In this document: in pieces, positions 1 to 64,000 of the stretch
Position numbering within the stretch: position 1 is the first letter of the stretch
Layout: each line of letters opens with the position of its first letter
Source: Erythrobacter aurantius
GTDB taxonomy: Bacteria; Pseudomonadota; Alphaproteobacteria; Sphingomonadales; Sphingomonadaceae
Length of the DNA stretch: 64,000 nucleotides
Direction of reading: 5' to 3'
Assembly (NCBI RefSeq): GCF_023823125.1
Contig: NZ_CP090949.1
Coordinates: 2,442,001 to 2,506,000 of the forward strand
Made by a program: the position numbers and the translations under genes
Notes under the pieces: model-generated
Seen by the model: the letters and a program-made list of their open reading frames with translations, nothing else
What the model was told of the DNA's origin: nothing
Databases searched by the model: none

Positions 1-40
1 GCGAATGCGCGGCATCAGGGGGCGGTGCTGCGGCTGTCAT
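1..40 (-). CDS. 5' end of an unidentified minus-strand gene (partial)
   Basis: Reading the minus strand, an ATG at 40-38 opens a frame (MTAAAPPPDAAHS) that runs off the window edge. A GGAGAG motif lies 1-2 bases upstream of the ATG and could be its ribosome binding site, although the spacing is very short. Only 13 codons are visible and the product cannot be named. It would be transcribed divergently from radC. Confidence 0.35.
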   Translation of the reverse strand, partial: MTAAAPPPDAAHS

Positions 41-95
41 GCTCTCCACTTGCCAGATTGCCCTGCAAAGGCAATGAAAGGTCTTTGAAGAACCA

Positions 96-857
96 GTGGT
101 GAGGCGCAGATTGCCACAGTCTGAAGACAGTTTCGATTTCGGCGATGAAAATGCGTCGCCTTCACCTCCCGTTTCGGATTCGGGCAAGCACGCTGGCATG
201 GGCCATCGCGAACGCTTGCGTCAGCGACTGCTCAAAGGCGGGGCGGAGGCGCTGGCCGATTACGAAGTGCTCGAATACCTGTTGTTCGCCGCGATCAAGC
301 AAGGCGATACCAAGCCGATTGCGAAGGCCCTGCTCAAACAATTCGGATCATTGGCCGGTGTGCTCAATGCCGATCCCGCCGCGCTCCAGCGGGTGAAAGG
401 TGTAGGCGAAACCAGCGCCGCCGCGCTCAAAAGCGTGGCTGTCGCCGCGCGCCGCATGGCACGCAGCGAAGTGATCGCGAAACCTGTGCTGGGAAGCTGG
501 CAGGCCCTGCTCGATTACTTGTCCATCGACATGGCGCATCTCACGGTCGAGCGGGTGCGGGTGCTTTATCTCGACACGCGCAACCGCCTGATCGACGATC
601 ATCACGTTGGCGACGGTTCGATTGACGAAGCCGCGATCCATCCACGCGAAGTCATCCGGAGGGCGATGGATCTGGGCGCGACCGCGCTGATCCTTGTCCA
701 CAATCACCCCAGCGGGAATCCGGAGCCGAGCCGGGCCGACATCCAGATAACGCAGCGCATCGCCGAGGCCGGCCGATTGCTGGGGGTCACAGTCCACGAT
801 CACGTGATTGTCGGGCGCGAAGGGCATGTGTCGCTGCGGGCAAAGGGGCTGATCTGA
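96..857 (+). CDS. radC: RadC family JAMM/MPN domain protein
   Basis: This 253-residue protein has the RadC architecture. A helix-hairpin-helix-like segment (KGVGETSAAAL, about residues 101-111) is followed by a JAMM metalloprotease-like domain with the signature HNHPSGNPEPSRAD (residues 202-215; His202, His204 and Asp215 are the expected zinc ligands). RadC was once linked to DNA repair, but its real role is unsettled, so no reaction is claimed. The assigned GTG start gives a low-complexity N-terminal tail of about 35 residues; the conserved part begins near MGHRERLRQRLL, so a shorter start is possible. The gene converges on the next one with a 3-base gap. Confidence 0.93.
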   Translation: MVRRRLPQSEDSFDFGDENASPSPPVSDSGKHAGMGHRERLRQRLLKGGAEALADYEVLEYLLFAAIKQGDTKPIAKALLKQFGSLAGVLNADPAALQRVKGVGETSAAALKSVAVAARRMARSEVIAKPVLGSWQALLDYLSIDMAHLTVERVRVLYLDTRNRLIDDHHVGDGSIDEAAIHPREVIRRAMDLGATALILVHNHPSGNPEPSRADIQITQRIAEAGRLLGVTVHDHVIVGREGHVSLRAKGLI

Positions 858-860
858 CCT

Positions 861-3074
861 TCAGGAACCCGTGATCAGGCGCACGCCCGAATGCTGCGCG
901 AAGAAGTTCCACGCCCAGTTGACCACCACCGTAATCCGGTTGCGCGTCCCCGTCAGGAACCCGACATGGACGAGGCCCCAAAGCCACCATGCCGATGCCC
1001 CCGACAGCCTGAAGGACCCGAAATCGGCCACCGCCGACTTGCGCCCGATTGTCGCAAGGCTGCCCTGATGCCGATAGGCAAAGGGGCCGGGACACGGCCT
1101 TCCCAGCAGTTCCGCCTCGATCACGCGGCTGACATACATCCCCGCCTGTTTCGCAGCGGGAGCAAGGCCCGGAACCGGATCGCCATTCCATGCGTGGCTG
1201 AGCGCGGTATCGCCGATTGCGAACACATCCCCGATCGGCTGACCGTCTGCGCCGATCACCCGAAGGAGGCCGTTGACCTCCACCCGGCCCGCTCGATCAG
1301 TCTGCGCGCCAAGCCACCGCGCTGCAGGAGATGCCGCCACGCCTGCCGCCCAGAGGACGGTTTCCGTCTCGATCACCGCATCCTCGCCCATCTTCACATG
1401 AGCCGAAGCGATTTCGGTAACGCGGCTGCCGGTGCGGATTTCGACTCCCAGTTCCTCCAGTGAACGGGCCGCTTCTATCGACAAGGCTTCGGCAAACGCC
1501 GGAAGGATACGCGGCCCCGACTGGACGAGGATGACGCGCGCGCTAGCAGGATCGATGACCCGGAATTCGCGCTCCACGCTTACCTTGGCAAGTTCGGCAA
1601 TCGCGCCGGCCAGCTCCACTCCGGTGGGCCCCGCTCCGACAATGACGAAGGTAAGAAGACGCCTCGCCCTTTCGGGATCGCCACAGGCTTCGGCTTCTTC
1701 GAAGGCGTTGAGGATGGATGAGCGGACGGCGACCCCGTCTTCAATCGTCTTTAGCCCCGGTGCGTGAGCGCCCCATTCATCGCGCCCGAAATAGCTGTGC
1801 GTCGCGCCGGTAGCGATGATCAGCCGGTCATATGTCACGCTGCGACCATCGCCATAGGACACGGAGCGCCCAGCCGCATCGATCGCACTCACCTCGCCCT
1901 TTACGACGCGCACATTGCCGTCGCCCTTGAAGAGACTGCGGATCGGCACCGCGATGTCGGCGGGGTTCAGCGTGGCGGTAGCGATTTGATACAGCAGCGG
2001 TTGGAACAGGTGATAATTGCGCTTGTCGATCACGGTAATCCGAACAGGCAGGCGCTTCAGGCGCGCCACTGCTGCCAGCCCGCCGAACCCCGCCCCGATC
2101 ACCACGATATGCGGCCAGTGCGCAGGGATTTCGGAATAGTCGCGATCGAACAAGATGTTCTTTTCTAGCCACGCGAGAATGGCCCGGTCCACCGAAAGCA
2201 CTCCCGCGCCCTTGGCTTCGTAGATCGCAAGGAAAAGGAAGGGGAACAGCGTCACATCGGGATGTGCGCCGGTTAACATGTAGGCCCCGATCAGAAAGAA
2301 CAGGCCATAGGAGACAATCACCGCGCCGAAACCAGTGATGAAGAACGCGGCAGTGATCAGGGCCAGCCACGTCGGAAATCCGGCGAAGATCGTGGTCGGC
2401 AGCCACGTCTGCACAGCCACGGGTAAATCGATGAGATGGGTGTGATTGAGCAGGCTGGCGGCCAGCCATATCCGCACCAGCGCCATGAACAGGGGAGCAA
2501 GCGCTTCTCTTGACCACTCGCCTGCACCGATGATCGGGCGGGCCAGCGGCAAGGCGCTGCTTTTCAGACCTGACGACAGCGCCCGATCGATCGAGAACAG
2601 CGCCGGGCCATGAAGGGCATACCATAGCAGCATGGCGGCCACGATCAGGTTGGTCGTCGTCGGAACGTAGACTGCCTGACTCAGTAGTGTGAGCGCCGCC
2701 ATTGTCAGAGCGGCAGGCCGGGTCATCAATCCGGCGATCAGCAGGACCGGCCCGACCAGTTCGATTGCGAGCCCGATGGATGCCGCCGTTGCCGGTTCCA
2801 TCCATGCGACCGGATATTCATTGGCCGCAAGAAACACCGCAGTATCCCAATCCGCCGCCTTTACGATGCCGGATCGCAGGAACCACAGCGCGATGAAGAA
2901 CCGGATCGCCAGATCGCTGAAGGGCCAGAACGTCTCGGTCCCTTCGAGGTACCATTTGGTCCACCGGCGCAAGGTCACCCTGACGAATGGCGGGTATCGT
3001 TCTTCCTGAAGTCTCGATGACGTCGCAGCCGACGCATCTGAACCCGCTCCGCTTTGCCGGGCAGAATTCGACAT
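861..3074 (-). CDS. DoxX-type membrane domain fused to type II NADH dehydrogenase-like flavoprotein
   Basis: The 737-residue product has two parts. Residues about 50-300 contain several hydrophobic segments of the DoxX kind. Residues about 322-720 form a pyridine nucleotide-disulfide oxidoreductase of the NDH-2 type, with an FAD-binding VVIGAGFGGLAA motif near 324, the family motif NYHLFQPLLYQIAT near 353, a second dinucleotide motif VIVGAGPTGVELAG near 480 and a late FAD motif VFAIGD. The C-terminus (WWLWGLVHVGFL) fits the membrane-anchoring tail of NDH-2. It probably passes electrons from NADH to quinone at the inner membrane. The ATG start is supported by an AGGAGG motif about 8 bases upstream. 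It runs convergent to radC. Confidence 0.88.
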   Translation of the reverse strand: MSNSARQSGAGSDASAATSSRLQEERYPPFVRVTLRRWTKWYLEGTETFWPFSDLAIRFFIALWFLRSGIVKAADWDTAVFLAANEYPVAWMEPATAASIGLAIELVGPVLLIAGLMTRPAALTMAALTLLSQAVYVPTTTNLIVAAMLLWYALHGPALFSIDRALSSGLKSSALPLARPIIGAGEWSREALAPLFMALVRIWLAASLLNHTHLIDLPVAVQTWLPTTIFAGFPTWLALITAAFFITGFGAVIVSYGLFFLIGAYMLTGAHPDVTLFPFLFLAIYEAKGAGVLSVDRAILAWLEKNILFDRDYSEIPAHWPHIVVIGAGFGGLAAVARLKRLPVRITVIDKRNYHLFQPLLYQIATATLNPADIAVPIRSLFKGDGNVRVVKGEVSAIDAAGRSVSYGDGRSVTYDRLIIATGATHSYFGRDEWGAHAPGLKTIEDGVAVRSSILNAFEEAEACGDPERARRLLTFVIVGAGPTGVELAGAIAELAKVSVEREFRVIDPASARVILVQSGPRILPAFAEALSIEAARSLEELGVEIRTGSRVTEIASAHVKMGEDAVIETETVLWAAGVAASPAARWLGAQTDRAGRVEVNGLLRVIGADGQPIGDVFAIGDTALSHAWNGDPVPGLAPAAKQAGMYVSRVIEAELLGRPCPGPFAYRHQGSLATIGRKSAVADFGSFRLSGASAWWLWGLVHVGFLTGTRNRITVVVNWAWNFFAQHSGVRLITGS

Positions 3075-3260
3075 ATTGCGTTCCTCCTGCCTTACCTTTC
3101 GCGACGAAGCTCCGCCGGGTTACAGCCGGTCAGAAGTCCGGGCCCGGTTCGGGAAAAGGTTGGCACTTGCACGCCCTGCCCCTTGCCAATCGGCCCTTGC
3201 GCGAATAGCCGCGCGTCAAAGCCGTCTGCCCGTTCAATTCCGCCACAAGGATCGCCAGCC

Positions 3261-4571
3261 ATGGTCCCCCGTTATGCCCGCCCCGAAATGTCCGCCCTGT
3301 GGGAGCCGGAAGCCAAATTCCGCATCTGGTTCGAGATCGAGGCGCACGCCACGCAAAAGCTTGGCGAAATGGGCGTCGTCCCGGCAAGCGCGGGCAAGGC
3401 CTTGTGGGACTGGTGGGCGACCAATCCGAAGATCGACGTCGAGGCGATCGACGCGATTGAAGCCGTTACCAAGCACGACGTGATCGCATTCCTTACGTGG
3501 GTGGCCGAGCAGGTCGGCGGCGAAGCGCGCTTCATGCATCAGGGCATGACTTCATCGGACGTGCTCGACACGACGCTGGCGGTGCAGCTGGCGCGTGCCT
3601 CGGACATTTTGCTGGCTGATCTTGACTCGCTTCTGGCGGCGATCCGCGTCCGTGCCGAAGAACACAAGTTCACCCCCACCATCGGCCGCAGCCACGGTAT
3701 TCATGCCGAACCCGTTACCTTCGGGCTGAAACTGGCGCAGGCCTATGCCGAATTTGACCGCTGCAAGCAGCGCCTGATCGCCGCGCGCGCCGAAATCGCG
3801 ACTTGCGCAGTGTCGGGTGCAGTCGGTACTTTCGCCAATATCGACCCGGAAGTGGAGGCCTATGTCGCCGAGCAACTGGGCCTGACCCCTGAGCCGGTCA
3901 GCACACAGGTGATCCCGCGCGATCGCCACGCGATGTACTTCGCCACGCTCGCGGTGATCGCGGGCAGCATTGAACGGCTGGCGGTAGAAATTCGCCACCT
4001 GCAGCGCACCGAAGTGCTTGAGGCGGAAGAATACTTCTCGCCCGGCCAAAAGGGTTCAAGCGCCATGCCGCACAAGCGCAATCCGGTGCTGACCGAAAAC
4101 CTCACCGGCCAGGCGCGCATGATCCGGGCCTATGCCATGCCCGCGCTGGAGAATGTCGCGCTGTGGCATGAGCGTGATATCTCGCACTCCTCGGTGGAGC
4201 GCTACATCGGCCCGGATGCGACCATCGCGCTCGACTTCGCGCTCGCGCGGCTGACGGGCGTCGTTGAAAAGCTGCTGGTCTACCCCGACCGGATGCAAAA
4301 GAACCTCGATGCTATGGGCGGGCTTGTCCATTCGCAGCGCGTGCTGCTGGCGCTGACGCAGGCCGGTGTCAGCCGCGAGGATGCCTACAGGCTGGTCCAG
4401 CGCAATGCGATGAAGGTGTGGGAATCCTCGGGCGCGCTGTCGCTGCTTGATCTGCTCAAGGGCGACGAGGAAGTCACCGCCGCGCTTTCCGATGCCGAGC
4501 TGGAAGAGAAATTCGACCTCGAATACCACTTCAAGCACGTCAACACGATCTTTGCGCGGGTGTTCGGCTGA
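3261..4571 (+). CDS. purB: Adenylosuccinate lyase
   Basis: This 436-residue enzyme cleaves adenylosuccinate to AMP and fumarate, and SAICAR to AICAR, in purine synthesis. The fumarate-lyase superfamily signature GSSAMPHKRNPV is present near residue 264, and the N-terminal MVPRYARPEMSALW is typical of bacterial PurB. The open frame extends upstream to 3054, but that extension has no family resemblance. The ATG at 3261 has an AAGG ribosome-binding motif about 10 bases upstream and gives the usual family length. The gene stands alone, divergent from the DoxX/NDH-2 gene. Confidence 0.96.
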   Translation: MVPRYARPEMSALWEPEAKFRIWFEIEAHATQKLGEMGVVPASAGKALWDWWATNPKIDVEAIDAIEAVTKHDVIAFLTWVAEQVGGEARFMHQGMTSSDVLDTTLAVQLARASDILLADLDSLLAAIRVRAEEHKFTPTIGRSHGIHAEPVTFGLKLAQAYAEFDRCKQRLIAARAEIATCAVSGAVGTFANIDPEVEAYVAEQLGLTPEPVSTQVIPRDRHAMYFATLAVIAGSIERLAVEIRHLQRTEVLEAEEYFSPGQKGSSAMPHKRNPVLTENLTGQARMIRAYAMPALENVALWHERDISHSSVERYIGPDATIALDFALARLTGVVEKLLVYPDRMQKNLDAMGGLVHSQRVLLALTQAGVSREDAYRLVQRNAMKVWESSGALSLLDLLKGDEEVTAALSDAELEEKFDLEYHFKHVNTIFARVFG

Positions 4572-4648
4572 CGCTGCTGGCTGGACTCGGGCGACAAAAG
4601 CCGTAGGCTTCTAGCGAAAGAGAACAGACCAAGAGGGGGTCGAAACCA

Positions 4649-5023
4649 GTGCAGATCATCCGCACCATTGTCTGGGTCCTGATCCTGTTCGGGATCATGA
4701 CCTTTTCCTTTTTCAACTGGGACACGGTGGAGGTGAACCTGTGGGAGAACCTCGTGCTGGAAACCAAGGTTCCGGTGCTGGTGATCGTCGCCTTCCTGCT
4801 CGGCATCATGCCCATGTGGCTGTACCACCGCAGCGTCAAATGGAGCCTTGGGCGCCGCATTCGCAGCCTCGAAGCCTCGATCAAATCGACGGCACTGGCG
4901 CATCGCACCGAAACGCCGTCGCCGACCGCTGCCGCGCCTGTGGACAAAGCTGCGGATGAAGCGGCAAAGCCTGAGGATATCCTTTCCCCGACACCGCCAT
5001 CGACAGGTGACAATCCCGCATGA
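4649..5023 (+). CDS. LapA-domain (DUF1049) inner-membrane protein
   Basis: A 124-residue protein with two predicted transmembrane helices (about residues 5-22 and 42-63), a short loop containing FFNWDTVEVNLW, and a cytoplasmic Ala/Pro-rich tail. This matches the LapA/DUF1049 family; in E. coli LapA works with LapB in controlling lipopolysaccharide synthesis. The GTG start is supported by a strong purine-rich site (AGAGGGGG) about 9 bases upstream. Its stop codon overlaps the start of pyrF (ATGA), so the two are translationally coupled. The same pairing of a LapA-domain protein with pyrF is common in alphaproteobacteria. The exact role here is inferred from the family. Confidence 0.82.
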   Translation: MQIIRTIVWVLILFGIMTFSFFNWDTVEVNLWENLVLETKVPVLVIVAFLLGIMPMWLYHRSVKWSLGRRIRSLEASIKSTALAHRTETPSPTAAAPVDKAADEAAKPEDILSPTPPSTGDNPA

Positions 5024-5694
5024 GCAATCCGGTCTACCTCGCGCTTGACGTTCCGCAGATCGAACCGGCCAAGGCGCTGATCGAAAAGGTCAAAGCGCAC
5101 ATCGGCGGGATCAAGCTGGGGCTGGAATTCTTCTGCGCCCACGGCGGCCATGGGGTGCACGAAATCGCGCACATGGGTCTGCCGATTTTCCTCGACCTGA
5201 AATTCCACGACATCCCTAACACCGTTGCAGGCGCTATGCAGGCGATCCACGTCTATGAACCCGCGATCGTCACCGTCCACGCGAGCGGCGGGCGCGCGAT
5301 GATGGAGGATGCCAAGGCCGCCGCCGCCGAAGGTTGCAAGGTTGTCGCCGTGACTATGCTCACTAGCCTTGATGAAACCGATCTTTCCCGCACCGGCGTA
5401 TCGGGCACGCCGCATGATCACGTCATGCGCCTTGCCGAACTGGCGCATACCGCCGGACTGGATGGCATCGTGTGTTCGGGGCAGGAAGTGAAGGAGGTGC
5501 GCCGCCAGTGGAAGGACGGGTTCTTCGTCGTCCCCGGCCTGCGCCCCGCCGGATCGCTTACCGGAGATCAGAAGCGCACTGTCACCCCGCGTCAGGCGCG
5601 CGACGATGGCGCGAGCGTGCTGGTGATCGGCCGCCCGATCAGCCGCGCCGAAGACCCCGAAGCCGCCGCCCGCGCGATCGAGGCGACGCTCTGA
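5020..5694 (+). CDS. pyrF: Orotidine 5'-phosphate decarboxylase
   Basis: This 224-residue TIM-barrel enzyme makes UMP from OMP in pyrimidine synthesis. The catalytic signature FLDLKFHDIPNTV is present, with Asp59, Lys61 and Asp64 matching the family DxKxxD tetrad. C-terminal phosphate-binding segments VVPGLRP and VIGRPIS are intact. The ATG overlaps the stop of the LapA-domain gene by four bases. The gene downstream is convergent and begins three bases after the pyrF stop. Confidence 0.96.
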   Translation: MSNPVYLALDVPQIEPAKALIEKVKAHIGGIKLGLEFFCAHGGHGVHEIAHMGLPIFLDLKFHDIPNTVAGAMQAIHVYEPAIVTVHASGGRAMMEDAKAAAAEGCKVVAVTMLTSLDETDLSRTGVSGTPHDHVMRLAELAHTAGLDGIVCSGQEVKEVRRQWKDGFFVVPGLRPAGSLTGDQKRTVTPRQARDDGASVLVIGRPISRAEDPEAAARAIEATL

Positions 5695-5697
5695 CAA

Positions 5698-6174
5698 TTA
5701 CTGCGGTGCGGCCTCCGGCTCGCCCTCGATAATACGCTCCGGCAGGGTGATCGCGTCCGTCGGCACGGCGACGAAATTGGGCGAATCGACATTCCACCCC
5801 ACCAGTCGCGTATCGTCACCGTTGCCCCGAAAGGTGAAGGTTTCGGTGCCCTCGCCTTTTTCGAAAACCGTCTTCATCGTCACCACCGTGGATGTAACGC
5901 CATTGTTGGTGTTGATGTTGAAGCCGGCGCGTTCGCTCGAGGAAACCTTGCCCATCTTGTCCGTCACCAGTGCAACAAGCTGGTTCATCTCGTCAATCGA
6001 GGTAACATCGCGAAATTCCTGTGAGGTAAGCCCGTAAAGCGTGCGCGCATCGCCTTCGTTATAGGTCGCGTGCCATTTCTCGATCTTCGTCTCTGACTGC
6101 TCTAGTTGCGCCATCGGATTGCAGGCGGAAAGCAGCGCGGCGGCAACTACGGCAAAAGCGATTCGGATAAACAT
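5698..6174 (-). CDS. Predicted lipoprotein, DUF4019-like
   Basis: The 158-residue product has a short signal sequence ending in a lipobox (ALLSAC, Cys about residue 19), so it is probably an outer-membrane or periplasmic lipoprotein. The mature part (KWHATYNEGDARTLYGLTS and a beta-rich C-terminal half) resembles DUF4019/DUF3887-type proteins, a cystatin/NTF2-like fold of unknown function. A longer in-frame extension reaches 6750 but overlaps trpF on the other strand and lacks a signal sequence. The ATG at 6174 is preferred because it gives the signal peptide and has a GGGGG motif upstream. Confidence 0.72.
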   Translation of the reverse strand: MFIRIAFAVVAAALLSACNPMAQLEQSETKIEKWHATYNEGDARTLYGLTSQEFRDVTSIDEMNQLVALVTDKMGKVSSSERAGFNINTNNGVTSTVVTMKTVFEKGEGTETFTFRGNGDDTRLVGWNVDSPNFVAVPTDAITLPERIIEGEPEAAPQ

Positions 6175-6279
6175 GGCGGACCCCCGATTTGAACGTTTCG
6201 CCCGCGTCGTTCCTGCATATTCAGCCAAAGCGCAAGCGCATCCTTTCGCCTTCGCCTTTATGCGGTTAGGGCGTTGGCC

Positions 6280-6918
6280 ATGCTGATAAAGATTTGCGGG
6301 CTTTCCACGAACGAAACCCTTGCCGCCGCGATCGACGCGGGCGCGACCCATGTGGGCCTCGTGCATTTCGAGCCGAGCCCGAGGCATGTCAGCCTTGAGG
6401 ATGCCGCACGGCTGCGGGCGCAGGTGCCGCAAGGCGTCAAGGCGGTGCTGCTGCTGGTCAATGCCAATGTCGAGACGACCGGGCGCGCCATCGATCTCGT
6501 GAAGCCTGACGTGGTGCAGTTCCACGGCAAGGAAACCCCCGAATGGATCGCCGCCGTCCGCACACGGGCCGGGGTCGAGACGTGGAAGGCGCTGGGCGTG
6601 CGCAGCGCGGATACGCTGGCCAATGCCGCCCGGTTCGAAGGCGCGGTGGACCGCCTGCTGTTCGATGCCCCGCCGCCTGAAAAGGCCACCGCCCTGCCAG
6701 GCGGCAATGGCGTGGGCTTTGACTGGAGCCTGCTGAAACATCACGCCCACCGCCTGCCCTGGGGCCTTGCCGGGGGGCTCAATCCCGCCAATGTCGCCGA
6801 TGCCATCGCTGCGACAGGCGCGCCGCTGGTTGATGCGTCATCGGGGCTTGAAAGCGCGCCGGGGATCAAGGATGTGGACTTGATCTGCGCCTTCTGCAAA
6901 GCCGCGCGCGAAGCTTGA
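6280..6918 (+). CDS. trpF: Phosphoribosylanthranilate isomerase
   Basis: This 212-residue TIM-barrel protein catalyses the Amadori rearrangement of N-(5'-phosphoribosyl)anthranilate in tryptophan synthesis. The N-terminal LIKICGLS with the catalytic Cys and the C-terminal phosphate-binding [12 protein letters not shown] and DASSGLES motifs are typical. A TTG at 6274 is also in frame, but the ATG at 6280 has an AGGG site at better spacing and starts right at the conserved sequence. It is the first gene of the trpF-trpB-(insertion)-trpA-accD-folC group. Confidence 0.95.
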
Positions 6919-6925
6919 GATTATT

Positions 6926-8143
6926 ATGACCGAAAACACCCCTAACTCCTTCCGCACCCAGCCCGACGAACGCGGGCATTTCGGCGAATTCGGCGGACGC
7001 TATGTCGCCGAAACGCTGATGCCGCTGATCCTCGATCTGGAGCGCGAATACCGCGCGGCGCAGGCCGATCCGGCCTTTGCCGCCGAATTCGACGATCTGA
7101 TGAAGCATTACGTCGGCCGCCCCTCCCCGCTCTATTTCGCGGAACGGCTGACAGAAGCTTTGGGTGGCGCGCAAATCTGGTTCAAGCGCGACGAGCTGAA
7201 CCACACCGGCGCGCACAAGATCAACAATTGCATCGGCCAGATCCTGCTGGCGAAGCGCATGGGCAAGACCCGCATCATCGCCGAAACCGGCGCAGGCCAG
7301 CACGGCGTGGCGACCGCAACCGTCTGCGCGCGCTTCGGCCTGCCTTGCGTGATCTACATGGGTGCAGAGGACGTGAAACGGCAATCGCCCAACGTCTTCC
7401 GCATGAAGCTGCTCGGCGCGGAAGTCGTCCCCGTCACCAGCGGCGGAGCGACCTTGAAGGACGCAATGAACGAGGGCTTGCGCGATTGGGTCGCGAACGT
7501 CCACGACACCTTCTACATCATCGGCACCGCCGCAGGGCCGCATCCCTATCCGGAGATGGTCCGCAATTTCCAGAGCGTGATCGGCACCGAAGCGCGCGAA
7601 CAGATGCTGGATCGCGTGGGCCGCCTGCCCGATCTGCTGGTCGCCTGCATCGGCGGCGGGTCGAACGCGCTGGGGCTGTTCCATCCCTTCCTCGACGATC
7701 CGGACGTGAAAATGCTCGGTGTCGAAGCGGCAGGATACGGCCTCGACGGCGATCAGCACGCGGCAAGCCTTCTGGGCGGTTTCCCCGGCGTGCTCCACGG
7801 CAACAAGACCTATCTGCTGCAGGACGAGGACGGCCAGATCACCGAAGGCCATTCGATCAGCGCGGGGCTGGATTATCCCGGCATCGGCCCGGAGCACGCA
7901 TGGCTCAAGGAAACGGGCCGGGTCGAATACACCGCCGTCACCGACGACGAGGCTCTGGAAGGCTTCAAGCTACTTTGCCGGACCGAGGGAATAATCCCCG
8001 CGCTGGAGCCGTCGCACGCCATCGCAGCCGTCGCCGACCGCGCCAAGCAGATGAGCAAGGACGAGATCATCCTGATGAACCTGTGCGGACGCGGGGATAA
8101 GGACATCTTCACCGTAGCGGAGAAGCTGGGAGTGGCGATGTGA
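6926..8143 (+). CDS. trpB: Tryptophan synthase beta chain
   Basis: A 405-residue PLP enzyme that condenses indole with serine. The PLP lysine lies in [10 protein letters not shown] (Lys98), the phosphate-binding loop is GGGSNALG near residue 240, and the C-terminus [12 protein letters not shown] is canonical. The gene starts 7 bases after trpF. In most relatives trpA follows directly, as the two subunits form one complex. Here 947 bases separate them, filled by a small membrane protein gene, a DUF559 cassette and a dispersed repeat. Confidence 0.97.
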
Positions 8144-8496
8144 GAATAGCCGGATACGTGCTGATTGGCCTTGGCTTCGCGACCGCCCTGCTTTGGAATT
8201 GGGTTGGACGCGAAAGCGTTGGGCTCATGGCTGTTTTCGGAGTATCGATGATTGCTGGACTTCTGCTGCTATCGGTGAACGCAATCGTCCGGCTCTCACG
8301 AGGTGATCTACAACTGCGTCCGATCGCTGCCCTTAAGCGCGCCCCGCTTATTTTTGTAATCATGATTGTAGTATATGCGCTGGCCGGCGTCATCTTTCCA
8401 GCAACACAAATCGATTGGACCGAGACCTTGGTGAAATGTGCGATCATTTCGTCGTTGATGGCTATCTACTTTAGCGCATATCGAAAGCCAGCATGA
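8140..8496 (+). CDS. Small four-helix membrane protein of unknown function
   Basis: A 118-residue protein with about four predicted transmembrane segments (around residues 3-20, 29-47, 68-86 and 93-112) and no motif that I recognise. The GTG start overlaps the trpB stop, so translation may be coupled. The sequence is visibly richer in A and T than trpB and trpA (for example 8335-8480), which suggests later acquisition. Its stop TGA overlaps an ATG at 8493 that begins a 15-base copy of the trpA start, so before the insertion trpA probably began there. The frame is intact, but expression and function are unproven. Confidence 0.6.
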
Positions 8497-8507
8497 CCCG
8501 CCTCTCC
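8493..8507 (+). repeat. Duplicate of the first 15 bases of trpA
   Basis: ATGACCCGCCTCTCC at 8493-8507 is identical to trpA codons 1-5 at 9091-9105. It overlaps the stop of the upstream membrane-protein gene as ATGA. An imperfect further copy (TGACCCGCTGTCC, with a downstream CACCCA also shared) lies at 8962-8985, just beyond the DUF559 cassette. It looks like the old trpA start, left behind or duplicated when the 583 bases between the copies were inserted. Confidence 0.7.
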
Positions 8508-8531
8508 TATGCTCTCGTCACCCACCAAAAG

Positions 8532-8567
8532 CCCTCTCCCCTTCAGGGGAGAGGGTTGGGAGAGGGG
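8532..8567 (+). repeat. Left 36-bp inverted repeat of the DUF559 cassette
   Basis: It contains its own hairpin: a 10-bp stem CCCTCTCCCC / GGGGAGAGGG with a TTCA loop (8532-8555), followed by TTGGGAGAGGGG. Similar CCCTCTCC-type palindromes are common intergenic repeats in proteobacteria. The final AGAGGGG abuts the ATG of the nuclease gene. Confidence 0.9.
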
Positions 8568-8568
8568 G

Positions 8569-8958
8569 ATGCGTGACGCTTCCTCGCTCAAACACGCTCA
8601 AGCCATGCGCAAGGATATGCCGGAGCCGGAAAGACGTCTTTGGCTCGAACTCCGGGCAGCTCGCTTCCAGGGCGTCAAGTTTCGCCGGCAGAAGGTGATA
8701 GGAAGGTATATCGCGGATTTCGCATCAAACGATCCGAAGCTTGTGATCGAGCTGGATGGTGACAGCCACGCTGGTCGTGAGAGTTACGACGACGCACGGA
8801 CCCGGTTCCTCAAAGAACAAGGATACCGGGTGATCAGATTTTCGAATTCTGAAGTGATGGGGAATATGGAGGGTGTTCTGGTCAGGTTGGCGGAAGTTTT
8901 TGCGGAAATGGGATATTCCCCTCTCCCAACCCTCTCCCCTGAAGGGGAGAGGGCTTAG
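8569..8958 (+). CDS. DUF559 / very-short-patch-repair-like endonuclease domain protein
   Basis: A 129-residue protein with the DUF559 layout: an N-terminal MRKDMPEPERRLWLELRA helix, a strand with FRRQKVIGRYIADF, the acidic core LVIELDGDSHAG, then RFLKEQGYRVIRFSN. The Asp in YIADF, the Glu-Leu-Asp-Gly segment and the spacing fit the PD-(D/E)xK/Vsr nuclease fold, so it is predicted to cut or nick DNA; the substrate is unknown. The ATG at 8569 directly follows the left inverted repeat. An upstream ATG at 8509 would translate the repeat itself and is less likely. The last residues (PLPTLSPEGERA) are encoded by the right repeat. Confidence 0.8.
   Translation: MRDASSLKHAQAMRKDMPEPERRLWLELRAARFQGVKFRRQKVIGRYIADFASNDPKLVIELDGDSHAGRESYDDARTRFLKEQGYRVIRFSNSEVMGNMEGVLVRLAEVFAEMGYSPLPTLSPEGERA
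8918..8953 (-). repeat. Right 36-bp inverted repeat of the DUF559 cassette
   Basis: Exact reverse complement of 8532-8567, with the same 10-bp hairpin at its outer end (8930-8953). It lies in frame at the 3' end of the nuclease gene, whose TAG stop follows just outside it. Confidence 0.9.
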
Positions 8959-9041
8959 TCCTGACCCGCTGTCCTACTCGCACCCAAGATGCCATAGAGC
9001 CGACATGACCAATGCCTCACCTCACCTCAATGATTCTAACC

Positions 9042-9076
9042 CCAGGACAGTGTTCCATGTGTTCCATCCTGTAGGA
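9042..9076 (+). repeat. Dispersed GTTCCAT repeat, copy 1
   Basis: A ~34-base repeat built as CCAGGACAGT, two GTTCCAT heptamers two bases apart, then CCTGTAGGA. It ends 14 bases before the trpA ATG. Its terminal AGGA is the only purine-rich site near that start. Other copies are at 27609, 53137 and 62248 (reverse). Confidence 0.85.
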
Positions 9077-9090
9077 TTCCACACCTCGAA

Positions 9091-9873
9091 ATGACCCGCC
9101 TCTCCACCGCCTTCTCCGCCCCGCACCCCGCTTTCGTCGCGTTCATCACCGCTGGCGATGGGGACACCGCCGCGAATCTGGACGCGCTTGTCGCGGGCGG
9201 CGCCGATGTGATCGAGCTGGGCATGCCCTTCACCGATCCGATGGCCGATGGCCCTGCGATCCAGAGCGCCAATCTGCGCAGCCTTGGTGCAGGCACCAAA
9301 ACCGCAGACGTGCTGCAAATCGCCGCCGATTTCCGCGCACGGCACCCCGACGTTCCGTTGATCCTGATGGGATACGCCAACCCGATGATCCGGCGCGGTG
9401 CGGAATGGTTCGCCGATGCCGCGCACAAGGCGGGCGTTGATGGTGTCATCTGCGTCGACATTCCGCCGGAGGAAGACGGCGAGCTCGGCCCGGCCCTGCG
9501 CGCAAAGGGCATTGCCCCGATCCGCCTCGCCACCCCCACCACCGATGCGGCGCGTCTGCCGCAAGTGCTCGAAGGGTCAGGCGGGTTCCTCTATTACGTC
9601 TCCGTCGCCGGGATCACCGGAAAACAGCAGGCCGCAATCGATTCGATCGAAGGCGCGGTTTCGCGGATCAAGCAGCACACCGACCTGCCCGTCGCGGTCG
9701 GCTTTGGTGTGCGCACTCCGGAACAGGCCGCAGAGATCGCCAAGGTCGCTGACGGTGTCGTGGTCGGCTCCGCCTTCGTCGATCTGGTCGGCGAATTTGG
9801 CAAGGACGCCCCGGCCAAGCTACAAGAGCTGACTTCGGCCATGGTCACCGCCATGCGCGCCGCAGTCGCATAA
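9091..9873 (+). CDS. trpA: Tryptophan synthase alpha chain
   Basis: A 260-residue TIM barrel that splits indole-3-glycerol phosphate into indole and glyceraldehyde-3-phosphate for TrpB. The catalytic pair is visible in [19 protein letters not shown] (Glu42 and Asp53), and the phosphate-binding C-terminal segments [11 protein letters not shown] and GSAFVD are intact. The gene seems functional although it is separated from trpB by an insertion. Its 5' leader consists of the dispersed repeat, whose AGGA lies 14 bases upstream of the ATG, rather far for a ribosome binding site. accD follows after 10 bases. Confidence 0.96.
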
Positions 9874-9883
9874 GGGATTACGC

Positions 9884-10738
9884 ATGAACTGGTTCACCCG
9901 CGTCCGCAATTCGCTCGGCTTTGGCGAGACGAAGAAGACGACCGAAAAAGACCTCTGGATCAAGTGCAAGAGCTGTCAGGAAATGCTCTTTGTCGCGGAG
10001 TACGAGGAAAACCTCAGCGTGTGTCCGCGTTGCGGCCATCACGGCCGGATCGGCGGGGATGCGCGCCTGCAACTGCTGCTGGACGAAGGATTCGAGCTGT
10101 TGCCGCAGCCGCAGGTCGAGGAAGACCCGCTCAAGTTCAAGGACACCAAACGCTACATCGACCGGCTGAAGGCCGCGCGCGCGGCGAGCCCGCACGAAGA
10201 CGCCTTCATCGTCGGATCGGGCGAGATCGAAGGGCATCCGGCGGTTGTCGGGGTTCAGGATTTCAGCTTCATGGGCGGTTCGATGGGCATGGCCGTGGGC
10301 ATGGCCTTCTGCGCCGGGGCCGAACGCGCGCTTCGCCGCAAGTGCCCCTATATCGTCGTCACCGCAGCGGGCGGTGCGCGCATGCAGGAGGGGATTCTCT
10401 CGCTCATGCAGATGCCGCGCGCGACCGTGATGACGCGCCGGCTGAAGGCGGCGGGCCTGCCTTATATCGTGGTGCTGACCGATCCGACCACGGGCGGCGT
10501 CACCGCCAGCTATGCCATGCTGGGCGACATCCACATTGCAGAACCCGGCGCACTCATCGGCTTTGCCGGCCAGCGCGTGATCCAAGACACCATCCGCGAG
10601 CAATTGCCCGAGGGGTTCCAGCGCGCCGAGTATCTGCACAAGCACGGCATGGTTGACATGGTCGTGCCGCGCCATGATCTGAAAGCGACGCTGGCGCAGG
10701 TGATCGATTATCTGCAACCAGCCGACGCGGCTGCCTAG
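9884..10738 (+). CDS. accD: Acetyl-CoA carboxylase carboxyltransferase beta subunit
   Basis: A 284-residue subunit that, with AccA, moves the carboxyl group from biotin to acetyl-CoA to make malonyl-CoA for fatty acid synthesis. A four-cysteine zinc ribbon is present (CKSCQEML and CPRC: Cys28, Cys31, Cys47, Cys50), followed by the crotonase-like carboxyltransferase domain with [15 protein letters not shown] and [14 protein letters not shown]. The length is typical. It sits between trpA and folC, the usual order in alphaproteobacteria. Confidence 0.96.
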
Positions 10739-10744
10739 TTCGCA

Positions 10745-12061
10745 ATGGACTTTGGCCGTTCGGACGATCCGCGTGTTCAGGCGCAGCTGGATCGACTGTC
10801 CGCATTGAGCGTGCCGCAAGGGCGGCTGGGGCTGGAGACGATCACCGCGCTGATGGAGCGGCTGGGCAATCCCCACCGCAAGCTGCCGCCGGTGTTCCAT
10901 GTGGCGGGGACGAACGGCAAGGGATCGACCTGCGCTTTCCTGCGCGCGATGCTGGAGGCGGAAGGATACCGCGTCCATGTCACCACCAGCCCGCATCTGG
11001 TGCGCTATAATGAGCGGATCAGGCTGGCGGGCCGGCTGATCGAGGACGGGCCGCTGGCGGAGTTGCTGGAGGAGGTTCTCGATGCAGGCGAGGACCTCGG
11101 CCCCAGCTTCTTCGAAGTCACCATCGCCGCCGCGTTCCTCGCGTTCAGCCGCACCCCTGCCGATGCCTGCGTGGTAGAAGTCGGCATGGGCGGGCGCTTC
11201 GATGCGACCAATGTGCTGGAGCCGGAGGTGCTTGCGGCATGCGGGATCGCCGCGCTGGGGATGGATCACGAGCGGTTCCTGCTGGCGCCAGAGGAAGGCG
11301 TGCCAACCGACCCAATGGCGCGGATCGCGTTTGAGAAAGCTGGGATCGCCAAACGGGGCGTGCCGCTGGTGACGATGGGACAGACCTACACCGAAGCGGT
11401 GATCAGGACTATTCGCGCCTCATCGGAGAAGGCCGGAGCGCACCTTCGTAACGCGCCTTACCATTGGTCAGTAAGAGCGCGGTTTGCACAGGGAACGATG
11501 CAATTCTCTCGTGATGCGGACGATGAGGAATTTGATTTCCCGCTCCCAAATCTGCCGGGGAAACACCAAGTCCTGAATGCTGGTCTTGCCATCGCGATGC
11601 TCAAATCACAGTCGATGATCGGTATGGGCGATGATGCCATTGCAATCGGCCTCCGATCAGTCCGCTGGCCTGCGCGAATGCAGCGGCTTTCGGACGGCCC
11701 GCTCACCGCCCTCGCCCCCAATCAGACCGTCTGGCTCGACGGCGGCCACAATCCCAGCGCGGGCGAACAGATCGCCAAGCACTTCGACGGCCCGCTGCAC
11801 CTCATCCTCGGGATGCTGGACAACAAGAACCCGCGCTCCCTGCTAGATCCGCTGGGCAACAAGGTGCGCAGCCTTTCGATCGTTCCGGTGCCGAACCACG
11901 ACTGCCATCCCGCGAGCGCCTTCGGCCCCGCTGCCGCGGCGCACGCCGATCTTAAAGAGGCGATGCTCAACGTCCCGGGAGACGAATTACCCATCCTCAT
12001 CGCCGGATCACTCTACCTCGCGGGCGAAGCGCTGCGGCTGAATGACGAGGTGCCGGGCTAG
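10745..12061 (+). CDS. folC: Bifunctional folylpolyglutamate synthase / dihydrofolate synthase
   Basis: This 438-residue Mur-ligase-family enzyme adds glutamate to dihydropteroate and to folates. It carries the ATP-binding loop GTNGKGST (55-62) and the family motifs VTTSPHLVRYNERI, VEVGMGGRFDATN and DGGHNPSAGEQI. It starts 6 bases after accD. About 11380-11670 is noticeably richer in A and T than the rest of the gene, though the frame is intact. The TAG stop shares the CTAG palindrome with the stop of the convergent transporter gene. Confidence 0.94.
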   Translation: MDFGRSDDPRVQAQLDRLSALSVPQGRLGLETITALMERLGNPHRKLPPVFHVAGTNGKGSTCAFLRAMLEAEGYRVHVTTSPHLVRYNERIRLAGRLIEDGPLAELLEEVLDAGEDLGPSFFEVTIAAAFLAFSRTPADACVVEVGMGGRFDATNVLEPEVLAACGIAALGMDHERFLLAPEEGVPTDPMARIAFEKAGIAKRGVPLVTMGQTYTEAVIRTIRASSEKAGAHLRNAPYHWSVRARFAQGTMQFSRDADDEEFDFPLPNLPGKHQVLNAGLAIAMLKSQSMIGMGDDAIAIGLRSVRWPARMQRLSDGPLTALAPNQTVWLDGGHNPSAGEQIAKHFDGPLHLILGMLDNKNPRSLLDPLGNKVRSLSIVPVPNHDCHPASAFGPAAAAHADLKEAMLNVPGDELPILIAGSLYLAGEALRLNDEVPG

Positions 12062-13383
12062 CCCTCGTCCGGCGCGGGCTCCGTCCCCGCTGTGCCCATC
12101 GCCTCATCGACGAGCCCGGTGCGCACCATCCACCAGAACAGGATGATGCCGGGGAATGCCAGCACGGTGGTGAGCAGGTAGAAGTTCACATATCCCACCG
12201 CCTCGATCAGCGAACCCGCGGTGGTGCCAGTCAGCAATCGCCCGACAATGCTCGCGCCTGCGCTGATCAGCGCATATTGCGCCGCCGTGAACCTCAGGTC
12301 GCACAGCGCGGAGAAGTATGCGACCACAACAACCCCGCCATAGCCGCTGGCGAAGTTCTCGAACCCGATGGCCGCCGCCATGCCGATGTTCGAATGCCCC
12401 ACTGCCGCCAGCGCCGCAAAGCTGACGTTGGAGATCGCCATCAGGATCAGCGCGATCAGCACCGATTTCTTGAGGCCGAGCTTGGCGTAGATGATCCCGC
12501 CGACGAACACCCCGATGATCAGCGCCCAGAAGCCGACGCCGACGTCGTAGATCGCGATCTCGTCATTGGTGTAGCCGAGGTCTTCGAACAGCAGGCGGAA
12601 GGTGAGGTTCGCCAGCGTGTCGCCGATCTTGTGGACAAGTATGAACAGCAGCACCAGCCAGCCGCCGTTGCGCCCCAGAAATTCGATAAAGGGATCGGCA
12701 ATCGCGCGCATTTTCTGCGGGATGGTGGATCGCTCCGCCGGAGGGCGATGGCGTGGTGGCTCGCCCAGGATCAGCGCGGTCAGCATCGCCGGAAGCGCGA
12801 ACACCGAACAGGCCATATAGGCAATCGACCAGTCCGTCCGCGCCGCGACCACCAGCGCCAACGCGCCCGCCCCCGCAGCGCCGATGCGCCAGCCGTACTG
12901 GCTCATCCCCGACCCGACGCCGAGTTGATAGGGTTTGAGCGTCTCGATCCGGTAAGCGTCGATAATGATGTCGAATGTCGCGCCAGCAGCCCCCAGCATG
13001 ATCGCCGACACCGCGACCCATGCGATATCCTGTTTCGGGTCCGCCAGCGCGAGGTTGAACACCGCTGCGATCACCAGCACCCCGACCACCAGCATCCAGG
13101 ACACGCGAAGCCCCAATCGGCCGATCACCGGAAGCCGAACCGAGTCGACAATCCATGCCCACAGCCATTTGAAATTGTAGCTGAGGAAGACGAGCGTGAA
13201 GGCGGTGACAGTCGATTTCTCGATCCCGTCCTGCGCCAATCGGGTCGTCAGGGTCGCGGCGAGCAGCGCGAAGGGAAAGCCCGAGGACACGCCGAGGAAG
13301 AAAGCGGCGAGCGATTCCTTCTCCAGATACGGCTTGATCGCGCCCCACAGGCCCGGCTCTTGGGTTGCGCCGCTGTCGCTCAT
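12058..13383 (-). CDS. MFS transporter, AmpG-like
   Basis: A 441-residue protein with about twelve predicted transmembrane helices. The N-terminal LAAFFLGVSSGFPFALLAATL and the following KWLWAWIVDSVRLP resemble AmpG-type permeases, which import anhydromuropeptides for cell-wall recycling. Assignment to AmpG rests on that resemblance; the family also holds other acetyl-CoA or muropeptide carriers, so the substrate is not certain. The stop overlaps the folC stop on the opposite strand. It is divergent from the Rieske oxygenase gene, with about 70 bases between them. Confidence 0.75.
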   Translation of the reverse strand: MSDSGATQEPGLWGAIKPYLEKESLAAFFLGVSSGFPFALLAATLTTRLAQDGIEKSTVTAFTLVFLSYNFKWLWAWIVDSVRLPVIGRLGLRVSWMLVVGVLVIAAVFNLALADPKQDIAWVAVSAIMLGAAGATFDIIIDAYRIETLKPYQLGVGSGMSQYGWRIGAAGAGALALVVAARTDWSIAYMACSVFALPAMLTALILGEPPRHRPPAERSTIPQKMRAIADPFIEFLGRNGGWLVLLFILVHKIGDTLANLTFRLLFEDLGYTNDEIAIYDVGVGFWALIIGVFVGGIIYAKLGLKKSVLIALILMAISNVSFAALAAVGHSNIGMAAAIGFENFASGYGGVVVVAYFSALCDLRFTAAQYALISAGASIVGRLLTGTTAGSLIEAVGYVNFYLLTTVLAFPGIILFWWMVRTGLVDEAMGTAGTEPAPDEG

Positions 13384-13455
13384 GCAGCCATGTCCTTTTG
13401 AATATCCCGATTTCGTGCAACACTACGCGTCGAAGAGAGGGATAGGGAAGCCGCA

Positions 13456-14610
13456 ATGAACGCGCCCACAACAGATTTACCCAGATTGCAACCCACGCCG
13501 GGCCAGTTGGCTCTTGCGGAGGCCGTCAGGGACGGATGCAGCCGCGAAACCGATGTGATCGGCAGTGTGCCTGCCAGCCGCTACACCGACCCTGCGCATT
13601 TCGCGCTGGAAAAGGCGCGGTTGTTCGATCGGCTACCGCAAGTGCTGGTGCCAAGCGCGCTTTTGCCCGATCCGGGTATGGCGGTTCCGCATGATGCCAC
13701 CGGCCGCCCGCTGCTGATCACGCGCGACGGCGAAGGCAAAGCGCACGTCTTCCTCAACGTCTGCCGCCATCGCGGGACAAGGCTGGTCGAAGGCGGCGAT
13801 GTGCAATGCGCCAAGCGGCTTGTCTGCCCCTATCATGCCTGGACTTACAAGCTTGACGGAAGCCTGCTTGCCCTGCCCCGACCCGAAACCTTCCCCGGCA
13901 TGCACAAGGGTGATTACGGGCTTGTCAAACTACCCAGCCTCGAAGCCGGAGGTTTGATCTGGTTCTCCCCTGACGCAGCTGCCGATTTCTCCGACGCGGC
14001 CAAGGTGAGCGAGGATTTCACCGCTTTCGGAATGCCTGATGCGCACCTGTTCCGGCGCAAGACCCACACGGTCAAAGGCAATTGGAAGCTGATCATGGAT
14101 GCCTTCCTTGAAAGCTACCATGTCACCCGCTTGCACGCGAACACCATCGGGCCGTTCTTCAAGGACGGGATCACCAGCGGCGATGCGATCGGGCCGCACA
14201 TGCGCTCTGCCGTGGGCCGGCTGGAGGAGATGGAAGGCGTCGATCTCAACGACATGGCGCAGCTGCGCCGCGTGATTACCTTCGCCTATCAACTGTTCCC
14301 CGGCACGGTGATCGTCCCCAGCCCCGATTACGTGAACGTCATGGTGCTGATGCCGCAGGCGCATGATTTGACGCTGGTTGAGGATTTCATGCTGATCCCC
14401 GAGGAACCACAAACCGACAAAGCAAAGGATCACTGGGAACGCAGCTGGAAACTGCTCGATGGCGGGGTTTTCGCGAGCGAAGACTTCCGCGCGGCCGAAC
14501 TTGGCCAGCAGGGGCTGGAATCGGGTGCGGTGAAGGAAATCACGCTCGGCACGCTCGAAGGCGGGATCGCGCGGTTTGATGCGATTGTGCAGGACGCGCT
14601 GAACGCCTAA
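13456..14610 (+). CDS. Rieske aromatic ring-hydroxylating oxygenase, alpha-subunit type
   Basis: The 384-residue product has the Rieske [2Fe-2S] motif C-x-H-(18)-C-x2-H (Cys103, His105, Cys124, His127, in NVCRHRGT and CPYHAW) and a C-terminal catalytic domain with the mononuclear iron motif [12 protein letters not shown] near residue 218. Oxygenases of this kind hydroxylate or demethylate aromatic or quaternary-amine compounds using electrons from a reductase. No reductase or beta subunit is nearby, so the substrate cannot be stated. An AGGGA site precedes the ATG. Confidence 0.85.
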
Positions 14611-14620
14611 GGCGCAGCGC

Positions 14621-15400
14621 ATGCCAACCAACCCCAAACAGTCCGACGACCGCCCCGAAGGCGATCGCATCGCGAAACTTCTCGCTCGCGCGGGTGTCGC
14701 CAGCCGCCGCGAGATCGAGCGGATGATTGCAGACGGACGCATCACACTCAACGGCAAGCCGGTGGAAACCCCAGCAACGTTCCTGCACGATCTCAAAGGG
14801 GTCAGCGTCGATGGCAAGCCGGTGGCTGGGCCGGAACCTGCGCAGCTTTTCGCCTTTCACAAGCCCACCGGGCTTATCACGGCGGAGCGCGATCCCGCCG
14901 GGCGCGCGACGATCTACAGCGCGCTGCGCAATGCCCTGCCCAAGGATACGCCCCGGCTGATGCCGATCGGCAGGCTCGACCTCAACACCGAAGGCTTGCT
15001 GCTGCTTACCAATGACGGCGGGCTGAAACGGCAGATGGAACTGCCATCATCCGGCATACCGCGCACCTATCGCGCACGCGCCTTTGGCGAAGTGTCGCAG
15101 GAACAGCTCGAAGACCTGATTGAAGGGGTGGAGATCGACGGCGTGCGCTACGGCTCGATCGACGCCAATCTCGAACACGGCAGTTCGGGCAAGAACAACT
15201 GGATCGAAATGACCATCACCGAAGGCAAGAACCGCGAAGTTCGCCGGGTGCTCGAATATCTCGGCCTGAAGGTGAACCGCCTGATCCGCATCGCCTATGG
15301 GCCCTTCCTGCTTGGCGATCTGCCGCGTGGGCAGGCAGCGCGGATCAAGAAGGGCGATCTGGATCGCTTCGTGAGCAGCCTCAAAGGGGCGAAGCGCTGA
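14621..15400 (+). CDS. rRNA pseudouridine synthase, RsuA/RluB family
   Basis: A 259-residue protein with an N-terminal S4 RNA-binding domain (KLLARAGVASRREIERMI, about residues 18-60) and a RsuA/RluB-type catalytic domain. The catalytic Asp is in GRLDLNTEGLLLLTNDG near residue 119, and the C-terminal EGKNREVRRVLEYLG is the family hallmark. It converts a uridine of 16S or 23S rRNA to pseudouridine; RluB (23S) seems more likely than RsuA, but the target is not proven. Its stop overlaps the start of rsmD by one base (TGATG). Confidence 0.9.
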   Translation: MPTNPKQSDDRPEGDRIAKLLARAGVASRREIERMIADGRITLNGKPVETPATFLHDLKGVSVDGKPVAGPEPAQLFAFHKPTGLITAERDPAGRATIYSALRNALPKDTPRLMPIGRLDLNTEGLLLLTNDGGLKRQMELPSSGIPRTYRARAFGEVSQEQLEDLIEGVEIDGVRYGSIDANLEHGSSGKNNWIEMTITEGKNREVRRVLEYLGLKVNRLIRIAYGPFLLGDLPRGQAARIKKGDLDRFVSSLKGAKR

Positions 15401-15954
15401 TGCGGATCATTGCGGGCGAATGGCGCGGTCGCAAACTGGTCGCGCCCAAGGGCGGCGAAACGCGCCCAACGGCTGATCGCACGCGCGAGGCGCTGTTTTC
15501 GATGCTTATGAGCAGGCTTGGCAGTTTCGAGGGACTGCGCGTTGCCGACCTTTTCGCGGGATCGGGCGCGCTGGGGCTGGAGGCATTGTCACGCGGTGCG
15601 GCGCATTGCCTGTTCGTGGAGCAGGACCGCGATGCCCTCGCCGCGATCAAGGCCAATATCGACACGCTGGGCGCCCGTTCGCGCACCACCATCGACAGCG
15701 GCTCGGTGATGGGCCTGCGCACCCCGCGCGAGGCGGTGGACCTGTTACTGCTTGACCCGCCCTATCGCAGCGGCGCTGGCGAAGTCGCGCTCGACCGAAT
15801 GCTGCGACTTGGCTGGATCAACGATGCGACATGGATCGCGCTGGAAACCGCATTCGACGAAGAGCCGGAGATCAAAGGCCTCGATGTCGATACCTCGCGC
15901 AAGATCGGCAAAGGCCGGATCACTCTGATGCGCAAAGGTGCCGAAGCCGCCTGA
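15400..15954 (+). CDS. rsmD: 16S rRNA (guanine(966)-N(2))-methyltransferase
   Basis: A 184-residue methyltransferase with the RsmD start MRIIAGEWRGRKL, the SAM-binding motif VADLFAGSGALGLEALSRGA (about 48-67) and the catalytic LLLDPPY motif near residue 117, used for N2-methylation of guanine in 16S rRNA. It is translationally coupled to the upstream pseudouridine synthase, giving a two-gene rRNA modification unit. A helicase gene follows after about 70 bases. Confidence 0.94.
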   Translation: MRIIAGEWRGRKLVAPKGGETRPTADRTREALFSMLMSRLGSFEGLRVADLFAGSGALGLEALSRGAAHCLFVEQDRDALAAIKANIDTLGARSRTTIDSGSVMGLRTPREAVDLLLLDPPYRSGAGEVALDRMLRLGWINDATWIALETAFDEEPEIKGLDVDTSRKIGKGRITLMRKGAEAA

Positions 15955-16027
15955 AGCAGCGGGGGAGAACCCGCAATGCGCCGGGTTGCGCGGCGATGAC
16001 TTGTTCTCTACCTGTTCACATTGCACC

Positions 16028-18334
16028 ATGACTACGCCTGCCCCCCTTCCCCCCGGCTCCGCTGCCGCTGTCCCGGCCTATGCCGCGCGGCTCAACCCGC
16101 CCCAGCGCGAGGCTGTGCTGACGACGGAAGGGCCGGTGCTGATGCTCGCGGGAGCGGGCACAGGCAAGACCGCGGCGCTGACAGCGCGCCTTGCCCATCT
16201 GGTAGCGACAGGCCGCGCATGGCCCAGCCAGATCCTGTGCGTCACCTTCACCAACAAGGCGGCGCGCGAGATGCGCGAGCGTGTGGGTCAGCATCTTGGC
16301 CCGGCCAGTGAAGGGATTCCCTGGCTCGGCACCTTCCATTCGATCTGCGCCAAGATGCTGCGTCGTCACGCCGAACTGGCCGGCTTGCAGAGCAATTACA
16401 CCATCATCGACACCGACGATCAGTTGCGGTTGTTGAAGCAGCTTATCGCCGACAATGATCTTGATGAAAAACGCTGGCCCGCGCGCCAGCTCGCCGGTTT
16501 GATCGATCGCTGGAAGAACCGCGGGCTGAACCCCGACGATCTCGATGCGATGGAAAACGAAGCCTACGCCAATGGCAAGGGCGCGGCCATGTACGGGCTG
16601 TATCAGGATCGGCTGAAGGCGCTCAATGCCTGCGACTTCGGCGATCTGATGCTGCATATGCTCAACATCTTCCGCAAACATTCCGATGTGCTGGCGGAAT
16701 ATCAGCAGCGTTTCCGGTACATTCTCGTCGACGAATATCAGGACACCAACGCGGTACAGTATCTGTGGCTGCGTTTGCTGGCACAGGCGCACAAGAACAT
16801 CTGCGTGGTGGGTGACGATGACCAGTCGATCTATTCATGGCGCGGCGCAGAAGTCGCCAATATCCTTCGGTTTGAAAAGGATTTTCCCGGCGCCCACGTG
16901 GTGCGGCTGGAGCAGAATTACCGTTCCACCCCGCATATCCTAGGCGCGGCATCCGGGCTGATCCGGGCCAATAGCGAACGGCACGAAAAGACCCTGTGGA
17001 CCGAGGCAAACGGCGGCGACAAGGTGCGCGTCATCGGCGTGTGGGACGCACCCGAAGAGGCCCGCCGGGTGGGCGAGGAGATTGAACGCCTCGAACGCGA
17101 AGGCGCGCCTCTCAATGAAGTCGCGATCCTTGTGCGCGCGCAATACCAGACCCGCGAATTCGAAGACCGCTTCATCCAGACGGGCATCAATTACCGGATC
17201 ATCGGCGGTTTCCGCTTCTACGAACGGGCCGAAATCCGCGACGCACTCGCCTATCTCCGGGTGATTGCGCAGCCGCAGGACGATCTCGCGTTCGAGCGTA
17301 TCTACAACCAGCCCAAGCGTGGGCTGGGTTCGAAAACGCTCGAAAAAATGCACAGCCACGCCCGCCGGGTGAGACTGCCGCTGGCCGCGGCCGCGCTGGA
17401 GCTGGCCGACAGCGACGAATTGCCCAAGCGCGCGGCCAACACCATCGGCGGATTGCTAAGGCAATTCCTCGCCTGGCGGCAGGCGGCGGAGGAAATGACG
17501 CCGGCTGACCTGTTGCGACTGGTGCTGGAGGAATCGGGCTACAACGCCATGCTTTCCGCCGATCGCAGCGCCGAAAGCGCGGGCAGAGCCGAAAACCTCT
17601 CCGAACTCGCGCGCGCGATGGAGGAATACGAAACGCTGGGCGATTTCCTCGAACATGTCAGCCTCGTCATGGACAATGATCGCAGCGACGAGGAGGAAAC
17701 CGTCACCATCATGACGATCCACGCGGCCAAGGGGCTGGAATTCGATCATGTTTTCTGCGTCGGCTGGGAAGAAGGCGTCTTCCCCTCGCAGCGCGCCATC
17801 GACGAGGGTGGCCTTGCCAGCCTGGAGGAAGAGCGCCGCCTTGCCTATGTCGCGATCACCCGTGCGCGGCGGCGCTGCATGATCTTTCACGCGGCAAATC
17901 GCCGCATCTACGGCCAATGGGTCAGCTCGATCCCTTCACGCTTCATCGAGGATTTGCCGCAGGAGCATATCGAGCAGGAATCGACCATGACGGGCGGTGC
18001 CTCGCTATGGCGCGCCAACTGGTCGGAAAACGAAGACCCCTTCGCCCATGTCGCAAGGGATCGCCCGGATCGCGCCCAGACCCGCGGCCCCGGCTGGCGC
18101 CGTGCGGTCGCCACCGGATACGAGCCGCAACAGAAACGCCTCGCTGAACCGGGGCGCAGTGCCGCCAGCTTTGCCGCCAAGCCGCGTTCCGACATCGCCA
18201 TCGGCGCGATGGTGCATCACGACAAATTCGGCACCGGCTGCGTCATCGATCAGGAAGGTAACAAGCTGACCATCCAGTTCGAGGAAGCCGGTGAAAAGCG
18301 GGTGATCGACAGCTTCGTCAAAGTGGTGGGCTGA
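16028..18334 (+). CDS. UvrD/PcrA-type superfamily 1 DNA helicase
   Basis: A 768-residue 3'-5' helicase with all the SF1A motifs: Walker A AGAGTGKT (41-48), motif Ia CVTFTNKAAREM, Walker B LVDEYQDTN near 233, motif III VVGDDDQSIYSWRGA, motif IV LEQNYRST, motif V IMTIHAAKGLEFD and motif VI YVAITRAR. Such enzymes work in nucleotide excision and mismatch repair and in removing stalled RNA polymerase or RecA. The C-terminal basic patch and the end (IGAMVHHDKFGTGCVI) are usual in PcrA/UvrD. The open frame reaches back to 15938, overlapping rsmD, but the conserved sequence begins after the ATG at 16028. No clear ribosome binding site is seen. Confidence 0.93.
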   Translation: MTTPAPLPPGSAAAVPAYAARLNPPQREAVLTTEGPVLMLAGAGTGKTAALTARLAHLVATGRAWPSQILCVTFTNKAAREMRERVGQHLGPASEGIPWLGTFHSICAKMLRRHAELAGLQSNYTIIDTDDQLRLLKQLIADNDLDEKRWPARQLAGLIDRWKNRGLNPDDLDAMENEAYANGKGAAMYGLYQDRLKALNACDFGDLMLHMLNIFRKHSDVLAEYQQRFRYILVDEYQDTNAVQYLWLRLLAQAHKNICVVGDDDQSIYSWRGAEVANILRFEKDFPGAHVVRLEQNYRSTPHILGAASGLIRANSERHEKTLWTEANGGDKVRVIGVWDAPEEARRVGEEIERLEREGAPLNEVAILVRAQYQTREFEDRFIQTGINYRIIGGFRFYERAEIRDALAYLRVIAQPQDDLAFERIYNQPKRGLGSKTLEKMHSHARRVRLPLAAAALELADSDELPKRAANTIGGLLRQFLAWRQAAEEMTPADLLRLVLEESGYNAMLSADRSAESAGRAENLSELARAMEEYETLGDFLEHVSLVMDNDRSDEEETVTIMTIHAAKGLEFDHVFCVGWEEGVFPSQRAIDEGGLASLEEERRLAYVAITRARRRCMIFHAANRRIYGQWVSSIPSRFIEDLPQEHIEQESTMTGGASLWRANWSENEDPFAHVARDRPDRAQTRGPGWRRAVATGYEPQQKRLAEPGRSAASFAAKPRSDIAIGAMVHHDKFGTGCVIDQEGNKLTIQFEEAGEKRVIDSFVKVVG

Positions 18335-18363
18335 CCGCCAAGCGCAAAAAGGGGGGCGCCGGC

Positions 18364-19782
18364 TTGAGACAATTTCTGTTCTTGTTGCTCATTCTGGCCG
18401 GGTTGTGCGCTCCTGCTAATGCCCGCATCGCCGCCATTCATGCCTTTGCCGCCGAAGCCTGGGAGAAATCGGGCGCTCCCGGCGCGGCCTATGCCGTGAT
18501 CGACGGCGATGCGAACAAGGCCGAAGGGTTCGGCGTGACACATGCGGGCGGCGATGTAGCCGTGTCACCCGACACACCGTTCCGGATCGGCTCGATCACC
18601 AAGAGCTTCACCGCGCTGGCGATCATGCAACTGGCCGAAACGGGCTCGCTCACCATTGATGATCCGGTAAGTGATCACCTGCCTGAGATGCGCAACAGCC
18701 CGGCAGGTTCGATTACCCTGCGCCAGTTGCTCAGCCACACCAGCGGATTTTCTACGGTTCAGGGCAACGCGCTGCACGATCAAAGCGGGGAACTGCCCCC
18801 TACCCTTGCCGCCCTCGCCGCCAGCCTTGGCGAGCAAGGGTCAGCCTATCCGCCCGGCACACGCTGGGAATATTCGAACGCGAATTACCAGATCCTTGGC
18901 GCGGTGGTGGAGGCGGTCAGCGGAAGCGGATACGAGGATTACGTTCGCAACCAGATTTTCTCAGCTCTTGGCCTTTCGTCAGGGACGTTCGCCTATGTTG
19001 AAACGCCCAAAGGCGCCGCCATCGGCCACCGCCCTTGGTTCGGCGGACACCGCGCCTTCGACGATCACGGCGATTCGCGCCTCAATGCATCGGCAGGGGG
19101 CATTCTGATGAGCGCGCGCGATCTCGCGACCTATCTCTCGGTGATGATGAACGGGCAAAGCGATGTGCTGAGCGCCGAGGGCAAGGGGCAAATGCTGCAA
19201 CCGGCAAGCGAGGCCGCACCCTTCTATGGCCTAGGCTGGTTCCTCGATTCCGCGACGGGCAGCGCCTTTCACGGCGGGCTTGTCCCCGGCAGCGAGGCAT
19301 TGGCAACCATGATCCCGGCCCAGCGCAAGGGGGTGGTTGTGCTGGTCAACACCAATGGCGGGATCGGCTTTGGCGAAAGCGTCGATTTGCGCGAAGGACT
19401 GACGGCATTTGCGCTTGGGCGTGAGTATTCAGGCTCAGGGTCACGCTGGGGGCCGAAGACGGCCTATCTCTCGGTCATGCTGCTGCCGCCGTTCTTTGTC
19501 CTCGCCATCATCTGGGGGTGGATGCGCCGCGGGGATATTCGAGCAAAGCGGGCCAATACTGCGGGGCTGTTCAGCCTGTGGTTCCCGCTCGCCGCGATGC
19601 TCGCCGTCGCCTTTGTCCTGATCGCGGTGATCCCGCAAATGTTTGGCGGCTCGATCGCGACGATCCTTTTGTATCAACCCGATTTCGGAGCAGGCATGGT
19701 CGCAGCGGCCATACTCGCGCCGGTTTGGGCGGTGTTCAGGCTGGCGCTTGCATATCTGCCCTTGCGGCCAGCCCCGGCCTGA
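18364..19782 (+). CDS. Serine hydrolase (class C beta-lactamase-like) with C-terminal membrane domain
   Basis: A 472-residue protein with a signal peptide (about 1-21, cut after APANA) and a penicillin-binding-protein-like serine hydrolase domain. The nucleophile motif is SITK (Ser77, Lys80), the second motif is YSN (Tyr170) and the third region is FHGGLVPG near 302. The last ~100 residues hold about three or four hydrophobic segments, placing the enzyme on the inner membrane with its catalytic part outside. The substrate (peptide, ester or beta-lactam) cannot be read from sequence. The TTG start has a GGGGGG site about 7 bases upstream and starts exactly at the signal peptide. Confidence 0.83.
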   Translation: MRQFLFLLLILAGLCAPANARIAAIHAFAAEAWEKSGAPGAAYAVIDGDANKAEGFGVTHAGGDVAVSPDTPFRIGSITKSFTALAIMQLAETGSLTIDDPVSDHLPEMRNSPAGSITLRQLLSHTSGFSTVQGNALHDQSGELPPTLAALAASLGEQGSAYPPGTRWEYSNANYQILGAVVEAVSGSGYEDYVRNQIFSALGLSSGTFAYVETPKGAAIGHRPWFGGHRAFDDHGDSRLNASAGGILMSARDLATYLSVMMNGQSDVLSAEGKGQMLQPASEAAPFYGLGWFLDSATGSAFHGGLVPGSEALATMIPAQRKGVVVLVNTNGGIGFGESVDLREGLTAFALGREYSGSGSRWGPKTAYLSVMLLPPFFVLAIIWGWMRRGDIRAKRANTAGLFSLWFPLAAMLAVAFVLIAVIPQMFGGSIATILLYQPDFGAGMVAAAILAPVWAVFRLALAYLPLRPAPA

Positions 19783-19805
19783 TCCTCGATAAACGCAGCG
19801 GAGCC

Positions 19806-20756
19806 ATGAAAGCCATGCCTGATCTTTCCCGTATCGCTCTGGCGCTTTCACCCATCCTGCTTGCGACCCTGCCGACGGCTCTTCATGCGCACCCTGACCT
19901 TGAGCGGGAAACGGCATCGGAGTGCATTTTACCGCCGGGCTGGAGCGCAATCGCTGCGCGCGATCCGCAATTCGTGGTCTTTGGCGAAACCCACGGGACC
20001 AAGGAAGCGCCCGCTTTCGTATCCGATCTGGTCTGCGCGCTCGCCGCCAGGGGCGACAAGGTGCTGCTGGCAGTTGAGCACGGCTCAACTTACGACGCAC
20101 GATGGCAGGAGGCCTGGGCCTTGCCGCAAGAGCAATTCCGCAATGCGGTGCTGCAACATGGTTGGCAGGGTCGTGAAGACGGCGTGGCAAGCATCGCTAT
20201 GCTTGACCTGATTGTCCGGGCGCACGCCTTAAAGGAAGGTGGCGCACATATCGGCATTGTCGCCTTCAACGGCGCCCGCGATGACGATCAGCGATCCCGG
20301 TTTGCCGACCTGCCCAGTCAAGGCCCCCACGAAGCCGCTCAGGCGGAAAACATCGCCGAAGCGGCCGCCGATCGCAATTACGACACCGTCATCGTCCTTG
20401 TCGGCAGTCTGCACGCCATGAAAGCGCCCACCAGCATCGGCGGCCCGGAGTTCGAACCGATGGCCGCGCGACTGGCCACCTATGGTCCGGTCGCAACCCT
20501 CGTCATGAAGCATGGTGACGGATCGTCATGGAGTTGCCAGTTGGCGGAGGATGCGGAGTTCGTGCCCGGTCAGCCGCTGCCTCAAAATGCAGTGGTGTGC
20601 GCCGATCACCCGGCCGGGGGCAGGGACGATTTAGAGGGCGAGCCCTATGTTTCGCTCACAATGCCGCAAGACGATCCTAAGCGCGGGTTTTATGACGGGT
20701 TTTTCTGGGTCGGCCCGATCACCGCTTCACCCCCGGCTTTCCCGACAGAGGAATAG
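19806..20756 (+). CDS. Secreted protein resembling the ChaN/Tiki/erythromycin-esterase fold
   Basis: A 316-residue product with a signal peptide (cut near ALHA, residue 28). The mature protein opens with VVFGETHGTKEAP (Glu61, His63), then LLAVEHG, and later VIVLVGSLHAM near the end of the domain. GETH-like motifs with a downstream conserved His are typical of the EreA/ChaN/Tiki superfamily, which includes heme-binding proteins and metal-dependent hydrolases. The family placement is tentative and no function is claimed. A longer frame reaches 19518 inside the previous gene. The ATG at 19806 is chosen for the signal peptide and nearby GGAG. It is convergent with the DEAD-box helicase. Confidence 0.62.
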   Translation: MKAMPDLSRIALALSPILLATLPTALHAHPDLERETASECILPPGWSAIAARDPQFVVFGETHGTKEAPAFVSDLVCALAARGDKVLLAVEHGSTYDARWQEAWALPQEQFRNAVLQHGWQGREDGVASIAMLDLIVRAHALKEGGAHIGIVAFNGARDDDQRSRFADLPSQGPHEAAQAENIAEAAADRNYDTVIVLVGSLHAMKAPTSIGGPEFEPMAARLATYGPVATLVMKHGDGSSWSCQLAEDAEFVPGQPLPQNAVVCADHPAGGRDDLEGEPYVSLTMPQDDPKRGFYDGFFWVGPITASPPAFPTEE

Positions 20757-20759
20757 TCC

Positions 20760-22139
20760 TCAGCCCAGCCCCACGTCGAGGAAACCGGGCTTTGGCCCGT
20801 TCCATTCGCCGGCGGGGACCGGTTCGTCATCCTCGTCACGGTGACGGTTGCGGCTGTGCCGTTCGGGCTTGGCGCTGCGATCATCGCGCTCGCGCTTTTC
20901 ACGGCGTGGTTTGCGGGCGTTATCTTCGCCCTCGTCGCTTTCGCTCCGGCGACGGCGGCTTTCGCGCTTTGGCTTTTCTTCGGGCTCAGGCTCGCTGCCG
21001 GGCTGCGCCAGTTCGACGCGCACGTCTTCCTTGCCGAACACCTTGATCTTGGCCCCGGTCAGCTTTTCGACATTGGCGATCGCTTCGGCATCTTCACCCG
21101 ATACTAAGGTGAAGGCGCGCCCCTTGGCCCCGGCGCGGCCCGTGCGGCCGATGCGATGGACGTAATCATCCGGGTGCCACGGCGTGTCGAAATTGAAGAC
21201 GTGGCTCACACCCTTGATGTCGAGCCCGCGCGCGGCGACGTCGGATGCGACAAGGATATTGACCTCGCCCTTCTTGAACCGGTCCAGTTCCTTCAGGCGC
21301 GAGCTTTGATCCATGTCGCCGTGGATTTCGCTGCTGGCAAAGCCGTGGCGCTGGAGGCTCTGATTGAGCTCGCGCACGGTGGTCTTGCGGTTGGCGAAGA
21401 TGATCGCGGTTTCGACGTGGTCGTTCTGGAGCAGCCAGCGCAGCGTCTCGCGCTTCTTTCGCGCATCCACCGGGATCTTGAACGCGGTGATATCCTTGTT
21501 CGTTGTCGCCGCGCGGGCCGTTTCGATCCGCTTTGGATTGCTCAGGAATTTCTTTGCCAGCTTTTCGATCGGCGCGGGCATTGTCGCCGAAAACAGCATG
21601 GTCTGGCGGGTTTCGGGCAGTTTCGAGCAGATGAATTCGATGTCGGGGATGAAGCCCATGTCGAGCATCCGGTCCGCTTCGTCGATCACCAGCAATTCGC
21701 AGCCGTTGAGCAGGATCTTGCCCCGCTCGAACAGGTCCATCAGGCGGCCCGGCGTGGCGATCAGAACGTCGACGCCTTCGTTAAGGGCCTTCACCTGATC
21801 GCCCATCTGCACGCCGCCAATAAGCAGCGCCATTTTCAGGTCGTGATTGGCGCCGTATTTCTCGAAATTCTCGGCCACCTGCGCGGCAAGTTCGCGCGTC
21901 GGTTCAAGGATCAGCGAACGCGGCATCAGCGCGCGGCGGCGACCGGCGGCCATCACATCGATCATCGGCAGGACGAAGCTGGCGGTCTTGCCCGTGCCGG
22001 TCTGGGCGATGCCGATAATGTCCTTCATCATCAGGATCGCGGGGATGGCTTCGGCCTGGATCGCTGTCGGCTCGGTATAGCCCGCGTCCTCCACGGCTTT
22101 GAGCAATTCGGGTGAAAGGCCGAGATCGGCGAATGTCAT
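20760..22139 (-). CDS. DEAD-box RNA helicase
   Basis: A 459-residue ATP-dependent RNA helicase of the RhlE/DeaD class. It shows the Q motif region, Walker A AQTGTGKT (about 45-52), PTRELAAQ, TPGRLMD, the DEAD box VIDEADRMLD, FSATMP, and the C-terminal motifs VASDVAARGLDI and HRIGRTGRAG. The last ~85 residues are very rich in Arg, Lys, Glu and Asp, a flexible RNA-binding tail. It likely acts in ribosome assembly or RNA decay. A TTG three codons upstream (22148) is also in frame; the ATG is preferred. The helicase core is certain; the subfamily is not. Confidence 0.92.
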   Translation of the reverse strand: MTFADLGLSPELLKAVEDAGYTEPTAIQAEAIPAILMMKDIIGIAQTGTGKTASFVLPMIDVMAAGRRRALMPRSLILEPTRELAAQVAENFEKYGANHDLKMALLIGGVQMGDQVKALNEGVDVLIATPGRLMDLFERGKILLNGCELLVIDEADRMLDMGFIPDIEFICSKLPETRQTMLFSATMPAPIEKLAKKFLSNPKRIETARAATTNKDITAFKIPVDARKKRETLRWLLQNDHVETAIIFANRKTTVRELNQSLQRHGFASSEIHGDMDQSSRLKELDRFKKGEVNILVASDVAARGLDIKGVSHVFNFDTPWHPDDYVHRIGRTGRAGAKGRAFTLVSGEDAEAIANVEKLTGAKIKVFGKEDVRVELAQPGSEPEPEEKPKRESRRRRSESDEGEDNARKPRREKRERDDRSAKPERHSRNRHRDEDDEPVPAGEWNGPKPGFLDVGLG

Positions 22140-22286
22140 GTAAGTCAAAATGTCCGGATAGCGGGCGATGCGGGCATCGCCGGGATTTGTCGCGCCAGAA
22201 GGGAACGCCCGCTGACAGCGAGGCTGCGCTTGGCGAAAATAAGGGAAAAAGTCAAGAAATGCGCCCGTGGGACGCAGCGGGGAACG

Positions 22287-22859
22287 TCAGTCGTTCACGG
22301 CGACCAGCTGGCGCATCCGTTCCACCTCGCAGCGCGCACCGCTGCGTGACTGCAATTCGTCCCTGTCGACGCAGATCTGGCCGTCCTCGCTCTTTTCGAC
22401 ATAGAATCCAGAATAGAACTCCCGTGCGCGGCAGGCCCGTTCGAGGTTCACGCTGACGATACGATTGTCATTGAGGAACAGCAGCAGCCGGTTGCCATTA
22501 CCGGTCTGCACCCCGGAAATCCGGTTTACCGGCAGGCAGCGTTCCATCTCGCGCTCTTCGAAACGCGTGGTGAGCCCGCGCGTCGGCAATTGCGCGAGCA
22601 GGCTGTTGCGGTTCGCCTCAGGCTGCGGGGAAATGCGGATGATGACGCGTTGTTCGATGCGGAATTGCCGCCATTCCTGTCCCCCGTGGAATGCGTCCAG
22701 CGGGTTGGCCGTTTCGGACGCGACCGGGAATGCAGGCGAAAGGGGAGCCTCTGGCGGCTGCTCGTAATCTGGGCCGACAGCCGGAACAAACACAACCCCC
22801 TGCCCCATCAAGGGCAGCATCAACGCCAGCGGCGCGATATAGGCAATGAAACTCGGCAT
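22287..22859 (-). CDS. Hypothetical exported protein
   Basis: A 190-residue product with an N-terminal hydrophobic segment (about residues 4-25) that may be a signal peptide, a Pro-rich stretch, then a predominantly beta region (EQRVIIRISPQ, GNRLLLFLNDNRIVSVNLERACRA) with several cysteines (in ERCLPV, RACRA, QICVD and ARCEV) that could form two disulfide bonds in the periplasm. I recognise no domain. About 138 bases separate it from the helicase on the same strand. Codon pattern and GC match the neighbours, so it is probably a real lineage-specific gene. Confidence 0.6.
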   Translation of the reverse strand: MPSFIAYIAPLALMLPLMGQGVVFVPAVGPDYEQPPEAPLSPAFPVASETANPLDAFHGGQEWRQFRIEQRVIIRISPQPEANRNSLLAQLPTRGLTTRFEEREMERCLPVNRISGVQTGNGNRLLLFLNDNRIVSVNLERACRAREFYSGFYVEKSEDGQICVDRDELQSRSGARCEVERMRQLVAVND

Positions 22860-23019
22860 GGGGGTTTTCCGAGATGTCCTTTGGGGCAGTTGGTCAGTCG
22901 CTGTCTGATCAACCAGCTAGCAAGAGCGATTGAACGCTGGCTTAACTGTCGCCATCTTGCCAGCCCGCAGCATGGACAATGCTGGTGCATTAGCGGCGAA
23001 GTGTGGCAAGGAGGCAACA

Positions 23020-24468
23020 ATGACGACACAGACTCGCACCCGCGATTCCTTTCTCGCCGATGCCTCGGCGCTGCTTGGCCCCAAGGGGATTTCGACCGCG
23101 CCCGAAGACATTTCACCGTGGCTGACCGACTGGCGGGGTCGCTACACTGGCCGGGCGCTCGCCCTCGCCTCGCCTGCCTCGACGCAGGAAGTCGCCGAGC
23201 TGGTGAAGCTTTGCGCGAAACACCACGTGCCGATCGTTCCGCAAGGTGGCAACAGCGGCATGGCGGGCGGCGCGACGCCGGATGACAGCGGCACGGCAGT
23301 GCTGCTTTCGCTGCGGCGGATGAACGCGATCCGATCGCTTGATGCGGGCGCGGGTCAGGCGGTGTGCGAAGCGGGCGTGATCCTTCAAACCTTCCACGAG
23401 GCTGCAGACAATGCGGGATTGCGGTTTCCCCTGACGCTGGGCGGCAAAGGTTCGGCCACCATCGGCGGGCTGGTGTCGACCAATGCCGGGGGCACGCAGG
23501 TGCTGCGCCACGGCACGATGCGCGCGCAAGTGCTGGGAATCGAGGCAGTGCTGGCCGACGGCAGCGTCTTCAACGGGCTGACTTCTCTGAAGAAGGACAA
23601 TCGCGGGTTCGATCTCAAGCAATTGCTGATCGGTTCCGAGGGCACGCTCGGCATCGTCACCGCGGCAAACTTGCGGTTGCTGCCGGCCACACGATCGCGC
23701 GTGACGGCATGGGTGGGCCTGCCCTCGATCATCGATGCGCGGACGCTCTTGCGCCGGGTGGACCGGGCTTTGGGCGATACGCTCGAAGGTTTCGAAGTCG
23801 TCCCCGCCCATTGCCTCGACAGCGTTTTGGCGCATCTGCCTGACGCACGCAGCCCGCTCGGCACGCGCCACGCATGGAATGCGCTGATCGAATGCGTGGC
23901 AAGCGACGCGGATGATGCGAGTTTGCGCGAAAGGCTCGAGACCGCGCTGGCTCAGGCCGCCGAGGAAGGCTTGCTCGAAGACGCGGTAATCGCCGCGAAC
24001 GAGCGGCAGGCGGAAGATTTCTGGCTGCTGCGCGATTCCATATCCGGCGCCGAACGCGCGCTTGGCCCGGCGATGCAGCACGATATCTCTGTGCCGGTGG
24101 AGCGGATGCCCGAATTCATCCTTGCCGCATCCCCCGCCATCGAAAGCGAGTTCGCAGGAACAACCGCTGTCGCCTTCGGCCATCTGGGTGATGGCAATGT
24201 GCATTTCCATGTGCTCGCGCCAAAGGGTGCAACGCCGGGGAAATGGGAAGACGGCGAAGGCAAGGCGATCAGCGCAAGGGTGTATGATATGGTTACCGAG
24301 GCAGGCGGATCGATCAGCGCGGAACACGGCATCGGCCAGATGAAGGTCGGCGAACTGGGCCGTCTCGGCGATCCGGTGGCGCTTTCGATGATGCGCAGCG
24401 TCAAGGCCGCGCTCGATCCGCTTGACCTGCTCAATCCGGGCAAGCTGGTGCCGCCATCGGACGGATGA
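23020..24468 (+). CDS. FAD-linked oxidase, GlcD / D-2-hydroxyacid dehydrogenase type
   Basis: A 482-residue flavoenzyme with an N-terminal FAD-binding-4 (PCMH/VAO) domain, including VPQGGNSGMAGGA near residue 75 and GSEGTLGIVTAANLRLLP near 205, and a C-terminal FAD-oxidase domain with FGHLGDGNVHFHV, EHGIGQMK and the terminal LNPGKLVPP. Relatives oxidise D-lactate, glycolate or D-2-hydroxyglutarate and pass electrons to a quinone or cytochrome; the D-2-hydroxyglutarate type seems closest in layout. The frame opens at 22930, but the ATG at 23020 has an AAGGAGG site 6 bases upstream. It stands alone with no GlcE/GlcF partner. Confidence 0.86.
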   Translation: MTTQTRTRDSFLADASALLGPKGISTAPEDISPWLTDWRGRYTGRALALASPASTQEVAELVKLCAKHHVPIVPQGGNSGMAGGATPDDSGTAVLLSLRRMNAIRSLDAGAGQAVCEAGVILQTFHEAADNAGLRFPLTLGGKGSATIGGLVSTNAGGTQVLRHGTMRAQVLGIEAVLADGSVFNGLTSLKKDNRGFDLKQLLIGSEGTLGIVTAANLRLLPATRSRVTAWVGLPSIIDARTLLRRVDRALGDTLEGFEVVPAHCLDSVLAHLPDARSPLGTRHAWNALIECVASDADDASLRERLETALAQAAEEGLLEDAVIAANERQAEDFWLLRDSISGAERALGPAMQHDISVPVERMPEFILAASPAIESEFAGTTAVAFGHLGDGNVHFHVLAPKGATPGKWEDGEGKAISARVYDMVTEAGGSISAEHGIGQMKVGELGRLGDPVALSMMRSVKAALDPLDLLNPGKLVPPSDG

Positions 24469-24614
24469 CACCCGCCCCTTTGCACCCCCCGCTTGCACAG
24501 GCGCGGATCAACGCCTAAAGCCCCCCGCATCCGGCGCGTGGGGGTGCGCGAGAGCAATCGTCCCTGTATGCCGCGACCACCAGTTTTCATCCGCTATTTC
24601 TCGGAGACATTTCC

Positions 24615-25403
24615 ATGGCCACCGCGTCGCAGCCGCAACTTCCGCTGTTCTACAAAGACCTGCTTCCGCTCAACAGCCGCGATCACGCCGACTGGAAGGT
24701 TACCAGCTTCCAGGATGCAGGTTTCCTTGCAAACACCCATGCGATTCCGCTGACGGTTGACGAATTCGTCGATGCGCAGCGCGATTATCCAATCGTGTTC
24801 ACCGCCGGCGACAACCCGCTGCCGATCGCACTGATGGGCCTGAACGAAGGCGTCAACACCTTCATCGACGACAACGGCAAGCTTGAAGCGGGCGTCTATG
24901 TCCCCGCCTACATCCGCCGCTATCCGTTCCTGCTGGCCAAGCTGACCCGCGAAAGCGACGACATGTCGCTGTGCTTCGATCCGCAGTCGGGCGTTGTCGG
25001 CAAGCATGACGAAGGCCAGGCGCTGTTCGACGGCACCACGCCGAGCGACTACACCAATGGTGTTCTGGAATTCTGCAAGCGGTTCGAAGAATCGGGCCAG
25101 CGCACCAAGGCGTTCATGGACGAGCTGAAGAAGCACGACGTGCTGATGGACGGCGAAATCGCCATCACCCGCAACGACATGCCCGACAAGCCGTTCGTCT
25201 ATCGCGGTTTCCGCATGATCGACGAAAACAAGCTGCGCGAATTGCCGACCGAAGCGGTCGAAGCGCTCAACAAGAACGGCATGCTGATGCTGATGCACGC
25301 GCAGCTGTTCTCGATGAACCTGATGCGCACCCTGTTCGAACGCCAGGCCCGTCAGGGCAAGGTTCCGGCGATGAACGAGGCTGCACCGGCAGGTAACGCC
25401 TGA
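24615..25403 (+). CDS. SapC family protein
   Basis: A 262-residue protein matching the SapC family: LPLFYKDLLPLNSRDHADWK at the start, then PLTVDEFVDAQRDYPIVF, YVPAYIRRYPFLLAK and a C-terminal LMLMHAQLFSMNLMRTLFE. The family name comes from an S-layer-associated gene in Campylobacter. The biochemical role is unknown, and it is not the SapC of antimicrobial-peptide transporters. It has a monocistronic look: 146 bases upstream are gene-free, and a strong terminator lies 46 bases downstream. Confidence 0.85.
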   Translation: MATASQPQLPLFYKDLLPLNSRDHADWKVTSFQDAGFLANTHAIPLTVDEFVDAQRDYPIVFTAGDNPLPIALMGLNEGVNTFIDDNGKLEAGVYVPAYIRRYPFLLAKLTRESDDMSLCFDPQSGVVGKHDEGQALFDGTTPSDYTNGVLEFCKRFEESGQRTKAFMDELKKHDVLMDGEIAITRNDMPDKPFVYRGFRMIDENKLRELPTEAVEALNKNGMLMLMHAQLFSMNLMRTLFERQARQGKVPAMNEAAPAGNA

Positions 25404-25449
25404 TACGGGGCATCTCCCCATCGGGGAACAATTCTGACTGAACATCGAC

Positions 25450-25490
25450 GGGGGTCCTGCGGGTTGAACGCAGGGCCCCCGTTTCCTATT
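25450..25490 (+). terminator. Intrinsic terminator after the SapC gene
   Basis: A 12-bp stem (25450-25461 GGGGGTCCTGCG with 25469-25480 CGCAGGGCCCCC, one G-U pair) and a 7-base loop are followed by GTTTCCTATTT. It lies 46 bases past the SapC stop. Confidence 0.85.
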
Positions 25491-25612
25491 TATTCGTTGC
25501 AGGCAGGTACCCCCTCATGACCTGTCTGTGGAACGGTGCCTTCGGGCCCATTCCTCCCTGAACCTGGCCACCTCGTGCTTGCCCCCTAAATCGCGCGAGG
25601 TGGCTTTTTCTT
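25485..25612 (+). ncRNA. Candidate small RNA between two terminators
   Basis: A gene-free stretch of about 120 bases begins right after the SapC terminator and ends in its own hairpin plus T-run (25567-25612). A TATTTATT element near 25487 could be a -10 box. The body carries an unpaired-looking ATTCCTCCCTG, an anti-Shine-Dalgarno type sequence common in alphaproteobacterial trans-acting sRNAs. No open frame of note is present. The two back-to-back terminators are the main evidence. It matches no RNA family that I recognise. Confidence 0.35.
25567..25612 (+). terminator. Intrinsic terminator of the candidate sRNA
   Basis: A 9-bp perfect stem (25567-25575 GCCACCTCG with 25596-25604 CGAGGTGGC) encloses a 20-base loop and is followed by TTTTTCTTT. 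The orientation is plus, facing the convergent amidohydrolase gene. Read on the minus strand it has no T-run. Confidence 0.75.
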
Positions 25613-25670
25613 TCGGTTTCCCCGAAATTTGCGGCTGTCGCGGGCAGACGCCCCGACACCAGCCTCCTGC

Positions 25671-26693
25671 CTATTCGGCTGCCTGCGCGGTTTCGTCCCT
25701 CGCACCCAATGCCGCCGTATGCGCACCCAGTTCCCGCACCAACCCGGCCAGCATCCGCGCCAGCGGAGCCATCGCCGCGGTCGGCTGTGACAGGGCATCA
25801 TCGAGATAGGTTGATCGGCACAATTCGATCTGCATCGCGTGGATGCCTCGCGCAGGTTTGGCGTGGCGGTCCAGCACGTAGCCACCCGAATAGGGGCGGT
25901 TATGCGCGGCAACACAGCCCTGCTGCTCCAGATAGGCAAATGCGCGGGTCATCAACCCATTGTCGCAGGATGCGCCGAACCTGTCGCCCAGCACGATCTG
26001 CGGCGCGATCTCTTCCCCGTCCCTGCCGCCTGCCTGAAGGCGCAAGGGCGGCATCGAATGCAAGTCGATCAGCAGCACCGCCCCCCATGCGTCGCGGATG
26101 CGCGTCAATTCGCGTTCGAGGAACAGGTGATAGGGGCGATGGATTTCATCAATCCGGCGATCCAGCTCCGCGCGCGGCAGGCGGTGGCGCCAGATTTCGC
26201 CGAAGCCCGGCAGGCGGCGCGGCACCAGCCCCAGCCCGCTGCGCGCGCGGGCATTGGTGCCCGCGATATGCGGCTGCGGCTTTGTGGCACGGCGCGAAGG
26301 CCCTTCGATCATTTCCCAGTCGATATCGTCATGCGCCCGGTTGAGATCGAGCATCGCGCGCGGCGCGTGCGCCACCAGCAGGCTGGTGCCTGTCGCGCGG
26401 GCAATCTCCACCCCGACCGAATCGACATGGCGATCCTCCAGCCGCAATTGCGACAGCGGCGCGTCGCGCATCAGATTCAGCGTCGCTTCGGGATAGACCC
26501 GCCCCGCATGCGGTACGGCGATCACCACCGGCAAGGGCATGGAACGCGGCGCGACATGGACGAAGGCCGGCAGAATACGTCCCTTTTCGTCACGCTCGGT
26601 CGCGCTGATCGCTCCCCCGCGCGTCGTCAGGAGTTCCGCCTGTCTGTCGGCACCTGTTGGGATGAGATCGTCATTACCGGGGATGGAATGCAT
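25671..26693 (-). CDS. N-formylglutamate amidohydrolase family protein
   Basis: A 340-residue protein with the FGase family signature sequences: VVIAVPHAGRVYP near residue 56, LVAHAPRAMLDLNRAHDD in the middle, LIDLHSMPPL, and near the C-terminus RPYSGGYVLDRHA and IHAMQIELCRSTYLD. The family enzyme hydrolyses N-formylglutamate at the end of histidine breakdown, but many paralogues occur outside hut operons and no hut gene is near. The first ~45 residues are outside the conserved domain and the start lacks a ribosome site, so an internal start is possible. It is divergent from cpdR. Confidence 0.75.
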   Translation of the reverse strand: MHSIPGNDDLIPTGADRQAELLTTRGGAISATERDEKGRILPAFVHVAPRSMPLPVVIAVPHAGRVYPEATLNLMRDAPLSQLRLEDRHVDSVGVEIARATGTSLLVAHAPRAMLDLNRAHDDIDWEMIEGPSRRATKPQPHIAGTNARARSGLGLVPRRLPGFGEIWRHRLPRAELDRRIDEIHRPYHLFLERELTRIRDAWGAVLLIDLHSMPPLRLQAGGRDGEEIAPQIVLGDRFGASCDNGLMTRAFAYLEQQGCVAAHNRPYSGGYVLDRHAKPARGIHAMQIELCRSTYLDDALSQPTAAMAPLARMLAGLVRELGAHTAALGARDETAQAAE

Positions 26694-26835
26694 GATGAGC
26701 GGTGCTGCCCTGTTTGCTTGCGCGTGTCAAAACATGACAGCGCGGTTCATTCGAGATGGTTCCGGCGTCTCAAAGCTGGCCAATACCGTATTGCGGGAAA
26801 GATTTCTTAAGCCCGAGCGTGTAAAGGCCGTTGCC

Positions 26836-27234
26836 ATGACAGCGACTCCCGCCCCCACCCACCGCATCCTCTTGGCCGAAGACGACAATGCCATGCGCAC
26901 CTATCTGGAGCGGGCCCTGGAAAATGCCGGCTACAGCGTCGTCAGTGTCGATCGCGGCACCGATGCCTTGCCGTTGCTGGAGGCTGAGAGTTTCGACCTG
27001 TTGCTGTCCGACATCGTGATGCCGGAAATGGACGGGATCGAGCTGGCTCAGCGGTGTGCGGAAATCAGCCCGCGAACCAAGGTGATGTTCATTACCGGCT
27101 TTGCCGCCGTGTCCTTGCGCGCAAGCCGCGAACAGCCACACGCGAAGGTTCTTTCCAAGCCGTTCCATCTGCGCGATCTGGTGCTGGAGGTGGAGCGCGT
27201 GTTTGACGATGCGCGCGAGGCGAGCCTCAGGTAA
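26836..27234 (+). CDS. cpdR: Single-domain response regulator CpdR
   Basis: A 132-residue receiver domain with the acidic pocket LLAEDDNAMR (Glu15-Asp17), phosphoacceptor Asp59 in LLLSDIVMPEMDGIELA, then VMFITGFAAVSL and VLSKPFHLRDLV. The exact IVMPEMDGIELA and MFITGFAAV wording matches Caulobacter CpdR, the adaptor that, when unphosphorylated, primes ClpXP to degrade CtrA regulators and other cell-cycle proteins. It is phosphorylated through CckA-ChpT in that pathway, and cckA is in this window at 36.7-39.2 kb. The ATG at 26836 has an AAGG site 8 bases upstream; a longer frame from 26539 is not conserved. Assigned by sequence resemblance. Confidence 0.85.
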   Translation: MTATPAPTHRILLAEDDNAMRTYLERALENAGYSVVSVDRGTDALPLLEAESFDLLLSDIVMPEMDGIELAQRCAEISPRTKVMFITGFAAVSLRASREQPHAKVLSKPFHLRDLVLEVERVFDDAREASLR

Positions 27235-27295
27235 GAGAATTATCGGGTGACGCGGCGCGAATCGCTTGCACAGCGCAATCGCATTCGCTAACGCG

Positions 27296-27326
27296 CCGCT
27301 TCCGCTTTCACCACGAAGCGGGGTTT
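27296..27326 (+). terminator. Probable terminator after cpdR
   Basis: A 7-bp stem CCGCTTC (27296-27302) with GAAGCGG (27315-27321) and a 12-base loop, followed by GGTTTT. It ends 9 bases before the tRNA gene. Confidence 0.5.
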
Positions 27327-27335
27327 TGATGGTAC

Positions 27336-27410
27336 GGGCGTATAGCTCAGTGGTAGAGCACTGTGTTGACATCGCAGGGGTCGGGAGTTCAACTCTCTCT
27401 ACGCCCACCA
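27336..27410 (+). tRNA. tRNA-Val (anticodon GAC)
   Basis: A 75-base cloverleaf with the 3' CCA encoded. The acceptor stem is GGGCGTA / TACGCCC, the D arm contains AGCTCAGTGGTAGAGC, the anticodon stem-loop is CTGTG-TTGACAT-CGCAG giving anticodon GAC, and the T arm is GGGAGTTCAACTCTC with the usual TTC. A hairpin terminator follows 24 bases later, so it is a stand-alone tRNA. Confidence 0.96.
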
Positions 27411-27434
27411 TCGAAAAGGGGCCACGGCCCGATC

Positions 27435-27462
27435 AAGGCACCGCGATTGCGGTGCCTTTTTC
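27435..27462 (+). terminator. Intrinsic terminator of the tRNA-Val transcript
   Basis: A 10-bp perfect stem AAGGCACCGC (27435-27444) / GCGGTGCCTT (27449-27458), loop GATT, with T-run TTTTT at the end. Confidence 0.9.
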
Positions 27463-27758
27463 GTTGCGTAGCGGCATTCTGGTCGTTTGCTTTCCTACTG
27501 ATGCGGTGTTCGCATAAACTCTCGGGATGTCACCACGCCCGCGCCTTTTTCCGAAACCCGCAGCCCATGCCCTTGGTGGCAAGATCGGGGGCGAAGTTTC
27601 TTTCCCTTGGACAGTGTTCCATCTGTTCCATCCTGTAGGATTTGCGAAGCACTCGCACCCCCACTTGCACCCTGCGACGCCTCTGCTAGAGCGCCCTCAG
27701 GGATCACATCAGACATCTCTGTTGTGCGAAATCAGTCCGAAAGGGTGAGGCAAAAGCC
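27463..27758. other. Gene-free spacer between tRNA-Val and icd
   Basis: About 300 bases with no convincing open frame. It holds copy 2 of the dispersed GTTCCAT repeat at 27609-27642 and, next to icd, an AAAGGGTGAGG ribosome binding site. The icd promoter must be here, but no clear -35/-10 pair could be picked by eye. Confidence 0.6.
27609..27642 (+). repeat. Dispersed GTTCCAT repeat, copy 2
   Basis: GGACAGT, then two GTTCCAT heptamers separated by CT, then CCTGTAGGATT. It is nearly identical to copies 1, 3 and 4 and has the same sense as the downstream icd gene, 117 bases before its start. Confidence 0.88.
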
Positions 27759-28982
27759 ATGCAGAAAATTCAGGTCAAAAACCCCGTAGTCGAGCTCGAC
27801 GGTGACGAGATGACACGGATCATCTGGCAGTGGATCCGCGAAAGGCTGATCCTGCCCTATCTCGATGTTGACCTGAAGTATTACGACCTCTCCGTCGAAA
27901 AGCGCGACGAAACCGACGACCAGATCACCATCGATGCCGCAAACGCGATCAAGCAGTATGGCGTTGGCGTGAAGTGCGCAACGATCACCCCGGACGAAGC
28001 CCGCGTCGAGGAATTCAGCCTCAAGAAGATGTGGAAGTCGCCCAACGGCACGATCCGCAACATCCTTGGCGGTGTGGTGTTCCGCGAACCGATCGTGATC
28101 GACAACGTGCCGCGGTTGGTGCCGGGCTGGACCGATCCGATCGTGGTCGGCCGCCATGCATTCGGCGACCAGTATCGCGCCACCGACACGCTGATCCCCG
28201 GCCCCGGCAAGCTGCGCTTGGTGTTCGAAGGCGAAGATGGCGAGAAGATCGACCTCAACGTGTTCGACTTCCCGTCGAGCGGCATCGCCATGGCGATGTA
28301 TAACCTCGACGATTCGATCCGCGACTTTGCCCGCGCCAGCTTCAACTACGGCCTCAACCTCGGCTGGCCGGTGTATCTGTCGACCAAGAACACGATCATG
28401 AAAGCCTATGACGGCCGCTTCAAGGACCTGTTCCAGGAAGTGTTCGACAACGAAGGCTTCGCCGAGAAGTTCAAGGAAAAGGGCATCGTCTACGAACACC
28501 GCCTGATCGACGACATGGTCGCTTCGGCACTCAAGTGGTCGGGCAAGTTCGTCTGGGCTTGCAAGAACTACGACGGCGACGTGCAGTCCGACACCGTGGC
28601 GCAAGGGTTCGGCTCGCTCGGCCTGATGACTTCGGTGCTGATGACCCCGGACGGCAAGACTGTCGAAGCCGAAGCCGCTCACGGCACCGTCACCCGCCAC
28701 TATCGCCAGCACCAGCAGGGCAAGGCGACTTCGACCAACCCGATCGCCTCGATCTTCGCGTGGACGCGCGGCCTGATGTATCGCGGCAAGTTCGACGGCA
28801 CCCCCGATGTGGTGCGCTTTGCCGAAACGCTAGAGCGGGTCTGCATCCAGACGGTCGAAAACGGCCAGATGACGAAGGACTTGGCGCTGCTCATCGGTCC
28901 GGGCCAGAACTGGCTGACGACCGAGCAGTTCTTCGAGGCGATCGTGCAGAACCTCGAAAAGGAAATGGCCAACTGGGCCTGA
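27759..28982 (+). CDS. icd: NADP-dependent isocitrate dehydrogenase (dimeric, eukaryote-like type)
   Basis: A 407-residue TCA-cycle enzyme that converts isocitrate to 2-oxoglutarate and CO2 with NADP. The start [20 protein letters not shown] and the segments [19 protein letters not shown] and [17 protein letters not shown] are diagnostic of the homodimeric class found in alphaproteobacteria and eukaryotes. The gene has a strong purine-rich ribosome site (AAAGGGTGAGG) and is followed by a hairpin, so it is probably monocistronic. Confidence 0.96.
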
Positions 28983-29030
28983 TCCGCGCCACAAACATCG
29001 GAACATGCGCCGCTATCCGGCGTAGGATTG

Positions 29031-29070
29031 GGGCGGCCTCTCGCAAGAGCAGGCCGCCCTTCGCGCTTTT
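29031..29070 (+). terminator. Probable terminator after icd
   Basis: A 9-bp perfect stem GGGCGGCCT (29031-29039) / AGGCCGCCC (29051-29059), loop of 11 bases, followed by TTCGCGCTTTT. The T-run is broken, so efficiency may be modest. Confidence 0.6.
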
Positions 29071-29082
29071 GAGGACCCCGAC

Positions 29083-30726
29083 ATGACCCAGACCCGCAGC
29101 AAGGCCCGGCTCGAAATCCGGCAGGCAAAGCTCAAGGACGTGCGCGCCATCGGTGATCTCGTCCGCCGCGCCTATGATGACCTGCCCGCTTACACGCAGG
29201 GGGAGATCCGGGGGCAGATCAACAACTACCCGCAAGGCTGCTTCGTCGCGGTGCTGGACGGGGAAATCGTCGGCTATTGCGCTTCGATGCGGCTCGACGA
29301 ACGGGTCGCGCTGTCGGATCACACCTGGGACGAAGTGACCGGCAACGGCTTCGGTTCGCGCCACGATCCGACCGGGGACTGGCTCTATGGCTATGAACTC
29401 TGTGTCGATCCTCAGGTGCGCGGGACGCGGCTCGGACGGAGGCTCTATGAGGAACGCCGTGCGCTCGCCGAGAGGCTCGACCTCACCGGTATCGTGTTCG
29501 GTGGGCGTATGCCGGGCTATGCACGTGCAAAACGGCGCAAGAGCAACCGCGCAGAAACACCGCAGGAATACCTCGACCTGATCATGGAGGGGAAAGTCCA
29601 CGATCCCGTCCTGCGGTTCCAATTGGCCAACGGCTTCGAACCTGCAGGTATCCTTCCCAAATACCTTCCGGAGGACAAGGCGAGCCGGGGCAACGCTGTG
29701 CGCATGGTCTGGCGCAATCCCTATGTCGATGCCGACGCGCCGCGAAAACATCGCCTGCCGCGCGATGTCGAAGGGGTAAGGATCGCAACCTGCCAGCTTC
29801 AGGCGCGGGCCGTGAAGGACTTTGACGAATTCATGAAGAGCGTCGAGTACTTCGTTGATGTTGCATCAGATTACGAAAGCGACTTCATCGTTTTCCCTGA
29901 GATGTTCACGCTGATGCTGCTGAGCGCGGAGGAAGACGAACTCTCCCCGCTCGAAGCGATCGAGGCGCTGTCGGAATACACACCGCGTATCCGCACCGCG
30001 CTGTCGGAAATGGCGCTCGCCTACAACATCAACATCATCGGCGGATCGCACCCGACGCGCATGCCGGACGGCGACATCCACAACGTCGCCTATGTCTGCC
30101 TGCGCGACGGATCGGTTTACGCGCAGGAGAAGATCCACCCTACCCCGAACGAGGCATATTGGTGGAACATCAAAGGCGGCGACACCATCGACGCGATCCC
30201 AACCGACTGCGGGCCGATCGGGGTGCTGATCTGCTATGACAGCGAGTTCCCCGAACTGGCCCGGCGTCTGGTCGACGAAGGGGCGCGGATCATTTTCGTC
30301 CCGTTCTGCACCGACAGCCGGCAAGGATACATGCGGGTGCGCTATTGCGCGCAGGCCCGCGCCATCGAAAACCAGTGCTATGTCGTGATGAGCGGCAATG
30401 TCGGTAACCTGCCCAATGTTGCCAACATGGACATACAGTACGCGCAAAGCTGCATCCTGACCCCTTGCGATTTCCCCTTCGCCCGCGACGGAATCGCCGC
30501 GGAGGCGACCGAGAATGTCGAAACGCTGACGATCAGCGACGTCAACCTTTCCGACTTGCAATGGGCCCGCGCCGAAGGGACGGTGCAGAACCTCGCGGAT
30601 CGGCGTTTCGACCTTTATCGCATCAAGTGGGACAAACGGGTCGGCAATATCTCCGATCCGCTTGGCGAAGGCGCCGCCAACACTCCTGGAACCGCCGCAG
30701 GTGGTCATGGTCACGGAGGTGGGTGA
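29083..30726 (+). CDS. Fusion of GNAT N-acetyltransferase and nitrilase-superfamily hydrolase
   Basis: The 547-residue protein has an N-terminal GNAT domain (about residues 5-200, with the acetyl-CoA-binding LCVDPQVRGTRLGRRLYEE) and a C-terminal carbon-nitrogen hydrolase domain (about 225-510). The nitrilase triad is visible: Glu in FPEMFTL near 271, Lys in EKIHPTPNE near 348 and Cys in LICYDSEFPE near 385. Proteins with this layout are known in many bacteria, but the reaction is not established; an amidase whose substrate or product is acetylated is one guess. The C-terminus is Gly/His-rich (HGHGGG). Confidence 0.88.
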   Translation: MTQTRSKARLEIRQAKLKDVRAIGDLVRRAYDDLPAYTQGEIRGQINNYPQGCFVAVLDGEIVGYCASMRLDERVALSDHTWDEVTGNGFGSRHDPTGDWLYGYELCVDPQVRGTRLGRRLYEERRALAERLDLTGIVFGGRMPGYARAKRRKSNRAETPQEYLDLIMEGKVHDPVLRFQLANGFEPAGILPKYLPEDKASRGNAVRMVWRNPYVDADAPRKHRLPRDVEGVRIATCQLQARAVKDFDEFMKSVEYFVDVASDYESDFIVFPEMFTLMLLSAEEDELSPLEAIEALSEYTPRIRTALSEMALAYNINIIGGSHPTRMPDGDIHNVAYVCLRDGSVYAQEKIHPTPNEAYWWNIKGGDTIDAIPTDCGPIGVLICYDSEFPELARRLVDEGARIIFVPFCTDSRQGYMRVRYCAQARAIENQCYVVMSGNVGNLPNVANMDIQYAQSCILTPCDFPFARDGIAAEATENVETLTISDVNLSDLQWARAEGTVQNLADRRFDLYRIKWDKRVGNISDPLGEGAANTPGTAAGGHGHGGG

Positions 30727-30757
30727 CTTGTCGAAGGTTGCTGGCTAATCCATTGCC

Positions 30758-32509
30758 ATGGCAGGTGAACTGACCCTCTCTCCGGTAATGTCCGACGCGC
30801 TGGTGATCCTAGGATCGGCCGGTATCGTCATCCCCGTGTTTGCGCGTTTCCGCATCACCCCGATTATCGGATTCATCCTGATCGGCATCCTTGTCGGCCC
30901 GTTCGGGCTCGGGTCGATGGTGGATCAGGCCCCTTGGCTCAGACACATAACCATATCAGAGCCAGATCATCTCACTCCCTTCGCCGATTTTGGGATCATC
31001 CTGCTGCTGTTCGCCATCGGGCTGGAATTGTCGTTCAATCGCCTTTGGCAATTGCGAAAGCTGGTGTTCGGGCTTGGCAGTCTCGAATTGTTGATCATCG
31101 GCAGCGTTTCGGCGGCTTTCTTCGGATATTACAACGGGATGGATTCCACCGCCGCATTGGCGCTGGGATTTGCGCTCGCGTTCTCCTCCACCGCCATCGT
31201 GTTGCCGATTTCGGGAACGCGCTCCCCGGTGGGCCGTGCGGCGCTTTCGATGCTGCTGTTCGAGGACATCATGATCGTGCCGATCATCTTCATCCTCGGC
31301 GCGCTTGCACCCAATGCGCAGGCCGACGGGGTTGGCGGCTTAACCGACACGCTGATCCAGGGCGGGATTGTGATCCTGCTGCTGCTCATTGTCGGGCGCT
31401 TTGCCCTGCCCCGGCTGTTCAGCCAGGCAGCGCGGACCAAAAGCCCGGAGTTGTTCCTCGCCGCGTCACTGCTCGTCGTAATCGGCGCCAGCCTTGCCAC
31501 GGCAGCAACCGGACTTTCACCGATTGTGGGCGCGCTGATCGCAGGTCTTCTGATCGCGGAAACCGAATACCACGGCGAAGTGGAAACCATCATGGAGCCG
31601 TTCAAAGGGCTTGCCCTTGGCGTGTTCCTGATCACCATCGGGATGAGCATCGATCTGCGGGCCATCTGGGCGGATATTGGCAATATCATGGGCGCTGTCG
31701 TGGGCGTGCTGGTGTTCAAAGCGATCGTCACCGGAACGCTTCTAAGACTGATGGGAGCACGCCGCAGTACAGCCACCGAAACCGGCGTGTTGATGGCCAG
31801 CCCCAGCGAAACCACCCTGATTGTACTGGCAGCGGCGACAAGCGCGCTGGTGATCGAAGCGGAAACCGCGCAATTCTGGCAAATCGTCACCGCAATCGGG
31901 CTTACAGTGACGCCGCTTCTCGCCAAGCTTGGCCGGGTTATCGCGCGCCGGGTGGAGGCGGCCCCGGAATTGCCCGAAGAAGACAATGATGAAGCCCGCA
32001 CCATCATAATCGGCGGTGGCCGCGTAGGCCGCTTGATCGCGGACATGATGGTCGCGCACGATCAACCCTATGTCATGCTCGATTCCGATCCTGATCTGAT
32101 CGATCGGGCCAAGCGCGACGGATATCGGGCGACCTTTGGCGATGCCGCGCGGGGCGATGCGCTGACCCGGCTCGGCATCGAAAAGGCTCCGGCTCTTGTG
32201 CTGACGATGGACGAACCCGTCCTCGCGCAACGGCTTGTGGGCAAATTGCGGGCCGAACACCCCGATCTGCTGATTGTGGCGCGTGCACGCGATACCGATC
32301 ACGCCGCCGCGCTCTATCGCGCCGGAGCAAGCCATGCCGTTCCGGAAAACCTCGAAAGCTCGCTGCAACTCTCGGAAGCCGTGCTGGTGGACATAGGCGT
32401 GGCAATGGGCCCGGTGATCGCCTCGATCCACGCCAAACGCGACGAGTACCGGGAAAAACTCGAAGTCGAAGGGGGCCTTAGCGAAAAACCGAAACTGCGC
32501 ACGAGCTGA
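30758..32509 (+). CDS. Monovalent cation:proton antiporter-2 (Kef-type) with TrkA-N domain
   Basis: A 583-residue CPA2 transporter. The N-terminal ~400 residues contain about 12-13 membrane segments with GFILIGILVGPFGLG, FGIILLLFAIGLELSF and ALGFALAFSSTAIVLPI, typical of KefB/KefC and RosB. A cytosolic TrkA-N/RCK domain follows (TIIIGGGRVGRLIADMM, about residue 415), which binds NAD(H) and gates transport. It is expected to exchange K+ or Na+ for H+. No KefF/KefG partner is adjacent. The ATG lies 31 bases after the GNAT-nitrilase gene. Confidence 0.88.
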   Translation: MAGELTLSPVMSDALVILGSAGIVIPVFARFRITPIIGFILIGILVGPFGLGSMVDQAPWLRHITISEPDHLTPFADFGIILLLFAIGLELSFNRLWQLRKLVFGLGSLELLIIGSVSAAFFGYYNGMDSTAALALGFALAFSSTAIVLPISGTRSPVGRAALSMLLFEDIMIVPIIFILGALAPNAQADGVGGLTDTLIQGGIVILLLLIVGRFALPRLFSQAARTKSPELFLAASLLVVIGASLATAATGLSPIVGALIAGLLIAETEYHGEVETIMEPFKGLALGVFLITIGMSIDLRAIWADIGNIMGAVVGVLVFKAIVTGTLLRLMGARRSTATETGVLMASPSETTLIVLAAATSALVIEAETAQFWQIVTAIGLTVTPLLAKLGRVIARRVEAAPELPEEDNDEARTIIIGGGRVGRLIADMMVAHDQPYVMLDSDPDLIDRAKRDGYRATFGDAARGDALTRLGIEKAPALVLTMDEPVLAQRLVGKLRAEHPDLLIVARARDTDHAAALYRAGASHAVPENLESSLQLSEAVLVDIGVAMGPVIASIHAKRDEYREKLEVEGGLSEKPKLRTS

Positions 32510-32543
32510 CGAGCGCGGATGCGCTCATCGCTCGCCTGCACCG

Positions 32544-35210
32544 TCAGGCGTTGACCGAAGCCAGCGCAGCCTTGACCGCGGCAATCGCTTCGTCTGCCTT
32601 GCTTCCGTCCGGGCCACCACCTTGAGCCATGTCGGCACGGCCACCGCCGCCCTTGCCGCCCAGCGCTTCAACCCCAGCGCGCACCAGATCGACCGCGCTG
32701 AACCTGTCGGTCAGATCATCGGTAACAGCGGCTGCAATCGCGCCCTTGCCTTCGTTAACCGCGACGATTGCCGCCACGCCCGATCCGAGCCGGGTCTTGG
32801 CCTCGTCGAGCAGCGGGCGCAGTTCCTTGGGGTTGAGCCCTTCGATCACCTGGCCGCTGAATGCCACACCGGCAACGGTTTCGTCCTGCCCTGCTGCTCC
32901 GCCAGCGCCTGCGCCGCCGCCCAGCGCCAATGCCTTCTTCGCTTCGGCGAGTTCCTTTTCGAGCCGTTTGCGTTCGTCCAGCAGCGCGGCGATGCGCGCA
33001 GGAACTTCCTCAGGCGTGGCGCGGATCGCGCCTGCTGCGGCTTTCAGCATTTCCTCGCGCCCGACGAGCCAGTTGCGAGCGGCGTCGCCTGTCAGCGCCT
33101 CAATCCGGCGAACGCCCGATGAAACCGCGCTTTCAGAAACGATTCGGAACAGGCCGATATCACCGGTCGCACGGACATGGGTGCCGCCGCACAGTTCGAC
33201 CGAGTAATTGCGCCCGCCGTTCCCGGCGCGCCCCATCGAAAGGACGCGGACTTCGTCGCCATACTTTTCGCCAAACAGAGCCAGCGCCCCTGCCTCGACA
33301 GCATCATCGGGGCTCATCAGGCGAGTGGAGACGGGTTCATTGGCGAGGATTTCGGCGTTTACCTCGGCCTCAATCGCCGCAATCTCGTCAGCTTCCAACG
33401 CCTTGGGGTGCGAGAAGTCGAAACGCAAACGGTCTTCAGCCACGAGCGAACCCTTTTGCGTCACGTGACCGCCCAGCTGATTGCGCAGAGCGGCATGGAC
33501 AAGGTGCGTAGCCGAATGGTTCGCGCGGATCTGGCTGCGCCGCGCCGTATCGACGGCCAGCTGAACCGTGTCGCCAACCGCGATGGCCCCCGCCGAAATG
33601 GTCGAATGGTGCGCGTGAAGGCGGCCCAGCGGCTTGCTGGTGTCCGTCACACTGGCCGAAAAGCCCGAAGGATTGGTGATCGAACCGGTGTCGCCGGTCT
33701 GTCCGCCGCTTTCGCCATAGAACGGGGTCTGGTTGGTCAGGATGACGACGGAATCACCCGCGCCCGCGCTGCCGACTTCGGCGCCGTCCTTGACCAGGGC
33801 GACCACCGTGCCTTCGCCCACTGTGGCGCTGTAGCCGGTGAATTCGGTCGCGCCTTCGCGCTCGGCGATATCGAACCAGACTTCTCCCGATGCCGCCTCG
33901 CCCGATCCCTTCCATGCAGCGCGTGCCGCCGCCTTTTGCTGGGCCATGGCTTCGTCGAAACCGGCGCGGTCGACATTGATGCCACGCACGCGCAGCGCGT
34001 CTTCAGTCAGATCGTAGGGGAAGCCGTAAGTGTCGTAGAGCCTGAAAGCGGTTTCCCCGTCGAGCTCGCCGCCCGCCGACATGTCGGCGGTCGCCTCGTC
34101 GAGCAGCTTGAGACCCTTCTCAAGCGTCCGGCGGAACTGCGTTTCCTCGCGAAGCAGCACTTCCTCGATCAGGGCCTGACCGCGCTGTAGCTCAGGATAG
34201 GCCTGCCCCATCTCAGTGACGAGTGCCGGGACAAGCCGGTGCATCAACGGTTCGCTAGCGCCGAGGATATGCGCATGGCGCATGGCGCGGCGCATGATCC
34301 GGCGCAGCACATAGCCGCGACCTTCGTTGGAAGGCAGCACCCCGTCCGCCATCAGGAAGGATGTCGAGCGCAGGTGATCGGCGATGACCCGGTGCGAAGC
34401 GGTGTGTTCGCCCTGAGCGGCAACCCCGGTTAGTCCTTCGGATGCAGCAATCAGCGCCTTGAAGGTGTCGGTATCGTAGTTGTCATGCACGCCCTGCATC
34501 ACGGCAGCGATGCGTTCGAGGCCCATGCCAGTGTCGATCGAAGGACTGGGCAGGTTCGTCCGGGTGCCATCCGCAGCCTGTTCGAACTGCATGAACACGA
34601 GGTTCCAGATCTCGATGAAGCGATCGCCATCCTCGTCAGGGCTTCCCGGAGGACCACCGGGAATGTGATCGCCGTGATCGTAGAAGATTTCCGAACACGG
34701 GCCACACGGGCCGGTGTCGCCCATTGACCAGAAATTGTCATTGGTCGCGATGCGGATGATCCGGTCCTCGGGAAGGCCGGAAATCTTGCGCCAGAGGTCA
34801 AACGCCTCGTCATCGGTGTGATAGACAGTTGTCGTCAGCCGATCCGCCGGAAGGCCCCACTCACGCGTCAGCAAGTTCCAAGCATTGAGGATCGCCTGTT
34901 CCTTGAAATAGTCACCGAACGAGAAATTGCCGAGCATCTCGAAAAAGGTGTGATGCCGTGCCGTGTAGCCGACATTGTCGAGATCATTGTGTTTGCCCCC
35001 GGCGCGAACGCATTTTTGTGAGGATGTGGCGCGCGGTGCCGGCGGGGTTTCGAGGCCGGTGAACACGTTCTTGAACGGAACCATCCCGGCATTCACGAAC
35101 ATGAGCGTGGGATCGTTGTACGGAACCAGCGGCGCGCTCGGCATCTGGGCATGATCTTCCTTCCCGAAGAAGTCGAGGAAGGACCGGCGGATATCGTTTG
35201 TCGAAGTCAT
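32544..35210 (-). CDS. alaS: Alanyl-tRNA synthetase
   Basis: An 888-residue class II synthetase with the N-terminal [15 protein letters not shown], the aminoacylation core ([14 protein letters not shown]), the editing domain with zinc-binding [13 protein letters not shown] near residue 563 and [13 protein letters not shown] near 673, and a C-terminal DHHA1/C-Ala region ending in [20 protein letters not shown] 12 codons upstream (35246) is in frame, but the ATG at 35210 starts at the conserved sequence. It is followed convergently by the Kef-type antiporter and lies downstream of recA on the same strand, with a terminator between. Confidence 0.97.
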
Positions 35211-35349
35211 GGAAACGCAGTTAGGCAATGCTTTGCGGAGCGACAAGCGAAAGCAGCGCGTTTTGGTTCATTCGCGCGAACGCTGTGGCGACACGGCCCG
35301 ACTTGTGGCGGGAATGCGCAACTGATCGGCAGCGCGCCAGGCAGCAATC

Positions 35350-35405
35350 CAACGAAAAACCGGCGCAAGCCACAATCCTTCGGGGAAAGGATGACTTGCG
35401 CCGGT
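35350..35405 (-). terminator. Intrinsic terminator after recA
   Basis: Read on the minus strand, ACCGGCGCAAG (35405-35395) pairs perfectly with CTTGCGCCGGT (35369-35359) and is followed by TTTTC. The 25-base loop holds a second small stem (ATCCTT / AAGGAT). It lies 65 bases past the recA stop. Confidence 0.88.
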
Positions 35406-35469
35406 ATTCCGTTTGTCCGGACAGGAGAACCCGAAGGCTCCGCCCTGCCCGCTTGAAGAGCCGATGTCG

Positions 35470-36525
35470 TCAGTCCGCGTCCGGACCGGTCATCATCTCC
35501 TCGGCGACCTCGTCGGTTTTACCGCGAATGGCGGCTTCCAACTTGTCGCAAACTTCAGGGTTTTCCTTGAGGTAGACCTTGGCGTTTTCGCGGCCTTGGC
35601 CAATCCGGATGCTGTCGTAGGAATACCAGCTGCCCGATTTCTCGACCACACCGGCCTTCACTCCGAGATCGAGGATTTCGCCGATCTTCGAAATGCCTTC
35701 GCCGTACATGATGTCGAATTCGACCTGCTTGAACGGCGGCGCCACCTTGTTCTTGACCACCTTGACGCGAGTGGTGTTGCCGATGATTTCGTCGCGATCC
35801 TTGATCTGGCCCGTGCGCCGGATGTCGAGACGCACCGAGGCGTAGAACTTGAGCGCGTTGCCACCAGTGGTGGTTTCCGGGTTGCCGTACATCACGCCGA
35901 TTTTCATGCGCAGCTGATTGATGAAGATCACCATGCACTTCGAACGGTTGATCGATCCGGTCAGCTTGCGCAGCGATTGGGACATGAGCCGCGCCTGGAG
36001 GCCGACATGGGAATCGCCCATCTCGCCCTCGATTTCGGCGCGGGGAACAAGCGCCGCGACCGAATCGACCACCAACACGTCTACCGCGTTCGAGCGGACC
36101 AGCGTGTCGGTAATTTCGAGCGCCTGCTCACCCGTATCGGGCTGCGAGACGATCAGCTCGTCAATGTCCACGCCCAGCTTCTTGGCATAGACGGGATCCA
36201 GAGCGTGTTCGGCATCGACGAACGCGGCTGTGCCGCCCGCCTTCTGAGCTTCGGCAATGACATGCAGCGCCAGCGTCGTCTTGCCCGAGCTTTCCGGGCC
36301 ATAGACTTCGATTACGCGGCCTTTGGGCAGGCCTCCCACACCGAGCGCGATATCGAGGCCCAGCGACCCGGTCGAAATCGCTCCGACCTGCATCGCTTCC
36401 TTCTGGCCCAGCTTCATCGCCGAACCCTTGCCGAAAGCCCGATCAATCTGTGCAAGCGCAGCGTCGAGCGCCTTTTGACGGTCCACGTCTTTTTCCTTTT
36501 CTACCAGCTTAAGTTGCGTAGCCAT
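35470..36525 (-). CDS. recA: Recombinase RecA
   Basis: A 351-residue recombinase that forms filaments on single-stranded DNA for homologous recombination and LexA cleavage. Walker A is GPESSGKT (76-83), with [16 protein letters not shown] intact, and the DNA-binding loops are [21 protein letters not shown] and [17 protein letters not shown]. The acidic C-terminus ([14 protein letters not shown]) is usual. The ATG at 36525 has GAAGGAG at a good distance; a GTG three codons upstream overlaps that site and is not used. No LexA box was confirmed by eye. Confidence 0.98.
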
Positions 36526-36682
36526 CGCATGCACTCCTTCGCTTGCCTAGGGCCAGTTATCGAGTTTTAACCGGGCCATTGAGGCCACCCCTATGGCGCC
36601 CCCTGTTGGAGTTCATGTATCTGATTTGTTCCACAAGAACAAGAGTGGAACAAAACTTTTTTTCGCGCGCCATATCCCGTTA

Positions 36683-39175
36683 TCAGGGACGCTTGCCCGC
36701 TTTGGCCGATCGCATCACCGATCCAACCTTTTCGCTGATCGACGCGACGCTGAACGGTTTGGCGATGAAGTGCATGTTGGGGATGTCGATTTCGCTGCGC
36801 AGGTTTTCCTCGGCATAGCCCGACATGAACAACACCGGGATATCCGGCCGCTGCTTGCGAATTGCGCGCACCATCGTCGGGCCGTCCATCCCCGGCATCA
36901 CGACATCGCTCACCACCAGATCGAATTCGGTGCCCTTGGCAATTGCGGCAAGTCCCTCTTCGCCGCCCGGGCAGGCGGTGATTTCATACCCAGCCCGCGA
37001 CAAGGCGCGTTCCGCCACGACGCGCACCATGTCCTCGTCCTCGACCAGCAGGATGCGCCCGCCAACCGACGATTCGGACGACTCCTCAGGCACAGCCACT
37101 TCCTTGCGCCGCGGCGCCTCGCCGTGATGGACCGGGAAATAGATGGTGAAGCGCGCGCCCGTAGGCCGGCCTGCACCGTCAGTAAGATTGTCGGCAAAGA
37201 TGAAGCCACCCGATTGCTTGATGATGCCATAAACAGTCGACAGGCCGAGCCCGGTGCCCTTGCCCTGTTCCTTGGTGGTAAAGAACGGCTCGAACAGCTT
37301 GGGCATGACTTCGGGCGGAATGCCGCCGCCATTGTCCTGCACGATCAGCACCGTGTAGTCTGCGGGCGGAAGGATTTCCGATCCCAGCTTGACCGAATCG
37401 CGCGCCGTGATGTTGCGGGTGAGCAGCGAAATCCGCCCTTCCCCTTTCGGATTGCCCGGGCCGCCATGCGCGCCGTTCATGTTGATCGCGTCGCGCGCGT
37501 TCACGGCAAGGTTCATGATGACCTGCTCAAGCTGCTGCGGATCGGCCCGTACCGCCCCCAGATTGCGATCATGCTGGACGTGATAGCTGATCTTTTCACC
37601 CAGCAGCCGCTTGATCAACGGGCTTACCTCGCTGACGACATCGGGCAATTGCAGGATTTCGGGCCGCAAGGTCTGCTGGCGCGAGAATGCGAGCAACTGA
37701 CGGGTGAGCGATGCGGCGCGGTTGGAATTGGCCCTGATCTGCTGGATGTCGTCATAGTCGCTGTCGCCCGGCGTGTGCCGCAGCAGCATCAGATCGCAAG
37801 TGCCGATGATGGCGGTAAGGACGTTGTTGAAGTCATGCGCGAAGCCGCCCGCCAACTGGCCCACAGCCTGCATCTTGGTCGCTTGGGCGACTTGCCGCTT
37901 AAGCTGGGTTTCCTCGGAAGAATCGGTCAGGCTCAACAGCACCGCTGCCTCGCCCAGTCCCCGCACCCCGGCGAGGCCGAGCGAAACCGGCTCGTCGGGC
38001 TGGAACACCAGCCGCACCGCCATGTCGCCGCTGGTTGCCGGGCCGCGCCCATGACGGCGTACCGCGTCCGACAAAGCTGCCTTGTCCTCGCGCACGACCA
38101 GATCGGTGGGGAATGGCGGCAGGCCGCGCTCCACCCGGTCAACCGAACGCAGGAACGCGTCGTTGCCGAACAGGAAGCGGCCATCGCGATCGGTCATGGC
38201 AAGGCCCAGCGGCAATTGCGCCAGCAGCGCCCCCAGCTGCGCGACACCGGCATGCGAGGCGCTGTCCCAACCGTTTCCGATGCCCACGCCGCTGTCGACC
38301 AGCAGCATCAGCGATGCACCGTCGTCAGGACCCGGCACGACACCTGCTTGCGGAGGCTCGGAGAGCGGCACGTCGATCAGCGTTTGCGGGGTCCCGCCGC
38401 GCCCTTCTCGGGCGAAGAAGATGCGGTCACGATCGTCAGCGCGCAGCAGCGAAGCGAAATCCTGACCCGCCAGCGTCGCCGCTTCGTCTCCCGATGCACG
38501 CTCGGCGAAACCGGCGCTTACGCTGCGAATGATGCCGTCAGGCCGGGTGATCGCTGTTTCGATACCGGCGCGGCTAAGAGCGATGCCGAGCGGGCCTGAC
38601 AGATCGAGTTCCGAAAGCAGATCCCGCTTGGTCGCCGAGATCCGGTTGAAGCGCCAGATCAGGTGATCATCACCCCGCCCGGCCCGCACGGCCGCGACGC
38701 TCCATCCGGTTTCCGCACCTTCCTCAAGCGTGTCGACCTGATCCGAACCGTCGCGCCAGGCGATGCGGGCGATGCGGCTGAGGATTTCAAGCTGAGGCCG
38801 GTTGAGCGGAAGCGACGGCGGCGCACTACCGGCGCCGAAGGCTTCGACATAGGCAGAATTGGCGCAGACCAGCCGGTTGGCCCGATCGGTAATCGCAATC
38901 GCGCTTCCCCGATCCTCGATCGCGGCAACTGTTACCGACCAGTCGGGCGGCGAGAGTTCCGCTTCAGCCGGCTTTGCCTGCATCCGCTCGAACGCGAAGG
39001 CGCCGAGCAGCAGTACGGCAAGCGCACAGCCATATACTGCGGCGGCAACCGGGCTAGAAGTGGTCAGAAAGATGATCGCGGTGCTCACCACCATGGCCGC
39101 AGCCACTGCGACAAGGACGTTCCTTGCCGAAGTATCGCCGGATGGTGTTTCTGCGATTTCGGAACTCACGATCAA
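36683..39175 (-). CDS. cckA: Hybrid sensor histidine kinase CckA
   Basis: An 830-residue membrane kinase: two hydrophobic segments (about 20-62), PAS-like sensor region(s) between about 75 and 430, a HisKA domain with phospho-accepting His447 in GGFAHDFNNVLTAIIG, a HATPase domain (NLAVNARDAIN, DNGGGIPPEV, GTGLGLSTVYGI), and a C-terminal receiver with Asp757 in LVVSDVVMPGMDGPT. This layout and the HDFNN sequence match CckA, which controls CtrA and CpdR through ChpT in alphaproteobacteria. The start is a TTG; a GTG two codons later is also possible. cpdR, a target of the same phosphorelay, lies 9.4 kb upstream in this window. Confidence 0.88.
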   Translation of the reverse strand: MIVSSEIAETPSGDTSARNVLVAVAAAMVVSTAIIFLTTSSPVAAAVYGCALAVLLLGAFAFERMQAKPAEAELSPPDWSVTVAAIEDRGSAIAITDRANRLVCANSAYVEAFGAGSAPPSLPLNRPQLEILSRIARIAWRDGSDQVDTLEEGAETGWSVAAVRAGRGDDHLIWRFNRISATKRDLLSELDLSGPLGIALSRAGIETAITRPDGIIRSVSAGFAERASGDEAATLAGQDFASLLRADDRDRIFFAREGRGGTPQTLIDVPLSEPPQAGVVPGPDDGASLMLLVDSGVGIGNGWDSASHAGVAQLGALLAQLPLGLAMTDRDGRFLFGNDAFLRSVDRVERGLPPFPTDLVVREDKAALSDAVRRHGRGPATSGDMAVRLVFQPDEPVSLGLAGVRGLGEAAVLLSLTDSSEETQLKRQVAQATKMQAVGQLAGGFAHDFNNVLTAIIGTCDLMLLRHTPGDSDYDDIQQIRANSNRAASLTRQLLAFSRQQTLRPEILQLPDVVSEVSPLIKRLLGEKISYHVQHDRNLGAVRADPQQLEQVIMNLAVNARDAINMNGAHGGPGNPKGEGRISLLTRNITARDSVKLGSEILPPADYTVLIVQDNGGGIPPEVMPKLFEPFFTTKEQGKGTGLGLSTVYGIIKQSGGFIFADNLTDGAGRPTGARFTIYFPVHHGEAPRRKEVAVPEESSESSVGGRILLVEDEDMVRVVAERALSRAGYEITACPGGEEGLAAIAKGTEFDLVVSDVVMPGMDGPTMVRAIRKQRPDIPVLFMSGYAEENLRSEIDIPNMHFIAKPFSVASISEKVGSVMRSAKAGKRP

Positions 39176-39223
39176 TACCGTCTCAATAGGCGAACCGGGC
39201 CGGGCTGGCCCTGAGCGGCAAGA

Positions 39224-39826
39224 CTACTTGGGGTTGAGCCTCTGGTCGAGCCGGTCTTCAATGCCTTTCAAGCGTTTTGCCCGCTTGCGTGCAATGATCA
39301 CGCGCCAGATCGCACTGGAGAGCAGATAACCGACGGCTGAGGTGATCACAGCCAGCACCGCAAAGCCGACAACGGTAACCCCTGCGACTTCGAAGGCGTC
39401 GATGATCCACTGCCACGCGCCGCTTTCCAGCTGTTCTGTCGCCACCCCGGCAGTGGCCGCGTCGATCCGCAGGATGAAGGCACCAACGCGGTTGGCGACC
39501 ACCAGCCAGAAAGCCAGCGTGAACGGATTGGTGACGAAGGTCGTCAGCGCTGCGAGCGGCACGTTTGCCCGTGCCGGGAGCGCGAGGAAGGCAGCAATGA
39601 AAATCTGCCCGACCGGAATGATGAAAGCCGCAAACAGGCCGAGCGCCACCCCGCGCGGGACGGAACGGCGGGTAAAGCGCCACAATTCCGGGGAAAGGAA
39701 GCGGTGGGCTATCGGGCGCAGATACTTGTTGCGCGCCATCTCCTCACGCTTGGGCATGTTCTTGCGGATCCAGTCCGCAGCCATGGTGTTCTTACCACCC
39801 GACTCGCGAGTTTGCTTGGTAGCCAT
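39224..39826 (-). CDS. DUF2062 membrane protein
   Basis: A 200-residue protein with the DUF2062 pattern: SVPRGVALGLFAAFIIPVG, ALPARANVPLAALTTFVTNP, then further membrane segments, about three in total (around 65-85, 100-125 and 155-180), and a basic C-terminus. Function is unknown; DUF2062 proteins often stand near cell-envelope or glycosyltransferase genes. It precedes cckA on the same strand with a 48-base gap, so it may be co-transcribed. A second ATG (MAADW, 14 codons on) could be the start. Confidence 0.78.
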   Translation of the reverse strand: MATKQTRESGGKNTMAADWIRKNMPKREEMARNKYLRPIAHRFLSPELWRFTRRSVPRGVALGLFAAFIIPVGQIFIAAFLALPARANVPLAALTTFVTNPFTLAFWLVVANRVGAFILRIDAATAGVATEQLESGAWQWIIDAFEVAGVTVVGFAVLAVITSAVGYLLSSAIWRVIIARKRAKRLKGIEDRLDQRLNPK

Positions 39827-39982
39827 ATCACGCAGCGCCCATGCGCTTCATGCAGGGCGAATACAAGCGTCGCAAATGGGATGAAACCGGAGCCACCATA
39901 ATGTCTATATGGATACGACTTTTCGTCTGACCACCGGGTTAACCGACAGGCCCGGACCTTTTCACGAAAAAACCGAAGAAAA

Positions 39983-40465
39983 TTACCCGCGTTCGCGCAT
40001 CAGCCGGGCCTTGTCGCGCTTCCAATCGCGATCCTTGATGGTCGCGCGCTTGTCGTGCGCCTGCTTGCCCTTGGCCAGCGCCAGTTCGACTTTCGCCCGC
40101 CCGTGGCTGTTGAAATAGATCGACAGCGGAACCAGCGTCATGCCCTTGCGCTCGACCGCGCCGAACAGCTTGTTGATCTCGCGCTCATGCAGCAGCAGCT
40201 TGCGCGGGCGGCGCGGCTCGTGATTGAGCCGGTTGCCGTGGCTGTATTCCGGAATGTTGGCGTTGATTAGCCAAACCTGCCCGTCGCGCACCTCGGCATA
40301 GCTTTCGGCGATGGTGGCCTCCCCTGCGCGCAGCGCCTTCACCTCGGTTCCTTGCAGGGCCAGACCCGCCTCGAACTTGTCCTCGATATGATAATCGAAC
40401 CGCGCACGCCGGTTTTCGGCGACGGTTTTCTGCTTGTCGAAGGTTTCTGGTTTGGGCCGGGCCAT
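39983..40465 (-). CDS. smpB: SsrA-binding protein SmpB
   Basis: A 160-residue RNA-binding protein that delivers tmRNA to stalled ribosomes. It shows the OB-fold motifs [48 protein letters not shown] and the C-terminal basic tail [20 protein letters not shown]. The frame extends upstream to 40624, but the conserved [11 protein letters not shown] starts at 40465. In many alphaproteobacteria smpB follows dapA. Here dapA is 5.8 kb away, with three hydrolase genes and a hypothetical gene between. Confidence 0.96.
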
Positions 40466-40601
40466 GATGGCCGTGCAGATAGGGAAGTTTTCGCCGCTCG
40501 CAAAGGGTTCTGGCCCACGCGATGCGGCGGATCCACGCGAAACTTGAAATATGTCGGGGTAGCGGCAATGGTCAGTCAGGCAATTTCGGGGTCCGACTTT
40601 C

Positions 40602-42551
40602 ATGCAATTCTTCCGCACCATCACCGCTGCGCTGATGCTTGGCGCGCTCGCGCTTTACGTCCCTGCTTCGGCTCAGCCGATGCCCCCGCCTCCGGTCGAG
40701 TATTACGGCGATCTGCCCGGAATAGAGGAAGTGATCGTTTCGCCGAGCGGCACCTATGTCGCCTTGCTCCAATCGTCCGGAGGAGAGCGCGTGATCAGCA
40801 TCCTCGATGCCGCAGGCTCGCCGGTGAAGCAGCTGGCGGTGGGAGAGGCAAAAGTGCGCTCGATCGAATGGGTCGGCGAACAGGCGATATTGCTAATCCG
40901 TTCCGAAACCGGCCGCCTGCCACGCCAATACCTCCAGTCCAAGGCCGAGTTCCTGCGCGGCAACGTCATCCCGCTTGACGATCGCAGCCCGGTCGTCTCG
41001 ATCTTCGCGCAGCAACGCTCCATCGCCAACGCCATCGCCGGGCTTTATGGCGTTCGCCGGGTCGATGGCCGCTGGATGGGGTATTTCGGCGGGTTCCGCA
41101 TGGGCGCCACATCGGGCGATCGCAATCGCTTGCTGGACGGTCAGCCGGCGCTGTTCGCGGTCGATCTTCTCACGGGCGAGGCCGATCTTGCCGATTACGC
41201 CGGGGACTGGCCGGCCCTGCGCCGGTGGCTGGTCACCGACAATGGTGAAGTCGGCGCACGCCTCGAACTGGCGACCGATACCGGCGAATGGTCGATCCGC
41301 AACGGATCGGGCCGCACAATCGCACGCGGACAGTCGGATCAGGGGGAAGTTTCCCTGACCGGGTTCGACGCGAACGGCGCCTCGGTGATCTACTCGACCT
41401 ATGACGAGAACGCCGGGTTCACCCGCCGTTTTTCAGTGCCGCTCGAAGGGGGCGAGCCGCAGGAGGTGTGGACCCAGATCGGACTGCAACGCTTCATCTT
41501 CGAGCCGTTTTCGGCGCGAATCCTGGGCGTCAAACTCGAAGGCGACGTGGTCGAATTGTCCGATCCGGCCAAGCAGCAGCGGCTGGCGGACGCGCTGGCG
41601 GCGTTCTCTTTTGCGTCCAGCAGCCGGATCGTCGACTGGACCGCAGATTTCGGCACCATTATCGCCAAGACCAGCGGCAATTACGACAGCGGAACATGGT
41701 TCCGGATCAACGGCGCAACGGGGGAACGCGGCATCATCGGGCTTGAATACCCCGCGATTCAGGGTCCGGTGATCGGCAAGGTTTCGACCTTTGGCTACAG
41801 CGCTCAGGACGGGCTTGAAATCGAAGGCATTCTGACGCTGCCGCCGGGACGCGAGGCAACGGCCCTGCCCGTGATCATCTTCCCGCACGGCGGCCCGACC
41901 GCCCATGACATCGAGCGGTTCGACTGGTGGGCACAGGCATTTGCCGCGCGCGGTTATGCCGTGTTCCAACCCAATTTCCGCGGCTCGACCGGACGCGGCC
42001 GCAGCTTCGTCGACGCCGGCGACGGCGAATGGGGCCGCAAGATGCAGAGCGATCTTTCGGACGGGCTCAGCGCCCTTGCGGAACAGGGCATTGTGGACCC
42101 GGACCGGGCGTGCATCATGGGCGCGAGCTATGGCGGCTATGCCGCGCTGGCCGGAGTGACTTTGCAGAACGGACTTTATCGCTGCGCGGTTTCGGTCAAC
42201 GGGGTCAGCGATGTCGAGCAACTCTATCTCGAAGAACGCACCTGGCGGCCCAGCGTCATAAACCGCTCGCTGGACCGGCTGTTCGGCGCAGGGGCCAATC
42301 TCGACGCGCTTTCCCCTGCGAGGCGGGCGGGACGCGCGGATGCTCCGGTCCTGCTGATCCACGGACGCGACGATACGGTGGTCCCGTTCTCGCATTCGGC
42401 GAAGATGGCCGACGCTCTGCGCGACGCGGGCAAGCCGGTGGAGTTCATCGAACTCGAAGGCGAAGACCACTACCTCTCCAATTCCGCCACGCGCAAACGG
42501 ATGTTGCAGGCCACCGTCGACTTCATCGAACGCCACAATCCACCGGGCTGA
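40602..42551 (+). CDS. S9 family (prolyl oligopeptidase-type) peptidase, exported
   Basis: A 649-residue protein with a signal peptide (cut near PASAQ, residue 25), a beta-propeller-like region, and a C-terminal alpha/beta-hydrolase domain. The catalytic Ser509 is in [10 protein letters not shown], Asp is in [13 protein letters not shown] near 590 and His in EGEDHYLS near 624; [10 protein letters not shown] is also typical of S9. It likely cleaves short peptides in the periplasm. The stop is followed closely by the AstE-like gene. Confidence 0.88.
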
Positions 42552-42602
42552 TTGACAGCGGCGCGGTTCGGGAACATTTCTCGCGCTTTGACGGGGGAAT
42601 GC

Positions 42603-43688
42603 ATGGCGGGCAGCGAAGTGACAGGCGGCACCACCGCCCCATTCGAAATCGGCGGGCAATCGATTGCGCCCGGAACGCAGGCCGATATCGGCATACCCAT
42701 CACCACCATGGCCACAGGTTACAGCTCGCAATTGGCGGTGCGGGTTCTGCACGGGGCGAAACCGGGGCCGGTTGTGTTCATCAGCGCGGCGATCCATGGC
42801 GATGAAATCGTCGGCACCGCGATCATCCAGCGGATCGCCAATTACCTTTCGCCCGAAACACTCAGCGGCACTTTGATGCTGGTGCCTGTCGCCAATATCT
42901 TCGGTTTCCTCAGCCATACGCGCTACCTGCCCGACAGGCGCGACCTCAACCGCTCCTTCCCCGGCAACGCTTCGGGATCGCTTGCGGGGCAATTGGCGCA
43001 TGTGTTCTTCAGCGAGGTGGTAAGCCGCGCATCGTTAGGCATCGATATCCACACCGCCGCCGTCCACCGCTACAACCTGCCCCAGATCCGCATTGCCGCA
43101 GGCAACAGGCGTCTGGTCGAACTGGCGATGGCGTTCGGTGCGCCGATCATCATCGAAAGCCCCCTGCGCGATGGCGCGCTGCGATCACTCGCGGCGGAGC
43201 ACGGGGTCGAAATGCTGCTGATGGAAACGGGCGAGGCGCTGCGGTTTGATCGCTTCTCGATCGAAACGGGCGTGAACGGGGTGCAACGGGTGCTCGCGCA
43301 TCTCGGCATGATAGAGGCGGACGATGGCCTTACCGAAGTCGGCGTGCCGGCCCGCTCGAACAAGACGCAATGGGTGCGATCCCCGAGGGGCGGCGTCACC
43401 CACCGGATGCGCAAATCGGGCGATGCGGTGAAGAAGGGCGACCTGCTGGCGGCCGTGGCAGGGCTGTTCGGTGAGGAACCGCAGGAAATCGTCAGCCCGT
43501 GCGACGGTCTGATCATCGGCCACGCAACGCTTCCGGTGGTGCATCAGGGCGAGGCACTGTTCCACATCGCCCGCGTCGACCATGCCGAGCGCGTGGGCAA
43601 ACGGATCGAGAGCATCGCCGACGCGATCTACGCCAGCGAACCCGAAGGCTTTGCCGAAACCTTGCTGGACGAGGATGAGGTGATCTAG
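42603..43688 (+). CDS. Succinylglutamate desuccinylase/aspartoacylase family protein
   Basis: A 361-residue zinc hydrolase of the AstE/AspA branch of the M14 fold. Zinc ligands are visible as His65 and Glu68 in AAIHGDEIVG, with the third His in GIDIHTAAVHR near residue 149; the Arg-rich DRRDLNRSFPG motif is also typical. The C-terminal half (RSPRGGVTHRMRKSGDAVKKGDLLA) is biotinyl-lipoyl-like. It probably removes an acyl group from an amino-acid derivative; there are no ast genes nearby. The ATG at 42603 has GGGGGAA upstream; a TTG at 42552 is less likely. Confidence 0.82.
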   Translation: MAGSEVTGGTTAPFEIGGQSIAPGTQADIGIPITTMATGYSSQLAVRVLHGAKPGPVVFISAAIHGDEIVGTAIIQRIANYLSPETLSGTLMLVPVANIFGFLSHTRYLPDRRDLNRSFPGNASGSLAGQLAHVFFSEVVSRASLGIDIHTAAVHRYNLPQIRIAAGNRRLVELAMAFGAPIIIESPLRDGALRSLAAEHGVEMLLMETGEALRFDRFSIETGVNGVQRVLAHLGMIEADDGLTEVGVPARSNKTQWVRSPRGGVTHRMRKSGDAVKKGDLLAAVAGLFGEEPQEIVSPCDGLIIGHATLPVVHQGEALFHIARVDHAERVGKRIESIADAIYASEPEGFAETLLDEDEVI

Positions 43689-43711
43689 GAGCCTCGGCAG
43701 GGAGAGCTGAC

Positions 43712-45451
43712 ATGATATTGACCCGCCGCGCCGCTATGGCCGGGTTCGCCGCGAGCGCCGCGCTTGCAGGCCGAGCCTCCGCCTATCCTGCACCTGTGAC
43801 CGTTTTCGAAGCGCGCCGGATTCTCACGATGGAGCGCGCCTTGCCCACGGCACGTTTCATGGCGGTATCGGGCGGGATTATCCTTGGTGTCGCCGACAGC
43901 CTCGATGCGCTTGCACCGTGGACCGGCGGTTCCGAAGTCCGCGTTGATCGGCGCTTCGCCGACAAGGTGCTGTTCCCCGGCCTTATTGATCCGCACATTC
44001 ACCCGATGCAATCGGCGGTGATGCTGAACCTGCCGTTCCTTGCACCGGACGACTGGAGCTTGCCGAGCGGCAATTGGCCCGGAACCTCAAGCCAACAGGC
44101 ATGGCGCGAAAAGCTCGCCGAAATGGTGCGATCTTACCCGGCTGACCCCTTGATCGTGTGGGGCCATCACGAGCTGTTCCACGGTCCTTGTGACAAGGCC
44201 TTGCTCGACGAGATCGCGCCTGATCGGGCGGTGTTTGTCTGGCAGCGCAGTTTTCACGAAATCATTGCCAACTCGGCTGCGCTTACGCGGATCGGCCTTG
44301 GCTCTGCGGAAAGCTTTGCCGCCGCGCTGGCCGCGACGCATGCCAACCCGGAACACAGCAGTTTCGAGCAGGGGATATTCTCCGAAACCGGCCTGCTGCT
44401 GGCGCTCGACCGGCTGCGCGGCGCGCTGCTCGCCCCGGAGAAACTCGACCAGGGGTTCGCGCATCTGGCAAGCATGATGCGCAATCGCGGCGTCACCACC
44501 ACCAGCGACATGGCGACCGGCGTGTTCGCAAGCTTCGATATCGAAGCCGGCCTGATCGCGCGCTACTTTGGCCGGCCCGACAGCACCGCGCGGGCAATGC
44601 TGATGCCGATCGCGGGCGAACTGATGGCGATCGACGATATCGACGGTTGGCTGGCAGACAAACGGGCACGGTTTACCAACGCCAATGTCGGGCTGGATCG
44701 CCGCGTCAAGCTGCTCGCCGACGGAGCGTTCTTCGCGCAGAACATGCGCATCGCCGCTCCCGGCTACAGCGACGGGCACGAAGGCAAGTGGATCACCGAA
44801 CCGGATTTGCTGCGCCAACAGGCAGAGCGATTGTGGGACGCGGGCTTTTCGCTCCACATCCACGTCAATGGCGACGAAGGGGCCGAAGTCGTGCTCGAGA
44901 CGCTCGCCCGCCTTGCTCCGCGCGCGGCGCAATCGGTCACGCTTGAACACCTCGGCTATTGCAGCGAAGCGCAGGCGCTGCGGATTGCGGAAATGCGTTC
45001 GGCGTTGCGGCTGATGGTTTCGGCCCAACCCAACTATATCCGCGTGTTGGGCCGCGCCTATGCCGAACACGGATTGGGTCCGGATCGTGCGGCGACGATG
45101 AACCGGCTCGGTACGCTGGCGCGCGGCGGAGTGCCTCTGGGGCTCCACAGCGATTTCAACATGGCGCCAATCGATCCCTTCTACCTCGCGTGGATAGCCC
45201 AGACGCGCGAAGGGATAGACGGCACCGTACGCGCCCCTGCCGAACAGCTGACGCGCGAAGACGCGCTGCGCGCTATCACCATCGGTGCGGCGCAGGTGAT
45301 CGGACAGGAGGCAACTATCGGATCACTGGCAGCCGGCAAGAAAGCGGACTTCATCGCGCTGGAGGATGACCCGTCGCAAGCACCGCTCGACACGCTCAAA
45401 TCAATGCCGATTGCCGCGACCGTGTTCGAAGGGCGGATTGCGGACTCCTAG
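43712..45451 (+). CDS. Amidohydrolase-family protein, probably Tat-exported
   Basis: A 579-residue protein with an N-terminal twin-arginine motif (TRRAAMAGFAAS) and a signal sequence ending near RASA. The amidohydrolase domain shows the metal-binding FPGLIDPHIHPM, HIHVNGDEGAEVVLE near the middle, LEHLGYCSEAQ, and the C-terminal IGSLAAGKKADFIALEDDP. The layout matches the amidohydrolase 3 (YtcJ-like) group. The substrate is unknown. It lies 23 bases after the AstE-like gene, and the S9, AstE-like and amidohydrolase genes probably form one operon. Confidence 0.83.
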   Translation: MILTRRAAMAGFAASAALAGRASAYPAPVTVFEARRILTMERALPTARFMAVSGGIILGVADSLDALAPWTGGSEVRVDRRFADKVLFPGLIDPHIHPMQSAVMLNLPFLAPDDWSLPSGNWPGTSSQQAWREKLAEMVRSYPADPLIVWGHHELFHGPCDKALLDEIAPDRAVFVWQRSFHEIIANSAALTRIGLGSAESFAAALAATHANPEHSSFEQGIFSETGLLLALDRLRGALLAPEKLDQGFAHLASMMRNRGVTTTSDMATGVFASFDIEAGLIARYFGRPDSTARAMLMPIAGELMAIDDIDGWLADKRARFTNANVGLDRRVKLLADGAFFAQNMRIAAPGYSDGHEGKWITEPDLLRQQAERLWDAGFSLHIHVNGDEGAEVVLETLARLAPRAAQSVTLEHLGYCSEAQALRIAEMRSALRLMVSAQPNYIRVLGRAYAEHGLGPDRAATMNRLGTLARGGVPLGLHSDFNMAPIDPFYLAWIAQTREGIDGTVRAPAEQLTREDALRAITIGAAQVIGQEATIGSLAAGKKADFIALEDDPSQAPLDTLKSMPIAATVFEGRIADS

Positions 45452-45467
45452 AGCCGCATACAGCGCA

Positions 45468-46271
45468 TCATTTTTCCGGGTCTTCCTCGCCCTCGAAGGG
45501 CGGCAGGTCGGTCTTGACCCCTTCGTACTGTGCCCGATGCGCAAAATATCCGGCCAAAGCTTTCAACACTCGCTCCGACACTTCGGATTCCCGTGCCCCC
45601 GGTCCATGAATGCCAGGCCGAATGATTATGCCGTATTCTCCCCAGTCGTCGATGAACTCCATGAAGCTGTAGCCGTGGACCAGAATGATCTGGCCATCGG
45701 GCGAGATCGGATTTCCGAACGGGCGGCGGTGTTCGATATCGAATGGATCGTGGTTCTTGATGGTATTGAGCAGATAATCGCAGTCGGAGGCCGACAACTC
45801 GATCTGGTAAAGCCCGCGCTCTTCGTCATTGTCGGCAGGCCAGAGCAGCGCCGTCCGCGCTATGCCGCCGATAGCGGCGCTGCGGTAACTGTATTGAGGA
45901 TCGTTGCCTATGTGGCATTCGATCGAACGAACCAAGGAGACCGCGTTGAATGCCACCGTCACCAAGCGGATGGCGACGGTTTTGTTGCTTTCCTCGGGTC
46001 TCTCATAATTGGCGTAGCTCTGCTCCCCGATCAGCGGCAGCAGCGGTTGGAGAAGGCGCTCGGTCCTGATCCAGTCAATCTCGCATTCAAAAACGTAACG
46101 GTCTGTGACGCCTGTGGCTTCGAGCGCGTCCAGTTCGTCCTTGCCCGGGGGAGTATTGAACTCGTCGCACTGTTCAAGCTCCAGTGCCTCCTCATCGTAA
46201 GGAACCACATCGGCCAGCGCAGGCTGCGCCGACAGCACCGCCAGCGCAAGCGAGAGCAGCGCCAGCCTCAA
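45468..46271 (-). CDS. Exported protein of unknown function
   Basis: A 267-residue product with a signal peptide (cut near PALA, residue 20) and no recognised domain. The mature part is acidic, with four Cys residues (EQCDEF, FECEID, IECHIG, SDCDYL) that may form two disulfide bonds in the periplasm. The TTG start overlaps the dapA stop (TTGA), so it is likely translated with dapA. Such a tail gene on dapA is unusual in my experience, so it may be lineage-specific. Confidence 0.6.
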   Translation of the reverse strand: MRLALLSLALAVLSAQPALADVVPYDEEALELEQCDEFNTPPGKDELDALEATGVTDRYVFECEIDWIRTERLLQPLLPLIGEQSYANYERPEESNKTVAIRLVTVAFNAVSLVRSIECHIGNDPQYSYRSAAIGGIARTALLWPADNDEERGLYQIELSASDCDYLLNTIKNHDPFDIEHRRPFGNPISPDGQIILVHGYSFMEFIDDWGEYGIIIRPGIHGPGARESEVSERVLKALAGYFAHRAQYEGVKTDLPPFEGEEDPEK

Positions 46272-47149
46272 ATGAGGCCTGCGTGCGACAGCGCATCGTC
46301 AACGGCCTTCTTCGCGGCTTCCGAACATTCGATCAGCGGCAGGCGCACGCTGGGCGAAAACCAGTCGTGCACGCGGCTGAGCGCGTATTTCACCGGCGCG
46401 GGGCTGGCATCGGCGAACATCGCGTAATGCAGCGGGAACAGGCGGTCGTTCAACTCGCGTGCGCGCTTCAGTTCGTTGTTGTTGATCGCCTGCTGGAATT
46501 CGGCGCAGAGCGCGGGCGCTACATTGGCGGTAACCGATATCGCTCCCCTGCCCCCGGCGGCATTGTGCGGCAGCCACAATTCGTCATTGCCCGACAGCTG
46601 GCAGAAATCGCGCCCGATACCCATCCGGTGATCGGCCACGCGCGAAAGATCGCCCGACGCGTCCTTTATAGCGACGATCCGGTCCGGATATTTGTTGACC
46701 AGCGCCACCACCGTCTCGTCCTCCAGATCGGTGACGGTGCGGCCCGGCACGTTGTATAGCACAATCGGCAGGTCGCTGTTTTCGGCAAGGAAGCTGAAAT
46801 GCGCTATCAACCCCGCCTGGCTCGGGCGGTTGTAATAGGGCGCGACACACAGCCCGGCGGCAGCACCCGCCTTCTTCGAGAAATTCATGTGCAGCAGCGC
46901 GTTGCGCGTGTCGTTCGATCCGCAACCGGCGATCACCGGAACGCGTCCGGCGGCCTGTTCGATGCAGACTTCGATCACCCGGTGATGCTCTGCATTGGAC
47001 AGGGTCGAGGCTTCACCCGTGGTGCCGCAAGGGACCAGAGCGGCGCTGCCGTTGTCGATCTGCCAGTCTACCAGCTTGCGAAAAGCCGCCTCGTCAAACG
47101 ATCCGTCGCGAAAAGGAGTCGCCAGAGCGGGTATGGAACCGCTGAACAT
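46268..47149 (-). CDS. dapA: 4-hydroxy-tetrahydrodipicolinate synthase
   Basis: A 293-residue TIM barrel of the lysine/diaminopimelate pathway that condenses pyruvate with aspartate semialdehyde. The Schiff-base Lys162 is in IVAIKDASGD, Tyr132 in VLYNVPGRT and Thr43-Thr44 in VPCGTTGEASTL; these are the catalytic residues of the family. The product feeds lysine and peptidoglycan synthesis. It is divergent from the lytic transglycosylase gene. Confidence 0.95.
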   Translation of the reverse strand: MFSGSIPALATPFRDGSFDEAAFRKLVDWQIDNGSAALVPCGTTGEASTLSNAEHHRVIEVCIEQAAGRVPVIAGCGSNDTRNALLHMNFSKKAGAAAGLCVAPYYNRPSQAGLIAHFSFLAENSDLPIVLYNVPGRTVTDLEDETVVALVNKYPDRIVAIKDASGDLSRVADHRMGIGRDFCQLSGNDELWLPHNAAGGRGAISVTANVAPALCAEFQQAINNNELKRARELNDRLFPLHYAMFADASPAPVKYALSRVHDWFSPSVRLPLIECSEAAKKAVDDALSHAGLI

Positions 47150-47243
47150 TGCTTTATTCCCGTGTCAGACAATAACTGGATCATAGCCGCGCAAAATGTT
47201 TCGCGCACCTTGTTAAGCGCCAGATAAGGAACCCATCGGCACT

Positions 47244-49199
47244 ATGTCCAGCATGGCCAGAAATTTGCTCTCCAGTCCGATTGCCATCGCCGCTCTTGCG
47301 GCCGCTTCGGTGGGAGCGCTTTCGACGCCTTCGTCTGCACAAATGCCTCAGCGCAGTAATCTTGTCGCGACGCAGCCGAGCGAAATCGGCGCCGCGATTG
47401 CGCGCTGGGAAATGCTGCAGGAAAACCGCGAGCTGGGCTTTTCGGACTATGCCGGGTTTGCGCTGGCCTATCCCGAGTTTCCCCGCATCGAAACGATCCG
47501 GCTGCGGGCCGAGGCGACGCTGGACAAGGAATCGCCTTCGCAGGCTGATGTCCTGCGGTTTTTCGACGCGATGCCGCCGCTGACCAATCACGGGCGGGCG
47601 CTGTATGCGCTGATGCTGGGCGGTGCGCGGCGCGAAGAGGCGCAGGGTATGGCGCGCGAGGCGTGGCGCGGCGGTTCGATGAGCGAAACCGCGGAAGCTT
47701 ACATGCTGAGCATGTTCGGCGCGCAATTCTCCGCTGACGATCATTTGGCGCGCATGGATGCGCTGTTGTGGCAGGGGGAAACCGGCCCGGCGGAGCGCCA
47801 ACTCGACCGCATCCCCGAAGCCGCGCGCGAACTGGCGCGGGCGCGGCTTTCGCTGGTGCGCGGCGAAACGCCCTATGGCGCCGACCTGACCGTCCCCGCC
47901 ACCGCGATGAACGACGCGGGCTTCGTCTACAACCTGCTCAATTACCACCGCTCGCGCCGCGATACGCAGGCGGCGATCAGCCTGCTGGCCAATCGCCGCG
48001 CCTTCACTGCCCCCGCATTCGATCCGGATGCGATGGTGAAGGACATGCTGGCGGTTGCCGAAGCGGCAAGCGCGACCGACACGGTGCGGATCGCGATGAA
48101 GATCGACGATCTCTTCGCGCCGGGCACGGATATCTCCCAAGGCTCCTTCGGTCTGCGCGATCGCTACACCGACTTGATGTGGATGGGCGGGACCAACGCG
48201 CTGTGGCGGCTGAATGACGGAGCCTCCGCCGCGCAGATGTTCCTGCGATATGGCAAGGCCGCGCGCACGCCCCTGACGCGGGCAAAAGGGTTCTATTGGG
48301 CAGGGCGCGCCGCACGTCAGGCCGGATTGAGCGAGGACGCCAACCGCTATTTCGAAATGGCGGCGGAATTCCCGCATTATTATTACGGGCAGCTCTCGCT
48401 CGCCGCGCTGGGTCGTCCGATGCCGGGCTTTGCCGAACTGCCGCAACTGCAGATCGACCCCGCCACCCGCGCCGAGTTCGAGCAGCGCCCGCTCGTCCGC
48501 GCCATCCGCAACATGGCTGCCAACCGCCGCGACTGGCGCACCGAGCGGCGCTTCTTCCAGGCAATCGGGGAAAGCGCCGATACGCCGGAAGAACTGGTGA
48601 TGGTCAACCAGCTTGCAGCGGAAACGGGCCTCAAGGAAATGGCCGTCGTCATCGGGATGGAAGCGGGCGCGAACGGCATCGCCGGATTTGAGCGGATCGG
48701 TTTCCCCACTCATCCCACCCCGGTCGTCAACGACTGGACGATGGTGCACGCCATCAGCCGTCAGGAAAGCGAATTCGACCGCACCCGCCAAAGCCATGCG
48801 GGCGCGCGCGGCCTCATGCAACTGATGCCGGGCACGGCGCGCGAACAGGCGGGCAAGCTGGGCATGCAATACATGTCTGCCAGCCTCTACAGCGACACCG
48901 ACTACAACATCCGTCTGGGCGATGCCTATTTCGCCCGGATGATGGATTATTACGGCGGCGCCTATCCGCTGGCAGTCGGCGCGTATAACGCCGGGCCGGG
49001 CCGCGTGAACCAGTGGCTGCGCATGAACGGCGATCCGCGCCGCGGCGAAATCGACTGGGTGACCTGGGTCGAGAAGATCCCCGCCAATTTCGAGACCCGC
49101 TATTACATCATGCGCGTGCTCGGCAATGCGGTGACCTATTCGCACATGTACCCGCGCGAAGCAGGACTGCCGCGCACGATCGACACCTTCCTGCCCTGA
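47244..49199 (+). CDS. Soluble lytic murein transglycosylase
   Basis: A 651-residue periplasmic enzyme that cuts peptidoglycan glycan strands to 1,6-anhydro ends. It has a signal peptide (cut near PSSAQ), a long alpha-superhelical U/L domain (about 60-470) and a C-terminal SLT domain with catalytic Glu508 in ISRQESEFDRTRQSHAGARG, then LMQLMPGTA and AVGAYNAGPGRVNQWL. The layout matches E. coli Slt70. It is divergent from dapA, which also serves cell-wall precursors. Confidence 0.92.
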   Translation: MSSMARNLLSSPIAIAALAAASVGALSTPSSAQMPQRSNLVATQPSEIGAAIARWEMLQENRELGFSDYAGFALAYPEFPRIETIRLRAEATLDKESPSQADVLRFFDAMPPLTNHGRALYALMLGGARREEAQGMAREAWRGGSMSETAEAYMLSMFGAQFSADDHLARMDALLWQGETGPAERQLDRIPEAARELARARLSLVRGETPYGADLTVPATAMNDAGFVYNLLNYHRSRRDTQAAISLLANRRAFTAPAFDPDAMVKDMLAVAEAASATDTVRIAMKIDDLFAPGTDISQGSFGLRDRYTDLMWMGGTNALWRLNDGASAAQMFLRYGKAARTPLTRAKGFYWAGRAARQAGLSEDANRYFEMAAEFPHYYYGQLSLAALGRPMPGFAELPQLQIDPATRAEFEQRPLVRAIRNMAANRRDWRTERRFFQAIGESADTPEELVMVNQLAAETGLKEMAVVIGMEAGANGIAGFERIGFPTHPTPVVNDWTMVHAISRQESEFDRTRQSHAGARGLMQLMPGTAREQAGKLGMQYMSASLYSDTDYNIRLGDAYFARMMDYYGGAYPLAVGAYNAGPGRVNQWLRMNGDPRRGEIDWVTWVEKIPANFETRYYIMRVLGNAVTYSHMYPREAGLPRTIDTFLP

Positions 49200-49212
49200 T
49201 CGGCGAACACCC

Positions 49213-49695
49213 GTGTCAGCGCGTCAGGGACCACCGATCACGCCCGCAGGGATGGCCGCCCTCAAGGCGCGCTATGATCAACTGCTGGGCAAGGAACGCC
49301 CGGAAATCGTCGAGATCGTCAGCTGGGCAGCGGGCAATGGCGACCGCAGCGAGAACGGCGACTACCTCTATGGTCGCAAGCGCATGCGCGAGATCGACCG
49401 CGAACTGGGCTACCTCGCCCGCCGGATGAAGGCGCTTCGGATCGTCGATCCGGCCAACCAGCCGGACAAGGACCGGGTGTTTTTCGGCGCGAGCGTCGAA
49501 CTCGCGGACGAGGATGACAATCGCAAAACCGTGACCCTTGTCGGCGATGACGAGCAGGATGCCGGGCAAGGCCGCGTCGGCTGGTCCTCCCCCATTGCCA
49601 AGGCGCTCAAAGGTGCGACAATCGGCGATGTCCGCACGGTTCGCCTGCCCGGCGGGGTCAAGGAATGGGAAGTTATGGCGATCAGTTATGAATAG
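49213..49695 (+). CDS. greB: Transcription elongation factor GreB
   Basis: A 160-residue Gre factor with an N-terminal coiled-coil (ITPAGMAALKARYDQLL to about residue 75, carrying GDRSENGDYLYGRKRMREIDREL) and a C-terminal FKBP-like domain (VFFGASVELAD to GGVKEWEVMAI). The acidic tip residues at the coiled-coil turn (SENGDY) are the ones that stimulate RNA cleavage by backtracked RNA polymerase. It is more like GreB than GreA. The GTG start has no strong ribosome site. Confidence 0.9.
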   Translation: MSARQGPPITPAGMAALKARYDQLLGKERPEIVEIVSWAAGNGDRSENGDYLYGRKRMREIDRELGYLARRMKALRIVDPANQPDKDRVFFGASVELADEDDNRKTVTLVGDDEQDAGQGRVGWSSPIAKALKGATIGDVRTVRLPGGVKEWEVMAISYE

Positions 49696-50167
49696 GGCCG
49701 CTATCGCCTGCATGATCGCAGTCACCCTTGCCGCGCCTCTCGCGGCGAAAGAGAGCCTTGGCGTCTATTCCAATTGGGGTGCGTTTCGCGATGACAGCCC
49801 GCTGCGCTGCTATGCCATCGCCAAACCGTCAAATGCCGGCGACGCGCAACCCTTTGCCAGCGTCTCCAACTTGCCGCGCCAGAACGTGCGCGGACAGGTG
49901 CATTTCCGCCTGTCGCGCAGCGTGCGCGATGGCGAGGAAGCGACGCTGACCATCGGCGACCGCCGCTTTGCCCTGCCCGCCAATGATCGCAACGCATGGG
50001 CGCAGGATGCCCGCATGGATGCCGCCATCGTAGCCGCGCTGCGATCCGCATCCCGAATGAGCGTTTCGGCCCGCGCTTCCAACGGCAGCCGCTTTACCGA
50101 CCGCTATGACCTGACCGGAGCCGCAACCGCGATTGACGCCGCCGTTGTCGGGTGCGCCGCGCGATGA
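49688..50167 (+). CDS. Exported protein, invasion-associated locus B (IalB)-like
   Basis: A 159-residue product with a signal peptide (cut near LAAKE, residue 20). The mature part contains VYSNWGAFRDDSPLRCYAIAKP and later RSVRDGEEATLTIGDRRF, which resembles IalB-family proteins of alphaproteobacteria. The family name comes from Bartonella, where it is linked to entry into red cells; in a free-living species the role is unknown. The ATG overlaps the end of greB, and its stop overlaps the next gene (ATGA), so greB, this gene and the VOC gene are coupled. Confidence 0.7.
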   Translation: MNRAAIACMIAVTLAAPLAAKESLGVYSNWGAFRDDSPLRCYAIAKPSNAGDAQPFASVSNLPRQNVRGQVHFRLSRSVRDGEEATLTIGDRRFALPANDRNAWAQDARMDAAIVAALRSASRMSVSARASNGSRFTDRYDLTGAATAIDAAVVGCAAR

Positions 50168-50568
50168 GCGACACGCCAGCCGCTCCGGAAATAACCGCGA
50201 TGAACTTTGTCCTCGCGGTCTCCGATGCAATGGCCACCGCCCGATGGTGGGTCGATGTGATGAAATTTAATGCCCTGCGCGATCTTGGCGGTTGGGTTTT
50301 CGTGAAGCGCGGACGCTGTATGATCACGCTGGGATCCTGCCCCGATGCGATCCATCCGGGCGATCTCGGCGATCACCAGTATTTCGGCTATATCGAGTTC
50401 GACGACATCGATGCCTACTACGCCGAGATCGACCACGATCAGGCCGACATCCTGAGCGCTCCCGAAAGCAAGGAATGGGACATGCGAGAATTCGGGGTCC
50501 GCACCCCGGACGGCCACCGGGTGATGTTCGGGCAGGACCTTACCTCGCACCCCCACGTCAAAGGCTAG
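50164..50568 (+). CDS. VOC (glyoxalase/bleomycin-resistance type) protein
   Basis: A 134-residue protein with two beta-alpha-beta-beta-beta repeats of the VOC fold: [40 protein letters not shown], and [19 protein letters not shown]. Members bind metals and act as glyoxalases, dioxygenases or drug-binding proteins; the substrate is not clear. It is translationally coupled to the upstream IalB-like gene. rlmN follows after 37 bases. Confidence 0.8.
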
Positions 50569-50605
50569 TCAACCGGCCCCTGCGCGACTATATGCCGCGC
50601 CAATC

Positions 50606-51853
50606 ATGGCAGACACGACCCTCATGACCATCCCCGGGCAGGTTGACCCGGTTCCCGTCGCGCGTGACATCACGCCGCGCGCCGATGGCCGTATCGACCT
50701 GATCGGTCTGCCCCGCCCGCGCATTCGCGAACTGTTCGAAGAAGCGGGTCTAGACGCGCGTCAGGCAAAGCTGCGCGCCAAGCAGGTGTTCCACTGGCTG
50801 TACCACCGCGGCGTGACCGAATTCGAGGCGATGACCGATATCGCCAAGACGATGCGCCCGTGGCTGACGGAACGCTTTGTCATCGGTCGTCCCAATGTTG
50901 TCGAGGCGCAGCACAGCACCGATGGCACGCGCAAATGGCTGCTCCAGACCGATGACGGCCACGATTTCGAAATGGTCTTCATCCCTGATGCGGACCGGGG
51001 GACGCTGTGCGTGTCGAGCCAGGTCGGCTGCACGCTCAACTGCACATTCTGCCACACCGGCACGATGCGTCTGGTGCGCAATCTGACACCGGGAGAAATC
51101 GTCGGCCAGGTCATGCTGGCGCGCGATGCGCTGGGCGAATGGCCCAAAGGCCGGATGAACGATCTGGGCGAAGAAGACGCCGGGCATTACACCGCCGATG
51201 GCCGCCTGCTCACCAATATCGTGATGATGGGCATGGGCGAACCGCTATACAATTTCGATCATGTGCGCGATGCGCTGCATCTGGTGATGGATGGCGACGG
51301 GCTCGGCCTTTCAAAGCGGCGCATCACCCTTTCCACCAGCGGCGTCATTCCGGCGATGGAGCGTTGCGGGCAGGAAATCGGCGTGAACCTTGCCGTATCG
51401 CTGCATGCCGTGCGCAAGGAAGTGCGCGACGAGATCGTACCACTCAACAAGAAATACGGGATCGAAGACCTGCTTCAGGCCTGCGCCGATTATCCCGGAG
51501 CCTCCAATGCCCGCCGCATCACTTTCGAATATGTGATGCTCAAGGACAAGAACGACAGCGACGAGGACGCGCGCGAGCTTGTCCGGCTGCTCAAGGCGTT
51601 CAACCTGCCGGCAAAGGTCAATCTGATTCCGTTCAACCCATGGCCCGGCGCGAATTACGAATGCTCCACGCCGGAGAGGATCAAGGCGTTCAGCGATATC
51701 GTGTTCGAAGGCGGCATCAGCGCGCCGGTGCGCACCCCGCGCGGGCGGGATATTGACGCGGCCTGCGGCCAGTTGAAAACCGCAGCGACCAAGAAATCGC
51801 GCGCGGAGCGGGATCGCGAGGCAGCCGCGTCTAACGCGGATCCATCGCCCTAG
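50606..51853 (+). CDS. rlmN: 23S rRNA (adenine(2503)-C(2))-methyltransferase RlmN
   Basis: A 415-residue radical SAM enzyme that methylates A2503 of 23S rRNA and also A37 of some tRNAs. The [4Fe-4S] motif is C142-x3-C146-x2-C149 in [38 protein letters not shown] and [20 protein letters not shown], with the C-terminal catalytic cysteine, are all present. Its stop shares a CTAG with the stop of the convergent gene. The C-terminal ~30 residues are a charged Ala/Lys tail. Confidence 0.95.
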
Positions 51854-52344
51854 TCGGCCCCAAAAGCGTCTTCAATGTCGTCCTTGACGATTTCGGCGAT
51901 GAGAAAACCTCCGCCGATAGCCACCGCTGTGCCAAGCAGTATCCATCCGCCTGTACCAAGCCCGCTGCTCTTCTCATCCTCATCCGCCGTCAAACGCGGG
52001 CCAAAGGTCACCACTTGGTGATCATTCATCAGCAGGCGCGGATTTTGCTCCAGGGTAAAGGACAGCTTGGCTGCGCGCAGGGTCTGACGCTCAAAATCGG
52101 GGTCAAACCGCATTGGAATGACGCTATTGGAATCGTCGATGCTCTGGGTCGCCAGCATGAAATCAAAACGCGGTTTCGCCTCAGCACTCCCGCGTTGCGC
52201 CCCAAGAGGTATGGTAATCGCTGCGCTCGCACGGGTGTCCGTCGCACGATCGTGCTGAAAATCGCGTAAGGTTTGTGCGCTGGCCCCTTGCGAAAGAAGC
52301 GCCGTGCCCGCCACAAACACAATTGCTATTTTCCTGAATGCCAT
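51850..52344 (-). CDS. Exported protein of unknown function with C-terminal membrane segment
   Basis: A 164-residue product with a signal peptide ([20 protein letters not shown], cut near GASA) and a C-terminal hydrophobic helix ([20 protein letters not shown]) close to an acidic end. The middle ([38 protein letters not shown]) looks beta-rich. I recognise no family. An in-frame ATG seven codons upstream (52365) exists, but the start used has GGGGAA at a suitable distance. It is convergent with rlmN and divergent from the methyltransferase gene. Confidence 0.6.
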
Positions 52345-52422
52345 GTCATTTGTTCCCCGGTTCATAGACTTGGCGGCCCTTAACTCGCTGAATATGGCTA
52401 AAAAGTGGCAAGGCACGGCAAT

Positions 52423-53025
52423 ATGAATAATTCGATGGATCCTGCGACTTACGATTTTTATCAAAGTGGGGCTCCGCATTTCTCTTTGAGCTCGGCCATC
52501 AGCCATTCGCGTCACCTTGACGATTTTCTCGATCGCCTTGCACAAGGCGCTCGCGTGCTTGAGCTTGGTTGTGGCGCAGGCCGGGATTCGGCCCGGATCG
52601 CGCAGCGCGGGTTTGATCTGGATGCGACCGACGGTGTTCCGGCGATGGTCGCCAAGACAAAGGAACGGCATGGGATCGACGCGCGGTTGATGCGGTTCGA
52701 TCAGCTGGAGGCGAACAGCGAATATGACGCGGTCTGGGCGCATGCCTGCCTGCTGCATTGTCCGCAGGCGGAACTGCCCGGCGTTCTGGCGGCGGTGCAT
52801 AGCGCGCTCAGGCCCGGCGGATTGCATTATGCCAGTTACAAGCTGGGCGATGGCGAAGGCCGCGACGGGCTTGGCCGGTTGCACAATTTCCCTTCCGCCG
52901 ATTGGCTGCGCGATACCTATCGCGAGGCAGAATTCGAGTTTGTCGAGCAAGAGGTTTTCGCCGGGAAAGGCTCCGACGGGACCGAGCGTGACTGGATCGC
53001 GCTGACGGTGCGCCGGGGGAATTGA
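52423..53025 (+). CDS. Class I SAM-dependent methyltransferase
   Basis: A 200-residue protein with the glycine-rich SAM motif VLELGCGAGRDSARIAQRGF, an acidic motif II region (LDATDGVPAMV) and later FDQLEANSEYDAVWAHACLLH and ALRPGGLHYASYK. This is a methyltransferase_11/25-type fold with unknown substrate. An AAGG site lies about 10 bases before the ATG. A GTG six codons upstream is less likely. Confidence 0.8.
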   Translation: MNNSMDPATYDFYQSGAPHFSLSSAISHSRHLDDFLDRLAQGARVLELGCGAGRDSARIAQRGFDLDATDGVPAMVAKTKERHGIDARLMRFDQLEANSEYDAVWAHACLLHCPQAELPGVLAAVHSALRPGGLHYASYKLGDGEGRDGLGRLHNFPSADWLRDTYREAEFEFVEQEVFAGKGSDGTERDWIALTVRRGN

Positions 53026-53136
53026 GCCGTGTGCTTTCCTACCCCATGGCTTTGTGCTGAAACGGGGGCATGACAACTTCCCCTCCCCTTGCCGCACCTG
53101 CCTTCCGCCTGTCGGAAATGGCCGAGGTTTTTTCCT

Positions 53137-53170
53137 CCAGGACAGTGTTCCATCTGTTCCATCCTGTAGG
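53137..53170 (+). repeat. Dispersed GTTCCAT repeat, copy 3
   Basis: CCAGGACAGT, two GTTCCAT heptamers separated by CT, then CCTGTAGG. It ends 12 bases before the ATG of the MOSC gene. The AGGG that follows (53168-53171) is the only purine-rich site before that start, as with copy 1 and trpA. Confidence 0.88.
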
Positions 53171-53182
53171 GAATCGGGCGCC

Positions 53183-53821
53183 ATGAAGCACACGGTCGAA
53201 GCCGTTTGCACCGGCACCGCCCGCCCCTTCAACGGGGTGGAAACCAGCGCGATCGCCAAGCGCCCGCGCGAAGGCGTCATACAGGTGCTGGAGGAAGGGC
53301 TTGCACCAGACGAACAGGCTGACAGGCGCGTGCATGGCGGCCCGGAAATGGCGCTGCATCTCTATCCGCTCGATCACCATGCCTTCTGGCAAGCGGAACT
53401 GGGCGGATGCGACCTGCTGGATGAACCGGGGGCGTTCGGGTCAAACCTTGCGGTGCGCGGCCTGATGGAAAGCGATGTCCATATCGGTGATCGCTTTCGC
53501 CTCGGCAGCGCGCTGATCGAGGTGAGCCAACCGCGCCAGCCGTGCTGGAAGATCGAGCACCGCTTCGGCCACAAGGGCATGGTCGCGCGGATCATCGAGA
53601 CGGGGAGATCAGGTTGGTACTTCCGCGTCCTCGAAACGGGCGATGTGCAAGCGGGCGATGCGCTGGAGCGGGTCGAAATCGGAGAGGTCGATTGGAGTGT
53701 CCAGCGCGTCTTCATGGCGCTGGTGGCGGGCAAGGCCAGCCGCGATGATCTGGCCGAGTTGGAGGCCATGCCAGCGCTCACGCCAAGACTGCGCGAACGC
53801 GCCAGGGCGAAGCTCGGTTGA
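53183..53821 (+). CDS. MOSC domain protein (YiiM-like)
   Basis: A 212-residue MOSC-domain protein. The domain begins at GTARPFNGVETSAIAKRP, includes DRRVHGGPEMALHLYPLDHHAFW, and contains the conserved Cys of the PRQPCWKIEHRFG motif near residue 121. MOSC domains bind a molybdenum cofactor and carry out reduction or sulfur transfer; YiiM-like proteins reduce N-hydroxylated compounds in E. coli. A longer frame reaches 53054, but it crosses the dispersed repeat. The gene lies 2.8 kb from a Mo-cofactor oxidoreductase, but no shared operon is evident. Confidence 0.85.
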   Translation: MKHTVEAVCTGTARPFNGVETSAIAKRPREGVIQVLEEGLAPDEQADRRVHGGPEMALHLYPLDHHAFWQAELGGCDLLDEPGAFGSNLAVRGLMESDVHIGDRFRLGSALIEVSQPRQPCWKIEHRFGHKGMVARIIETGRSGWYFRVLETGDVQAGDALERVEIGEVDWSVQRVFMALVAGKASRDDLAELEAMPALTPRLRERARAKLG

Positions 53822-53957
53822 GGGCTTGGGGATCAGCCCGTCGCGCGGATCGCTCGCCCCACCTTCCTGTCACCTTTCTCTGCGCTCCGTTCATCCAGCG
53901 TTCGACTTTACTGAACAAAAAGGGTCGTGCCCACAGAGGGCCGGAAAGGACAAACCG

Positions 53958-54443
53958 ATGAAGACCCTTGCAATGATTGCCGCCGCCGGATCGCTCGCAG
54001 CCATCGCCACCCCGGCCGCCGCCGCTGACCATTCACTGATGCTGGCCCCCGGATCGGTGGCCGACATCGCCGCACCCTATGGCGCAGGCTATGATGCCTA
54101 CTCGACCGTGCGCTATGACGATTGGGATGATTGGGACGATGATGATCGCCGCTATCGCCGGGGTCGCCACTATCGCGACGATCGCATCTATGATCGCCGA
54201 GGGCGCTACCATGAGCCCCGCCGGATCGGCCATCGCGATCGCATCTGGCGCGGGCGGGACGGCAACTATTACTGCGAGCGTGATAACGGCACCACCGGGC
54301 TGGTGATCGGCGCAGGTGTCGGCGCGCTGCTCGGCCGCACCATCGACACGCGCGGTGACCGGACTGTCGGCACCCTGCTGGGCGGTGCGCTGGGTGCGGT
54401 GCTGGGCCGCGAGATCGACCGGCGCGAGCTGCGTTGCCGGTGA
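53958..54443 (+). CDS. Exported glycine-zipper (17 kDa antigen-like) protein
   Basis: A 161-residue protein with a signal peptide (cut near AAAA, residue 23), a strongly charged Asp/Arg/Tyr-rich middle (DDWDDWDDDDRRYRRGRHYR) and a C-terminal glycine-zipper two-helix motif (TGLVIGAGVGALLGRTI and GTLLGGALGAVLGREID). Glycine-zipper proteins sit in membranes as oligomers. The role is unknown; related proteins occur as surface antigens. The ATG has an AAAGGA ribosome site 7 bases upstream. Confidence 0.78.
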   Translation: MKTLAMIAAAGSLAAIATPAAAADHSLMLAPGSVADIAAPYGAGYDAYSTVRYDDWDDWDDDDRRYRRGRHYRDDRIYDRRGRYHEPRRIGHRDRIWRGRDGNYYCERDNGTTGLVIGAGVGALLGRTIDTRGDRTVGTLLGGALGAVLGREIDRRELRCR

Positions 54444-54505
54444 GGATGCCCGCCGCATCGCTTGGACTTGTGTAATGACACGGGGCGCTGATAGGAGGCA
54501 GGCCT

Positions 54506-55282
54506 ATGCCCGATACAGCGCCCCTACCCGCCGTTCTTGTCACCGGAGGCGGAACCCGGATCGGAGCCGAGATCGTCAAACGGTTTGCCGCCGCCGGATG
54601 GCATGTGGTGATCCACTACAAAAGCTCCGACACGGAGGCTCGCGCGCTGGCGCAGACACTTCCGAGTGCCGAGATCATCGCCTGCGACCTCGCAGACGAT
54701 ATCGCCGCCCGGAACATGATCGCGGACTTGGCCGCGCGCCTCCCCGACTGGCGCTGCCTCGTCAACTCCGCTTCGATCTTCGAATACGACGATGCAACCA
54801 ATCTGCTCCCCGCAGCGAACAGGGAAGCAATGCAAGTCAACGCGCTCTCCCCTGCCGTCATGGCACAGGCCTTCATGGCAAGCGCACGCAGCGCGCATGT
54901 TCGCAGCGTGATCCACATCACCGACATGAAGCTGGAAAACCCCAATCCGGACTTCTTCAGCTACACCATGTCCAAACACGCGCTCGCCGCAACGATCCCG
55001 ATGCTGGCACAGGCGGCACCTGAAGATGCGCGCATCTATGGGATCGCTCCGGGCGCAATCCTTGCGAGCCATGACCAGAGCGAGGAAGAGACCGAGGTCT
55101 CGCATCGTCTCAACTTGCTCCAGCGCAAGACCGGGGCGGACGAGATAGCCGAGGCGGCACTGTTCCTTGCGAGCGGCACCCTGAAAAGCGGATCGACCTT
55201 GTTCATCGACAGCGGCCAGCACCTGCTGTCGCAGGATCGCGACGTGATCTACCTCGCACGGGAAAAGGCGGCGGGACAGTGA
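54506..55282 (+). CDS. Short-chain dehydrogenase/reductase, FolM/pteridine reductase-like
   Basis: A 258-residue Rossmann-fold protein. The cofactor motif is VTGGGTRIG rather than the usual TGxxxGIG, a form seen in pteridine reductases (PTR1) and FolM. The catalytic Tyr-x3-Lys is in FFSYTMSKHALA, and SASIF replaces the common NNAG. These traits suggest a dihydromonapterin or pteridine reductase, but the substrate is inferred. Its stop overlaps the GTG start of the cytochrome b gene (GTGA), so three genes (this, cytochrome b, Mo oxidoreductase) form a coupled operon. Confidence 0.8.
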   Translation: MPDTAPLPAVLVTGGGTRIGAEIVKRFAAAGWHVVIHYKSSDTEARALAQTLPSAEIIACDLADDIAARNMIADLAARLPDWRCLVNSASIFEYDDATNLLPAANREAMQVNALSPAVMAQAFMASARSAHVRSVIHITDMKLENPNPDFFSYTMSKHALAATIPMLAQAAPEDARIYGIAPGAILASHDQSEEETEVSHRLNLLQRKTGADEIAEAALFLASGTLKSGSTLFIDSGQHLLSQDRDVIYLAREKAAGQ

Positions 55283-55959
55283 AGCGCCACGCCCTGACCA
55301 CCCGCCTGTGGCATTGGATCAACGCGCTCGCGTTCGTGGTGCTTTTCATGTCGGGCCTCAATATCTCGAACGCGCACCGTTACCTGTATTGGGGCGAATA
55401 CGGGTATGATCCGGCCGATGCATGGCTGACGGTAATACGGTTCCCCGCATGGGCGACGATCCCGCAACGATATGACCTTGCCGAGGCACGGGATTGGCAC
55501 AACACATTCGCCTGGATCTTCGCAGTCGGCCTCCTCGTGATGTGGATAACCAGCCTGATCAATCGCCATTTCTGGCGCGACATCGCAACCGGGCCGCGCG
55601 ACTGGACGTTCGCAGCCTGGCGGGAAGCCATTGCCATGCACTTGGGTAGCGGGATCGAGGATGATAGCCGCTACAACAGCCTGCAACGCATCGCCTATGG
55701 CGTGGTTCTGGGTCTGCTTCTGCCGATGATGATCTTTACTGGACTCGCGATCAGCCCCGGCTTCGAGCCTGCCGCTCCGTGGCTGGTCGATGCGCTCGGC
55801 GGACGCCAGAGTGCGCGCAGCCTGCACTTCATCACCGCATGGACGCTGTTCGTCTTCGCCGCTGGCCATATCGCGCTCGCCATGGCTCCCGGCCAGCGCC
55901 GTCAGCGCAAGGCGATGATCACCGGCACACTGGGTGAGGAGACACCGCGCTATGGCTGA
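55279..55959 (+). CDS. Membrane cytochrome b family protein
   Basis: A 226-residue protein with about four membrane helices and likely heme-binding histidines in TTRLWHWINALAF, RDWHNTFAWIFAVG, SLHFITAWTLF and AAGHIALAM, matching the cytochrome b561/Ni-Fe hydrogenase b-type family. It probably carries electrons between quinone and the periplasmic Mo enzyme encoded next. The GTG start overlaps the SDR stop, and the Mo gene starts inside its last codons, so all three are translated together. Confidence 0.85.
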   Translation: MKRHALTTRLWHWINALAFVVLFMSGLNISNAHRYLYWGEYGYDPADAWLTVIRFPAWATIPQRYDLAEARDWHNTFAWIFAVGLLVMWITSLINRHFWRDIATGPRDWTFAAWREAIAMHLGSGIEDDSRYNSLQRIAYGVVLGLLLPMMIFTGLAISPGFEPAAPWLVDALGGRQSARSLHFITAWTLFVFAAGHIALAMAPGQRRQRKAMITGTLGEETPRYG

Positions 55960-56701
55960 AACCACACGCCGCACACTGCTCGCCGGGATGGCCGCACTGC
56001 CGATGGCGGCCTGTTCCGAAATTGCGGATACCGGTCCGGCAGGCGATCTGTTCGACGCGGCAGAAGGCTTGCACCGCACTATGCATCGCGCGCTTGCCCA
56101 GCGTCAGGCGCTGGCGCGGGAATATGCGCCGGAGGACCGTTCACCCGACATCCGCGGCAACGGATCAATCAGCGTCGATACACCCGCCTATCGCGAGCAG
56201 TTGTCGAAAGGCTTTCCGGATTGGCGGCTGACCGTCAGCGGACTGGTCGACAATCCGATCAGCCTTTCGCTCGACGATCTCCGCGCCCTGCCCCAGCGTA
56301 CGCAAATCACCCGCCACGATTGCGTCGAAGGGTGGAGCGCGATTGCCGAGTGGACCGGGCCGCAATTGTCAGCGCTTCTGGACAAGGCAGGATTGCGCGA
56401 AGAGGCAAAGTTCATCGTCTTCCGCTGCGCCGACACGCTTTATGGCCGCGCCTATTACGAGAGCGTCGACATGGTCGATGCCTACCACCCGCAGACGATC
56501 ATCGCACACCAATTGAACGGCAAGCCGCTACCAGAGAAAAATGGTGCGCCCCTGCGAATGCGGATCGAGCGGCAATTGGGCTACAAGCACGCCAAATACC
56601 TTACCGCGATCGAAGCGGTGACCAGCTTTGACGACATACACGGTGGCAAAGGCGGCTTTTGGGAAGATGTCGGCGATTACCAGTGGTATGCCGGAATCTG
56701 A
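55952..56701 (+). CDS. Mo-cofactor oxidoreductase, sulfite oxidase/MsrP-like, exported lipoprotein
   Basis: A 249-residue protein with a twin-arginine motif (ETTRRTLLAGM) that runs into a lipobox (PMAAC, Cys near 26), so it is probably Tat-exported and lipid-anchored. The oxidoreductase domain has the Mo-coordinating Cys in TRHDCVEGWSAIAEWTG, then FRCADTLYGRAYYESVD, and at the C-terminus GYKHAKYLTAIE. It is shorter than MsrP but the layout is like MsrP/YedY. With the upstream cytochrome b it forms a likely Mo enzyme-heme pair, as in MsrPQ. The substrate is unknown. A GAGGAG site lies 9 bases before the ATG. Confidence 0.85.
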   Translation: MAETTRRTLLAGMAALPMAACSEIADTGPAGDLFDAAEGLHRTMHRALAQRQALAREYAPEDRSPDIRGNGSISVDTPAYREQLSKGFPDWRLTVSGLVDNPISLSLDDLRALPQRTQITRHDCVEGWSAIAEWTGPQLSALLDKAGLREEAKFIVFRCADTLYGRAYYESVDMVDAYHPQTIIAHQLNGKPLPEKNGAPLRMRIERQLGYKHAKYLTAIEAVTSFDDIHGGKGGFWEDVGDYQWYAGI

Positions 56702-56707
56702 TCCTCG

Positions 56708-57145
56708 CTATTCCGGATAGATCCGCGCCATCGTTGCCCAGTCCGCAGCGATCATCTCTTCCAGAACGCCAAGATCAACATCCGATAGCTTGTTGATGTA
56801 CAGGCATGACTTGCCCGTGGAATGCTTGCCAAGCCGCTCAAGCGCCGCCGCGCGATCCCTGGCCGCGATTTCGTCGCAATACCCGCCCATCAGATAAACC
56901 GAGTGTTTGGCTTTGCGTGGACTGAAACCGCTCCGCATCCAGGTTACATCTCGCCCGCTGGCATAGGTGGTGTTGTAGGTGCCGAAGCCGATGATGCTGT
57001 CACCCCACATCCGAGGCTGTTCGCCCGTTATCTTGGTGAACAACTCCAGCAGAACCCTTGCATCCTCGCGCTTGGCGGCCGGTTCGACCCGGTCGATGAA
57101 TTCATCAACCGACGCCTTGGTAGGAACGGTCTTTGCCTCTGCCAC
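56708..57145 (-). CDS. DUF1801 domain protein
   Basis: A 145-residue protein with the DUF1801 (YdhG-like) motif set: VDEFIDRVEPAAKREDARVL, GDSIIGFGTYNTTYASGR and RLGKHSTGKSCLYINKLSDVD. Function is unknown; the fold is used by small stress-related proteins. The GTG start at 57145 is chosen because AAGGGGG lies just upstream and the conserved sequence starts there; a longer frame reaches 57469, overlapping the CFA gene on the other strand. It is convergent with the Mo-oxidoreductase gene. Confidence 0.8.
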   Translation of the reverse strand: MAEAKTVPTKASVDEFIDRVEPAAKREDARVLLELFTKITGEQPRMWGDSIIGFGTYNTTYASGRDVTWMRSGFSPRKAKHSVYLMGGYCDEIAARDRAAALERLGKHSTGKSCLYINKLSDVDLGVLEEMIAADWATMARIYPE

Positions 57146-57244
57146 GATCGCTTTCCCCCTTCGTGCCGACTCCCGGATTGACAGCATAACACATGCCGCG
57201 CCACACCAAGGGCAGGAAAAGCGCGGAAGGGGAACGCTCAATCC

Positions 57245-58546
57245 ATGTGGCTGCTCGACAAATTTCTTGGAAATGTCATCCGCGAAGGTCAGCTGGTCGT
57301 CACCGATCACGACGGCAAGACCTATGAATACGGAAATGCCGTAGAGGGGAGCCCGCCGCTCCATATCCGCCTGACCCACCCCAAGGCCGCCAATCACATC
57401 GCCCGCTACCCGCAGATGGGCGCTGGCGAGGCGTTCATGTGGGGGTGGCTGGTGGTGGAGGAACCGCACGACATCCGCGACCTGCTGCTGTTCGTGACCG
57501 CCAATTCGAAACGCATCGGCGACAGTGCGATCCAGGAACAGGGGTTTCTGAAAAAGGCGGCAGAGAAAGTCGCATCCGCCATCGACGGCATCAACTTGCG
57601 TGCGTCAGCCCGCAAGAATGCCGAGCACACCTACAATCTGACGCGCGAACTGTACGAACGCTTCCTCGACGAAGATCGTCAGTACACCATGGCCTATTAC
57701 CGCGAGGATCCGGAGAACACGTCGCTCGAAAAGGCGCAGATGGACAAGAAGGCGCATCTCGCTTCCAAGCTGTACCTCAAGCACGGCGAATGCGAAGGAA
57801 TGCGCGTTCTCGACATCGGCTGCGGATGGGGCGGCTTCGGCCTCTACCTGCACGAAATGTACGGTGTGGAAGTGCTTGGCGTCGCTCTCGCTCCCGATCA
57901 GATCAAGTTCTGCAACGAACGCGCAGAGGCCGCGGGCGTCGCTGACAAGGTCAAGTTCGAACTGCTCGATTATCGCGACGTCACCGGACAGTTTGACCGC
58001 ATCTCGAGCGTCGGCCTGCTCGAACACGTCGGCACGATCCATTATCCGCAATTCTTCGAAAAGACCCACGAACTGCTCGCCAATGACGGGGTGATGATCT
58101 CGCATTGCTGCGGCCGCGCGGGGCCTCCGGGCCGAACGGACGCCTGGACTCGCAAATACATCTTTCCCGGTGGTTACATCCCAGCCCTCTCCGAACTGGT
58201 GAAGGAAAGCGAGAAAGCGGGCTTTCAGGTGATGGACGTGGAGGCGATGCGCTTCCACTACAGCCACACGCTTGAGGAGTGGTACAATCGCACCGTGATG
58301 CACCGCGAAGAGATCACACGGATGTATGACGAAGTGTTCTACCGCATGTGGCTGTTCTACCTTGCCGGTGCCGAACAGAGCTTCCGCAATGGCGGCATGG
58401 TTAACTGGCAACTGCAATATGTGAAAGACCGCGCCGCGATCCCCATGACCCGCGAATACATGCACCACGAAAGCGCGCGTCTGCGCGATGTGGGCACGGT
58501 GCCGACATGGCGGTTTGATCCGGCGCTGAAGGAAGCGGCGGAGTAA
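57245..58546 (+). CDS. cfa: Cyclopropane-fatty-acyl-phospholipid synthase
   Basis: A 433-residue SAM enzyme that adds a methylene bridge to unsaturated membrane lipids. The SAM site is VLDIGCGWGGFGLYLH near residue 189, with VEVLGVALAPDQI, ISSVGLLEHVGTIHYPQFF, then the C-terminal YTMAYYREDPENTSLEKAQM-like region upstream of it, and FHYSHTLEEWYNRTVMHREE in the last part. The length is typical. It stands alone, with argG 60 bases downstream. Confidence 0.93.
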   Translation: MWLLDKFLGNVIREGQLVVTDHDGKTYEYGNAVEGSPPLHIRLTHPKAANHIARYPQMGAGEAFMWGWLVVEEPHDIRDLLLFVTANSKRIGDSAIQEQGFLKKAAEKVASAIDGINLRASARKNAEHTYNLTRELYERFLDEDRQYTMAYYREDPENTSLEKAQMDKKAHLASKLYLKHGECEGMRVLDIGCGWGGFGLYLHEMYGVEVLGVALAPDQIKFCNERAEAAGVADKVKFELLDYRDVTGQFDRISSVGLLEHVGTIHYPQFFEKTHELLANDGVMISHCCGRAGPPGRTDAWTRKYIFPGGYIPALSELVKESEKAGFQVMDVEAMRFHYSHTLEEWYNRTVMHREEITRMYDEVFYRMWLFYLAGAEQSFRNGGMVNWQLQYVKDRAAIPMTREYMHHESARLRDVGTVPTWRFDPALKEAAE

Positions 58547-58609
58547 GCCCCCTTTCCTTCCCGCAGTTTTATCGGCATGGGGCGCAGCGAATTCAGGAGT
58601 TACGCCGCA

Positions 58610-59824
58610 ATGTCCGACATCAAGAAGGTCGTCCTCGCCTATTCAGGCGGTCTCGATACCAGCGTCATCGCCAAATGGCTCAGCGTCGAGCGCGGGCTGG
58701 AGGTTGTCACCTTCACCGCAGACCTTGGCCAGGGCGAGGAAATCGAACCGGCGCGCGACAAGGCACGCGCGATGGGGATTCCGGACAAGCACATCTTTAT
58801 CGAAGACCTGCGCGAGGAATTCGTGCGTGACTTCGTCTTTCCGATGATGCGCGCGAATGCTCGCTACGAAGGCGACTATCTGCTCGGCACCTCGATTGCC
58901 CGCCCGCTGATTTCCAAGCGTCTGGTGGAAATCGCGCATGAAACCGGAGCCGATGCGATCGCGCACGGTGCAACCGGCAAGGGTAACGATCAGGTTCGCT
59001 TCGAATTGTCGGCCTATGCGCTTGATCCGAACATCAAGGTGATCGCCCCGTGGCGCGAATGGGACCTGACTTCGCGCACCGCGTTGATCGCATGGGCCGA
59101 AGCCCACCAGATCAAGGTGCCGACCGACAAGCGCGGCGAAAGCCCGTTCTCGACCGACGCGAACCTCCTTCACACCTCATCCGAAGGTAAGGTGCTTGAA
59201 GATCCGTGGGAGGAGACACCCGACTATGTCTACTCGCGCACCGATCACCCCGAAAATGCACCGGACACTCCCGAATACATTGAGATCGGCTTTGAACGTG
59301 GTGATGGCGTATCGCTTAATGGCGAGGCGATGTCTCCGGCCACCCTGCTCACGGCCCTCAACGATCTGGGGCGCAAGCACGGGATCGGCCGGCTCGATCT
59401 GGTCGAGAACCGCTTCGTCGGCATGAAGTCGCGCGGGATGTACGAAACGCCCGGCGGCGAGATCTACGCCCGTGCTCATCGCGGCATCGAACAGATCACG
59501 CTCGATCGCGGCGCAGCGCATCTCAAGGACGAGCTGATGCCGAAGTATGCGGAACTGATCTACAACGGTTTCTGGTTCGCACCCGAACGCGAAATGCTGC
59601 AGGCCGCCATCGACCTGAGTCAGGAAAAGGTGACCGGTACGGTCCGCCTGAAGCTGTACAAGGGGCTGGCCAGCGTCGTGGGACGCAAGAGCCCGAATTC
59701 CCTCTATTCGGAAGCGCATGTGACGTTTGAGGATGACGCTGGCGCCTACGACCAGAAGGATGCCGAGGGCTTCATCAAGCTCAACGCCCTGCGGCTGCGG
59801 TTGCTGGCGCAGCGCAACCGGTAG
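58610..59824 (+). CDS. argG: Argininosuccinate synthase
   Basis: A 404-residue ligase of arginine biosynthesis that joins citrulline and aspartate with ATP. The PP-loop [10 protein letters not shown] (residues 10-19) is present, with [31 protein letters not shown] and [16 protein letters not shown]. The frame starts at 58577, but the ATG at 58610 has an AGGAG site and begins at the conserved [15 protein letters not shown] 1-kb gene-poor region follows. Confidence 0.97.
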
Positions 59825-60014
59825 GGCGACTCGGACGGGACCGAAGGGGTTCTTCCCGCGCGCCTCGACACCTCGTTTCAGTCGAACGCAAGATTCGAAA
59901 AGCGTCGTTTTTCGCATTTTCCAGCGGCCTGAGCGGCTCTCGCAAGCTGGTTCCCGACAGTATGTATCAAATGCGATGAACCGTTGAGTTGTCCACCGAT
60001 CTCCACAGGAGATA

Positions 60015-60134
60015 GTGTCAAAAGTGGAAAACTCACGCCTGGAAACCTTGCCGGAATGGCGATTCGGGCGCAGTCTCAAACTGTCTTCGGAACAAGAAAG
60101 CCCGAAAGAAAAGATCCGCAAGGAACTGATCTAA
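60015..60134 (+). CDS. Possible 39-residue small protein
   Basis: A GTG follows AGGAG after only three bases, which is short for a ribosome site. The frame (MSKVENSRLETLPEWRFGRS to KEKIRKELI) is charged and helical-looking, with about 59% GC at third positions, below what this genome usually shows. A second GTG at 60024 is in frame. Nothing similar is recognised, and there is no further support that it is translated. Confidence 0.22.
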   Translation: MSKVENSRLETLPEWRFGRSLKLSSEQESPKEKIRKELI

Positions 60135-60254
60135 AAGGGATTTCGAGTTTCAAAGATGCGGTGGCGACTGTCCACGCGCTGTCTGAGAGACGGTTTGCAA
60201 AGGGTTTCAGCCAAAAGCAAGTCGGCTTGGTTGAGGAGAGTGCGAACGACGTCA

Positions 60255-60276
60255 CCGGTATCGGCCACGATACCGG
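60255..60276. repeat. Perfect hairpin in the gene-poor region
   Basis: A 9-bp stem CCGGTATCG / CGATACCGG with loop GCCA and no T-run. It may be part of a structured RNA upstream of the terminator at 60606. Confidence 0.7.
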
Positions 60277-60605
60277 CTGGAGATAGCTGTAGGAAAGGGC
60301 TTTCGAGTCTGGAACTGGAGCGTTTGACTCCCCAGTCACAGGGTCGCGGTCTCGGCTTTGCCAAGGGGCAGGCAACGCGAAGAGAGGGTTTCGGCCCGAA
60401 CAGAGCGAACCCGTCACGAAGCATGGTCGGATGCCGGTGCGAGCGCCGGTGACGAACCGCGAAGCAAGGCGGTGCAAGAAAGCGCGAGCTGGAAAGCACA
60501 ACCGGACGCGGCATAGACACCGGGCGCCAAGTGCGCAGACGGATACAGGAAGACTGGTTTGCCAGTTGGAATGTGAACCGCAGATGCCCACGCGCTGGTG
60601 AGAGT

Positions 60606-60641
60606 GGGGTCGGCAGAAATGCCGGCCCCATTTGCTTTATT
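60606..60641 (+). terminator. Strong intrinsic terminator with no obvious gene
   Basis: A 10-bp stem GGGGTCGGCA (60606-60615) / TGCCGGCCCC (60620-60629) with one G-U pair, a GAAA tetraloop, and ATTTGCTTTATT after it. It faces the plus strand, while the nearest upstream plus-strand gene (argG) ends 780 bases earlier. Confidence 0.8.
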
Positions 60642-60825
60642 GGGACTCAGCGTCAAGTCGTAGCCTTCGCGCAATCTGCGCTGGCAGCTCTTGCGAGCGC
60701 CGGTTGAAAGCTCATCGGTTCACCGCATTCCCGGCTCGCTTCGCGCCGCAACGCCCCCTTCTTGCGCCGGTACGACCTTGGTCGATTTGCCCTTTGACCA
60801 CTTGAACCTGTATGGGCGCCATCGG

Positions 60826-61422
60826 ATGGGAAGCTCTGTACGCCTTTCACCTGTGCCTACGCACCGGCCGCGCGCCACACGCATCGCATTGCGAGTGGGC
60901 ATGGCTTTGTGCCTGTTCGGCGCTCCCCTTGCCGCTTCCACCGCGCAGCCTTCGGACTCCACCGATCTCGCGGCAGAGCCGTATGAGACGATGCCATTCG
61001 CCGCCGAGTTCGAAGGCGCTGTCGAACCGCTCGGCAACGATCTCTCCGCGTTCGATCCCGTGGTGCCTTCCACCGCCGTGGACCTCGACAGCTTCGAGCC
61101 GCCGGTTGAGGACGCCACCGTCGCAAGCAGCCTCGGCACCGGCATCGCCTCCTACTACGGGCGCAGGTTCCACGGACGCCGCACCGCAAGTGGCGAGCCG
61201 TTCGACATGCACGGCTTCACCGCTGCGCACCGCACCCTGCCCTTTGGCAGCCTCGTCCGGGTCACCAACCCGCGCAATGGCCGCTCCGTCACCGTGCGCA
61301 TCAACGACCGCGGGCCCTTCGTGCGCGGGCGCACCATCGACGTCAGCCGCGCCGCCGCAGAGGAGCTCGGCATGATCGCGCGCGGGCACGCTTCGGTCGA
61401 GCTGGAGCTGCTAGCTCCCTAA
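60826..61422 (+). CDS. rlpA: Septal ring lytic transglycosylase RlpA-like lipoprotein/exported protein
   Basis: A 198-residue protein with a hydrophobic signal region ([18 protein letters not shown]), a spacer of about 70 acidic residues, and a C-terminal double-psi beta-barrel ([56 protein letters not shown]). RlpA cleaves naked glycan strands at the division site in Pseudomonas. No lipobox Cys is seen, so it may be secreted rather than a lipoprotein, and there is no SPOR domain. The frame reaches 60691, but only the ATG at 60826 is followed by a signal region. It overlaps the next gene by 12 bases, convergent. Confidence 0.82.
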
Positions 61423-61878
61423 CTGCCCCCGGATCGCCCCGGCCGGATAGGCTGCGGTGTGGACGTTGACGTAGTAGCGTTCCTCGTGCCGCGCCATGTC
61501 AGCCAGCAGTTCCGCCTCGACCTCGAGACACACCTCGTCCCGGTCCGCGCCCTCGAACTCCAGCACCACCACCGGCGGGCCGTTCTCGCCATCCTTGCCC
61601 TTGTGGATGTGCGCCGCCGTCACCTCGTCGAGGCCGTACACCTCGAGGTAGTAGCACAGCGTCCCGCGGGCCATGTCGATCTCTCCGGTGAAGTCGCCGC
61701 CGGCATCCTTGCCCGCGCCTTCGTGACCGATCTCGTTCTCGCCGAACAGCGATGCCCCCAGCGAGTGCACTTCGTCATCGGCCTGCGCCGGAGCCACCGC
61801 CATGCCGAGCGCCCCGACGCCGACGAGCGCGAGGCCAAAGGCGTTCATCGGTTTCCCAATAGCCGTCTTCCAGTTCAT
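61411..61878 (-). CDS. Exported CHRD-domain protein
   Basis: A 155-residue protein with a signal peptide (cut near APAQA) and a CHRD domain, recognised by [37 protein letters not shown] and [18 protein letters not shown]. The domain is found in chordin and in many bacterial exported proteins; its function in bacteria is unknown. The ATG at 61878 has AGAGGGATC before it. Its first ~100 bases overlap the 3' end of the next minus-strand gene in another frame. The start is well supported. Confidence 0.82.
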
Positions 61879-62851
61879 GATCCCTCTCCCCTTGAGGAAC
61901 GCGCAGCATATCCCCCTCTGCCGAGTCGTTGAAGCCCGTTTCGCAAAGGCTCTCCACAAGCTCGTCAAACCCGGTCACCAGCCACCATTCGGCCACCTCC
62001 GCTTCAAAGGCAGCCAGCTGCGCCGCCTCGATCGCGCCCGAATCCGCGCCCACCCCCTCGCGCGCCAGATCGTAGGGCGTGGGCGCATCCTCGGGCCGCG
62101 CCGCATCCATCCGGTCAAGCCGGTTGCCGAGCCACTGACAATCCGCCTCGGTCAGATCGGCATCAGGATCGGCGCATTGCCCGCCGCATTCGGCACACGG
62201 AGTGGGCGTTTCTGTCTGCCCTACCGCTTCGCTACTTGAGGGCGGTTTCCTACAGGATGGAACGGATGGAACACTGTCCTGGGGTTTGTTTTCCGGCCCT
62301 TGCGCAGCGCCCTCACCACCGCAGACAGCACCCGCAGCAGGGGCCGCGCGCTCCAGCACTTCCGCCAGGTCCGCGCCTTCGTCCAGCGCCGCAATCGCAT
62401 CGTCGAGCAGCGGCAGCAGCGCGGAGACATCCTCGCGCGCCTCCATCCGGTCAAGCCGGGCAAGATGCGCCAGCAGCAGCCTGTCGGAATACCGCCGCCG
62501 CCGCGCGATTTCCTCGCCGTGGTAGAACACCGGCTCCTCCACCCCGTTGATCGCGCGATCCGCCAGCGTCGCCTCCGCATGGGCACGCGCCGCCACCAGC
62601 GCCGCATCCCACAATTGCGCGAACAGCGCAGAGCGCCGCCGCACCCGGTACGCCGTTTGCGCCGAGACACCCGCCGCCCGGCACGCAAGCCGGACATTGC
62701 CGAACAGTTGCAGCGATTTGAGGAACGCCCCTTGCGCATTGGGGCCAAGGATCGAATGCCCCTCCCCATGCGGCCCGGCCAGCGGCTGAACCGGCGGATA
62801 GGAGTTGGCGTGCGCCGCATCTTCGAGCGCGAAGTCGAAATAGGCGATCAT
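61775..62851 (-). CDS. Terminase small-subunit-like helix-turn-helix protein carrying an in-frame repeat
   Basis: A 358-residue product, well expressed by its AGGGAGG ribosome site. The first part (LQLFGNVRLACRAAGVSAQT, about residues 48-67) is a helix-turn-helix like those in phage terminase small subunits, followed by RRSALFAQLWDAALVAARA and a helical region. From about residue 190 comes a stretch encoded by dispersed repeat copy 4 (DSVPSVPSC), then a Cys-rich spacer (CAECGGQCADPDADLTEADC) and an acidic helical tail. The final ~35 residues are encoded inside the CHRD gene in another frame and are Arg/Gly-rich, so the true stop may have been lost. No other phage genes are near. Function is unknown. 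Confidence 0.55.
   Translation of the reverse strand: MIAYFDFALEDAAHANSYPPVQPLAGPHGEGHSILGPNAQGAFLKSLQLFGNVRLACRAAGVSAQTAYRVRRRSALFAQLWDAALVAARAHAEATLADRAINGVEEPVFYHGEEIARRRRYSDRLLLAHLARLDRMEAREDVSALLPLLDDAIAALDEGADLAEVLERAAPAAGAVCGGEGAAQGPENKPQDSVPSVPSCRKPPSSSEAVGQTETPTPCAECGGQCADPDADLTEADCQWLGNRLDRMDAARPEDAPTPYDLAREGVGADSGAIEAAQLAAFEAEVAEWWLVTGFDELVESLCETGFNDSAEGDMLRVPQGERDHELEDGYWETDERLWPRARRRRGARHGGGSGAGR
62248..62282 (-). repeat. Dispersed GTTCCAT repeat, copy 4 (inside a coding sequence)
   Basis: Reverse-strand copy reading CCAGGACAGT, GTTCCAT, CC, GTTCCAT, CCTGTAGGA. It lies in frame inside the minus-strand HTH protein gene and encodes QDSVPSVPSCR. Its sense relative to that gene is the same as for the other three copies. 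Confidence 0.88.
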
Positions 62852-62869
62852 ACCGCACCTCCCTTGAAA

Positions 62870-62906
62870 GGCAGCGCCGCGCTACGCCCCGGCAGCGCCG
62901 CGCTAC
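62870..62906. repeat. 16-bp direct repeat
   Basis: GGCAGCGCCGCGCTAC occurs at 62870-62885 and again at 62891-62906. It sits directly upstream of the ribosome site of the minus-strand HTH protein gene, next to palindromic repeats. Confidence 0.8.
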
Positions 62907-62930
62907 TCCTCGTCATCCCCGCGCCCCCCC

Positions 62931-62988
62931 TCGTCATCCCCGCGCAGGCGGGGATCCAGCTGGACTCCCGCCTGCGCGGGAGTGACGA
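62931..62988. repeat. 58-bp palindromic intergenic repeat
   Basis: Two arms (TCGTCATCCCCGCGCAGGCG and its near-complement ending at GAGTGACGA) face each other around CCAGCTGG at the centre. This is the common proteobacterial palindrome of the GTCATTCCCGC-AGGCGGG type. A truncated copy of one arm (TCGTCATCCCCGCG) lies just upstream at about 62910-62923, so one copy may have lost its second arm. Confidence 0.85.
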
Positions 62989-63344
62989 CGGGAGGGAGAA
63001 GGAAACAGGACGGAAGATCAGGGGAGTATCGGGACAATTCATGGTTCACCCTTTTTGATTGCAGTGAACCGGCCCAATTATACGAAACCCGCCGAGTAGG
63101 AAAATCGGGAAGAAAAGACCCACCCCCCAACCGCTGGCGCTGCGCCCAATGGCGCGTAAGCCAAGCGAGCGGACGCGAACGCCGGCGCCTGAGGCGCTAC
63201 AAACACATGAGCCGGGGTATGTATGGCAGGATGGGGGGCGAAAGAAATATAGACGCAACTAACAAAGGTTGATGGCTACTTCACAAAATTTCATGCGATC
63301 ACTAAAATCATGGTCAAATTATCATCGGATCGGACAATTTGAGG
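62989..63344. other. Gene-free stretch before the IS element
   Basis: About 350 bases with rising A+T and no convincing frame. One short inverted repeat (GGTTCAC at 63043-63049 with GTGAACC at 63064-63070) is seen. I find no other feature. Confidence 0.5.
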
Positions 63345-63406
63345 TGACGTGCTCCCCTGAAATGTGACCGCTTTTTGGTAGAGTCTGACGCAAGGAGTCG
63401 GACGAT

Positions 63407-63673
63407 ATGAAGCGAAGCAGGTTCAACGAAGAGCAGATCATTGCGATCTTGAAGGAGCAGGAAGCGGGCATGGCGACGACTGAGGTCTGCCGCCGCCACG
63501 GGATCAGCTCGGCGACGTTCTACAAGTGGAAGTCTAAGTTCGGCGGGCTCGAGGTGTCCGAGGCCCGGCGGCTGCGATCGCTCGAGGAGGAGAACTCGCG
63601 GCTGAAGAAGCTGCTGGCCGAGGCGATGTTGGACAACGCGGTGCTGAAGGATCTGGCATCAAAAAAATGGTAA
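63407..63673 (+). CDS. IS3-family transposase OrfA
   Basis: An 88-residue protein with an HTH_Tnp_1 domain (RFNEEQIIAILKEQEAGMAT, VCRRHGISSATFYKWKSKFG) and a C-terminal leucine-zipper region (RSLEEENSRLKKLLAEAMLDNAVLKDL). It binds the IS ends and, by frameshifting, gives the OrfAB fusion. Its last codons cover an A7 stretch (63661-63667) that suits -1 ribosomal slippage. The sequence resembles the IS2/IS407-type OrfA proteins of the family. Confidence 0.93.
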   Translation: MKRSRFNEEQIIAILKEQEAGMATTEVCRRHGISSATFYKWKSKFGGLEVSEARRLRSLEEENSRLKKLLAEAMLDNAVLKDLASKKW

Positions 63674-64000
63674 CGCCCGGCGCCAAGCGGGAAGCCGTCG
63701 CCTATGCCCGGGAGCATCACGGGGTGAGCGAGCGTCGGGCGTGTGCACTGGTTGGTGTGAGCCGCAGGGTAATCCGTTACGAGCCTACAAGGCCAGATGA
63801 CGGGGCGCTGCGGCAACGGCTGCGCGAGCTGGCGGCGGAACGCCGCCGGTTCGGCTATCGCCGCCTGGGCTACCTTCTGGCGCGGGAAGGCATCAGGCCC
63901 AACCACAAGAAGCTGCTGCGCATCTACCGGGAGGAGGGGCTGCGCGTGCGTCGCCGTGGCGGCCGGAAAAGGGCCTTGGGCACGCGCAGGCCGATGGTGC
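63667..64000 (+). CDS. IS3-family transposase OrfB (partial)
   Basis: A frame in -1 relation to orfA, starting at the ATG at 63667 that overlaps the A7 run and continuing past the window edge. The visible part includes an HTH-21 region (RRFGYRRLGYLLAREGIRPN, HKKLLRIYREEGLRVRRR), the standard N-terminal part of IS3-family OrfB before the DDE integrase core, which lies outside the window. Probably made as an OrfAB fusion. Confidence 0.9.
   Translation, partial: MVTPGAKREAVAYAREHHGVSERRACALVGVSRRVIRYEPTRPDDGALRQRLRELAAERRRFGYRRLGYLLAREGIRPNHKKLLRIYREEGLRVRRRGGRKRALGTRRPMV

Follow-up and report, generated by a model that had tools for sequence, protein, structure and literature searches.

The DUF559 nuclease gene lodged between trpB and trpA in the window (the whole 64,000-nucleotide stretch of the Erythrobacter aurantius genome that was analysed) is probably part of a selfish unit resembling a REPtron, in which a gene for a nuclease of the Vsr/EDxHD fold lies inside inverted hairpin repeats specific to that nuclease. 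Sequence comparison shows that gene and repeat are paired, that each repeat matches its nuclease, that nuclease-free repeat pairs are dispersed and face inward as the arms of the full unit do, that the enzyme is under purifying selection, and that fixed operon junctions are occupied again and again. The pairing points to a largely overlooked type of very small mobile DNA unit.

The unit in the window

The unit and its surroundings comprise the following features, with the two flanking genes named trpB and trpA on our assumption from their sequence and order.

6926-8143, + strand: trpB, the upstream neighbour (ORF list; matched as TrpB in relatives)
8140-8496, + strand: 118-aa ORF without assigned function that overlaps both trpB and the following ATG
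8493-8507, + strand: 15-nt stretch identical to the first bases of trpA (9091-9105), from a direct-repeat search
8529-8570, + strand: left inverted arm, with a 36-nt core at 8532-8567 and a hairpin at 8532-8555
8569-8958, + strand: DUF559/Vsr-like nuclease gene, 129 aa plus stop (ORF 8569-8955; PF04480 profile, model and fold search)
8915-8956, - strand: right inverted arm, with a 36-nt core at 8918-8953 and a hairpin at 8930-8953
8959-9090, + strand: spacer before trpA, containing a 23-nt motif
9091-9873, + strand: trpA, the downstream neighbour (ORF list; matched as TrpA in relatives)

The preliminary description of this DNA had reported perfect 36-bp inverted ends, and indeed 8532-8567 is the exact reverse complement of 8918-8953 over 36 nt. 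These cores sit within arms of 42 nt (8529-8570 and 8915-8956) that are 98% complementary and have 344 nt between them. The internal 10-bp hairpin ascribed to each repeat was likewise recovered, as a 10-bp stem with a 4-nt loop (CCCTCTCCCC-TTCA-GGGGAGAGGG). Folded as single-stranded DNA, the 42-nt arms gave z values of -2.0 (left) and -3.1 (right), and the 71-nt arm regions gave -3.6 and -3.5 (left and right). A known RNA family was rejected, the single Rfam match falling far below the cut-off. Neither a GTAG nor a CGTC tag is present in the 36-nt repeat. The window holds seven copies of the motif CCCTCTCCC, where shuffling predicts 0.52, and six of the seven lie within the arms. Across the 3.42-Mb genome the 24-nt core, searched with up to three mismatches, is present only at the two window arms, so that at this threshold the repeat has no dispersed copies in its own genome.

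The nuclease ATG abuts the left arm and the C-terminal residues are encoded by the right arm (PLPTLSPEGERA), exactly as first reported. The identification of the product as a 129-residue DUF559/Vsr-like nuclease also stands: the ORF matches PF04480 with E 7e-38 and 129.3 bits, the curated cut-off being 20.6. The Pfam matches of the enclosed ORF were DUF559 and, below cut-off, REase_MTES_1575; no Pfam match to a transposase, such as an insertion sequence would carry, was found inside the unit. In a model of the 129-aa protein the fold spans nearly the whole chain, with residues 122-129 at low confidence. A fold search with this model placed an uncharacterised Neisseria protein (3hrl) nearest, followed by 3r3p and then Vsr (1vsr); the match to 3r3p_A, the catalytic domain of I-Bth0305I, had an E value of 9e-5 and a TM score of 0.79 by target length. 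The residues E19, E21, D50, E61, D63, H67 and D74 are invariant in the nuclease alignment, and we take the invariant E, D, E, D and H to fit a Vsr-like active site. The median dN/dS of the nuclease is 0.15 (210 of 496 pairs with usable dS), and the gene is under purifying selection.

The claim that the unit splits trpB from trpA holds, with the addition that the two genes are also separated by the 118-aa ORF and by about 130 nt to the right of the unit. This ORF has no Pfam match; its relatives in L210 (62.5% identity) and L212 (58.6%) run straight into trpA, an arrangement that plausibly represents the pre-insertion state of the window site. The first 15 nt of trpA occur twice in the window, once on either side of the unit, and the copy at 8493-8507 opens an in-frame 27-codon leader (8493-8576), which crosses the left arm and shares 8 nt with the start of the nuclease gene. 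The 23-nt motif of the spacer (GGACAGTGTTCCATGTGTTCCAT, window 9040-9090) was found, among 375 loci and besides the own genome, only in L202. The copy of the trpA start and the motif in common with L202 suggest past recombination at the site.

Pairing and matching of nuclease and repeat

A PF04480 search across the 118 genomes analysed from the order found DUF559 in 41 of them, eight of which carry 5 to 9 copies. A repeat was scored as an inverted match between 300-nt flanks at E<1e-3, and 106 loci with both flanks present were counted; loci at contig ends (L106-L108) were left out beforehand, as were short loci (L228, L242, L248) and loci with no intact match (L176, L187) from later counts. 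Inverted repeats surround 79 of these 106 loci, 68 of them at 1e-5. When positions about 1 kb away were scored alongside, repeats were found at 21 of 28 order DUF559 loci and at none of 56 control positions. The class and phylum searches, sampled as the best-scoring of the newly returned loci, gave 17/27 at DUF559 versus 0/54 and 13/24 versus 1/48, respectively. Neighbouring positions are mostly coding sequence, and gene-level controls were therefore added; here inverted repeats occurred at 0/30 trpA genes and 2/20 Y1 transposase genes, compared with 21/27 for DUF559. Shuffled left and right flanks were positive in 40 of 318 combinations between genomes and in 37 of 226 between loci of one genome, such mixed flanks scoring because the repeat families resemble each other. 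The proposal that gene and repeat go together is borne out by these counts, and the repeat is linked to DUF559 rather than evenly spread. That the repeats are a chance or low-complexity product, a view to which their richness in short C/T and A/G runs might lend itself, is ruled out by the control positions, the shuffling and the genome-wide core search, and is further contradicted by the 79 of 106 loci; its probability is negligible.

Flanking repeats were missing at 27 of 106 order loci, 10 of 27 class loci and 11 of 24 phylum loci. Fourteen of the 27 repeat-less order loci belong to one suf-operon lineage, which has a common flanking gene with the SufB-side copy of the own genome. The latter (L005, C1:486356-486661) is the one further DUF559 match in the genome, adjoins a SufB-family gene and has no flanking repeats. 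The SufB-side lineage extends over 14 genomes (L005 and 13 other loci), none with flanking repeats, and is possibly a retained host gene.

Repeat sequence tracks nuclease sequence. For 77 loci, protein similarity and arm similarity were correlated over pairs from different genomes with a Mantel r of 0.586, the maximum of 2000 permutations being 0.124. The correlation was 0.538 (permutation maximum 0.116) once pairs with homologous flanks were excluded, and 0.497 (permutation maximum 0.327) within single genomes. In a comparison bearing on concerted evolution of the arms, 51 of 66 elements had an own arm that scored above the orthologous mean; set against the best orthologous arm, it won 32 times and lost 28. 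Such co-variation is in line with the link between gene and repeat claimed at the outset. By these similarities repeat and enzyme seem to co-evolve, as is required of a REPtron.

Repeat pairs without the gene do exist, as dispersed pairs in other genomes, both for the arm family of the window (F1) and for a second one (F4); these names, like F3, are labels of this analysis for the several families into which the arms sort. The F1 36-mer (up to three mismatches) is present in 8 of 118 genomes and the F4 signature in 20 of 118 with up to 82 copies, all of these genomes being DUF559 carriers; a reversed-F4 control signature gave zero copies in the 118 genomes. One family holds all eight F1 genomes and 18 of the 20 F4 genomes, and because 31 of its 35 genomes carry DUF559, the presence of F1 or F4 alone is weak evidence. 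Within this family, the 11 genomes that carry an F4 nuclease unit exceeded the 24 without one in solo F4 copies (p 9e-6, uncorrected for relatedness), counted with two copies subtracted per unit and with L105, which has a non-F4 arm, excluded. The orientation of 140 F4 sites was typed in nine of the 20 F4 genomes. Neighbours less than 150 nt apart formed 24 inward pairs and one outward pair; at 150-1000 nt there were eight inward pairs, two tandem pairs of one kind and one of the other. The eight wider inward pairs have spacings of 351-390 nt, and a DUF559 match lies inside every one of them.

An F1 repeat pair lies near 1500-1620 of L278 and L288, which come from two genera, at the junction of two genes that we take from their sequence to be atpA and atpG. 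It is absent from 25 atpG junctions of other genomes (five of them partial: L321, L324, L330, L331, L339); these represent the 25 of 30 returned loci in which the atpG start was found, the window genome (L326) falling outside this coverage. By eye, solo F1 arms close to gene ends often stand opposite another arm related to them. Dispersed enzyme-free pairs in one relative orientation are thus established for F4 and were seen for F1 in other genomes, and the window genome has only its two arms.

Some genomes are rich in F4 repeats and have no F4 nuclease unit in the locus set, namely G080 (50), G065 (17), G044 (12) and G074 (8). Such genomes would be expected if another enzyme spread the repeats and the nuclease gene had been captured as a passenger between two copies. 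However, the co-variation of repeat and nuclease persists with unrelated flanks, other genes or positions are rarely or never enclosed, and the Y1 transposase, the one alternative enzyme that was looked for, is undetected in most repeat-bearing genomes; we consider a passenger gene quite improbable. In numbers, the Y1 transposase (PF01797) occurs in 26 of 118 genomes but in only four of the 20 F4 genomes (G005, G039, G053, G080), and the window genome has no match at E 1e-5. A palindrome of the types found at DUF559 units accompanies one of 30 Y1 loci versus 24 of 31 DUF559 loci. With this count, and with no Y1 transposase detected in 16 of the 20 F4 genomes, a Y1/RAYT transposase is ruled out as the true partner. 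One Y1 transposase gene (L369) has a strong flanking inverted repeat of its own (E 5e-13).

Fixed junctions and the history of the trpB/trpA site

A scan for relatives of the nuclease returned 73 loci, many of which match only repeat-coded residues, and the 29 best (L006-L034) were used as the closest relatives; because the scan also used repeat-coded residues, this set leans towards F1. All but one of the 29 (the exception being L033) lie between trpB and trpA in identical orientation, and the more distant L035 and L043 are, like L033, found outside trpB/trpA. The window's 36-mer is identical in both arms of 16 of the 29 relatives and in the left arm of 23, and the lowest arm identity in the set is 27/36 (L034), whereas the median agreement at third codon positions of the nuclease gene is 42%. 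The preliminary description had envisaged, as an outcome against mobility, that every relative would carry this gene at the trpB/trpA site and that its ends would have diverged. The first part of this picture largely applies (28/29), and the second does not, both arms being identical in 16 of 29.

Within the genus the gene is patchy. A TrpA match was found in 35 of 41 genus genomes, and among 30 trpB/trpA loci (L188-L217, window included) the gene is present in four and absent from 26. The arms of the three genus-mates with the gene are more diverged, retaining 33 and 31 (L195), 31 and 31 (L204), and 34 and 36 (L217) identities out of 36. The gene-less junctions comprise five with a bare trpB/trpA overlap and 21 with other inserts, and no inverted repeats (E<1e-3) were found in either kind by a whole-insert test across trpB-trpA that also missed L204, a gene carrier. 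The junction is a hot spot in this genus: besides the 5 loci with a bare overlap and the 4 occupied by the DUF559 unit, 21 hold assorted inserts, either small ORFs or repeats of other kinds. Inspected by eye, none of the 26 gene-less junctions contains the repeat of the window unit, and no empty site with a lone copy, as predicted for a mobile unit, was seen. The mobile reading is partly supported, by the gene-repeat link, the matching and the gene-free pairs, and fails in the matter of single-repeat empty sites.

Nuclease similarity does not follow TrpA. Identity of the nuclease to that of the window (TrpA in brackets) is 78% (80%) for L008, 63% (86%) for L195, 65% (83%) for L204, 55% (82%) for L020 and 67% (74%) for the Sphingopyxis locus L015. 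In trees of 30 loci, built after L006, L118 and L204 had been left out, five of nine supported nuclease splits conflict with trpA+trpB, compared with three of 12 for trpA versus trpB. The history of the trp site is read from these sequences as a mixture of descent and horizontal reoccupation.

One rival explanation is that this is a homing endonuclease gene, whose product cuts unoccupied trpB/trpA junctions that are then repaired from an occupied allele, the repeats serving as boundaries or protection. One site and one orientation in 28 of 29 closest relatives, a fixed site with empty alleles in the genus (4/30 occupied) and the decoupling of nuclease from TrpA similarity (for example L195 and L015) all speak for it, as does a homing endonuclease, I-Bth0305I, being the nearest functional fold. 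Nevertheless, homing leaves the nuclease-specific repeats and the dispersed nuclease-free pairs unexplained, the conflict in the trees is mixed (5/9 against 3/12), and the tethered DNA-binding region of the EDxHD family is missing from the protein. We regard plain homing as unlikely, though it is the strongest of the rival explanations.

Under the favoured reading as a REPtron-like selfish unit, the nuclease would recognise its own repeats, be it in the form of single-stranded DNA hairpins, of a cruciform or of the inverted pair, and would cut at or beside them. Repair or recombination could then spread nuclease-free pairs in trans, and the full unit might re-enter its own site, here trpB/trpA, from another genome in a homing-like manner.

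The trp junction is one of several fixed sites. Of 158 DUF559 loci, 101 fall into groups whose members have at least one neighbouring gene in common, with side and strand also agreeing. Representatives place these groups next to genes of the dihydrolipoamide acyltransferase/dehydrogenase type and those for YqeY/DnaG, transhydrogenase, ribonucleotide reductase, the carbamoyl-phosphate synthase small chain, carboxyltransferase and SufB; annotated records, one each, read sufB-DUF559-sufC and YqeY-DUF559-dnaG. At the arms themselves TA, a candidate target, lies within 6 nt outside 37 of 71 F1 arms, versus a background of 6%. A 15-nt direct repeat stands around the window unit as a potential target-site duplication, its junction being resolved by no strain pair, and no clean duplication was established at the F1 arms or at the window unit.

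Junctions that are stable across genera are also what would be seen if the nuclease gene were a part of the operon retained by the host for mRNA processing, termination or the expression of its neighbours, and had come down mostly by descent, with losses along the way. Among the points that would suit this role are the purifying selection on the enzyme, start and stop codons that overlap around the unit, and solo repeats close to gene ends. Patchy presence within the genus, nuclease similarity that is decoupled from TrpA and the use of different junctions in different lineages nonetheless argue against it, and we hold it to be improbable, more so than homing.

Relation to known systems

Palindromic repeats are abundant in bacteria. 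As far as the available portions of two sources go, the partner enzymes described for them are Y1 HUH transposases, and some repeat classes are reported without any partner enzyme (PMC3733652, PMC8266576). The same portions describe REPIN-RAYT systems as an enzyme gene amid short palindromic repeats, with enzyme-free pairs and co-evolution (PMC8266576, PMC3733652). On that partial account, the DUF559 units resemble them in their flanking palindromic repeats, in dispersed enzyme-free pairs and in enzyme-repeat co-evolution. Unlike in REPIN-RAYT, however, the enzyme of the window unit has a Vsr/DUF559 fold and is not a Y1 HUH transposase, the window repeat has no GTAG or CGTC tag, and copies are fewer.

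Excerpts of a cyanobacterial genome paper place one DUF559 gene in the EDxHD family (PMC9403480), and EDxHD homing endonucleases are described, in the part of the source at hand, as carrying an extended DNA-binding region that is tethered to their catalytic domain (PMC3943268). The likeness to this family, exemplified by I-Bth0305I, lies in the catalytic-domain fold (3r3p) and in fixed sites within conserved operons. In contrast to these endonucleases, the window unit has no intron, intein or tethered DNA-binding region, and DUF559 units have inverted hairpin ends and dispersed gene-free copies. Vsr and Caulobacter VsrA are similar in fold (1vsr) and in the DUF559 domain, respectively; VsrA is reported to trigger an SOS response in a methylase mutant and is treated as a mismatch repair protein, and the excerpts of that report make no mention of repeats around it (PMC12907096). 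Alphaproteobacterial CGTC repeats are reported, in the excerpts at hand, without an associated transposase gene (PMC3733652), and CIR/MITE-type short intergenic inverted repeats are also described in part of the literature on this class (PMC3733652, PMC2229807). The DUF559 repeats differ from bacterial MITEs, CIR and CGTC repeats in sequence and in having a candidate partner enzyme.

No earlier description of the DUF559-repeat pairing was found among the literature matches listed, a coverage that leaves bioRxiv preprints outside. In the DUF559 literature there was no co-mention with 'inverted repeat', and co-mentions with 'palindromic' were unrelated by title. The units may form a new class of mobile element across Pseudomonadota and possibly beyond, consisting of one gene for a Vsr/PD-(D/E)XK nuclease that would recognise its own hairpin repeats, spread them as nuclease-free pairs and return to one fixed operon junction in each lineage, a wider claim that we advance tentatively. 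Such an element, if real, would parallel the RAYT transposases with an independent enzyme. The pairing links repeats to a second enzyme family, unrelated to the Y1 HUH transposases, through position, co-variation of sequence and co-occurrence in genomes. It also offers a testable function for DUF559, which is still of 'unknown function' in Pfam, and a candidate driver for those repeats that have no transposase of their own.

Phages or plasmids as the main carriers are not supported. DUF559 matches there are weak and come from 21 plasmid records, some as large as a chromosome, and two phage records, with further matches in six viral contigs. Six of the 21 plasmid records were checked, and four had no flanking repeats; one of 12 control positions in these six records scored (L345, E 4e-6). 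The two records with repeats were L343 (E 2e-7) and L344 (E 2e-19), the latter a plasmid of Deinococcus proteolyticus, outside Pseudomonadota, on which the DUF559 gene has strong flanking inverted repeats.
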